Positions 1 to 38,882 of a stretch of DNA of 38,882 nucleotides are shown piece after piece (position 1 is the first letter of the stretch; the number at the start of each line of letters is the position of its first letter). This DNA is from an uncultured Pseudomonadota bacterium (GTDB lineage Bacteria > Myxococcota_A > UBA796 > SXON01), in NCBI GenBank assembly GCA_903844155.1, contig CAIMSU010000151.1, positions 1 through 38,882 on the forward strand, read 5' to 3'. The position numbers and the translations under genes were made by a program. The notes beneath the pieces were generated by a model. That model searched no databases, was not told where the DNA came from, and saw only the letters and a program-made list of their open reading frames with translations.

Positions 1-123
1 CTACTTCGGCAAGTCAGCGGGCCCGCCGGGAATGATCGTGTTGGGCAGGGGGTGGAGCAGGGTTCTACCATTGGTTCACCTCGTGTCGCACTTTCGGGGC
101 CTTCAACCTGACTGGGAGGCGAT

Positions 124-1092
124 GTGACTAGAGATCAGCTTCCGGCGTGTACCCCGATGTCCTGCCCGGACACGCTAGTCGCCGAGCGAGCGTTCACCGA
201 CGGGGGGGCCGCCGTCGATGTGCCCGCGGACACCGCGTTCGTCGCGATGGACGCCGCAAACGATCTGTGGCGCACGGAAGGAGCACGCTTGCTTCGGTCG
301 GAAACGGACGTGCGGGCCACGGACATCAATTTCGATGACCTCGTGATCGTGGACGGCGCGGCGTCAACGGTGGAAGGCCGCCCGCCGCTGCTGCATTTAC
401 CCGCCGATGCCGTCGGCGATGCCATCCCCGGTGCGCCGACGGATACGCAGAACGCCACCGTTGTCGGGACCGCCGACGACCTCTGGATTCCTGGGCTGAG
501 GGGCCCCGAAAGCGTTGATGGAATGGCATTGTTCGTGGCCCATCGGGCGGCTGGGGTCTGGACCCTCGAAGACGTCGCCGGCATGGCCGCGGACTGGACG
601 CCCATGGTGGCTGCCGCTGACGGGGATCGTGTCGCCGTGGCCACGACGCACGGCGGCGAATGGCGCGTGGCCGAGCGTGGATCGGATGGGTGGGTGAACT
701 CGGACACCATCGACGAGGCGACGATCGATGGCGTCGTCTTCGGCGGCGACGGCAACCTCTGGGCGGTCGCGACGCAGTCGGATGGCGGCGCGTCGGTCCT
801 GCGTCCCGGAGTGTGCGAGACCAAGCTCGACAGCGCCTTCGGCGCTGCAGCGATCGCGTCTGCGGACGCTGGCGCGTCGGTGCTCGCGGTGGATGCCACC
901 GGCGCTGTCCAGAGATTCACCGTGTCCGCGTCCTGCGAGGTCGTGGCGACACCAATCGCGGGACCCTTGGGGACCGGCTACCAGCGAACCACGTTCTCTC
1001 ACAGCGGCGAATCCGCGATCCTCGTCGGCCGATGGGAAGTTTCCGACGATGGCAGCGGGTTCGACTTCCCGAGTTCCCAGCTTTGCTACTGA
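124..1092 (+). CDS. Hypothetical protein, beta-propeller-like, Cys-containing
   Basis: I do not recognise the family. The 322-residue product is rich in short hydrophobic strands and Gly/Asp turns. Blade-like units recur, for example DGDRVAVAT near residue 170, GGDGNLWAVAT near residue 210 and ASVLAVDATG near residue 250, which is the look of a beta-propeller or similar all-beta fold. The GTG start has GGGAGG 5 bases upstream and an in-frame TGA at 109-111, so it cannot extend further. Cysteines occur in pairs near both ends (residues 9 and 14, then ASCE and the terminal LCY), as in exported proteins, yet no signal peptide is visible. The gene may be the remnant of a longer secreted protein. 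It is followed by the first leader repeat. Function unknown. Confidence 0.6.
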   Translation: MTRDQLPACTPMSCPDTLVAERAFTDGGAAVDVPADTAFVAMDAANDLWRTEGARLLRSETDVRATDINFDDLVIVDGAASTVEGRPPLLHLPADAVGDAIPGAPTDTQNATVVGTADDLWIPGLRGPESVDGMALFVAHRAAGVWTLEDVAGMAADWTPMVAAADGDRVAVATTHGGEWRVAERGSDGWVNSDTIDEATIDGVVFGGDGNLWAVATQSDGGASVLRPGVCETKLDSAFGAAAIASADAGASVLAVDATGAVQRFTVSASCEVVATPIAGPLGTGYQRTTFSHSGESAILVGRWEVSDDGSGFDFPSSQLCY

Positions 1093-1217
1093 ACGCCCGT
1101 GTCAACAGCTGGACGTTGGACCCGGACGTGGTCGCCGAGACGACGGTGTGCCGGTCTTGCCGCTGACTCTCGCCCCCGCGCCGCCGATGCCGAATGCCGA
1201 TGCCAGATTCCGATTCC

Positions 1218-1456
1218 AAATATTCCATGGAATCACCTCCATGATTCCGTCATCACCCGTACCCGATCCGTAACCGCAGCCCGCCAGCCGCACCCCCTCG
1301 TCACTGCCAGACGCACCCCGGCCGCCCGGTGTCATCACCCCGGACGCCTGCCAGCCGCCCCTACGCTCCCGCCTGACGCCCCTGGAATCACCCGTGACGC
1401 GGGCCATCCGCTCCCTGCCGCCCCCCGGCTACGCTCCGCGTCAGGAGAACGGCACC
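1218..1456 (+). repeat. Leader repeat, copy A (about 240 bp)
   Basis: This stretch matches 3791-4030 over almost its whole length. Both copies open with AATATTCC, contain GGAATCACCTC, ATGATTCCGTCATCACC and CGCAGCCCGCCAGCCGCACC, then several GGAATCACC-type motifs, and end in the block GCGGGCCATCCGC, CCGGCTACGCTCCGC, TCAGGAG just before a start codon. The end block holds a TACGCT -10-like hexamer and an AGGAG ribosome binding site, so the repeat looks like a duplicated promoter and 5' leader. No ORF inside it looks real. It fills most of the 1093-1456 gap. Confidence 0.8.
1222..1233. promoter_or_regulatory. Palindrome ATTCCATGGAAT in leader copy A
   Basis: This is a perfect 12-base palindrome at the start of the leader repeat. 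The matching site in copy B (3795-3806, ATTCCACGGAAT) differs by one base, which breaks one pair. It could be a regulator site or an RNA stem; I see no direct evidence for either. Confidence 0.35.
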
Positions 1457-1543
1457 ATGATGGAGCCGTATCAGAGTAGCCCCAGCTCGCGCGAGGGTCG
1501 GCCGCCGCGCGTGCGGCTGTGCCTCGAGTGTCTACGCCCCTGA
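1457..1543 (+). CDS. 28-codon mini-ORF behind leader copy A, possible gene remnant
   Basis: The ATG sits 6 to 7 bases after AGGAG in leader copy A, exactly where the 507-residue protein and the PilP-like lipoprotein start behind copies B and C. The ORF (MMEPYQSS..., ending CLECLRP) stops after 28 codons. It has a CxxC pair but no other feature. The intact copy-C module has a roughly 180-codon lipoprotein gene at this point, so the likeliest reading is a decayed remnant left after a deletion. A small regulatory peptide is the alternative. Confidence 0.3.
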   Translation: MMEPYQSSPSSREGRPPRVRLCLECLRP

Positions 1544-1575
1544 CAAGCCGCGGCTGCGCGGGGTAAGCACCCGCC

Positions 1576-2511
1576 ATGCCCTTCACGAAGCTCGAAACCA
1601 CACGGACCATCGCCGGGAAACAGGTTTCCGCGACTCTCGACATCCCCGTCTTGCGAGACCCGCGCTTCCCGCAAACGCTGGGCTTCGAGGTCTGGTTCTT
1701 CGCGCATGGCAACGGGCCGATCCTGCGCGTGTTGAACCCGTCGCTCGACATCGTGCTCTACCGGCGCGTCGCCCCGAGCGGACGGCACACCGAAGAGGCA
1801 GTCCGGTTGCCCATCGCCACCGGGGATCTCGGTGACACCGGCGGAGTCCTCGATAGCCAAGCGATGATCTGGCGCCCGTTTGCCTAACTCCCAGCGGAGT
1901 TGATCCTGCGAATCGACGCCCTTCGCGGAGCAGCCGACGGCCTGCACGCCGAGCTGAAGTTGACGGCGGGTCTCGTCTCTGTCGAGTCCACGGTCTCCAA
2001 GGATGGCAAAACGGCTACCCCGATTGTCTCCACGCCCTTCCGCTGGCAGGTTCCCTTCCCTGTCACCAACGACCTTTGGCGCGAGCTTCTCGTGCAGATG
2101 GGCTGGCCGACGCCGCGGGTGTTCGAGCTGCACCCGTTGAGCTTCTCGACCTTCGCCGAGTTCGAGGACGCCGCGATCAAGCTCAAGGAAGCGGAGCGGC
2201 ACCTCTTCCTCGGGAACTGGGGCGACTCCGTCGGGCTCTCGCGCATCGTGGTCGAGGCGGTGTTCCGAAAGCTGGGGTACAAGGACAAGAAGTCGTTCGC
2301 CTGGAGCAGCATTGTCGCCGCCGGGCTCCCGACCGAGATGAGCGACATCTTCCGGGCGCTGAACACCGTCGCGAACCACGAGCACCACCCCACGGGCGTC
2401 GATCCCCGCTGGGAGCGAGCTGACGCGCGGTTCATGCTTCAGCTCGCCGCCTCCCTCGCCGAGTACGCCGGAACGCTCCCGCCGCGCCTCCCGCCCGCTC
2501 CGCCCCCCTGA
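1576..2511 (+). pseudogene. Broken paralogue of the 6370-7305 gene (in-frame TAA)
   Basis: The reading frame encodes a protein parallel to the intact 311-residue gene at 6370-7305. It starts MPF-K-E-TR, carries the shared FEVWF, NPSLDI-LYRRV and AMIWRPFA segments, and after a stop continues in the same frame with LILRIDALR, DLWRELL-QMGWPTPR, ERHLFLGNWG and the ANHEHHPTG motif to a PPAPPP tail. The break is a single codon: TAA at 1885-1887 where the paralogue has TAC (Tyr). The first part would be 103 residues. A TTG at 1900 could restart the second part (203 residues), but it corresponds to an ordinary leucine in the paralogue. No frameshift accompanies the stop, so decay is recent or two polypeptides are made. 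A sequencing error is also possible. Its upstream GGGGTAAG-ACCCG-CATGCCCTTC block matches that of the paralogue. Confidence 0.8.
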
Positions 2512-2579
2512 AACCCCCGTGGACCTACGGGACCTCGACGGGCACGGCCGACATCCTCGCCAGCGGGACCGACCTCGCC

Positions 2580-2702
2580 GTGGCCCCCACCATTCAGTTG
2601 CTCTCGCTGTTTGGGATGGACCTCGGGGAGAGCGCGGTGCGCGCCCAGCAGGAGGAGGAGATGTACCTCTGGGTGAATCGGCGGCGACGCTCGCGGCAGT
2701 AA
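2580..2702 (+). CDS. Possible 40-codon ORF (weak)
   Basis: In the 193-base gap after the broken gene one frame reads openly from about 2511 to a TAA at 2700-2702. It gives VAPTIQLLSLFGMDLGESAV, then an acidic stretch and a basic end (RRRRSRQ). A GTG at 2580 could start it. The amphipathic middle and basic tail look protein-like, but there is no convincing ribosome binding site. It ends 2 bases before the 3' end of the convergent gene. It may be the end of a degraded gene. Confidence 0.2.
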   Translation: MAPTIQLLSLFGMDLGESAVRAQQEEEMYLWVNRRRRSRQ

Positions 2703-2704
2703 GC

Positions 2705-3634
2705 CTATGCCTGGGAATAGGTCGCGGCGGTCGACCATGCGGCGAACCACCCGAGCTGCGGCCCCGAGGTCAGCACCGCGTCGCCTCGCCAGCGGGCTGT
2801 CTGGTCGTCGACCATCTCGTAGCGGCGGCGCCAGGTGATCGCGTCGCCGCCGCGCGACTCCACAGCGACGCCGATCATTCGCGCCTCCGGCACCACGCTG
2901 TTGTCGATGCCTCCGCCGAAGACCCCGACGACGCGAGTGCGGTCGTCCATGGCGGCCTTGCGGCCGTGTTCCTCGGCATCCTCCCCGACCCACACCTCGA
3001 CGCGGTTCTCGTGGAGGGCGACGGCGGCGAGGTCCAGCTTTCCGGTGGTTGCGAACCGGGCCTCCAGCCGTTGGCCCACCGCACGGGCAATGTCCGCGAG
3101 GCTCGCGGTCGCGCCGACATCCACGACGAGGTCTGCCTTCCGAACGTCGGGCCTCCCGGGCCACGGTGCCGGCTCAAGCTCCGCGCGCTCGAACTTCACA
3201 GCACCCTCGGCGAGCGCGGGGAACAGGGGATGCAGCCACTTCGGGAGCGCGTCCAGGGGGCCCTCCCAGGTCTCGGCGTCCTCGGCAGCCGGCGCGACTC
3301 CCGGCAGTCGCGCCCAGACCGCCGCGAAGCCGCGCTCGTCGGGCCATCGCACCCGCACGAACGCCGCCAGCAGCGGGCGTCCGCCCCGTTCGAGAAGCTG
3401 GGTTCCCCACGCGCCAGTCCATCGGACCGACGGGTCGGCGAGCCAGGCCCGCTCGATCCGCCCAGTCAGGTCCGGCCTGGGATCGAGCACGGTGGCGATC
3501 CTGCGCTCGGTGCCGGTGCCGGCGAAGAGCACGCCGGGGAGGTGAATGGCGCCCTGCGCGGCGATCTCGCGGGTGAGGCGTGCGCGGAGGTCGGAGTCGT
3601 CGAAGGGGACGGAGGCAACGCGGACGGTGTCCAT
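2705..3634 (-). CDS. Hypothetical protein, 309 residues
   Basis: I do not recognise the family. The product is soluble, with no signal peptide or membrane segment, begins MDTVRVASVPFDDSDLRARLTR and has ordinary globular composition. The N-terminal half contains WARLPGV and PLDALPKWLHPLFPALAEGAV. The C-terminal half alternates strands and helices (LDLAAVALHENRVEVWVGED, RTRVVGVFGGG, DNSVVPEARMIGVAV) and ends in an aromatic stretch. The frame is preferred over the longer ORF on the other strand because that one is highly Arg/Pro/Gly-biased, as shadow frames in this DNA are. It is transcribed away from the leader-B gene, so the roughly 400 bases containing the tandem repeat and leader B form a divergent control region. 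Confidence 0.6.
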   Translation of the reverse strand: MDTVRVASVPFDDSDLRARLTREIAAQGAIHLPGVLFAGTGTERRIATVLDPRPDLTGRIERAWLADPSVRWTGAWGTQLLERGGRPLLAAFVRVRWPDERGFAAVWARLPGVAPAAEDAETWEGPLDALPKWLHPLFPALAEGAVKFERAELEPAPWPGRPDVRKADLVVDVGATASLADIARAVGQRLEARFATTGKLDLAAVALHENRVEVWVGEDAEEHGRKAAMDDRTRVVGVFGGGIDNSVVPEARMIGVAVESRGGDAITWRRRYEMVDDQTARWRGDAVLTSGPQLGWFAAWSTAATYSQA

Positions 3635-3718
3635 CGAACAAGCCTATCCGGAACCGTTCAGCCCGGTCTGGCGGCACCGCCGGCAGTAGTCGGTGAATCA
3701 GGAGCGGTGATGCGTGAT

Positions 3719-3793
3719 GCCGATGACGAGGCCGATGACGAGGCCGATGACGACGAGGCCGATGACGAGGCCGATGACGAGGCCGATGACGAA
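3719..3793. repeat. 12-bp tandem repeat, unit GCCGATGACGAG, about six copies
   Basis: Six near-identical 12-base units lie end to end. The third unit has an extra GAC. The array abuts leader repeat B. One strand would encode an acidic Asp-Glu-Ala run, but it lies between two divergent starts and I do not consider it coding. Such arrays usually vary in copy number between strains. Confidence 0.85.
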
Positions 3794-4030
3794 TATTCCA
3801 CGGAATCACCTCGATGATTCCGTCATCACCTCTACCCGATTCCAACCCGCAGCCCGCCAGCCGCACCCCGGAATCATCGCCGGACGCGCGCCAGCCGCCC
3901 CCTGGAATCACCCCGGACGCCAGCCAGACGCCCCCATGATCCCGCCTGACGCGCCCGGAATCACCGCTGACGCGGGCCATCCGCGCCCTTGCCGCCCCCC
4001 GGCTACGCTCCGCGTCAGGAGACCGGCAAC
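3791..4030 (+). repeat. Leader repeat, copy B
   Basis: This is the second copy of the roughly 240-base leader described at 1218-1456. It contains at least four GGAATCA(C/T)C motifs (near 3802, 3870, 3904 and 3958), spaced irregularly and embedded in CCAGCCG and CCCCGGACGC fragments, so the repeat is itself internally repetitive. It ends with TACGCT at 4004-4009 and AGGAGA just before the ATG at 4031. A TTG at 3989 is also in frame with the downstream gene. Confidence 0.8.
3795..3806. promoter_or_regulatory. Near-palindrome ATTCCACGGAAT in leader copy B
   Basis: This is the counterpart of the perfect palindrome at 1222-1233. It sits at the junction between the tandem array and the leader repeat, between divergent genes, so it is a candidate operator or RNA stem. 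Confidence 0.3.
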
Positions 4031-5554
4031 ATGATCGACCCTGACGGCCCCTACGCGAAGCGCGAGGGACTCATCACCGTGAGCGTGCTCCCGCAGCACG
4101 ACGCCCAACAGGCGATCCTCCGCTCACTACCTCGCATCTCCGAGGCGATCCGCCTTCGCGATCAGGTCGTCGCGGTCATGGGCGACCGGCTGGTGCCCGA
4201 TGTCATGGCGGGAAAGGGCAACTCGCTTTTGTTCTTGTGTGACCGCGACATGCCCGCGTTCGTCATCTCGCACCCGCTCCTGATGCTCGACGCCAACGTC
4301 CCGCCGCCTCCACCGATCCCGATGGCGCCCCTGGAATTGCCCGAGCACCTTCGAGCGAAGGAGCCCGCCGAGCCGCCGCCCGAGCGCCCGCGCATCTTGC
4401 CCGGTCCCGACAAGTTCCCCGGCAAGCTCAAGATCGCCGAGGGGCCTGCGTACATCGAGATCTCCTACGGTGACGATGGCACCAAGGTCGAGACGGTGCA
4501 GTCCGGCGGCGACAGCTGGACCTGGGGCTACCACCACGAGGATCGGCCGTTCGCCATCGACCCCTTCGCGAAGCCGGCGCAGTACCCGCCCGTCGGGCTC
4601 TACTGCCGGGGCGACCTCGATCCCGAGGGACACGACATCGACACGCTGGCAGGCATGGTGGCGGACCTGGATCCCGCTCGCTTCGTGAAGGGGCGAGTCT
4701 ACGTCCCGGTGCCGACGCCGGGCGGGGCGAGCGGCTGCTGGATGCGCGGGCTGTGGTGGCTCCGGGAGGCGATCTGGGACGGCCGGATCGACGAGGATGA
4801 AGCAGGCTGGGCGGTGATCGATGCTTGGACCGGCAGCGTCGCCGTCGTCGGCGCCACGCTCGCCGAGGCGTTCGAGGCGTGGAAGGAGGCCGTCGTCGCC
4901 GCGCAGCCGCTCCCGCCTCGCGACCCCAAGCCCGCGCCGATGCCCGATGTGCCCGACGAGGCCCCGTCGTCCGAATACGACGAAGAGAAGAAGACCGCGC
5001 GCTTCTCCACCGGCACCGTCCACCTCGTGTTCGTGCCGCGCGTCACGCTGGACTGGCCCGAGGCGAGGCCGGAGAACGTGCCCGCCATCGCTGTCCCTCT
5101 CGCGCCGGCCGCGCCGATCCCCGCAGGATGGGAGGGCTACGGCTTCACCCGGCGGCTCCGGCTGATCGGCGAGCGCGGCGACGTCTGCACGGCGTTCGTG
5201 CGCGACGAAGGCCACGGCGCGTTCACGCTGATCGGCGAGGGTGCGATCCCGTCGGTCGATCCCGCCACTTTGGACGCCGAGCTTGACCGCATCGACGACG
5301 ATCGCCGCCGCGACATCGAGGAAACGTGGTTCCCGGGCAGGCCCAGCCCGTACGTGAACCCCGAGTACCCATGGGTGTCGCCGGGCTACCGGGCGTGGGA
5401 CGACCTCGGGCGCACGCCCAAGCTCCGCGAGGGTGGCATCGGATGGACGGCCGAGGTGGTGCCGCGCGACCTCGACGCCGATCACCTTCGCTGGATGATC
5501 AAGCGGGCCCGGCGGTCGGGCGTGGGGCCGCTGGCGGCGAACCGCCCGTTCTGA
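4031..5554 (+). CDS. Hypothetical protein, 507 residues, proline-rich linkers
   Basis: I do not recognise the family. I chose the ATG at 4031 because AGGAGA precedes it at a good distance; a TTG at 3989 inside the leader would add 14 residues. The first 90 residues look like a compact domain (REGLITVSVLPQHDAQQAIL... FVISHPLLMLDANV). A proline-rich linker follows (PPPPPIP, then EPAEPPPERPRILPGP). A middle domain is rich in Trp and Tyr (WTWGYHHEDRPFAIDPF, GCWMRGLWWLREAIWDG). A second proline linker leads to a C-terminal domain (STGTVHLVFVPRVTLDW, FVRDEGHGAFTLIGEGAI). There is no signal peptide or transmembrane segment. The layout suggests a multi-domain cytoplasmic protein. It shares its leader with the mini-ORF and the PilP-like gene, so co-regulation is plausible. 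Confidence 0.6.
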   Translation: MIDPDGPYAKREGLITVSVLPQHDAQQAILRSLPRISEAIRLRDQVVAVMGDRLVPDVMAGKGNSLLFLCDRDMPAFVISHPLLMLDANVPPPPPIPMAPLELPEHLRAKEPAEPPPERPRILPGPDKFPGKLKIAEGPAYIEISYGDDGTKVETVQSGGDSWTWGYHHEDRPFAIDPFAKPAQYPPVGLYCRGDLDPEGHDIDTLAGMVADLDPARFVKGRVYVPVPTPGGASGCWMRGLWWLREAIWDGRIDEDEAGWAVIDAWTGSVAVVGATLAEAFEAWKEAVVAAQPLPPRDPKPAPMPDVPDEAPSSEYDEEKKTARFSTGTVHLVFVPRVTLDWPEARPENVPAIAVPLAPAAPIPAGWEGYGFTRRLRLIGERGDVCTAFVRDEGHGAFTLIGEGAIPSVDPATLDAELDRIDDDRRRDIEETWFPGRPSPYVNPEYPWVSPGYRAWDDLGRTPKLREGGIGWTAEVVPRDLDADHLRWMIKRARRSGVGPLAANRPF

Positions 5555-5668
5555 GCGCTTGACGCGGTGGCGCTACTCGTGTTTCTCGGCGGTGGCGGCG
5601 AGGTATCAGAGTTGCGGGCCGTTGCCGGTCCCCGCCAACCGCGGCGCAGCCGCCCGATCAGGCCGGGC

Positions 5669-5751
5669 AGCCGCCCCCGGCATCACCCTGAAGCGGGCCG
5701 TCCGCACCCTTGCCGCCGCCCGGCTACGCTTCGCATCAGGAAACCCGCACC
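5669..5751 (+). repeat. Leader repeat, copy C (3' part only)
   Basis: The last 80 or so bases of the leader recur here with more substitutions: GGCATCACC, AAGCGGGCCGTCCGC, CTTGCCGCCGCCCGGCTACGC, then TCAGGAAA. The upstream part of the repeat is absent. The TACGCT hexamer and the ribosome binding site are kept. Confidence 0.7.
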
Positions 5752-6303
5752 TTGATCGAGCGCCGCGGACATCGCACCGGACTGTCGCGCCATCTGCGCA
5801 TCGCGGTGACCGTCGTCGCTGTCGGCGTGGCGGCGTGTCGGGTTCAGGCACCTGCCGAGCCTGGCTCCGGTGGCGCGGAGTTGACGACGGCTGGCGCGTC
5901 GGCGGTGGCCGGAGCGGTCGCGAAGCAACACGAATCGGAACCCGCGACGGCGCGCGTGCCCTCGGGAGTTGGCCCCGTTCCCGAGGCCGGAACGTTCCCG
6001 GCCCGCGACCCCTTCAGAGCAGCGCCCGGCCCGTGTGCCCCCGCCTCGCCGGGCGCTCTCGTCGTGCCGCCACTCCAGAGCTACGACGCAGGCGCATTCC
6101 GCCTGGTCGGCGTCATCGACGCGCCCCCGGAGAGCCAGGCCCTGCTTCTGGATCCGTGCGGCGGAACCTCGGTTGTTCGCCTCGGCACCTACGTCGGTCG
6201 GAATTGGGGCAGGGTCTCTGCCATCACGAGCAATGAGGTCATCGTGCCGGAGGAGTATCAGACGTTCGAGCCCGTCTACAACTACGTCAAGATCGGCTTC
6301 TGA
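5752..6303 (+). CDS. PilP-like lipoprotein
   Basis: From the TTG at 5752 (AGGAAA about 9 bases upstream) the product is 183 residues with a basic N-terminus, a hydrophobic stretch and a VAAC lipobox near residue 30: a lipoprotein signal. A disordered Ala/Pro-rich linker of about 60 residues follows. The last 70 residues (FRLVGVIDAPPESQALLLDP, then TYVGRNWGRVSAITSNEVIVPEEY) match the pattern of the PilP C-terminal domain, in which a small beta domain repeats V-R-L-G-x-Y-x-G-x-N-x-G-R-V. PilP is the inner-membrane lipoprotein linking PilN/PilO to the secretin in type IV pili. No other pilus gene lies in the window, so this is an orphan copy, possibly recruited to another envelope complex. The in-frame TTG at 5710 would bury the signal peptide, so I reject it. 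Confidence 0.6.
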   Translation: MIERRGHRTGLSRHLRIAVTVVAVGVAACRVQAPAEPGSGGAELTTAGASAVAGAVAKQHESEPATARVPSGVGPVPEAGTFPARDPFRAAPGPCAPASPGALVVPPLQSYDAGAFRLVGVIDAPPESQALLLDPCGGTSVVRLGTYVGRNWGRVSAITSNEVIVPEEYQTFEPVYNYVKIGF

Positions 6304-6369
6304 TCTGCCTGACCGGCGCTGGCCGGCCCAACATCGGCCCGCCCCAGGCCGCCGGGGTAAGAACCCGTC

Positions 6370-7305
6370 ATGCCCTTCCCCAAGATGGAGATCACCCGCG
6401 ACATCGGCGACGCCCAAGTCGGGGCCACGCTCGACCTGAAGCCCGTCCAAGGGCAGACCATCCCGCAGACATTGAGCTTCGAGGTCTGGTTCTACGTCAA
6501 GTCGGGTGCCGCCCCGCTGCTCCTGGTGAACCCCTCCCTCGACATCACGCTGTACCGCCGGGTCGGCCAGAGCGGCTACCAGCAGCAATCCGGCGTCCGC
6601 CTGCCGATCACCACGGGCGATCTTGGGCACACCGGCGGGTTCCTCGCGGGCGAGGCGATGATCTGGCGGCCGTTCGCCTACCTCCCGGCCGAGCTGATCC
6701 TGCGGATCGACGCCCTCCGCGACGCTGAGCACGGCCTGCACGCCGAGATGCGGCTGAACGCGGGGATCGTCTCGCTCGCTTCCGCGCCGCGCCGCCCGGG
6801 CGAACCGGCGATCCCCTTGGCGGCGAAGCCCTTCCCCTGGCACGTCTCGTTCCCGGTCACGAACGACCTTTGGCGCGAGCTTCTCACCCAGATGGGCTGG
6901 CCGACACCCCGCATGTTCGAGCTGCACCCGTTGAGCTTCTCCAGCCTCGCCGAGTTCGAGGGCGCCGCGATCAAGCTCAAGGAAGCCGAGCGCCACCTCT
7001 TCCTCGGGAATTGGGGCGAGTCCGTCGGGATCTCGCGCATCGTGGTCGAAGCCGTGTTCCGAAAGCTCGGGTACAAGGACAAGAAGCCGTTCAACTGGAA
7101 CACCATCATCGCCGCAGGCCTGCCCACCGAGATGAGCGACATCTTCAGGGCGCTCAACAGCGTGGCCAACCACGAGCATCACCCCACTGGCGTCGATCCT
7201 CGCTGGGAGCGCGCCGACGCGCGGTTCATGCTCCAGCTCGCCGCGTCCCTCGCCGAGTACGCCGGCACCCTCCCGCCACGCATCCCGCCAGCCCCGCCTC
7301 CGTAG
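6370..7305 (+). CDS. Unknown two-domain protein, possibly HEPN-like C-terminus
   Basis: This is the intact paralogue of the broken gene at 1576-2511. The N-terminal half (residues 1 to about 150) looks like a beta-rich domain: TLSFEVWFYVKSG, NPSLDITLYRRVG, LPITTGDLGHTGGFLAGEAMIWRPF. The C-terminal half is helical: AAIKLKEAERHLFLGNWGESVGISRIVVEAVFRKLGY, an EMSDIFRALNSVANHEHHPTG motif and RFMLQLAASLAEYAGTL. That order (two helices, an Arg/Asn/His motif, a final Ala/Leu helix) is reminiscent of HEPN and Abi_C-type bundles, although the R-to-H spacing is longer than the canonical Rx4-6H. The tail is PPRIPPAPPP. It ends 87 bases before brxE, so a link to phage defence is possible but unproven. Conservation with the broken copy is strongest in the helical half. 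Confidence 0.55.
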   Translation: MPFPKMEITRDIGDAQVGATLDLKPVQGQTIPQTLSFEVWFYVKSGAAPLLLVNPSLDITLYRRVGQSGYQQQSGVRLPITTGDLGHTGGFLAGEAMIWRPFAYLPAELILRIDALRDAEHGLHAEMRLNAGIVSLASAPRRPGEPAIPLAAKPFPWHVSFPVTNDLWRELLTQMGWPTPRMFELHPLSFSSLAEFEGAAIKLKEAERHLFLGNWGESVGISRIVVEAVFRKLGYKDKKPFNWNTIIAAGLPTEMSDIFRALNSVANHEHHPTGVDPRWERADARFMLQLAASLAEYAGTLPPRIPPAPPP

Positions 7306-7346
7306 AAACCGCGCTCGTAGCTCCCGCCTTCGCCGACACCCCCACG

Positions 7347-7366
7347 ATCACGCACCTGCCGTGATA
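7347..7366 (+). promoter_or_regulatory. Candidate BREX operon promoter/operator
   Basis: ATCACG (7347-7352) and CGTGAT (7360-7365) form a perfect 6-base dyad around a 7-base spacer. Its right arm runs into GATAGG (7363-7368), a -10-like hexamer of the kind seen upstream of other genes here. The brxE ATG follows 24 bases later with GGAG at 7380-7383. A regulator bound to the dyad would cover the -10 element. Confidence 0.45.
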
Positions 7367-7392
7367 GGACGCCGCCCCTGGAGTCGTTGTCG

Positions 7393-7980
7393 ATGGCGGA
7401 GGATTCGCGACAGAGCGAGCGATTGGAGGACGCCCTCCTCGACCGCATCATCGACTACCAGGTGCTGATCGCCTGGGCGGGCGAGACGCAGCGCCTGGAG
7501 TGGTGGCGCGCGGACGCGACCGACCTGGAAAATCACGGCGGCGGCGAGTTCTTCAAGCGATGGCTTCCGAATTCTGGTGCGCTCGCAGCCATCGACGCGG
7601 CCCGGCGATCTGCGATGCTGGTGGACGCCGACGCCCGGCGGGCGGCGGTGAGCACCGAGGACCAGGACGAGTTGATCACCTTGTTCCACCTCGGGTCCGC
7701 GACCGACCGCCAGATCGAGGATCGCTACCGCTTCCGTCGCACCCACCGGACTATGAAGGTCCATCAAGGCGAGTTCAACCGCCAGAGCCTCGCGGGCCGC
7801 CTCGCCGTCATCGCCGATCCACCGGCCATCGACACCACGCCTATAGGCCGGCGCGTGTGCGCCCCCGCCCTCCCGCTCGACGCCGCGAAGGTGGACGCCC
7901 TCGTGCTCGCTCTCCTCGACGGCGACGGCTTCCCCGCCCGCTACCCGGTGCCCTACTACGACCGGCGGCTGGCCGAATGA
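7393..7980 (+). CDS. brxE: BREX type 6 protein BrxE
   Basis: First gene of the BREX operon; its presence marks type 6. The 195-residue product is cytoplasmic with no enzymatic motif. The opening segment LLDRIIDYQVLIAWAGETQRLEWWRAD near residues 13 to 40 fits the BrxE pattern of a Leu-Asp-Arg helix followed by Gly-Glu and a Trp-Trp pair, and the middle DELITLFHLGSATDRQIEDRYRF is also BrxE-like. The role of BrxE is not established in the literature I know. I chose the ATG at 7393 because GGAG lies 9 bases upstream; a TTG at 7387 is too close to it. The stop overlaps the brxA start (ATGA), so translation is coupled. Confidence 0.75.
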   Translation: MAEDSRQSERLEDALLDRIIDYQVLIAWAGETQRLEWWRADATDLENHGGGEFFKRWLPNSGALAAIDAARRSAMLVDADARRAAVSTEDQDELITLFHLGSATDRQIEDRYRFRRTHRTMKVHQGEFNRQSLAGRLAVIADPPAIDTTPIGRRVCAPALPLDAAKVDALVLALLDGDGFPARYPVPYYDRRLAE

Positions 7981-8735
7981 ACACACGGGAAACCTCGGAA
8001 TTCCATACGCGCATCCTGCGGGTGACCCTCGCCGTCGAGGAGAGCTTCGCGTTCTGGTCGCACGCCGGACTCGACGCGACGGCCGCTGATCTGAACGTCC
8101 GGGCCTTCGAGGAGCGGTGGTACGGCAGCAAGTCACCCGACCGCGTGAAGAAGCTGCACGAGGACTTCTTCGACCGCTACAGCTTTCCCGGAGCGCGACC
8201 GGCGCTGAAGGTCTGGGCCGAGCGAGGGATGCCGGCGGATGCACGGCGGCTGTGCGCGCACTGGCACCTTCAGCTCGTGGACCCCCTTTACAGGGCGTTC
8301 ACCGGCGACTGGTTGCCCGCGCGCCGGGCGGCGGGCCACGGCACCGTTGATCGCGACGCCGTGATGCCCTGGATCGGCGAGGTGCTCGGCACCGAGTACG
8401 CCCCCGCGACGCGCCAGATGTTCGCGGGGAAGCTGCTCACGTCGGCGGGGCAGGCCGGTCTGGTCGGTCCCGGCAGCGTCCGGGACCTTCAGCACCCCGC
8501 GGCCTCGCTGGAAGCGACCGGCTACCTGCTCTACTTGCTCCGTGGCGTCCAGATCGACGGCTCTCCCCTCGACAATCCCTACCTGCGCTCCGTGGGCCTC
8601 AGCGACGAGCGGCTGGACAGCCGACTTGGGGAGGGCACGCGCTCCGGCTGGTGGCAGTACACGCGGTCGGGCGGTGCCCCCGATGTGGGCTGGACCTCCC
8701 CCGATCTCCCGTCGTGGGCGGAGGCCACGCGATGA
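7977..8735 (+). CDS. brxA: BREX protein BrxA (DUF1819-like)
   Basis: The product is 252 residues, start overlapping the brxE stop. BrxA is a small helical, DNA-binding BREX core protein resembling the RNA-binding NusB fold. Supporting segments are the N-terminal helix ETSEFHTRILRVTLAVEESFAFW, the VRAFEERWYGSKSPDRVKKLHEDFFDRYSF motif typical of the family (residues 42 to 70), the DARRLCAHWHLQLVDPLYRAFTGDWL stretch, and a C-terminal part suggesting a winged-helix-like region (TRQMFAGKLLTSAGQAGLV). A much longer upstream extension of this frame exists, but it lies inside brxE and is a shadow. The gene ends ATGA with brxB. Confidence 0.82.
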   Translation: MNTRETSEFHTRILRVTLAVEESFAFWSHAGLDATAADLNVRAFEERWYGSKSPDRVKKLHEDFFDRYSFPGARPALKVWAERGMPADARRLCAHWHLQLVDPLYRAFTGDWLPARRAAGHGTVDRDAVMPWIGEVLGTEYAPATRQMFAGKLLTSAGQAGLVGPGSVRDLQHPAASLEATGYLLYLLRGVQIDGSPLDNPYLRSVGLSDERLDSRLGEGTRSGWWQYTRSGGAPDVGWTSPDLPSWAEATR

Positions 8736-9352
8736 GCCTGCCCACCGAGAACCTCAACGGTCGGCTGGAAGAATTGCGCCGCGATCTGCTCGATCCCGGG
8801 GGGCCGCAGCTGAGCCAGATCCGGGCCTACCGCTTCGCCATCTTCCACTACGCGCCGAGCGACGAGCTGGAGATGCACCGGAAGATGGCCGAGCTTTCGC
8901 GCGACCTCGATCAGAGCGGGTGGAAGGTGATCGCCCTCTCGGCGATGGAGCTGTTCCTGAAGCGCGTCGAACGCGAGTCGCGGGGCCGGGTCGAACGGTT
9001 GATCCAGGCGGAGCGCGGGCATTTCGAGCGCGACCCGGCTGGCGGGCTCGACTACCTCCAGCAACAGGTCTCGCGCTGGCTGGAGGGCCCGAAGGGCATC
9101 GCCGCCGACATCACGGAAGCCATCAAGGGCCGGATCGAACCTGGCGCGGAGGCCAGAACGGTAGTGTTCATCGGCCGACTTGGCGCGTTCTACCCGTTCT
9201 ATCGGACCTCCGCGCTCCTTCGCTTTTTGGACGGCGCGGTGACCGTCCCGGTGATCCTGCTCTACCCGGGCTACCGCGCCGGGGAGCGCAGCCTCTCGTT
9301 CATGGGCGTCGTCTCGGCGGCCGACAGCGACTACCGCCCCCACATCTACTGA
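8732..9352 (+). CDS. brxB: BREX protein BrxB (DUF1788-like)
   Basis: The product is 206 residues and translationally coupled to brxA through ATGA. DUF1788 features are visible: the opening helix LNGRLEELRRDLLDPGGPQLSQIRAYRFAIFHYAPSDELEMHRKMAELSRDLDQSGW, the strand KVIALSAMELF, and the C-terminal block RTVVFIGRLGAFYPFYRTSALLRFLDG followed by VPVILLYPGYRAGERSLSFMGV, which is the family's most recognisable segment. The length fits the usual roughly 200 residues. BrxB is an essential BREX core component in characterised systems, thought to act in the complex with PglZ and BrxC; its biochemical role is unresolved. Confidence 0.85.
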   Translation: MSLPTENLNGRLEELRRDLLDPGGPQLSQIRAYRFAIFHYAPSDELEMHRKMAELSRDLDQSGWKVIALSAMELFLKRVERESRGRVERLIQAERGHFERDPAGGLDYLQQQVSRWLEGPKGIAADITEAIKGRIEPGAEARTVVFIGRLGAFYPFYRTSALLRFLDGAVTVPVILLYPGYRAGERSLSFMGVVSAADSDYRPHIY

Positions 9353-9366
9353 CACGCTGACCGGGA

Positions 9367-12300
9367 ATGATCATGAAAGTACGCGACGTATTCAAGGATG
9401 GGATCGAACGGCACATCGCGCCGGTCGTCTACTTCCATCAACAGGAGCCCGCGCACGTCGCGGCCGAAGCGCGCGAGTACATCTTCACGCCCGGCATCCA
9501 CGACCAGATGGTCAACCTGCTCCGGCAGCTCCAGAAGTCCCTCGCGGACGCGACGCTGGCGGACCTCCCGGCGAGCTGGATCTCAGGCTTCTACGGCAGC
9601 GGCAAGTCCGGCTTTGCCAAGCTCGTCGGCCTCGCGCTCGGTGGGTTCCAACTGCCCGACGGACGCCCCCTCATGGAAGCGCTCATCGCGCGGGACGACA
9701 CGCCGAACGCCCCGGATCTACGGAAGGCGTTCGGGGACGTGCAGGCGGCGCTCCCGGCCGGTGCGCTCGCGGTCGTGTTCGACATCGGCGGGCAAGCGCG
9801 CGACAACGAGCACGTCGACAAGGTGGCTCTCCGATGCCTACGGGCCGCGCTCGGGTACTGCCCCGCCGATCCCGTTGCCATCGAGGAGATGAAGCTCGAA
9901 GCGGCGGGTCAATGGGAACTCTTCCAGCGCACGGCCGCGGAAGTGCTCAACCGCCCCTGGTCGGAGGCATCGGCCGACGCTTTCCCGATGGAGGACTTCT
10001 CCGAGGTCATGAACCGAATGTTCCCGACCCGGTACGCAGAGCCGATGACCTGGCACTACTCGCACACGGGTCGTGCCTACGACAACAGCGGATCGATGGC
10101 CGACTCCATCGCGCAACTCAAGCAACTCCAGGACGGACGTGCCGCGGGAAAGCACATCTTCTTCGTGATCGACGAGGTGAGCCAGTACATCATCCGCCCG
10201 ACCTACCAGGCGATGACCAGCTTCCAGGACAACGGCGGCGAACCACAGGATCCCAAGGACCGGATGCTGCGGCTCCAGACGTTCATCAGCGCGCTCGGGC
10301 AGCGGTTCCGCGGGCGGGTCTGGCTGTTCGCGCTCGGGCAGGAGCAACTGGAGATCGCCGAAAAGGACTCCCCGCTCGGCAAGATGCGAGATCGCTTCCC
10401 GCCACACCTCCGCGTCCACCTCGACCCCGCGAACATCCAGGACGTCGTCAAGCGACGACTGCTCCGCAAGGGCGACGTGGCGGACGGGAAGCTCCGCAAG
10501 GTGTGGAAGGAGCAGGCCCCCCGGCTGAAGCTCTATGGCTGGGTGACCGGCAACCGCCTCGACGATGCGGCGGCCGAATCCCGATTCGTGGACACCTACC
10601 CGCTTCTCCCCGACCATATCAACCTCCTGCTGGAGATCAGCACGGGGCTCCGCAACGCCTCGCAGCGCGTCCAGACCGACGCCGCTTCGGTCCGCGGCCT
10701 CATGCAGCTCGTCCAGGAGCTGTTCCGGCAAGGGACCATCGGCGACGCGGAGCTGCCCACCCTGCTCACGCTCGATCAGGTCTACGAGGTCCAGCGCAGC
10801 GGTCTCCCGAACGACCAGTCACTCACCATGACCGCGATCATCGAGCGTTTCTCGGCGGACACGCCGGAAGACCAGATGCGCCAGCGCGTCGCCAAGGCCG
10901 TCGTGCTGCTCGGCTACCAGCGCGCGAAGGTCACCGGGGAGATGGTGGCGAAGCTGCTCTACCTGCGGGCCGGGGACGACGCGCCGACGGAGGCCGTCAA
11001 TGGTGCGCTCGAACGGCTGAAGGAGGACAACTTCCTCACGTTCTCCGAGGAGAAGGGCTTTCGGCTCCAAGACGCTGCCGGCCAGGAGTGGAACTCGGAG
11101 CGCCAGCAGGGGAAGGCAGGGGCGGACGAGGTTGCGGCCCGGCTGCTCTCCCAGGTCGCGGACCTGTTCACGGTGCGCGCGAAGCTGGACACCCGGATGC
11201 TCCCGTTGGAGCTGATCTTCTCGGCAGGCAGCAAGTACGTCGAGCACCGGCAGACCCGCCGGGAGGACACGACCGTCCCCATTGATCTCCGGTTCACGTC
11301 GGAACCCATCCACGCCGACGCCTGGGTGCGGCAGTCCGCCGATCCACCGATCAAGGACCGCTTTCTGTGGCTCGTGCCCTTCCAGACGAGCGATCCGCTC
11401 TTCGTCGCGGCGCAGGAGGTCGAACGCTCCGACGCGATGGTGAAGCGGTACACCAGCATCGGCGTGAGCGGGGACAAGCGGTACCTTCTGAACGACGAGG
11501 AGAAACGCCGGGAGCGGCTCGCCGCCGAGTTGAAGGAGGCGGTCAAGAGCGCCCTGTACCGTGGTGCGTTCCTGTTCCGCGGCAGTCGCCTGCCCATCGG
11601 CGATCACCGCAGCATCGAGGCCGTCGTCGGCAAGCTGATCGAGCCGAAGCTCCGCGACTTGTACCCCTACTACCGGGACTTCGCGGTGACGCCGCGGGAC
11701 ATGGAGCAGCTCCTCGCAAACGACATCCCGGCGGGGTCCAGCGAGAAGTTCTTCCCGGAACAACTCGGCTTGTTGAAGATGGACGCAGGGCGTCCTGGCT
11801 GGCACCCCGAGGGCGAGGCCCCCAAGGCCATCCTTCGGCACATCGACGAGCAGAAGGGCGTCAACGGCGGCTCGCTCCTCCAGTTCTTCGCCCGCCCGCC
11901 CTACGGGTACGCGCCCGACATCGTGCGCGCCTGCCTGCTCGCCCTGTTCCGGGGCGAGAAGGTCGTCATCATCAGCGAGTCCCAGAGGCGGCTAACCTCG
12001 TACAAAGAGGAGGGTGCCCGCGACCATTTCCTCACCGACCGCCCGCTCAAGAACGCGCATGTTCAGGTACGCGTCGGCGGGAAGATCGGCGCACGCGAGC
12101 TGAACGCGATCCGCAACGTCCTGGAGACGTGCGGGAAGCGCGGGCTCACGACCGACCGGGATGCGCTCACCGACGCGATCTTCGACGTGCTCGCCGACCA
12201 GCGGAAGCGGCTGCGCGAGGTCGAGGACCGGCTGCGCGGACTGCCCCAACTCAACCTGCCGTTGCGCCCCGAAGTGTTCGCCACGCTGACGGCTGCGATG

Positions 12301-13017
12301 GACCAGTGCGGGCGGGTGCGCGGGGTCGAGCCCACGCTCGAAACCTTCCACGGTCACCTCGCGACGTTCCAGACCGGCTTCGGCGTTCTGAAGGACTACC
12401 ACGACCAACTGACGGATGAGGCGATCAAGGCGGTGAAAGGCGCGGCGGAGATCCTCCAGAGCCTCGGCATCCAGCTCGGCGAGGTGACGGGCATCCCCGC
12501 CGAGGTCCAGGCCGCGCTGACCCAACTGCGGACGCACCTGGAGGGCACCCGGCCGTGGCGAGACCACGCCGATCTGGACGCTCCGGGCAGCATCGTGACC
12601 GCCGGCTACCGCGCCGACCGAACCCGCCGAGCCGCGGCCCGCAACGCCGACGCCGAAGGGGCACGCGAGACGCTCAAGCGCGAGGTCGGCTTTGAGCGGC
12701 TGGCGCCCGAGCAAGCGAGCGAGGTGCTGGCCCCGCTGTTCACGGCCGGCGACAGCGTGGACCTCGACGCGGTCGCGCCGTCCTTGCGCGTGCTCGATGC
12801 CGACTGGCCTGACGTGCTGCGTCGGGCCGATGTCGACGCGCGTGCCCGCCTGCACCGGGCGTTGCACCCTCATATTCCCGTGCATGACGTGCCGATCCGG
12901 GCAAAGGTGCTCAAGAGCCCCGAGGACGTGGAGACCTACGTTGGCGGCCTCCGCACCCAGCTCCTCGACGAGCTTGGGGACGGGCGACGGCACGTCCGCG
13001 TGAAGGTGACGTCGTGA
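9367..13017 (+). CDS. brxC: BREX ATPase BrxC
   Basis: Large BREX ATPase of 1216 residues, the size usual for BrxC/PglY. The Walker A motif GFYGSGKS is at residues 74-81 and Walker B (FFVIDEV) has its acidic pair at 269-270. The rest is a long, largely helical protein with a segment (VRVGGKIGARELNAIRNVLE) near residue 900. BrxC is required for BREX methylation and defence and is thought to load or power the PglX/PglZ machinery. The ATG at 9367 has little room for a ribosome binding site; the next in-frame ATG at 9373 (MKVRDVFKDGIERHIAPV) has GGGA about 7 bases upstream and is probably the real start. It follows brxB by 14 bases and precedes pglX by 10. Confidence 0.92.
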   Translation: MIMKVRDVFKDGIERHIAPVVYFHQQEPAHVAAEAREYIFTPGIHDQMVNLLRQLQKSLADATLADLPASWISGFYGSGKSGFAKLVGLALGGFQLPDGRPLMEALIARDDTPNAPDLRKAFGDVQAALPAGALAVVFDIGGQARDNEHVDKVALRCLRAALGYCPADPVAIEEMKLEAAGQWELFQRTAAEVLNRPWSEASADAFPMEDFSEVMNRMFPTRYAEPMTWHYSHTGRAYDNSGSMADSIAQLKQLQDGRAAGKHIFFVIDEVSQYIIRPTYQAMTSFQDNGGEPQDPKDRMLRLQTFISALGQRFRGRVWLFALGQEQLEIAEKDSPLGKMRDRFPPHLRVHLDPANIQDVVKRRLLRKGDVADGKLRKVWKEQAPRLKLYGWVTGNRLDDAAAESRFVDTYPLLPDHINLLLEISTGLRNASQRVQTDAASVRGLMQLVQELFRQGTIGDAELPTLLTLDQVYEVQRSGLPNDQSLTMTAIIERFSADTPEDQMRQRVAKAVVLLGYQRAKVTGEMVAKLLYLRAGDDAPTEAVNGALERLKEDNFLTFSEEKGFRLQDAAGQEWNSERQQGKAGADEVAARLLSQVADLFTVRAKLDTRMLPLELIFSAGSKYVEHRQTRREDTTVPIDLRFTSEPIHADAWVRQSADPPIKDRFLWLVPFQTSDPLFVAAQEVERSDAMVKRYTSIGVSGDKRYLLNDEEKRRERLAAELKEAVKSALYRGAFLFRGSRLPIGDHRSIEAVVGKLIEPKLRDLYPYYRDFAVTPRDMEQLLANDIPAGSSEKFFPEQLGLLKMDAGRPGWHPEGEAPKAILRHIDEQKGVNGGSLLQFFARPPYGYAPDIVRACLLALFRGEKVVIISESQRRLTSYKEEGARDHFLTDRPLKNAHVQVRVGGKIGARELNAIRNVLETCGKRGLTTDRDALTDAIFDVLADQRKRLREVEDRLRGLPQLNLPLRPEVFATLTAAMDQCGRVRGVEPTLETFHGHLATFQTGFGVLKDYHDQLTDEAIKAVKGAAEILQSLGIQLGEVTGIPAEVQAALTQLRTHLEGTRPWRDHADLDAPGSIVTAGYRADRTRRAAARNADAEGARETLKREVGFERLAPEQASEVLAPLFTAGDSVDLDAVAPSLRVLDADWPDVLRRADVDARARLHRALHPHIPVHDVPIRAKVLKSPEDVETYVGGLRTQLLDELGDGRRHVRVKVTS

Positions 13018-13027
13018 GCCAGCGCCC

Positions 13028-17124
<4,097 letters not shown>

Positions 17125-17128
<4 letters not shown>

Positions 17129-17862
17129 TACCGCGCCTGATCATGCTGAACGCCGGGCGGCGTGCCTCGCGCGGCGTCCATCACCCTCCCATCGTGCGCG
17201 CGTCGGATGATCACGACTACGTCCTCAAGCTGGGCGACCGCGACCGCGACTTCCCGGCGTGCGAGCTGGTCGCGGCGATGCTGGCTACTGCCTTCGGCGT
17301 CGAGATCCCGCCCTTCGCCCTCATCGAAGTTCCCGACGATCTCCGCGCCGTTCTGGCCTTGCAGGGTCCGGCCTGGGCCGACCTCGCTGCACCGCAGCCG
17401 GCTGGGGGCTGCTTCGGGAGCCGCTGGATCGACGTGGCGACCCCGTTCACCCCGCTCCTGACGGAACGCATCGAGGATCGGGACTCGTTCTGGCGCCTGT
17501 TCGTGTTCGACGTGTTCATCGAGAACGGGGACCGCCAGCCCAACAACCCGAACGTGCTCGTCCAGGATCGGCGTCTCGTCGCCATCGACCACGGGCAGGC
17601 TCTGCCCTGCGTCCAGGGGCTCCGCGACATCGGCCCCTTCGGGCACGCCGCGCACGTCCTCTGGCCGGTTGTCGCCGCCGACCCGTCACGCCTCGCTGCG
17701 TCCGCCCGTCGGCTTCCAGACGACAGGGACATTGACGACGCGGTAGCTTGCGTTCCGGCTGAGTGGTGGGCAGATTCGGGGCGTCCCGCGATGGTGCGGG
17801 CGGCCCTTCGCGCCCGCCGCCAGCGGACCCGCGATATCCTTGACAGGTTGAGCACCCCATGA
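17125..17862 (+). CDS. HipA-like kinase (HipA_2 family) embedded in BREX operon
   Basis: The 245-residue protein has the layout of HipA_2-type kinases. The N-terminal segment IVRASDDHDYVLKLGD contains the likely ATP-contacting lysine (K35). ELVAAMLATAFGVEIPPFALIEV and GGCFGSRW follow. The catalytic loop ENGDRQPNNPN (residues 133-143, with D136 and N141 or N143) is followed by AIDHG (D155), the metal-binding Asp. Such proteins are compact relatives of the HipA toxin kinase; substrates are generally unknown. The GTG start overlaps the pglX stop and the end overlaps the next gene by ATGA, so it is co-translated with the BREX genes. It is not part of the described type 6 core. No HipB-like antitoxin is adjacent; the partner is the DUF3037-like protein. 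Confidence 0.85.
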
Positions 17863-18626
17863 ACCACCCCTACTTCTTCGCAGCCGTACAATGCCGGGAC
17901 GAGCGAGCCTTTCAGGAGGTTCGCACGGTGGGCGTCGTCATGCTCGGCACCGAGGGCGACTTCGCGGCGATCAAGCTCGCGCCGCTCGCCATCAAGCTCG
18001 GCGAGAACGCGGACCTCGGCGTCATCAAGGCGGTGCTCGCGGCGTGGGAGGGCGAGGTGCGGGAGGTTGCCCGCCGTGGGCCCGTCGAGGCGCTGCGCTG
18101 GCTGGAAGCCCATGTCGGCCCCTCCGAGGACATCCTCCACCTGACCCCGCCCACCGCTGGGCTGACCGACGACCTGACCGCCACGCTTCGCCGGATCGCG
18201 GCCGAATACACGGGCTACACCGCGCGCGGCGGGCAGAAGTGGCCGGAGCGCGTCATCACGCAGGTTCTGCGCCGTACGGGGATGAGCGCGGCGTTTCACG
18301 AGCAGACGTTGACGGCGGACAGCATGGCCTGGAAGTTCCCATATGTCGCCGATAACTGGCTCCTGCATCCCGTCGCGATGGACCAGAAGCGCGACAATGG
18401 AGTCTTCGACGCTGCCTTTCACGAGACGGGCCGGTTCGACGAGATTCGCCGGTTCCACCCTGACCTCCGCGTGATGGCGGTCGCAGCGGAGGCCGAAGGG
18501 CCAGCTCGGAAACGGGCGCTCGACATCTACCGGGAGCACCGGATCGAGGTGGTCCCCGCCGACGCGCAGCGGTTGGCCCGGGCGATGTCGGACTTCGGGC
18601 TCTTGTCCGTCGGTGAAGCCAAGTAG
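17859..18626 (+). CDS. DUF3037-like protein, partner of HipA-like kinase
   Basis: The product is 255 residues. The N-terminus (YFFAAVQCRDERAFQEVRTVGVVMLGTEGDFAAIKLA) follows the DUF3037 pattern of a beta strand, a phenylalanine, then a Val-Gly-Val-Val strand. The protein is longer than a single DUF3037 domain; the C-terminal half (TGMSAAFHEQTLTADSMAWKFPYVADNW, then DLRVMAVAAEAEG and HRIEVVPADAQRLARAM) is unassigned. DUF3037 proteins are often encoded beside HipA_2 kinases, which is why I read these two as a unit. The function of the family is unknown; modulation or substrate delivery for the kinase is a guess. It overlaps the kinase gene by 4 bases and abuts pglZ with no spacer (TAG then ATG). 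Confidence 0.7.
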   Translation: MNHPYFFAAVQCRDERAFQEVRTVGVVMLGTEGDFAAIKLAPLAIKLGENADLGVIKAVLAAWEGEVREVARRGPVEALRWLEAHVGPSEDILHLTPPTAGLTDDLTATLRRIAAEYTGYTARGGQKWPERVITQVLRRTGMSAAFHEQTLTADSMAWKFPYVADNWLLHPVAMDQKRDNGVFDAAFHETGRFDEIRRFHPDLRVMAVAAEAEGPARKRALDIYREHRIEVVPADAQRLARAMSDFGLLSVGEAK

Positions 18627-21542
18627 ATGGGGATCGTCGCCGAGCAGCTCGAACGCGATCTTTGCCACGACATCCAGCAACGGGGAATCGTGGTCTGGCT
18701 CGACCCGGAGGCCCGCGCGCGCCCCTTCGCGGAGGGGCTGCGCCAGCGGTTCCAGGACAAGGCGTTCCCGTACCCGGTCGTCGTATTCGACGGTTCCTTC
18801 CTCGCGACTCTCTACGCTCTGGAGCCACACCTCGCGGGCGAGACCGTCTACCTGCTCCTGTACGTCCCCGGTTTGGAAGAGGCCGCCCTACGCCACTCGC
18901 CCCTCCTCGAAGTCCTGCTCGCCGGTCATCCGGTCCGCAAGAGCCTCCCCGACGCCGTGCAGAGCACCGCCGCCGCGCTCGTTCCCGCGTCGGATCTGGC
19001 CCGGTTCCTCGCCAATTGGGATGGTCGTCTGGAGAGCGCCGACCGCTGGTTGACGACGCGAGCGACCGACGATCCGCGCGTGGTGCGGATGTTGGAGCGG
19101 GAGACGCCGGCCGATGTGGTGATCGACCTCCTGACCGACAAGAAGCTGCTCAACACCTACGATCTCCACATCGGCGACCTGAAAAACTGGCTTCAGAACA
19201 CGTTCGGATTCGCGCTCCCCGCCGACGGGGACACCGCCTTCGACCTGTTCGCCCGGCATCTGCTCTGCGTGGAGTACGTCGCCGACCTCGCGCCCGAGCC
19301 GCCAAGCTCCGCGATGGGGGCGTACGCCGAGCTTGCCCCCGCCGTCGTCGAGGTGTGCCGCCACGCGGTAGCCAGCTTTCGCACGCGGCACGCGGACGCC
19401 TATGAGCGCGTCGCGCTCGACGTGGAGGCCCAGATCCACGCGGAGAGGGCATGGGCGCGCGGCAAGGCGCTCGGGTTGGTAGACACCTTCCGGTTCGAGG
19501 ACGAGGAATTGGCACGGCAGGCACTCGAAGCCCTGGAGGAAGGTCGCGCGGCCCCGGCGATCGCGTTCGCGACCCAGCGGCTCGGAAGCGAGGACGCACC
19601 GGGCTCTTTCTGGGTGGGCCGCTCTCAGCGTCGTCGATGGCTGTGGGAGTGGATTCGGGAGGCTGCGCGCCTCTGGCAGATGACCGCGCCCGCGTCCGCC
19701 CCCGTCGGCTGGCGAAGCCTGCGGGATGCCGTCGAGACCTACACGCGCGACCTCGCCCCGGTGGACCGCAGCCACCGCCGGTTCGAGCAGTACGACGCCC
19801 GGCTTCGCAGCCTCAGCCAGCTTGAGGAGTTCCCGCGCACCCGCTCGGTCGTGCGCCAGCTTCGCCAGCGTGTTCGCCGCTATCTCGATGCCTGGGCAGG
19901 CTGGTTCAACGACCTGTGCGACACGGCCGGGCCGCTTCCTCCCCCCGACCTTCAGCTTCGCCAGGTGTTCGAGGAGGACGTGCTGCCGCGTGTTCATCAG
20001 GGGGGCGCAGGGGGCGAGCCCGTCGCGCTGTTCATGGTGGACGCCCTTCGCTACGAGTTGGCGTTGGAGCTACGCGACGCGCTGGTGGGCGTGCCGGAGG
20101 GATCCTGCACCCTGAAGGCGCGTCTCGCCGAGCTTCCCACCGAGACGGCCATCGGGATGAACGTGATCCCGCCGACGGCGCGAGCGGGCCGCCTCACCCC
20201 GACGTGGGGGGACAAGAGCATCCGGGGCTTCCGAGCCGGCGAGTTCGCGGTGACGGCGCCGAAGGACCGCGAGAAGGCAATCTCGCAGCGGGTCGGGATG
20301 TCGCCCGTCCCGTGGTGGAAGCTGGAGGACGTGATCGCGCAGGAACCCGAGGCGCTCCGCCGCAAGCTGGCGGGTGCGCGGGTGCTGGTCGTCCACTCGC
20401 GCGAGATCGACAGCGCCGGCCACGCGGGCATCGGGATCGCGCACTTCGACTCGCTGATCGGCCAGCTCGTCGCCGCCTTCCACCGCCTTAACGCGGCGGG
20501 CGTGCGCTCCTTCGTGTTCACCGCCGACCACGGCTTCCTGCTGGGCGACGAGACCGCTGTGCGGGCCAGGATGCCCGACGGCGTCTACCCGGTGGCCCCG
20601 TCCCGGTTCGTGCCCTCAGACGCGCCGGACGGCCCGCCAGCGCGCTTCCTGTTGTCGCGCGAGGCCGACACGCGGCCTGGCTGGTCCTGCTTTCCCCTCG
20701 GCGCGCTCGGCTACGAGACGGAACCCACGCGGCCTGGCTGGATGCTCTTCGCGAGGGACACGCGCGTGTTCTCCTCGGAGATCCCCCCCTTTGTGCATGG
20801 CGGCAACACCTTGCAGGAGCGAGTGGTGCCCGTCCTGTACGTCAACCGCACCCCTCCGGCCGCGACAACGGCTCCGCGTCGTCGCATCGTGGCCGAGATC
20901 CTCGGTAAGAGCTTTGGTGCCCACGAGGTTGAGATCCGCGTGTTGGACGACGGCCAGGGCGGACTCGGCTTCATGGCGCAGGAACTGGACTTGTCCTTCC
21001 GTGTGGCGGATCGGGCCGATGTATCGGTCGTGATCGGCGAGGTGAAGGAGGCGGAGGCTCTGACCGGGGCCACCGTTCGGGTGCGGGTCGGCGACCGGCC
21101 CGCGCGCGTCTGGTTCCGCCTGGAGGGGGCGAGCGAGGGGGTCGCCCGCGTCGAGATTCACGGCGTCAGCGACAACCTGGCCATCGTCTCGCTCAGCCAG
21201 CCGATTCCCGTCGTCGTGAACGTGAAGGCGACCACCGCCGACTCCCCCGCGCCCATGCTCTTCCCCCCACCGCAACTCGCGTCGAGCACGACGGACTGGC
21301 TTGCCGCTCTCCCTGCGGATCTGTTGCCCTTTCGCGAGGTACTCCGTCAGATCGACGACACCCGCGCGCTCAGCGAGGAGCAGTTGGTCGGGCTGCTGGG
21401 TGGCCCTCCCGTGGGGATGCGCCTCGCTCGCGCGTTCGCCCGGTTGATGGCGGATACCCGGATGCGAGCGCACCTCCCCTTCGACGTTTCGATTCACGAC
21501 TCGGCGGGGCGCAAGCAGTACCGCCGGGAAATCAGGAAGTAG
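18627..21542 (+). CDS. pglZ: BREX protein PglZ (alkaline-phosphatase-like)
   Basis: The product is 971 residues with the PglZ domain in its middle. FMVDALRYE (D472, R475, Y476) is the signature first metal-binding loop; VHSREIDSAGHAG near residue 590 and FTADHG (D634, H635) supply the remaining alkaline-phosphatase-superfamily ligands. The N-terminal 450 residues are helical and BREX-specific; the C-terminal 250 form probable beta domains. PglZ is the common marker of all BREX types. Its enzymatic target in defence is not settled, though relatives show metal-dependent nuclease or phosphodiesterase activity. The ATG directly follows the stop of the DUF3037-like gene, so expression depends on readthrough translation of the inserted pair. 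Confidence 0.93.
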   Translation: MGIVAEQLERDLCHDIQQRGIVVWLDPEARARPFAEGLRQRFQDKAFPYPVVVFDGSFLATLYALEPHLAGETVYLLLYVPGLEEAALRHSPLLEVLLAGHPVRKSLPDAVQSTAAALVPASDLARFLANWDGRLESADRWLTTRATDDPRVVRMLERETPADVVIDLLTDKKLLNTYDLHIGDLKNWLQNTFGFALPADGDTAFDLFARHLLCVEYVADLAPEPPSSAMGAYAELAPAVVEVCRHAVASFRTRHADAYERVALDVEAQIHAERAWARGKALGLVDTFRFEDEELARQALEALEEGRAAPAIAFATQRLGSEDAPGSFWVGRSQRRRWLWEWIREAARLWQMTAPASAPVGWRSLRDAVETYTRDLAPVDRSHRRFEQYDARLRSLSQLEEFPRTRSVVRQLRQRVRRYLDAWAGWFNDLCDTAGPLPPPDLQLRQVFEEDVLPRVHQGGAGGEPVALFMVDALRYELALELRDALVGVPEGSCTLKARLAELPTETAIGMNVIPPTARAGRLTPTWGDKSIRGFRAGEFAVTAPKDREKAISQRVGMSPVPWWKLEDVIAQEPEALRRKLAGARVLVVHSREIDSAGHAGIGIAHFDSLIGQLVAAFHRLNAAGVRSFVFTADHGFLLGDETAVRARMPDGVYPVAPSRFVPSDAPDGPPARFLLSREADTRPGWSCFPLGALGYETEPTRPGWMLFARDTRVFSSEIPPFVHGGNTLQERVVPVLYVNRTPPAATTAPRRRIVAEILGKSFGAHEVEIRVLDDGQGGLGFMAQELDLSFRVADRADVSVVIGEVKEAEALTGATVRVRVGDRPARVWFRLEGASEGVARVEIHGVSDNLAIVSLSQPIPVVVNVKATTADSPAPMLFPPPQLASSTTDWLAALPADLLPFREVLRQIDDTRALSEEQLVGLLGGPPVGMRLARAFARLMADTRMRAHLPFDVSIHDSAGRKQYRREIRK

Positions 21543-21545
21543 CCC

Positions 21546-22886
21546 ATGTCCGACGTTTCCATGATCGTCCGCGAGCGCATCTTCGAGGACTTGCGCGCTG
21601 GCCGCGTCCCCACCACCGGCCTCGACACCTTCGCCGTCGGCATCGACGATGTGCTCCGCGAGATGACCCGGCAATTCGATCTCGTCCGAAAAGACACGGG
21701 CGGGGCCAAGTTCCTGCGCGGTGACTATGGCTGCGGCAAGACCTTCGTGTCTCGCTTGACTGCGCTTCAGGCGATGGATGCCGGCTTCGTGACCTCTACG
21801 GTGGTCGTCTCCCCCAACGACACGCGCTTCCACCGGTTCGACGAGGTGTATCGCAAGATCGTGGCGAACCTCTCGACGCCAACGTGCCCGCGAGGCGCGC
21901 TCGGAGACATCCTCGACCGCTGGGTAGGGGGCATCGAGGAGGAGCTGATCGGGCAGGGCACCGACGTTGCCGCGCCGGACTTCGATGACCGGGTAGCCGC
22001 CCGGATCGGCGAGAAGCTCGACGCGCTCACCCGCGGCAAGGCCCCCGAGGACTTCGTGCGCGTGCTCCGCGCCTGGTTCCGGCTGCGGCAAGCGGGCAAT
22101 TTCGACGATGCGGGGGCGCTGCTCTCCTGGCTGTCCGGCTCCACCCACGTCCCCGTCTCGGCGATGAAGTCGGCGGGGGTCAAGGGGCACATCACGAGCG
22201 CGGTCGCGCTCAACTACCTGCGCGGCATCGTCGAGATTATCCGCACGGCCGGGCAGGAAGGGCTGGTCGTCATCATCGACGAGTTGGAGACCATTCTCCG
22301 CGCCCGGCGAGACGTTCGGGGGCTCACGATGAACGGTCTGCGTCAACTCGTGGACGCCGCGCCCGAATTCCCTCGGTTGCTCTGGGTGTTCACCGGCACG
22401 CCGGAGTTCTTCGACAGCCAGCGCGGCGTGCGCGGCCTCGCGCCGCTGGACGAGCGAATCCGGTTCCAGCAGCAGGGCGGATTCGCCTCGTTGAAGCAGC
22501 CGCAGATCCAGCTTCGGCCCTTCGACCGCCAACGATTGATTGATGTGGCCCTCCGGCTCCGGGAGCTGTTCCCGACGCAGAACCGCGCCCGGGTCGAGGC
22601 GGTGCTGGACGGCCCCACTATCGGGCGGATTGTGGACTCGGTGAGCGGCGGACTCGGCGGCGATGTCGGCATCGTCCCCCGACAGTTCCTTCGCGAGTTC
22701 GTGGGCGTCATGGACCTCGTGGACGAGCAGCCGTCCTACGACCCCCGCCACCACTACGCCTTCCGTGTCGATCCCGCGCAACTCTCCGCCGAGGAGAAGG
22801 GCAAGCTCGAAGGCCCGCCCCCGCTGCCCGACGAGGACGGCGGGAGCTACGAGCTGGTTGACCTCTCGCGGATCGCGGAGGCGTGA
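21546..22886 (+). CDS. brxD: BREX P-loop ATPase BrxD (DUF2791-like)
   Basis: The product is 446 residues. Walker A GDYGCGKT is at residues 59-66 and Walker B VVIIDELE has D245/E246. The opening segment MIVRERIFEDLRAGRVPTTGLDTFAVGID, the TTVVVSPNDTRFHRFDEVYRKIV block and the ending PRQFLREFVGVMDLVDE are characteristic of the DUF2791 P-loop proteins that accompany BREX helicases. BrxD is found in BREX types 2 and 6 together with brxHI and probably acts as a loader or switch for it. It sits 3 bases after pglZ and overlaps brxHI by GTGA. Confidence 0.88.
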   Translation: MSDVSMIVRERIFEDLRAGRVPTTGLDTFAVGIDDVLREMTRQFDLVRKDTGGAKFLRGDYGCGKTFVSRLTALQAMDAGFVTSTVVVSPNDTRFHRFDEVYRKIVANLSTPTCPRGALGDILDRWVGGIEEELIGQGTDVAAPDFDDRVAARIGEKLDALTRGKAPEDFVRVLRAWFRLRQAGNFDDAGALLSWLSGSTHVPVSAMKSAGVKGHITSAVALNYLRGIVEIIRTAGQEGLVVIIDELETILRARRDVRGLTMNGLRQLVDAAPEFPRLLWVFTGTPEFFDSQRGVRGLAPLDERIRFQQQGGFASLKQPQIQLRPFDRQRLIDVALRLRELFPTQNRARVEAVLDGPTIGRIVDSVSGGLGGDVGIVPRQFLREFVGVMDLVDEQPSYDPRHHYAFRVDPAQLSAEEKGKLEGPPPLPDEDGGSYELVDLSRIAEA

Positions 22887-25054
22887 ACCCCGACGGCCCC
22901 GCCGAGCCGACCCGGGACGGCCCCGCCGCGAGCACGTTTTCGCGCCTGCACCCACGCCTGCAACGCGCCGTCGTGGATCGGCTCGGCTGGCGCTCCCTGC
23001 GCCCCGTCCAGGATCAAGCAGCCGCCGCGATCCTCGACGGTCACAACGCCGTCGTGCTCGCCCCCACCGCTGGCGGCAAGACCGAGGCGGCGCTGTTCCC
23101 GGTGCTGTCACGCCTGCTCGAAGAGCCGACCACGCGCCCCGGCGCGCTCTACATCGCCCCGATCAAGGCGCTGCTCAACAATCAGGAGGAGCGCCTCGGG
23201 CAGTACGCGGAGATGGTCGGGCTCCGCGCGTTCAAGTGGCACGGCGACACGACGCAGTCCGAACGCCGGCAATGGCTCCGCGACCCCGGCGAGCTGATCC
23301 TCATCACGCCGGAAAGCCTGGAGGTGCTGCTCGTCTCGCCGAAGGTGCCCTCGGCCGCGCTGTTCGAGCAGCTTCGGTTCGTCGTGGTGGACGAGGTTCA
23401 CGCCTTCGCCGGGACGGATCGCGGGGCGCACCTCGCTTCGGTGATTGAGCGGCTGGCCGCGCTCACGGGCTGCGACCTTCTGAGGGTGGGGCTCTCCGCC
23501 ACCGTCGGAAACCCCGCCGACATCCTGGGCTGGCTGGCGGGCTCCTCGAAACGCCAGGGGCGCGTCGTGGACCCGAGCGGCCCCCCACCCCGGCGTGACG
23601 TGCTGGTCGCGATGCCAGGAGCCGTCGGGGTGATCGCAAGGGATGCGACCCGGCTGGCGCGAGGTCAGAAGAGCCTGTGCTTCGCCGAATCCCGCTCGAT
23701 GACCGAGATGATCGCGACCCAGATGGCTGGCGGCGGCGTGGACGTTCTGGTCCACCACAGCTCGGTGTCGAAGGAGGAGCGCGCCCGCGCCGAGGAACAG
23801 TTCGCGCGCGGGCGCAACACCTGCATCGTCTGCACGTCCACCCTAGAGCTCGGCATCGACGTAGGCGATCTGGACCGCGTGATCCAGGTGAACTCCCCGC
23901 GCTCAGTCGCCAGCTTCCTCCAGCGGATCGGGCGCACTGGCCGACGCGAGGGACGCCCGCAGAGCATGGTGTTCCTGTGCGAAGCCGCGATGGACGCGCT
24001 CCAGGCCGCCGCCGTGCTCCGGCTGGTCCAGCGCGGCTGGGTCGAATCGGTCCCACAGCCGCAGCGCATGTGGCACGTCCTCGTCCACCAGTTGCTCGCG
24101 TGGACGCTCCAGTTCGAGAGCCTGGAGATTGAGAAGGCGTGGGCCGTGCTGCGCCACGTCCACGCCTTTCGCGGATTCGCCGACGCGGAGGTCGAGGCGC
24201 TGGTCGCTCACCTCGTCGAGACGCGCATGTTCGACCGGGTGTCAACCCGGCTCGTGCTCGGGACCGAGGCAGAACGCCGGTTCGGACGGCGGAACTTCAT
24301 GGAGCTGTACTCGGTGTTCAGCTCGCCACAGGTGTTCGCAGTGAGGACCGCGAGCGGCCGGGAGCTTGGGGTGCTCGACGAGGACTTCGTGGAGCAGCTC
24401 TTCGAGAACATGTCCAGCTTTCTCCTGGGCGGGTCGGCGTGGTCGGTGATTCGCATCGACCGGAGCGACCGCGTGGTGCTCGTTCAGCCAGCACCCTACG
24501 GCGTGAAGCCCGGTTGGGGCGGTCACGCGCCGATCCTGCTCTCCCAGCAGCTCGCCGAGGAGATGCGCGCGATCCTCGTTGACGCCCCCGAGATGCCGTT
24601 CCTGCACGACACCGCGCGAACAGCCATCGGGGGGCTACGCGACGAGTTGGGCAGCACGCTCACCAACGCGCAGGGAATCACGATCTCCCCCGACGAAATC
24701 CGCTGGCACACCTTCGCGGGTGGGCGCATCAACCAGACATTGCGCCTCGCGCTGGCGATCCTCGGGGATTGGAAGGTCGTGGCGGACAACCTCGGGGTGA
24801 GCATCCGGGGCGTCGGACTGTCCGTCGATGCGTTGACGAAGCTACTCCCGACGCTGGCGGACCCGACGTGGTGGGTGGACGCGCGCACCGAGCTTCACGA
24901 GCGGCTGCCTGGGTACCGCGTGTCGAAATTCCAGCACCTTCTCCCGGTCGAAGCGCAGAGGGAGATCGTGGCGGAGATGTTGCTGGATGTGGAGGGGACG
25001 CGAGCGTGGGTGGCGGGAAGGTCGGGGGCTCCGGCATTGCCTTCGCGGGGCTGA
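22883..25054 (+). CDS. brxHI: BREX Lhr-like helicase BrxHI
   Basis: Superfamily 2 helicase of 723 residues. Motif I is APTAGGKT (residues 60-67), motif II is DEVH (170-173), motif III is LSATVGNP (around 205), and motif VI is QRIGRTGRR (from about 347). The C-terminal half contains the winged-helix and Lhr-type regions. Lhr helicases translocate 3' to 5' on single-stranded DNA; the role in BREX is unproven. The start is a GTG overlapping the brxD stop. This is the last gene of the coupled operon and closes the type 6 order; no brxL, pglW or brxHII is present. Confidence 0.9.
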   Translation: MNPDGPAEPTRDGPAASTFSRLHPRLQRAVVDRLGWRSLRPVQDQAAAAILDGHNAVVLAPTAGGKTEAALFPVLSRLLEEPTTRPGALYIAPIKALLNNQEERLGQYAEMVGLRAFKWHGDTTQSERRQWLRDPGELILITPESLEVLLVSPKVPSAALFEQLRFVVVDEVHAFAGTDRGAHLASVIERLAALTGCDLLRVGLSATVGNPADILGWLAGSSKRQGRVVDPSGPPPRRDVLVAMPGAVGVIARDATRLARGQKSLCFAESRSMTEMIATQMAGGGVDVLVHHSSVSKEERARAEEQFARGRNTCIVCTSTLELGIDVGDLDRVIQVNSPRSVASFLQRIGRTGRREGRPQSMVFLCEAAMDALQAAAVLRLVQRGWVESVPQPQRMWHVLVHQLLAWTLQFESLEIEKAWAVLRHVHAFRGFADAEVEALVAHLVETRMFDRVSTRLVLGTEAERRFGRRNFMELYSVFSSPQVFAVRTASGRELGVLDEDFVEQLFENMSSFLLGGSAWSVIRIDRSDRVVLVQPAPYGVKPGWGGHAPILLSQQLAEEMRAILVDAPEMPFLHDTARTAIGGLRDELGSTLTNAQGITISPDEIRWHTFAGGRINQTLRLALAILGDWKVVADNLGVSIRGVGLSVDALTKLLPTLADPTWWVDARTELHERLPGYRVSKFQHLLPVEAQREIVAEMLLDVEGTRAWVAGRSGAPALPSRG

Positions 25055-25082
25055 ACAGGTCGGTTCGGCCGCGGCCTGACGC

Positions 25083-25113
25083 GATAGCTTCGCTCCTTCA
25101 CCGCCGACAGGAG
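25083..25113 (+). promoter_or_regulatory. Candidate promoter and RBS for 25118 gene
   Basis: GATAGCTT at 25083-25090 resembles the GATAGG element in front of brxE, and AGGAG at 25109-25113 lies 4 bases before the ATG. With 63 bases between brxHI and this ORF, separate transcription is plausible. No clear -35 was seen. Confidence 0.35.
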
Positions 25114-25117
25114 CCAC

Positions 25118-25672
25118 ATGGCAGCGCGCAAGAATCCCCCGCCCGTGTCCCCCCGCTCCAACCTCGATGCGCGCAGCCTCGCCATGCTTCCGATCGCCAT
25201 CGAGATGGCGTTGGTCGCGGAGCTGGCCGACATCTTGGCACCCCGAGCGTCCGAGCAAGGCGGCCAGGTGCGGTTCGACTATGCGTGGGAGGTTGTCCAG
25301 TTCCTTCGGTCAACCGGCCCGAGCGCCCTTGCCGCGAGGAGCGCCCGCGAGCCATCGCCGACCGACATGATCGCGAACGTCGTCCGTGCCGTGGAAGTCG
25401 CGTCGGCCTTCGCAGAGACACCGCTGACGCGGCGGTCGGTGGACGCCGGGTTCGCGGCTGATCTCACCTCCCGCCTGACCCGGCGGGTGCGCGCGTGGGG
25501 CCTGATCGGAGAGGAGCGTCTGGACCCGACGGCGCGGTTCAGGCACCCGCCGGAGGAGATCGCTGGATTCTTCCGGTTCTTTCGGCGGGAGGGATCGGCC
25601 GTGGAGCTGCGCGTCTCCGTGTTCGATCCGGAGCACGTCAAGCTGGACCTGAGGTGGCTGTCGTACTCGTGA
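25118..25672 (+). CDS. Hypothetical protein downstream of BREX, 184 residues
   Basis: I do not recognise the family. The product is soluble and mostly helical. After a disordered, Pro-rich start it has LPIAIEMALVAELADILAPRASEQGGQVRFDYAWEVVQFLRS (residues 25 to 70), then a segment compatible with a helix-turn-helix (AETPLTRRSVDAGFAADLTSRLTRRVRAWGLI, about 105 to 135). The C-terminal part ends in two beta strands (GSAVELRVSVFD, VKLDLRWLSYS). AGGAG precedes the ATG and a separate -10-like element lies upstream. Same strand and close spacing suggest an accessory or regulatory gene of the BREX locus, but nothing in the protein proves it. Confidence 0.6.
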   Translation: MAARKNPPPVSPRSNLDARSLAMLPIAIEMALVAELADILAPRASEQGGQVRFDYAWEVVQFLRSTGPSALAARSAREPSPTDMIANVVRAVEVASAFAETPLTRRSVDAGFAADLTSRLTRRVRAWGLIGEERLDPTARFRHPPEEIAGFFRFFRREGSAVELRVSVFDPEHVKLDLRWLSYS

Positions 25673-25759
25673 GCGCGGACTTGTCGGCTGGGCGAATTGG
25701 GTGACCAAAAGCAGCAGCTTCCGGACCCCTTCCGGCCACGACGTTGTGGACCCCGAAGA

Positions 25760-25783
25760 CCGGGCGGCAGAGGCACCGCCCGG
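25760..25783. terminator. Hairpin, possible terminator
   Basis: CCGGGCGG (25760-25767) and CCGCCCGG (25776-25783) form a perfect 8-base stem with an 8-base loop, 87 bases after the 25118 gene. There is no T-tract, so it may terminate weakly or serve another role. It also lies beyond the 3' end of the opposite sigma-factor gene. Confidence 0.4.
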
Positions 25784-25802
25784 CGTGAGGCTTCTGGACC
25801 CG

Positions 25803-25973
25803 CTACGCCGCTGGCCTGTCCACCGGCCAGCGTCCGGCCTCGTCGAGCCGCCGCCTGAGCGTGGCGCGCGGCACCTTCGGGATGCGGGCCACGTCCTTGA
25901 GCCCGCGCCCCGCGCCGCCGCTGTCGCGCCACTCGACACGAAATCCACATGGAGAAACACCGACGAACGCCAT
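25803..25973 (-). CDS. Possible 56-residue HTH-like fragment
   Basis: This is the only ORF in the 370-base gap 25673-26043 that looks protein-like. From an ATG at 25973 it reads MAFVGVSPCGFRVEWRDSG, then DVARIPKVPRATLRRRLDEAGRWP, which has the length and residue pattern of a Hin-type recombinase helix-turn-helix. A GAGGG stands only 1 to 2 bases before the ATG, too close to be a good ribosome binding site. It may be a small DNA-binding protein or the tail of a lost gene. The rest of the gap shows only the hairpin. Confidence 0.25.
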   Translation of the reverse strand: MAFVGVSPCGFRVEWRDSGGAGRGLKDVARIPKVPRATLRRRLDEAGRWPVDRPAA

Positions 25974-26043
25974 CCCTCGATTCTGGCGCGTTTCGTGGCG
26001 CTTCGTGCGCGCGAACACCCGTTTGGAGAGCCGTAGAGGCTCC

Positions 26044-26592
26044 CTACGCGCACCCGCACCCCCGCGGAGTCGCCTCGATGACGATCCCGCGCCCGTCCTG
26101 CTCCAGCTCGCAACACGCCTCGAAGGCGTCCCGCATGCGACGCCGCCCGCGCTGGACCCGGGCCTTCATCGTCGCGAGCCGCACCCCCAGACGCTCCGCT
26201 GCGGCCACCTGGGTGAGCCCGCCGAGGTCGGTCAGTCGCAGCGCCTCGGCCTGCTCCGGCGGCAGCCCTTCCAGGAACGGCGCGACGCACGCCGCCAGCG
26301 TGGCGCGGATCTCAGAGCGAGGCTCCTCGGGAAGCTCGATGTCGTCGTCATCCCCGAGCGGCTCACCGGGCCGGGACCGGCGGTGATGGTCGATGATCGC
26401 GCTCCGGGCGACGCGGTAGACCCACGGGGCGAGACGGTCGGTTGAGCGGAGCGCTCCGACCCTGAGGTGGATGCGGAGAAGGGCATCCTGGAGCACGTCG
26501 TCCCCGTCGGGCCCTGGCACCCGTCGTGTGACGAAGCGCCGCAGCTCGCCCTCGAAGCGCGCGACCGCGTCTACCGGAACGCCCGCGGTCAC
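26044..26592 (-). CDS. sigZ: ECF sigma factor, SigZ-like
   Basis: The product is 182 residues. Region 2 is visible as [35 protein letters not shown] and [19 protein letters not shown] (residues 10 to 76). Region 4 is [61 protein letters not shown], with a clear helix-turn-helix. The C-terminus carries [23 protein letters not shown], a cysteine-rich tail typical of the SigZ type, which may sense metal or redox. I chose the GTG at 26592 because it overlaps the arsM stop (GTGA); the longer upstream frame lies inside arsM. There is no anti-sigma gene nearby. Co-transcription with arsM links it to arsenic or thiol stress. Confidence 0.85.
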
Positions 26593-27458
26593 GGCTTGCG
26601 CGCCTCGATGGTCGCGGACATCACCTGGCGCCCCGCAGGGTGGCCCGGTGCCCACGAGTCCACCAGTTCGGCCGAGCCCGCCTTCTCGCGGATGGCGACA
26701 TCGACGAAGCCAGACTCGTGGAGCCAGCTCTCGACCTCGGCCACCGTGGCCGCGCCCGCGATGCAACCCACGAGCAGGGCCAGGTCCGCTTGGTGCTCGG
26801 GCGAGAGCTTCTCCCGGGCGACGACATCGGCAATCGCGACCCGTCCACCCGGCCGCAGAACCCGGAACGCCTCACGGAAGACGGCCGGTTTGTCGGGCGA
26901 CAGGTTCACCACGCAGTTCGAGATCACGACGTCCACCGTGGCGTCGGGCAGCGGCAGGTGCTCGATCTCGCCGAGTCGGAACTCCACGTTCGGCAAGCTG
27001 GCTTTCTTCGCATTGTCACGGGCGCGGGCGAGCATGTCGGGGGTCATGTCCACGCCGATCACGGAACCCGTGGGACCCACCGCACGAGCGGCGAGGAACG
27101 AGTCGAACCCTGCGCCACTCCCGAGATCGAGCACGCGCTCCCCGGGCTTCAGCGCGGCGATGGCCTGAGGGTTCCCGCATCCGAGGCCGAGGTTGGCCCC
27201 GTCGGGTGCGGCGGCTTGCTCGTCCGCCGAATAGCCGAGGATGCCGGCGTCTACGGTCACCGCGGGGGAGCAGCAGGCGGGCGCGCAGCAGCTCCCACCC
27301 TCCCGGGCGATGGTGCCGTACCGCTCGCGGACGGTCTCGCGGACCACCTCCGGCGAGTTCGTGGGCGGCGCGACGGTCTCTGTTGCGGCGGGGGAGCAGC
27401 ACGAAGGCGCGCAGCAGCTTCCGCCTTCGGGGGCGGCGATGGGGAGGGGCGTGGTCAT
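26589..27458 (-). CDS. arsM: Arsenite S-adenosylmethionine methyltransferase ArsM
   Basis: ArsM methylates As(III) to methylated and volatile arsenicals using SAM and thiols. The 289-residue product has the ArsM-type Rossmann core: [34 protein letters not shown], the [11 protein letters not shown] segment carrying a conserved cysteine, [16 protein letters not shown], and the later LLVGCIAGA cysteine. The leader contains a tandem duplication: [12 protein letters not shown] at residues 11-23 and again at 53-65, with matching DNA. Usual family members have one such Cys block before the core. The ATG has AGGAGA about 6 bases upstream. It is divergent from arsR and overlaps the sigma factor. Confidence 0.92.
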
Positions 27459-27554
27459 CTGGGTTCTCCTGGGGCCGGGGTAGATGGCCCTCGCTGGTAG
27501 AGACGTGACGGTTCTGAAAAGGATGCAGGGGATGAGTACCCGTCATAAGTAATC

Positions 27555-27574
27555 GCGCATATGCTGATGTGCGC
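27555..27574. promoter_or_regulatory. Candidate ArsR operator
   Basis: GCGCATAT, a GCTG spacer, then ATGTGCGC form an 8-4-8 dyad with one mismatch, ending directly before the arsR ATG at 27575. TAAGTAAT immediately upstream (27545-27552) could be the -10 element, giving a nearly leaderless arsR mRNA blocked by ArsR. The site lies in the 116-base region between arsM and arsR and may serve both. Confidence 0.5.
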
Positions 27575-27940
27575 ATGACCGAAGCTCCCTCACCGCTCAA
27601 CGTTCGACCCACCAGCGGGCTCCTCAAGGCCCTCGCGGACGACTCCCGCCTGCGGATCGTGGCGCTGCTCTCCCGCGGCGAGCTGTGCGTGTGCCACATC
27701 GCGTCGGCCCTGGACCTGAGCCAGCCGAACGCCTCCCAGCACCTCACGGTGCTGAGAAACGCCGGGGTCGTGGAGAGTCGCCGTCAGGGAAGCTGGATCC
27801 ACTACCGGATGTGCGCCGAGCAGGATCCCGTCCGTGCGCGCATCCTGCGGGCGATCCTCGATGGCTTCGCTGAACTTGAAGCCGCCGTCGAGGATCGCCG
27901 CCGTCTCTCCGCGACGAGGGGCGGCACCTCGTGCGAGTGA
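27575..27940 (+). CDS. arsR: ArsR/SmtB-family arsenic-responsive repressor
   Basis: The product is 121 residues. The winged helix is plain: LLKALADDSRLRIVALLSRGELCVCHIASALDLSQPNASQHLTVLRNAGVVESRRQGSWIHYRM. The ELCVC motif in helix alpha 3 is the As(III)/Sb(III) binding site of the ArsR type; further cysteines follow at MCAEQ and near the end. ArsR releases DNA on binding arsenite. I chose the ATG at 27575; a GTG at 27569 would add 2 residues and lies in the dyad. No ribosome binding site is evident, in keeping with a leaderless transcript. The end overlaps aqpS. Confidence 0.93.
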   Translation: MTEAPSPLNVRPTSGLLKALADDSRLRIVALLSRGELCVCHIASALDLSQPNASQHLTVLRNAGVVESRRQGSWIHYRMCAEQDPVRARILRAILDGFAELEAAVEDRRRLSATRGGTSCE

Positions 27941-28629
27941 CGCCGCTTCCACCGCGCCTCGTGGCCGAGGCCCTCGGCACTGCGCTGTTGCTCGCCACGG
28001 TCGTCGGCTCGGGCATCATGGCGGACAAGCTGTGCGGCGGGAACGTCGGCCTCGCCCTGCTCTGCAACTCACTCGCGACGGGTGGCGGTCTCATCGCGTT
28101 GATCCTGACCTTCGGCCCGGTTTCCGGCGCGCACTTCAACCCGGCTGTCACCCTCGCGGACGCGAGGGTTGGCGGAACCAGGTGGCGGGACGTCCCCGGC
28201 TACCTCGCCGCCCAGGTGGTCGGCGGCGTGCTCGGTGTAGCGGTCGCCGACCTGATGTTCGACCTTCCCGCCTTCAGCACGTCGGCACACGTCCGGACCG
28301 GCCCGGCGCAATGGCTTGCCGAATTCGTCGCGACGTTCGGGCTGCTCGGGACCATTTTCGGCGTTTCCCGCCGGACACCTGCGACCACGCCGTTCGCGGT
28401 CGCTGCCTACATCGTGGCTGCCTATTGGTTCACTGCCTCAACGTCGTTCGCGAACCCGGCTGTCACCATCGCCCGCTCGCTCACGGACACCTTCGCCGGC
28501 ATCCGGCCCGTGGACGTCCCCGGGTTCGTTGTCGCCCAGCTCCTCGGGGCGGCTGCGGCGACGCTCCTGTTCTCCTGGCTCGTCCCGGCTGCGGCCGAGT
28601 CCGCCGCCGCCCACCGGAGCGCATCGTGA
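27937..28629 (+). CDS. aqpS: Aquaglyceroporin AqpS-like, arsenical channel
   Basis: This is a membrane channel of the MIP family in an ars operon. Six hydrophobic segments are visible, with the two half-helix motifs HFNPAVT (about residue 66) and FANPAVTIARS (about 172). AqpS proteins in ars operons let arsenite or methylated arsenicals leave the cell down their gradient, replacing an active pump. I placed the start at the GTG that overlaps the arsR stop as GTGA; a GTG at 27931 would add 2 residues. The stop overlaps arsC by GTGA. The protein is 230 residues, a normal length. No ArsB or Acr3 is in the window. Confidence 0.88.
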   Translation: MTPLPPRLVAEALGTALLLATVVGSGIMADKLCGGNVGLALLCNSLATGGGLIALILTFGPVSGAHFNPAVTLADARVGGTRWRDVPGYLAAQVVGGVLGVAVADLMFDLPAFSTSAHVRTGPAQWLAEFVATFGLLGTIFGVSRRTPATTPFAVAAYIVAAYWFTASTSFANPAVTIARSLTDTFAGIRPVDVPGFVVAQLLGAAAATLLFSWLVPAAAESAAAHRSAS

Positions 28630-29039
28630 TCACGGTCATGTTCGCCTGTGTCCACAATGCCGGTCGCTCCCAGATGGCGGCGGCGTTCTTCAACCAGCTC
28701 GCCGATCCCGCGAAGGCTCGGGGCCTGTCCGCAGGCACACAGCCCGGGGAACGGGTTCACCCCGAGGTGCTCGCGACGATGCGAGAGCTGGGCATCGACC
28801 TGGACGGCGTGAAGCCGCAGAGGCTCACCGCGAAGATGGTCGCCGAGTGCCGATGGCTGATCACGATGGGTTGCGGGGACGAGTGCCCGATCGCTCCGTT
28901 CTTCGTCCAGAAGCGCGATTGGCCGCTGGAAGACCCGAAGGGGAGGCCCGTGGCACAGGTGCGGGAGATCCGCGAGGACGTGCGTACTCGGGTCGTGGCG
29001 TTCATCGCGGAGAACGGCTGGGGCCGGGAGCCCGCGTAG
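28626..29039 (+). CDS. arsC: Arsenate reductase ArsC, low-molecular-weight phosphatase type
   Basis: ArsC reduces arsenate to arsenite. The 137-residue product has the P-loop CVHNAGRS (C8, R14) at the N-terminus, as in thioredoxin-coupled ArsC and LMW tyrosine phosphatases. MGCGDECP near residue 75 supplies the resolving cysteines, and the DP of WPLEDPKG is the catalytic aspartate region. AGTQPGERVHPEVLATMRELGIDLDGVKPQ is the usual connecting segment. The GTG start overlaps the aqpS stop. Arsenite produced here would go to AqpS or ArsM. The gene ends 8 bases from the convergent CDF gene. Confidence 0.92.
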   Translation: MITVMFACVHNAGRSQMAAAFFNQLADPAKARGLSAGTQPGERVHPEVLATMRELGIDLDGVKPQRLTAKMVAECRWLITMGCGDECPIAPFFVQKRDWPLEDPKGRPVAQVREIREDVRTRVVAFIAENGWGREPA

Positions 29040-29047
29040 CGGCGCAG

Positions 29048-30016
29048 TCAGGGTGCCTCCGTCAGCCCACACCCGTCGCACGCGACCCGCTCGATCTGCA
29101 AGGTCGCGTGTCCGATCTGGAACCGCGACCGAAGCACTTGAACCAGCGCGTCGGGCTCTGCCGCGCCCTCCTCGATCACGAGGTGGGCGACCAGCGCCAC
29201 CTCGGTGGTGGACACCGCCCACACATGGAGGTCGTGAACGTCGCGGACACCGGCCTGCTCCGAGAGCCAGCGCCGCACGCCCTGAACGTCGATGTGCGCC
29301 GGGGCTGCGTCGAGCGCGAGGTCCAACGCGCTCCGAAGCACCGACCACGTCGTCCAGAGGACGACCAGGGAGACGACGATGCCGACGACCGGGTCGATCC
29401 AGCCGAGGCCGGTCGCCGCGACGATGCCGCCCGCGATCACGACGCCCACCGAGACGGCCGCGTCGGCGGCGAGGTGCTGGAACGCGGCGCGGACGTTCAG
29501 ATCGCCCTTCGACCCCTTCCAGAACAGGAACGCCGAGAGCGCGTTCACCGCGATGCCGACGCCGGCGACCGCCATCACCGTGAGGCCCTCGACGGGTTCG
29601 GGCGAGCGAAGCCGGAGGATCGACTCCCACAGCACGATGGCTCCGGCGGCGACGGTCAGGAGCGCGTTCGCCAGCGCCGCAAGGATCGTCGAGCGGCGGA
29701 AGCCCCAGCTCCGCCGCACCGTCGGGGCGCGCATCGCGAGCCCGGTCGCACCCCACGCGAGCAGTAGCCCCATCACGTCGGAGAGGTTGTGGCCTGCGTC
29801 GGCGAGCAGCGCCATCGAGCCGGCGGCGACCCCGAACGCGCCTTCGACGACGACGAACGCCAGGTTCAGAGCCGTCGCGGCGGCGAACGCCCGACCGGGG
29901 TTGGCGGGCGGGGCGTGCCCGTGCCCGTGGTCATGGCCGTGGTCGGCTGCGGGCGCGGCAGTTGCCGTGGGTTCGGCGCGGGTTGCGTGGTCGTGGGCGT
30001 GATCGTGGTCAGACAC
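29048..30016 (-). CDS. CDF-family divalent cation exporter (CzcD/ZitB-like)
   Basis: Inner-membrane proton-coupled exporter of Zn, Co, Cd or Ni. The product is 322 residues. The N-terminal 35 residues are His-rich (HDHAHDH and HGHDHGHGH). Six membrane segments follow. LLADAGHNLSDV in segment 2 and HLAADAAVSVGVVIAG in segment 5 give the paired His-x3-Asp zinc site. The cytoplasmic C-terminal domain includes HIDVQGVRRWLSEQAGVRDVHDLHVWAVS, then HLVIEEGA and a CDGCG end. It overlaps the P-type ATPase end by 8 bases, so it belongs to the same operon as the RcnR-like repressor. Confidence 0.92.
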   Translation of the reverse strand: MSDHDHAHDHATRAEPTATAAPAADHGHDHGHGHAPPANPGRAFAAATALNLAFVVVEGAFGVAAGSMALLADAGHNLSDVMGLLLAWGATGLAMRAPTVRRSWGFRRSTILAALANALLTVAAGAIVLWESILRLRSPEPVEGLTVMAVAGVGIAVNALSAFLFWKGSKGDLNVRAAFQHLAADAAVSVGVVIAGGIVAATGLGWIDPVVGIVVSLVVLWTTWSVLRSALDLALDAAPAHIDVQGVRRWLSEQAGVRDVHDLHVWAVSTTEVALVAHLVIEEGAAEPDALVQVLRSRFQIGHATLQIERVACDGCGLTEAP

Positions 30017-32006
30017 TCGGGTTCCGCTCCGGCTGGGGTGAGGCGAGTGGGGACGGCTGCGGGGTCGTCGCCCACTGCCCCGTCTCGACGCGACCGAACA
30101 GCCGCGCGCTGTTGAGGATGAACGCCAGCTCGCTGCCGACGTGGACGAGCGCCGCGCCGATCGGACCCAGCGTCCCGACCGCGGCGAGGCCCATGCCGAC
30201 GAAGTCCACGACCACGGTGCCGCCGAAGTTGAACAGGATCACCCGCTGCGCCTGTCGGGCGTCCTCCAGGGCGCTGACCAGGCGGTTCAGGTCGTTCGTC
30301 ATCAGCAGCACGTCCGCGCTCTCCAACGCCACTTCGCTGCCGACCGCGACGGCAACGCCCACGTCCGCTTCGAGCAGGGCGGGGGCGTCGTTGATGCCGT
30401 CTCCGACCATGCACACCACCCGGCCGGCAGCGCGCAGCTCCTTCACGATCCGGACCTTGTCCTCCGGCAGCAGGTTCGCCCGCACGTCGCGGATTCCGAG
30501 CCGAGAAGCCACCTCCTGCGCCGGCCCCTCATGATCACCCGTCAGCATCACGACCTGCGCGCCACGGGCGTGAAGGCGGTCGATCGCGCCCTTCGCCTCC
30601 CCGCGCAGCCGGTCCGAGAGCAGGATCAGCCCGAGAGGGGTCGCGTCGCGGGCCACGAGCACCGGAATCTGGCCGATGGCCGCGCCATCGTGGATGCGCG
30701 TCGTCGCGAGCGACCCGACCGCCAGCCCGCGCTCTGCGAGCAGCGCGAGGTTTCCGGCGAGTACGGTGCGCCCGTCGCGCAGCCGACCGACGAGGCCCCG
30801 GCCGGCGACGTACTGCACGTCCTCGGCGGATTGACCTTCCGGCAACGCCAGATTCCGACCTCGGCACGCGCGCATGACCGCCCGCGCAATCGGGTGGTCG
30901 CTGCCCTCCTCGACGGCCAGGAGTGCCAGGAGGATCTCCTCCTGAGTCGCATCCCCGAGTGACACGATCTCCTCGATCTCGGGCTCTCCGAGTGTGAGCG
31001 TGCCCGTCTTGTCGAACACCACGGTGTCCACGCGCGCGAGCGCCTCGACGGCCTCGCCCCCCTTGATCACGACGCCACGGCGGGTCTGGTTCGCCGTCAC
31101 GGCGAGGATCGCCAGCGGCGTCCCGGCTGCGACCCCGCAGGCTCCGGCCGATAGGATGACGCTCACGACGGTGACCGGGTTGTGGGTGAACAACCAGGTC
31201 AGGACCGCCGCAGCCATCACGACGTAGACGATGCCCTGGGCCACCCGGTCGGCCAGCCGCTGCGTCCGTCCCGGCCGTTCCGTCGCCTGCTTCACGAGGG
31301 CGACGATGCGCGCGTAGGTCGTGTCCTCGCCGGTGCGGTCGGCTCGCATCTCCAGCGCACCCGCCCCGTTGATCGTGCCCGCGAACAGCGAGGCCCCTGC
31401 CTGCTTGTCCCTCGGGAACGGCTCGCCCGTGATCGCCGCCTCGACGACGCTGCTCATGCCCGAGACCACCTCGCCGTCCACGGGGATCTTCTCGCCGGGC
31501 TTCACCAGCACGCGGTCCCCCGCGCGCACCTCCTTCACGGTGACCTCGGCCCAGGCATCGCCGCGACGAACATTCGCCGTCTGCGGCGCGGCCCTGAGCA
31601 GGATCTCCAGCGCGTTCTTGCCGCGCGACTTCGTGAGATCCTCCAGGTACATGCTGAACAGCGTGAAGGCGACGATGATCGCCCCGGTCGCGAACTGGCC
31701 GATCAGCAGCGCGGCACCGACGCCCGCCGCCATCGTGATCTCCATGTTGATGTGGCGTTCTCGGATGGCCTCCCATGCCTCCTTCCAGACCGGCCAGCCG
31801 CCGATCAACGTGGCGACCAGCCCCACCAGGTCGAAAGGCAGGCCGACGACGCGCCAGACCTCGAAGTACGAGACGAGGGCGGCGATCGCCATGACCCCGA
31901 CGATGGAGAGCCGGCGGGCATGGTTGACCGGGGCGAGCACCTCGTCGAAGCCGGTTTCCTCGGCTGCTTCGGGCTGGCCGGCGACGGGGGGAGCGTGAAC
32001 AGACAT
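30009..32006 (-). CDS. P1B-type metal ATPase with GAC in place of CPx
   Basis: Heavy-metal exporting ATPase of 665 residues. Visible are the TGEPFPRDKQAG actuator motif, the phosphorylation motif DKTGTLT (about residue 330), SDHPIARAV (the SEHP-type nucleotide-domain motif), MLTGD and VGDGINDAPAL. The protein lacks an N-terminal HMA domain. The membrane metal-binding motif, normally CPC or CPx ahead of the conserved TP, reads AGACGVAAGTPLA, so Cys-Pro is replaced by Gly-Ala and only the third position is Cys (codons at 31137-31145). Proteins with this variant occur elsewhere, but their metal is not established to my knowledge. It lies 54 bases downstream of the RcnR-like gene and overlaps the CDF gene. 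Confidence 0.9.
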   Translation of the reverse strand: MSVHAPPVAGQPEAAEETGFDEVLAPVNHARRLSIVGVMAIAALVSYFEVWRVVGLPFDLVGLVATLIGGWPVWKEAWEAIRERHINMEITMAAGVGAALLIGQFATGAIIVAFTLFSMYLEDLTKSRGKNALEILLRAAPQTANVRRGDAWAEVTVKEVRAGDRVLVKPGEKIPVDGEVVSGMSSVVEAAITGEPFPRDKQAGASLFAGTINGAGALEMRADRTGEDTTYARIVALVKQATERPGRTQRLADRVAQGIVYVVMAAAVLTWLFTHNPVTVVSVILSAGACGVAAGTPLAILAVTANQTRRGVVIKGGEAVEALARVDTVVFDKTGTLTLGEPEIEEIVSLGDATQEEILLALLAVEEGSDHPIARAVMRACRGRNLALPEGQSAEDVQYVAGRGLVGRLRDGRTVLAGNLALLAERGLAVGSLATTRIHDGAAIGQIPVLVARDATPLGLILLSDRLRGEAKGAIDRLHARGAQVVMLTGDHEGPAQEVASRLGIRDVRANLLPEDKVRIVKELRAAGRVVCMVGDGINDAPALLEADVGVAVAVGSEVALESADVLLMTNDLNRLVSALEDARQAQRVILFNFGGTVVVDFVGMGLAAVGTLGPIGAALVHVGSELAFILNSARLFGRVETGQWATTPQPSPLASPQPERNPSV

Positions 32007-32060
32007 GGTGTACCTGACCAGGAAGGGAGTGGATGGTGCGAAGGAGCGGAAGCCCGCGAA

Positions 32061-32336
32061 CTACTTGAGGAAGCTGCGGACCACATCGACCAGCTCGTCG
32101 GCGGCCTCGGTCCGGTCAGCGGGGCTCACGTCGGCGTCGAGCAGGTGCGAGCGGATGTGCCCCTCGACGATCTCGGCCATCAGCCCGTTCAGCGCGCCCC
32201 GCGCCGCCGCCACGGTCTGGAGCACCTTGTAGCAGTCTTGGCCGGCTTCCAGCCCGCGCTCGATGGCTTCCACCTGGCCACGGATGCGGTGGACGCGCTG
32301 GAGGAGCTTCTTCTTGTCGCGCTCGGTGTGGGCCAT
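32061..32336 (-). CDS. RcnR/FrmR-family metal-sensing repressor, RcnR-like
   Basis: The product is 91 residues, all-helical, of the CsoR/RcnR/FrmR family: RDKKKLLQRVHRIRGQVEAIERGLEAG, DCYKVLQTVAAARGALNGLMAEIVEGHI. Counting from the ATG at 32336 places His3, Cys35, His60 and His64 exactly as in E. coli RcnR, the nickel/cobalt sensor, which supports this start over the TTG 6 bases upstream. FrmR-type proteins lack the His64 ligand. A fitting operator lies 11 bases upstream. It probably represses its own operon with the ATPase and CDF exporter, and releases DNA on metal binding. Specificity for Ni/Co is inferred from the ligands only. Confidence 0.88.
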   Translation of the reverse strand: MAHTERDKKKLLQRVHRIRGQVEAIERGLEAGQDCYKVLQTVAAARGALNGLMAEIVEGHIRSHLLDADVSPADRTEAADELVDVVRSFLK

Positions 32337-32346
32337 CGACAATGGC

Positions 32347-32365
32347 TATACTGGCGTAGGGTATA
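32347..32365. promoter_or_regulatory. Candidate RcnR/CsoR-type operator
   Basis: TATACTGGCGTAGGGTATA has TATAC/GTATA ends around a G-rich core, the form of operators for this repressor family. On the minus strand it overlaps a possible -10 (TATACC) that has TTGGGC 16 bases upstream as a -35. It lies 11 bases before the repressor start. Confidence 0.55.
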
Positions 32366-32464
32366 TCGCAAACATCACACGGCCCAACGGGGTATCTGGC
32401 GACCGACCGGCGTAGCCCCAGCCCCGCGTCAGCCGGAACGCCACCGATGCGTTCGGCCGTGTGG

Positions 32465-32812
32465 TCAAGAGCCGTTGGGTGTTTCGGGCGCGCGCATCGC
32501 CCCCCACTCCCTCAGCTTCCTCAACCCCAAGCTCACCGCCGCCGCCGTCACCCCTTCGCCCCGCGCGAGCGCCGACTGGTGCGGGTAGACCCCCTCGTCG
32601 AGCATCCGCCTCCACGCCTTCGCCCGACGCAGGGGCTCGCGAGGCTGCTTCGGCGGCGGGACCGGCTTGGGCTCCCCCGGCGGAGTCCACCCCTTTGTCA
32701 ACTTGACCTCGGGCACCTCAACGCGGACCTCGTACTGCGGGCATGGACGGTTGTGCCAATTGCTGAAGTCACAGGACCGCGACACGAACAACCCAGGCGC
32801 GCAGATGGACAT
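32465..32812 (-). CDS. Small helix-turn-helix protein, recombinase-companion type
   Basis: The product is up to 115 residues from an ATG at 32812. The reliable part is the last 90 residues: YEVRVEVPEVKLTKGWTPPGEPKPVPPPKQPREPLRRAKAWRRMLDEG, then YPHQSALARGEGVTAAAVSLGLRKLREWG, a clear helix-turn-helix. Small proteins with a VEVPEV strand, a Pro-rich linker and such a motif often stand next to serine recombinase genes in high-GC bacteria; that is from memory and no recombinase is here. The true start may be further in (GTG or TTG codons near 32780), because the ATG at 32812 overlaps the start of the divergent gene by 8 bases. Confidence 0.55.
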   Translation of the reverse strand: MSICAPGLFVSRSCDFSNWHNRPCPQYEVRVEVPEVKLTKGWTPPGEPKPVPPPKQPREPLRRAKAWRRMLDEGVYPHQSALARGEGVTAAAVSLGLRKLREWGAMRAPETPNGS

Positions 32813-33770
32813 GGGGCCGGAGGAGATCCTGCTCCTCATCAGCCGGAACCCCGAGCAGACCCGCGCCCGCCTCGAAGCCGTGCGCGCCCAGCGCGAGGCC
32901 GAGGCCAAGAAGAAGATCGCCGCCGAGGCGTCGAAGCTACTCCGCGCCATCAACGCGCGCTTCCGCAACGCCGAGCGCAGCCGCGACGGCACCGAAGCCG
33001 CGCGGCTCCGTGGGGAGGCCGAGGAGCGCCTGAAGCACCTCACGCGCGTCAACGTCGAGGCGTGGCCCTGGGCTGCGACCGCGAGCGTCGTGCGGGACCG
33101 GCCGGTGCTTGTCGTCGAGGGCGGCGGCCCCGTGTACGAGGGCCTGCGCGCGGGCATCCCGAGCGCCTGGAACGCCTCCCGCATCGACTACATCGAGTTC
33201 GGGAAGGTCACGAAGGACGGGCAGATCGGCCAGCGCGGCGCGGGTGAGGGCGCGTGGCGGCTCACGAAGTCGGATGACGCCAAGTTCAGCGCGCTGAAGC
33301 CGGAGAACTACGGCGCGGCGTTTCCTGCCGACGAGGAGACGGCGACGGTGCGCGCCGTGGCGCAGCTCGCCAACGACCGGCTCCGCTACTCCGGTGACTG
33401 GCCGGGCCTCAACTGGCAGCACGCGCCGGATTCGTGGGTCGAACGGACCTGGCCGCAGGTTGCCGATGGCGTCGTGAGCGCGCTGGCGAAGGTGTCCTAC
33501 TACAACCAGCAGGCACAGAAGATCCCGGTGCTCTCCCCCGCCGGGCTCCGCATCGTCAACGCGGGTGCCGCTGCCGGGACGGCGGGTGTGGACGTGATCC
33601 CGCCGACCGAAGCCGGTTGGCAGGCGTTCATCGACGCTGCGCCGGGGTCGGGGCTCAAGTTCGGCGAGCTGGCGGAGGCGGGGCGGTGGTGGTGGGGGAG
33701 GTCGATCCCGAGGAACTTGCTGTCGGGGGATCTGGACGATGCCGACGGTGTTGGCGAGGGGGCGTCGTGA
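32805..33770 (+). CDS. Hypothetical protein, 321 residues, coiled-coil N-terminus
   Basis: I do not recognise the family. From the ATG at 32805 the protein starts MDMGPEEILLLISRNPEQTRARLEAV, and residues 20 to 85 form a charged coiled coil (QREAEAKKKIAAEASKLLRAINARFRNAERS). A globular part rich in Trp follows (NVEAWPWAATASVV, WPGLNWQHAPDSWVERTWPQVADGVVSALAKVSYYNQQAQKIPVLSPAG). The end is GWQAFIDAAPGSGLKFGELAEAGRWWWGRSIPRNLLSGDLDD. The next genes look phage-like, so a structural or packaging role is conceivable but unsupported. An upstream TTG at 32667 would add 46 residues of low quality and was not used. Confidence 0.55.
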   Translation: MDMGPEEILLLISRNPEQTRARLEAVRAQREAEAKKKIAAEASKLLRAINARFRNAERSRDGTEAARLRGEAEERLKHLTRVNVEAWPWAATASVVRDRPVLVVEGGGPVYEGLRAGIPSAWNASRIDYIEFGKVTKDGQIGQRGAGEGAWRLTKSDDAKFSALKPENYGAAFPADEETATVRAVAQLANDRLRYSGDWPGLNWQHAPDSWVERTWPQVADGVVSALAKVSYYNQQAQKIPVLSPAGLRIVNAGAAAGTAGVDVIPPTEAGWQAFIDAAPGSGLKFGELAEAGRWWWGRSIPRNLLSGDLDDADGVGEGAS

Positions 33771-33802
33771 TGGGCCTCACCCAGCGGAGCGCGTGGACCG
33801 CA

Positions 33803-34132
33803 CTACTCCGCGGAGCAAACCGTGACGACGCAGCTCACCTCGCCGCTGGCCGCTGCGTCCGCCGGAGAGCCCGTTTCGGCGTCGCGCCGTCCGTACACCC
33901 GGAGGGCGCAGTCCGTGACACGGTTCGCTGCCACGCCGGCCTGCTCGGCCAAGCTGCGGCACACCGCCTCGCATTCCGCTTCGGAGTCCGGTGTGTTCTC
34001 GGCATCCGCTTCAATGACCTGGTCCTCGGTGACAGGGCCAGCGATCTGCACGCGCTGGGCCGAAGGGCAGCCGCACCCGGTCAGTGGTGCCGAGAGCCAG
34101 AGGATCAGCCCGATGATCAACCTTCGATCCAT
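33803..34132 (-). CDS. Small Cys-rich lipoprotein
   Basis: The product is 109 residues. MDRRLIIGLILWLSAPLTGC is a textbook lipoprotein signal with lipobox LTGC at residues 17-20. The mature part is about 90 residues with seven further cysteines (C22, then ECEAVC, TDCALR, SCVVTVC), probably disulfide-bonded outside the cytoplasm. GATAGG lies about 9 bases before the ATG on the minus strand and could be the -10 of a leaderless or short-leader transcript. It is divergent from the hydrolase gene. The family is unknown; phage-lysis spanin lipoproteins are similar in size but usually not Cys-rich. Confidence 0.65.
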   Translation of the reverse strand: MDRRLIIGLILWLSAPLTGCGCPSAQRVQIAGPVTEDQVIEADAENTPDSEAECEAVCRSLAEQAGVAANRVTDCALRVYGRRDAETGSPADAAASGEVSCVVTVCSAE

Positions 34133-34170
34133 CCACCCGGCCTATCGCGCGGCGCCGCCGGACCTGCGCG

Positions 34171-35172
34171 ATGAGCCGCAACACGACCCCGCTCCTGCTC
34201 GGCGCGGGCGCGCTGGGCCTGCTCGTCCTCGCCGCTGCAGCATCGTCGCCGTCGGCGCGAAAGGCCGCGCAACAAACCGCAGATGCCGCCGGAAAGGCCG
34301 CAAAGAAACTGGAGGAGAAGATGGAAGCACTCATCACCGACTGGATCCCGACCCTGCTCCGCAAGACGAGCGAGCACGAGGGCAGCTACTGGTCCGTGCA
34401 GGCGAACCTCGACGGCAACGGCGTCAGCTACGGCATCCTTCAGTGGACGCAGAAGTCGGGGTCGCTCGGCCGACTGCTCCGCCAGATGGCCGCCGCCGAT
34501 CCCGTCGCGTTCGGGCGCTTCTTCGGGGCGAGTTGGGCGCGGCTTCTCGACGTGACCGGCACGGCCTCGCTGGAGTCCATCGACGGCGCGCTCCTCTGGT
34601 CCGAGCCGTGGGCTTCCCGATTTGCGGCGGCTGGGCGCTGGCCGACGTTCCAGCAGGTTCAAGATCGCGTCGCCGCCGAGTCCGAGTACATGACCGGCGC
34701 GGTCCAGATCGCCCGGCTGCTCGGCGTCAGCACCGAGCGGGCGATGGTCCTGCTCTACAACCGCACCGTGCAGCAGGGTCCGGCGGGCGCGCTCGGTCCC
34801 GCCAAGCGGCTCGTCGCCTGGTACGCCGAAGACCCGAAGCGTCGACCGGCCGCCGTGAACGATGTGCTCGCGCAGTACGCATGGACCTGCGCGGCGAAAT
34901 TCCGTCGCACGTCAGCGCCCGAGCGGCGCAACTACAACGACGACGGGAACATCTGGTGGTCGCCGGTCTCAACCGAGTGGTCCGAGCTCGGCGTCGGGGC
35001 CTACAACGTGCGCCGGGTCGCCGTCTCCGGCGTGTGGCACGCCGTCACCGGTCCGCCGTCGGCTCCGTGGAGCCTGTACGACCTCATCGTCAAAAGGTCG
35101 AGCAACATCCTGACCGATCCCCTCCTGCGCGATGCGCCTGTCGACCTCGGTGTCGCGCAGACCGTCGCCTGA
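34171..35172 (+). CDS. Chitosanase/lysozyme-like cell-wall hydrolase
   Basis: The product is 333 residues. A single hydrophobic segment (LLLGAGALGLLVLAAAA, residues 8-24) may anchor it or act as an uncleaved signal. An Ala/Lys-rich helix (residues 26 to 52) follows. The catalytic domain then opens with TLLRKTSEHEGSYWSVQANLDGNGVSYGILQWTQKSGSLGRLLRQM, which has the Glu-Gly, Gly-x-Ser-x-Gly and Ile-Gln-Trp pattern of chitosanase-like (GH46-type) and related lysozyme-superfamily domains. Further in are LLGVSTERAMVLLYNRTVQQG and RRNYNDDGNIWW. This fold is used by phage endolysins and tail hydrolases. It is followed at 48 bases by two small paralogous holin-like genes, so a lysis cassette is a reasonable hypothesis. 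Confidence 0.6.
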   Translation: MSRNTTPLLLGAGALGLLVLAAAASSPSARKAAQQTADAAGKAAKKLEEKMEALITDWIPTLLRKTSEHEGSYWSVQANLDGNGVSYGILQWTQKSGSLGRLLRQMAAADPVAFGRFFGASWARLLDVTGTASLESIDGALLWSEPWASRFAAAGRWPTFQQVQDRVAAESEYMTGAVQIARLLGVSTERAMVLLYNRTVQQGPAGALGPAKRLVAWYAEDPKRRPAAVNDVLAQYAWTCAAKFRRTSAPERRNYNDDGNIWWSPVSTEWSELGVGAYNVRRVAVSGVWHAVTGPPSAPWSLYDLIVKRSSNILTDPLLRDAPVDLGVAQTVA

Positions 35173-35220
35173 CCCTCCCCCCGTCAGTCAACCGCCAACG
35201 TCCGCCCCAAGGAACCCACC

Positions 35221-35511
35221 ATGGACCTCTCGAAGATCAACCTCCCCGCCTGGCTGCCCAGCACCGTCCGCAAGCTCATGAACCTCGCCGAGGAGGTCTT
35301 CGGGCCTGGCACCGGGGCGACGAAGAAGGCCTGGGTGCGCCAGGCGCTGCTCGACGCCGCGAAGAGCGTGGACATCGCCGTCATCCCGAACTGGATCGAG
35401 AACCCCGCGAAGGAACTGCTCGTTGACTTCATCATCGAGGTGATCTGGGGGCTGCACTTCCGGCCCCATGACTTCAGCGACGCGATCGCGCGCGCAACGC
35501 GGGGTGCGTGA
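35221..35511 (+). CDS. Small holin-like protein, paralogue 1
   Basis: The product is 96 residues. LPAWLPSTVRKLMNLAEEVFGPGTGATKKAWVRQALLDAA resembles the AE-x2-F-x4-G-x2-KK-x2-V segment of certain phage holins (superfamily 6 / LLH type). A moderately hydrophobic stretch (LLVDFIIEVIWGLHF) follows, but there is no strong transmembrane helix. It shares its pattern with the next gene, whose start overlaps its stop. The ATG lies 10 bases after AAGGAA. Holin activity is a guess from pattern and position. Confidence 0.5.
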   Translation: MDLSKINLPAWLPSTVRKLMNLAEEVFGPGTGATKKAWVRQALLDAAKSVDIAVIPNWIENPAKELLVDFIIEVIWGLHFRPHDFSDAIARATRGA

Positions 35512-35960
35512 TGGGAAAGGTCATCTCCTTGCCCCCGGCGGGTTCGTCGCGTCGGTCGAAGCGGGCGCGTGGGCCTGCGCCGGTCCCGGAGGCCGCGCCG
35601 GTGCCCGAACTCGCCGACGAGCCGCCGGCCATCGACCTCCCGGACCTGCGCCTGCCGAAGTGGCTGATGCCGCTGATCCGGGACCAAATGCTCGTGGCCG
35701 AGCGCACGTTCCCGGCCAAGGCCGGGTGGATGAAGAAGGCGTGGGTGGCCGGCTCAGTCCAGCACATCTTCACGTTCCGGGAGCTGGACGGCCAGCCATG
35801 CGCGTTCCCGCCGGACCCGCTGCGAACCGGGCTGATCGACGTGCTCATCGAGAGCGTCTGGTCGCTGGAGTTCCGGGTGCCGCGCGTGCGGTCGGCGCTC
35901 CAGTCGAGCGGGTCCACGGCGCTGAGCGAGGCCCTTCGCGGAGCGCACATCCGCGAATGA
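35511..35960 (+). CDS. Small holin-like protein, paralogue 2
   Basis: The product is 149 residues. After a disordered basic/proline N-terminus (residues 1 to 45), LPKWLMPLIRDQMLVAERTFPAKAGWMKKAWVAGSV aligns with the preceding protein (LP-WL, R--M--AE--F, G--KKAWV), and TGLIDVLIESVWSLEFR aligns with its DFIIEVIWGLHFR. The two genes are therefore diverged tandem duplicates. The ATG shares a base with the stop of the first gene. It has no predicted signal peptide. Role unknown; a lysis or membrane-associated phage function is inferred from the neighbouring hydrolase. Confidence 0.5.
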   Translation: MGKVISLPPAGSSRRSKRARGPAPVPEAAPVPELADEPPAIDLPDLRLPKWLMPLIRDQMLVAERTFPAKAGWMKKAWVAGSVQHIFTFRELDGQPCAFPPDPLRTGLIDVLIESVWSLEFRVPRVRSALQSSGSTALSEALRGAHIRE

Positions 35961-36057
35961 GCCAGATGCGTCCAGGACGAACGCCAGGCCCGTCGGCGTG
36001 GAGCGGGCATCCCGGCCGATGCCAACTCAGGGCCACAAGGGTTGGGCATGCGCGGCT

Positions 36058-36489
36058 CTATACGACTCGAATCCGAATGGCGATGTCCCCTTCGGCTCCA
36101 CCCGCGGTCTGCTCAATGCTGCCGATCACCACGCCTCGCCGCAGGAGCTGGGCTCGTAGATCTCGAAGTACGAACAGTCGGTTGAACCTGTCGTCGCAGG
36201 TCGGGGCCAACGCGACTTCGGTCATCAGGGCGATCGGCCCCGCCGTAGGCCAAGCTGCATCCAGACGAATTGCCACGGCAAGCTCTGGCCCGGTGCCTGC
36301 CGGGGCAGACGTCGCTCGCCGCCCGCCCGCGCTGGTCGCGGTCGATGTCACGTCCAGCCCGTGGGAGAGGAGCGCCGCCCGCGCGCCACCGAACACCAAC
36401 CGATGGGTGAACTTCTGCGTCGGGTGCGCGACGGCGCTGAAGCAAAGCTGGTGCATCCACATTCGATTCGTTGCTCCAAAGGTCAACAT
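36058..36489 (-). CDS. Hypothetical protein divergent from C5 methyltransferase
   Basis: The product is 143 residues from the ATG at 36489; an in-frame ATG at 36462 is an alternative and both have a GGAG about 11 bases upstream. The middle and end look globular: HPTQKFTHRLVFGGARAALLSHGLDV, GPELAVAIRLDAAWPTAGPIALMTEVALAP, then NRLFVLRDLRAQLLRRGVVIGSIEQ and the beta strand DIAIRIRV. I do not recognise it. Only 27 bases separate it from the methyltransferase start, so the two share a control region. It shows no restriction-nuclease motif that I can identify. Confidence 0.5.
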   Translation of the reverse strand: MLTFGATNRMWMHQLCFSAVAHPTQKFTHRLVFGGARAALLSHGLDVTSTATSAGGRRATSAPAGTGPELAVAIRLDAAWPTAGPIALMTEVALAPTCDDRFNRLFVLRDLRAQLLRRGVVIGSIEQTAGGAEGDIAIRIRVV

Positions 36490-36516
36490 ATTGCGCCGCG
36501 CTCCTCGGCGTCCGGC

Positions 36517-37620
36517 ATGACCGTTCTCGACCTCTTCGCCGGAGCCGGGGGCGCAGCCCTCGGCCTGCATGACGCGGGCTTTGAGCACGTCGCCTGCGTC
36601 GAGCGAGACGCCTCGGCCGCCGGGACGCTCCGAGCCGCAGGCTTCCCCGCTATCGAGGCCGACGTGCGCGACGTCGATTACGCCGCCCTGGCCGGGACCA
36701 TCGACGTGCTCTGGGCCTCGCCGCCGTGTCAGGCGTGGTCAGGGCTCGGTCTTCGCGAGGGGGCGGCGGACCGCGAGCGGAACGGCTGGCCCTGGACTCT
36801 GGACGTCATCGGGAAGGTGCGCCCGACCTGGGCCATCCTCGAAAACGTGCCCGCCATGAAGGGAACCCCGTATCTGGAGCGAGTCGTGCTCCCGGGGCTT
36901 CGTCGTCAGTTCCGGCACGTCGAGGCGCGGGTGCTTGATGCCGCCGACTTCGGCGTGGCGCAGTCCCGGCACCGACTGTTCGTGATCGCCGGGCCAACCC
37001 CCGTACACTGGCCTGCCCCGACGCACGGGCCGAGCGCCAGCAGGCCACATCTGGGGGTCGGCGACGTCCTCACCTTCGACGACGACGTGGTCGCCATGGC
37101 GCACGAGTGCAACGCGGGTTGGGGTCTGGCTCGCGTCCCGGTCGGTCTCGATCATCCCGCGCCGACGATCACGGCTGGCAGCGCGCGGAGCCATGGCGGC
37201 AACGGGCTGCTGTTCGTTCGGCGGGGAGCGCGGCTGGGACGCACTCTCCCTCCGGGCTCGACGCTCCATCGGCGGGCGACTCCCGAGGAGTGCGCTCGAC
37301 TGCAGAGCTTTCCCAGCGGCTACCCCTTCGTGGTGTCGATGACCGAGCGCAGGTCGCAGGTCGGGAACGCCGTCCCACCCTCGCTCGCCGCAGCGGTCGG
37401 TCGGGCCGTCCTCGCCGCTGAGCGCGGAGTCGGCGCGATCAGGGAGAGCTTGCCAGCCGTCGGCGCTGCGGTCGAGCGTGTACTCGCGGCTGCGGTCGCC
37501 ACGGTGCGTGGCCGTCCCCCTATCGGCATCAGCCTCGCCGACATCGACGGCTTCGTCGCCCGCAACGTCGGGCTACTACGCGCGATGGTCGGTGACTTCC
37601 TGACAAAGGGTCAGCGATGA
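36517..37620 (+). CDS. DNA (cytosine-5-)-methyltransferase, orphan
   Basis: C5 cytosine methyltransferase of 367 residues with all main motifs in order: I LDLFAGAGG (residues 4-12), IV SPPCQ with catalytic C71, VI ENV (109-111), VIII QSRHR (149-153), IX RRATPEECARLQSFPSGYP (about 250 to 270) and X QVGNAVPPSLA (about 280 to 290). The target-recognition region between VIII and IX is short (about 100 residues). A 75-residue C-terminal extension (LPAVGAAVERVLAAAVATVRG..., then FVARNVGLLRAMVGDFL) is helical and not part of the usual fold. The longer upstream frame (from 36361) lies in the divergent gene and was rejected. No endonuclease gene is next to it, so it looks like an orphan or phage-borne methyltransferase. 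Confidence 0.92.
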   Translation: MTVLDLFAGAGGAALGLHDAGFEHVACVERDASAAGTLRAAGFPAIEADVRDVDYAALAGTIDVLWASPPCQAWSGLGLREGAADRERNGWPWTLDVIGKVRPTWAILENVPAMKGTPYLERVVLPGLRRQFRHVEARVLDAADFGVAQSRHRLFVIAGPTPVHWPAPTHGPSASRPHLGVGDVLTFDDDVVAMAHECNAGWGLARVPVGLDHPAPTITAGSARSHGGNGLLFVRRGARLGRTLPPGSTLHRRATPEECARLQSFPSGYPFVVSMTERRSQVGNAVPPSLAAAVGRAVLAAERGVGAIRESLPAVGAAVERVLAAAVATVRGRPPIGISLADIDGFVARNVGLLRAMVGDFLTKGQR

Positions 37621-37637
37621 ATCGCCAACCGCCGCGG

Positions 37638-38072
37638 CTAATTCTCGCTGTACCCAGCCTCCGAGATGAGACCGGGAAGGCGTTGAACCAAGAGATCCAT
37701 GAGCGCGGTCAGATCGACCGCTTCGCCGTCCTCGATCCGGCGGCAGATCATGTCGATGACGTTGAGGGTGATCGACATCTCTTGGTATCGAATCGTCGCG
37801 TCGCGGCCGTACTCGTCTGTGATGATCGCCCAGTCGAGACCGGGGAACACGCCGATCAGGACGGCTCCGAACGCCGCACCCAAAGCCTGGAGAGCCTCCG
37901 TGTCCGACGCCGCGAGGGCACCAGAGTCCAACACGGCCTGAAGGGCGGCAAGATCACGGGTGCTCCCGTCGAGCACCGCCTCCCTCGCCCGCCCCCGGAC
38001 AAGCTGGCGAGCGCAGATCATCTGCTGAGCGAGCCGCTCGATGTCAGCTTTCGACGGTGCATCCAAGTTCAT
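37638..38072 (-). CDS. DUF3806-like protein
   Basis: The product is 144 residues. The segment GLDWAIITDEYGRDATIRYQEMSITLNVIDMICRRIEDGEAVDLTALMDLLVQRLP (about residues 78 to 133) has the DUF3806 layout: a G-x-x-W strand, D-x-x-G, an A-I/V-R-Y strand, then an I-x-x-R-x-E-D-G-E motif and a final helix. The N-terminal half is helical. It is cytoplasmic and of unknown function. It converges with the methyltransferase (17-base gap) and diverges from the GHKL-ATPase gene, with about 59 bases between the two starts. Confidence 0.7.
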   Translation of the reverse strand: MNLDAPSKADIERLAQQMICARQLVRGRAREAVLDGSTRDLAALQAVLDSGALAASDTEALQALGAAFGAVLIGVFPGLDWAIITDEYGRDATIRYQEMSITLNVIDMICRRIEDGEAVDLTALMDLLVQRLPGLISEAGYSEN

Positions 38073-38131
38073 TCGCGCGGCTCCTCGCCATCGTCGATTC
38101 TTTACCCGAACCTCATCGCGAGGACCACCCC

Positions 38132-38755
38132 ATGACCTGCCCCTGCTCCCAACCCCTCCCCGCGCCCGGCACCCAGAAAGCCGCCGCCCGCGTCCACATC
38201 GACCACCTCGCCCTCCGCCGCGAGCTCGGCGGCGTGCCCGAGATCCGCGAGGCGATGACCGCGAAGGCGACGGGTCGGCCGTCAGCGAACGTGGGCGTGA
38301 TCTGGCAATTGCTCACGCGCTCCGTCTACAAAAGCGGCGATTTGCCTTGGCTTGCGGCAAGGGAAGGCTGCCAAAACGGCCTTGACGCGGCAAGGGCTGC
38401 CATCCGCCTCCGCCAGATCAAGCCCGACGACGGCTACTTCGCCGTTGAGTGGGACGCCGCCACGCGCGTTCTCGTCTTCGACGACCCCGGTGTCGGCATG
38501 TCCAGCGACGAGATAATCGGCAAGTTCCTCGCGATCGGCGAGAGCGGTAAGCGAGACGCCGTCGACTCGGGCGAGGCAGCGGGCGGCTTCGGCGTCGCCA
38601 AGGCCGTCATCCTCGGCTGCTCGCGGAGCTTCGTCTGGCGGCTCCACACCCGCGACAGCCTCGCCGTCGCCAACGGCATCAACGAGGAGGTGCAGGTCTT
38701 CGACGCGCCCGCAAGGCATTATGTGGAGCTGCGCATAATGGCGCGTATGTGCTGA
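38132..38755 (+). pseudogene. GHKL-ATPase domain protein, apparently truncated
   Basis: A Bergerat-fold ATP-binding domain is clear: N-box helix REGCQNGLDAARAAI (about residues 78 to 92), G1 box VLVFDDPGVGM (from about 113), an ATP-lid region FLAIGESGKRDAVDSG, and G2 box GGFGVAKAVIL (from about 150). Such domains are normally followed by 200 or more residues (transducer or other domains). Here the frame ends after VFDAPARHYVELRIMARMC*, and these last residues are encoded by the inverted repeat at 38717-38740. I infer that the gene is cut by an inserted element at about 38717. The ATG at 38132 has GAGGA about 10 bases upstream. The C-terminal partner sequence is not in the window. Confidence 0.65.
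38717..38740. repeat. Inverted repeat at probable mobile-element end
   Basis: CATTATGTG (38717-38725) and CGCATAATG (38732-38740) form a dyad with one mismatch around GAGCTG, itself close to palindromic with its flanks. A shift from gene-like to non-coding sequence occurs here. Sites of this look are associated with tyrosine recombinase elements in my memory, but no recombinase is present to test it. Confidence 0.45.
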
Positions 38756-38761
38756 TTCCGG

Positions 38762-38826
38762 AACTGTGCTGCGTGCACAAAACTTGGGCCTTCTCTGCGC
38801 GCCTTCAGCACGGTTGCTGCACAGTT
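38762..38826. mobile_element. Possible element end with perfect 8-bp inverted repeat
   Basis: AACTGTGC (38762-38769) and GCACAGTT (38819-38826) are perfect inverted repeats 49 bases apart. Together with the upstream dyad they fill the last 165 bases of the window, where no ORF looks real. This is consistent with the terminal region of an insertion that continues past the window. Confidence 0.3.
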
Positions 38827-38882
38827 TCTCCCGGTGGCCGGCCTACACCGTGCGGCGCTGGCCCCATCCCGGGCGCCGCCGA

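Follow-up and report, generated by a model that had tools for sequence, protein, structure and literature searches.

The host operon and its two-gene insert

The window, by which we mean the whole 38,882-nucleotide stretch of DNA that we analysed, carries on its forward strand a complete BREX operon that runs brxE-A-B-C-pglX, then a HipA_2/DUF3037 gene pair, then pglZ-brxD-brxHI. The type 6 marker brxE (7393..7980, start ATG 7393) was located by tblastn, its product being 31.7% identical to the annotated BREX-6 BrxE of Pseudanabaena (E 8e-16) and 27% identical to the product of an Aulosira gene (E 1.5e-17). It is followed by brxA (7977..8735, start ATG 7977), which the PADLOC BrxA profile PDLC02448 matches with E 2.7e-63 over residues 163-409 of a longer ORF (7500-8735) and whose product shares 39% identity with Pseudanabaena BrxA; by brxB (DUF1788; 8683..9360, start uncertain; 40% identity to Pseudanabaena DUF1788/BrxB, E 1e-45); by brxC (9367..13017; NF033441, 533 bits, cut-off 400; PADLOC BrxC, E 3.5e-278); and by pglX (13028..17128; PADLOC PglX, 1199 bits), which encodes an Eco57I methylase domain. 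Downstream of the pair lie pglZ (18627..21542; NF033443 BREX-6 PglZ, 637 bits, cut-off 400), brxD (21546..22886; NF033438, 473.7 bits, cut-off 350) and the helicase gene brxHI (22883..25054; PADLOC BrxHI, E 2.9e-247). With all eight core genes present and PglZ scoring above the BREX-6 curated cut-off, the operon is BREX type 6, a type reported in 506 taxa (PMC12839542).

Upstream of brxE the window holds two diverged copies of one gene (1567-2508 and 6361-7302), 4794 bp apart and 78-86% identical at the DNA level in aligned blocks; Pfam has no family that matches the encoded proteins, and the upstream copy is broken in two by an in-frame stop (1885-1887). Short GATGACGAGGCC-like units repeated in tandem (3704-3804), which encode a run of acidic residues in one frame, and more direct repeats (1210-1426, 3783-3999 and 5708-5762; 82-91% identity) also lie upstream of the operon, and the direct repeats suggest that this edge has undergone repeated segmental duplication.

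The first gene of the insert (17125..17862, forward strand) encodes a kinase of the HipAD/PDC-M66A-like kind, with matches to Pfam HipA_2 (PF20613; E 1.4e-22, 80.6 bits, cut-off 27) and to the PADLOC PDC-M66A profile (E 1.7e-19); its GTG start at 17125 is backed by alignment with relatives. The second (17859..18626, forward strand) encodes a protein that matches DUF3037 (PF11236; E 2.8e-6, 28 bits, curated cut-off 22.6), a family that is paired with HipA_2 elsewhere, and is a probable antitoxin. Both identities had been anticipated in the original prediction, which had also described the catalytic residues K35, D136 and D155 as intact: the numbering is right, and in an alignment of 13 HipA_2 proteins of Myxococcota these three residues are invariant, as are E47, D129, N134, R137, N143 and H156. 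Structure prediction with AlphaFold (AF2) gave a confident kinase model (pLDDT 91), whose best structural matches are kinases, including H. pylori CtkA and the HipS–HipT complex. Neither protein of the pair found a match in a sequence search against solved structures or in a tblastn search against plasmids.

The predicted position between pglX and pglZ, and all three predicted junctions, hold exactly: pglX and the kinase gene overlap in GTGA, the kinase and DUF3037 genes share a four-base ATGA overlap, and the DUF3037 gene abuts pglZ with zero spacing (TAG|ATG). The pair is therefore embedded in the operon through tight junctions, and its co-translation with the defence genes, which had been asserted outright, is probable. 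The G+C content of the two genes (69.6% for the kinase, 68.1% for the DUF3037 gene) does not differ from that of the remaining operon. A rival coding frame, an antisense ORF of 556 aa (17220-18887), has weaker coding bias, its GC3-GC2 being 0.22 as compared to 0.32 for the kinase and 0.41 for the DUF3037 ORF.

The AF2 model of the DUF3037 protein (pLDDT 84, pTM 0.53) places residues 125-251 in a separate C-terminal domain. As judged by VIA-align, this half lies nearest to restriction-endonuclease-like folds, with resemblance to Can2, Cdn1 and PspGI (best Z 9.7 over 115 residues, rmsd 2.8); a Foldseek search with the model gave no significant match. Judged by eye, the alignments show no conservation of the (D/E)xK motif, so we do not propose a nuclease role, and the resemblance of fold, coming without that motif, suggests that the C-terminal half would bind rather than cut. 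The protein matched no helix-turn-helix family in a Pfam search and did not match DUF1829 at E 0.001. PADLOC returned nothing for it up to E 10, a search in which weak matches are filtered and for which a matching profile may not exist.

Cargo sites of type 6 operons and the distribution of the pair

A search for type 6 PglZ in 379 Myxococcota genomes gave 30 above the cut-off, the window's genome among them, and we took the DNA around the matches for the 29 other Myxococcota loci; beyond Myxococcota, type 6 sampling consisted of three plasmid type 6-like loci. A scan of viral contigs with PglZ found no relatives. Taking gene ends from ORF boundaries and counting as an insert any intergenic gap of more than 300 bp, we found an insert between pglX and pglZ in 15 of the 21 measurable loci (window included) and between brxC and pglX in 8 of 13, as compared to none of 33 pglZ–brxD junctions and 1 of 30 brxD–brxHI junctions. 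The sole exception among the latter (L033, G058:C40) carries a 1.6 kb insert. The pglX–pglZ junction differs in this from the pglZ–brxD and brxD–brxHI junctions (Fisher p = 6e-9 and 2e-7, respectively), although the loci are related and the p values are descriptive.

The contents of the pglX–pglZ slot differ between loci, and many belong to known defence or toxin-antitoxin families. The slot holds AAA_21 and DUF4276 genes matching HEC-01/PARIS models in L037 (2524-4376), further DUF4276 proteins in L039 and L043, GmrSD-HNH and TIR genes in L049 (7188-9622), SIR2, HerA, Schlafen and RES domain genes in L035 (3821-10490), DUF6119 in L053, a weak match to NACHT, encoded on the other strand, in L041, and, in a plasmid from a cyanobacterium, genes of the DUF29 and DUF433 families; ParE-, RES- and DUF433-type genes also occur in relatives' slots. 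In L044, where pglX is off the contig, DarT lies just upstream of pglZ (16994-17692). The Aulosira plasmid has no insert, and its pglX and pglZ share four bases. We conclude that the type 6 operon has its cargo sites on the two sides of the specificity gene pglX: across the operons surveyed, the junctions bordering this gene accept genes from elsewhere, many of which are defence genes, whereas the pglZ–brxD–brxHI stretch remains closed. The location of the pair alone thus gives no sign of a function in BREX. Three loci carry pglX–pglZ proteins of 368-543 aa without a Pfam or PADLOC match (L003:294-1397, L045:16956-18362 and L047:10652-12280), which are candidates for new defence genes; searching the slot is a way to find defence genes that have yet to be characterised.

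The original prediction had proposed surveying pglX–pglZ content across type 6 loci for the pair, the finding of it in this genome only being taken to count against the idea. Using profiles built from diverse Myxococcota pairs, we found relatives of HipA_2/DUF3037 in 0 of the 29 other Myxococcota type 6 loci and 0 of the 3 plasmid loci, an absence that is certain only for the measurable junctions as several loci end at contig edges. The conserved presence across type 6 loci that would mark a BREX component was therefore not seen. The pairing itself is nonetheless not confined to this genome. HipA_2 scores above the Pfam cut-off in 26 of the 379 Myxococcota genomes, and a DUF3037 gene lies directly beside it in 19 of the 30 HipA_2 loci examined (window included); the remaining 18 such loci have no BREX core gene within flanks of ~1.5 kb. 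In the two pairs most similar to it, the kinase is 38-41% identical and the DUF3037 protein 32-35% identical; both pairs lie outside BREX, with an eCIS-core and a sulfatase gene alongside and a DNA methylase gene nearby. A genome-wide scan for near HipA relatives, with search patterns that proved too specific, returned only these two known pairs. Because none of the other type 6 loci surveyed carries it and it occurs without adjacent BREX genes, the pair, on gene content, is best described as an autonomous module rather than a BREX component.

One further locus (L100/L095, G374:C57 1-19000) has a HipA_2 gene and a short DUF3037 gene near a type 1 BREX operon; we rejected it as a second BREX-embedded pair, since the genes sit ~6 kb outside that operon. 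Between brxC and pglX the same type 1 operon carries a gene with a weak match to a SIR2 short-Argonaute-associated profile.

Possible roles of the pair

Published relatives offer a guide to function. Retron-Sda1 no longer defended against phage Bas51 once its HipA-like kinase was deleted; deletion of DUF3037 was toxic, and the retron parts were not needed (PMC12548924). HipAD, which was first named DS-6, consists of a HipA-like kinase and a DUF3037/DUF1829 protein, and mutation of the kinase catalytic site abolished its defence (PMC13092281). Because of this behaviour of homologous pairs, we take the kinase to be the putative toxin and the DUF3037 protein its putative neutraliser. We consider it likely that the pair is a toxin-antitoxin defence cassette of the HipAD/PDC-M66 type that was inserted in the pglX–pglZ cargo slot, with BREX and the pair acting as independent layers; it would most likely be an exchangeable backup defence, not a new BREX component. 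Of the roles originally proposed for the kinase, that of a second, abortive layer is the best supported, by analogy with the same two relatives.

The cassette would have entered the variable slot of the type 6 operon and become seamlessly joined to its reading frames. In the uninfected cell both proteins would be made along with the BREX proteins, the DUF3037 protein binding and silencing the kinase, and an infection that evades or disables BREX would release it. The freed kinase may then phosphorylate an essential target, probably a component of translation as HipA does, and growth would be arrested before the phage burst. HipA proteins target aminoacyl-tRNA synthetases. BREX would thus form the first layer and the pair the second, independent of one another and sharing one transcript.

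Junctions as tight as these would be compatible with a dedicated BREX accessory as well. It is possible, if unlikely, that the pair guards BREX: one of its two proteins, DUF3037 or kinase, would contact PglX or PglZ, the antitoxin would be stabilised by BREX proteins from the shared transcript, and phage proteins that block BREX would unleash the kinase, much as PARIS responds to the anti-restriction protein Ocr. Recruitment of PARIS has been argued to counter Ocr, a BREX inhibitor (PMC12839542), and the same slot in the relative L037 carries PARIS/HEC-01-like genes; the reading-frame overlap with pglX and the zero spacing to pglZ also agree with such contacts. However, a related pair functions standalone (PMC12548924), such pairs occur without BREX, and a single BREX-embedded case gives no sign of co-evolution. 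If the pair did act as a guard, the pglX–pglZ slot would be a general docking site for exchangeable guards, and this model and that of independent layers become directly testable against one another.

We think it quite improbable that the pair is a selfish or stabilising toxin-antitoxin module that prevents loss of the BREX operon and provides no phage defence of its own. While one relative does behave as a toxin-antitoxin pair (PMC12548924) and the slot accepts the ParE-, RES- and DUF433-type genes listed above, protection against phage has been published for two relatives (PMC12548924, PMC13092281). Finally, the original suggestion that the kinase regulates BREX by phosphorylating PglX, PglZ or BrxC, for which its position within the operon and the Ser/Thr kinase carried by the type 2 BREX protein PglW (PMC12839542) could be cited, is highly improbable and we set it aside, given that the pair is missing from every other type 6 locus surveyed (29 Myxococcota and 3 plasmid), that 6 of the 21 measurable pglX–pglZ junctions have no insert of more than 300 bp, and that the pair is common away from BREX.

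Comparison with known systems

Both elements of the favoured reading, a cassette acting as a layer independent of BREX, are already known: the module of HipA-like kinase and DUF3037 protein as HipAD/DS-6/PDC-M66, and backup effectors as residents of BREX loci. What seems to be new is the nesting of a HipA-like kinase toxin-antitoxin pair in a type 6 BREX operon; our literature search, which did not include the Payne et al. 2024 embedded-defence preprint, found no paper placing HipA/DUF3037 inside BREX.

The PDC-M66A match, the adjacent DUF3037 gene and the intact kinase residues would place the pair with HipAD/DS-6/PDC-M66, an assignment made by profile and not by identity to the characterised HipAD. 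It differs in being embedded in BREX and apparently co-translated with it, and in having a second protein without a PADLOC match; furthermore, DS-6B has been described with DUF1829, which we did not detect in the DUF3037 protein here. PADLOC's PDC candidates themselves derive from a guilt-by-embedding approach (PMC12988326). Retron-Sda1 offers the same two-gene module within another defence operon and independent of its host system (PMC12548924), although that host is a retron rather than BREX.

As an extra effector inside a BREX operon, the pair resembles the catalogued backup effectors of BREX loci, but that catalogue is one of nucleases, including PARIS, GmrSD and Schlafen types, and its main text makes no mention of HipA (PMC12839542). 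DarTG2, which hsdS and hsdR flank in a type I restriction system, is likewise a toxin-antitoxin defence module within a modification-based defence operon, although its toxin is an ADP-ribosyltransferase and its host a restriction system (PMC12255303). With HipBA, the pair shares a HipA-superfamily kinase and a presumed cognate neutraliser. In contrast to HipBA, however, the kinase here is short and of the HipA_2 family, its partner gene lies downstream, and its neighbours are pglX and the DUF3037 gene rather than a HipB-type HTH gene.
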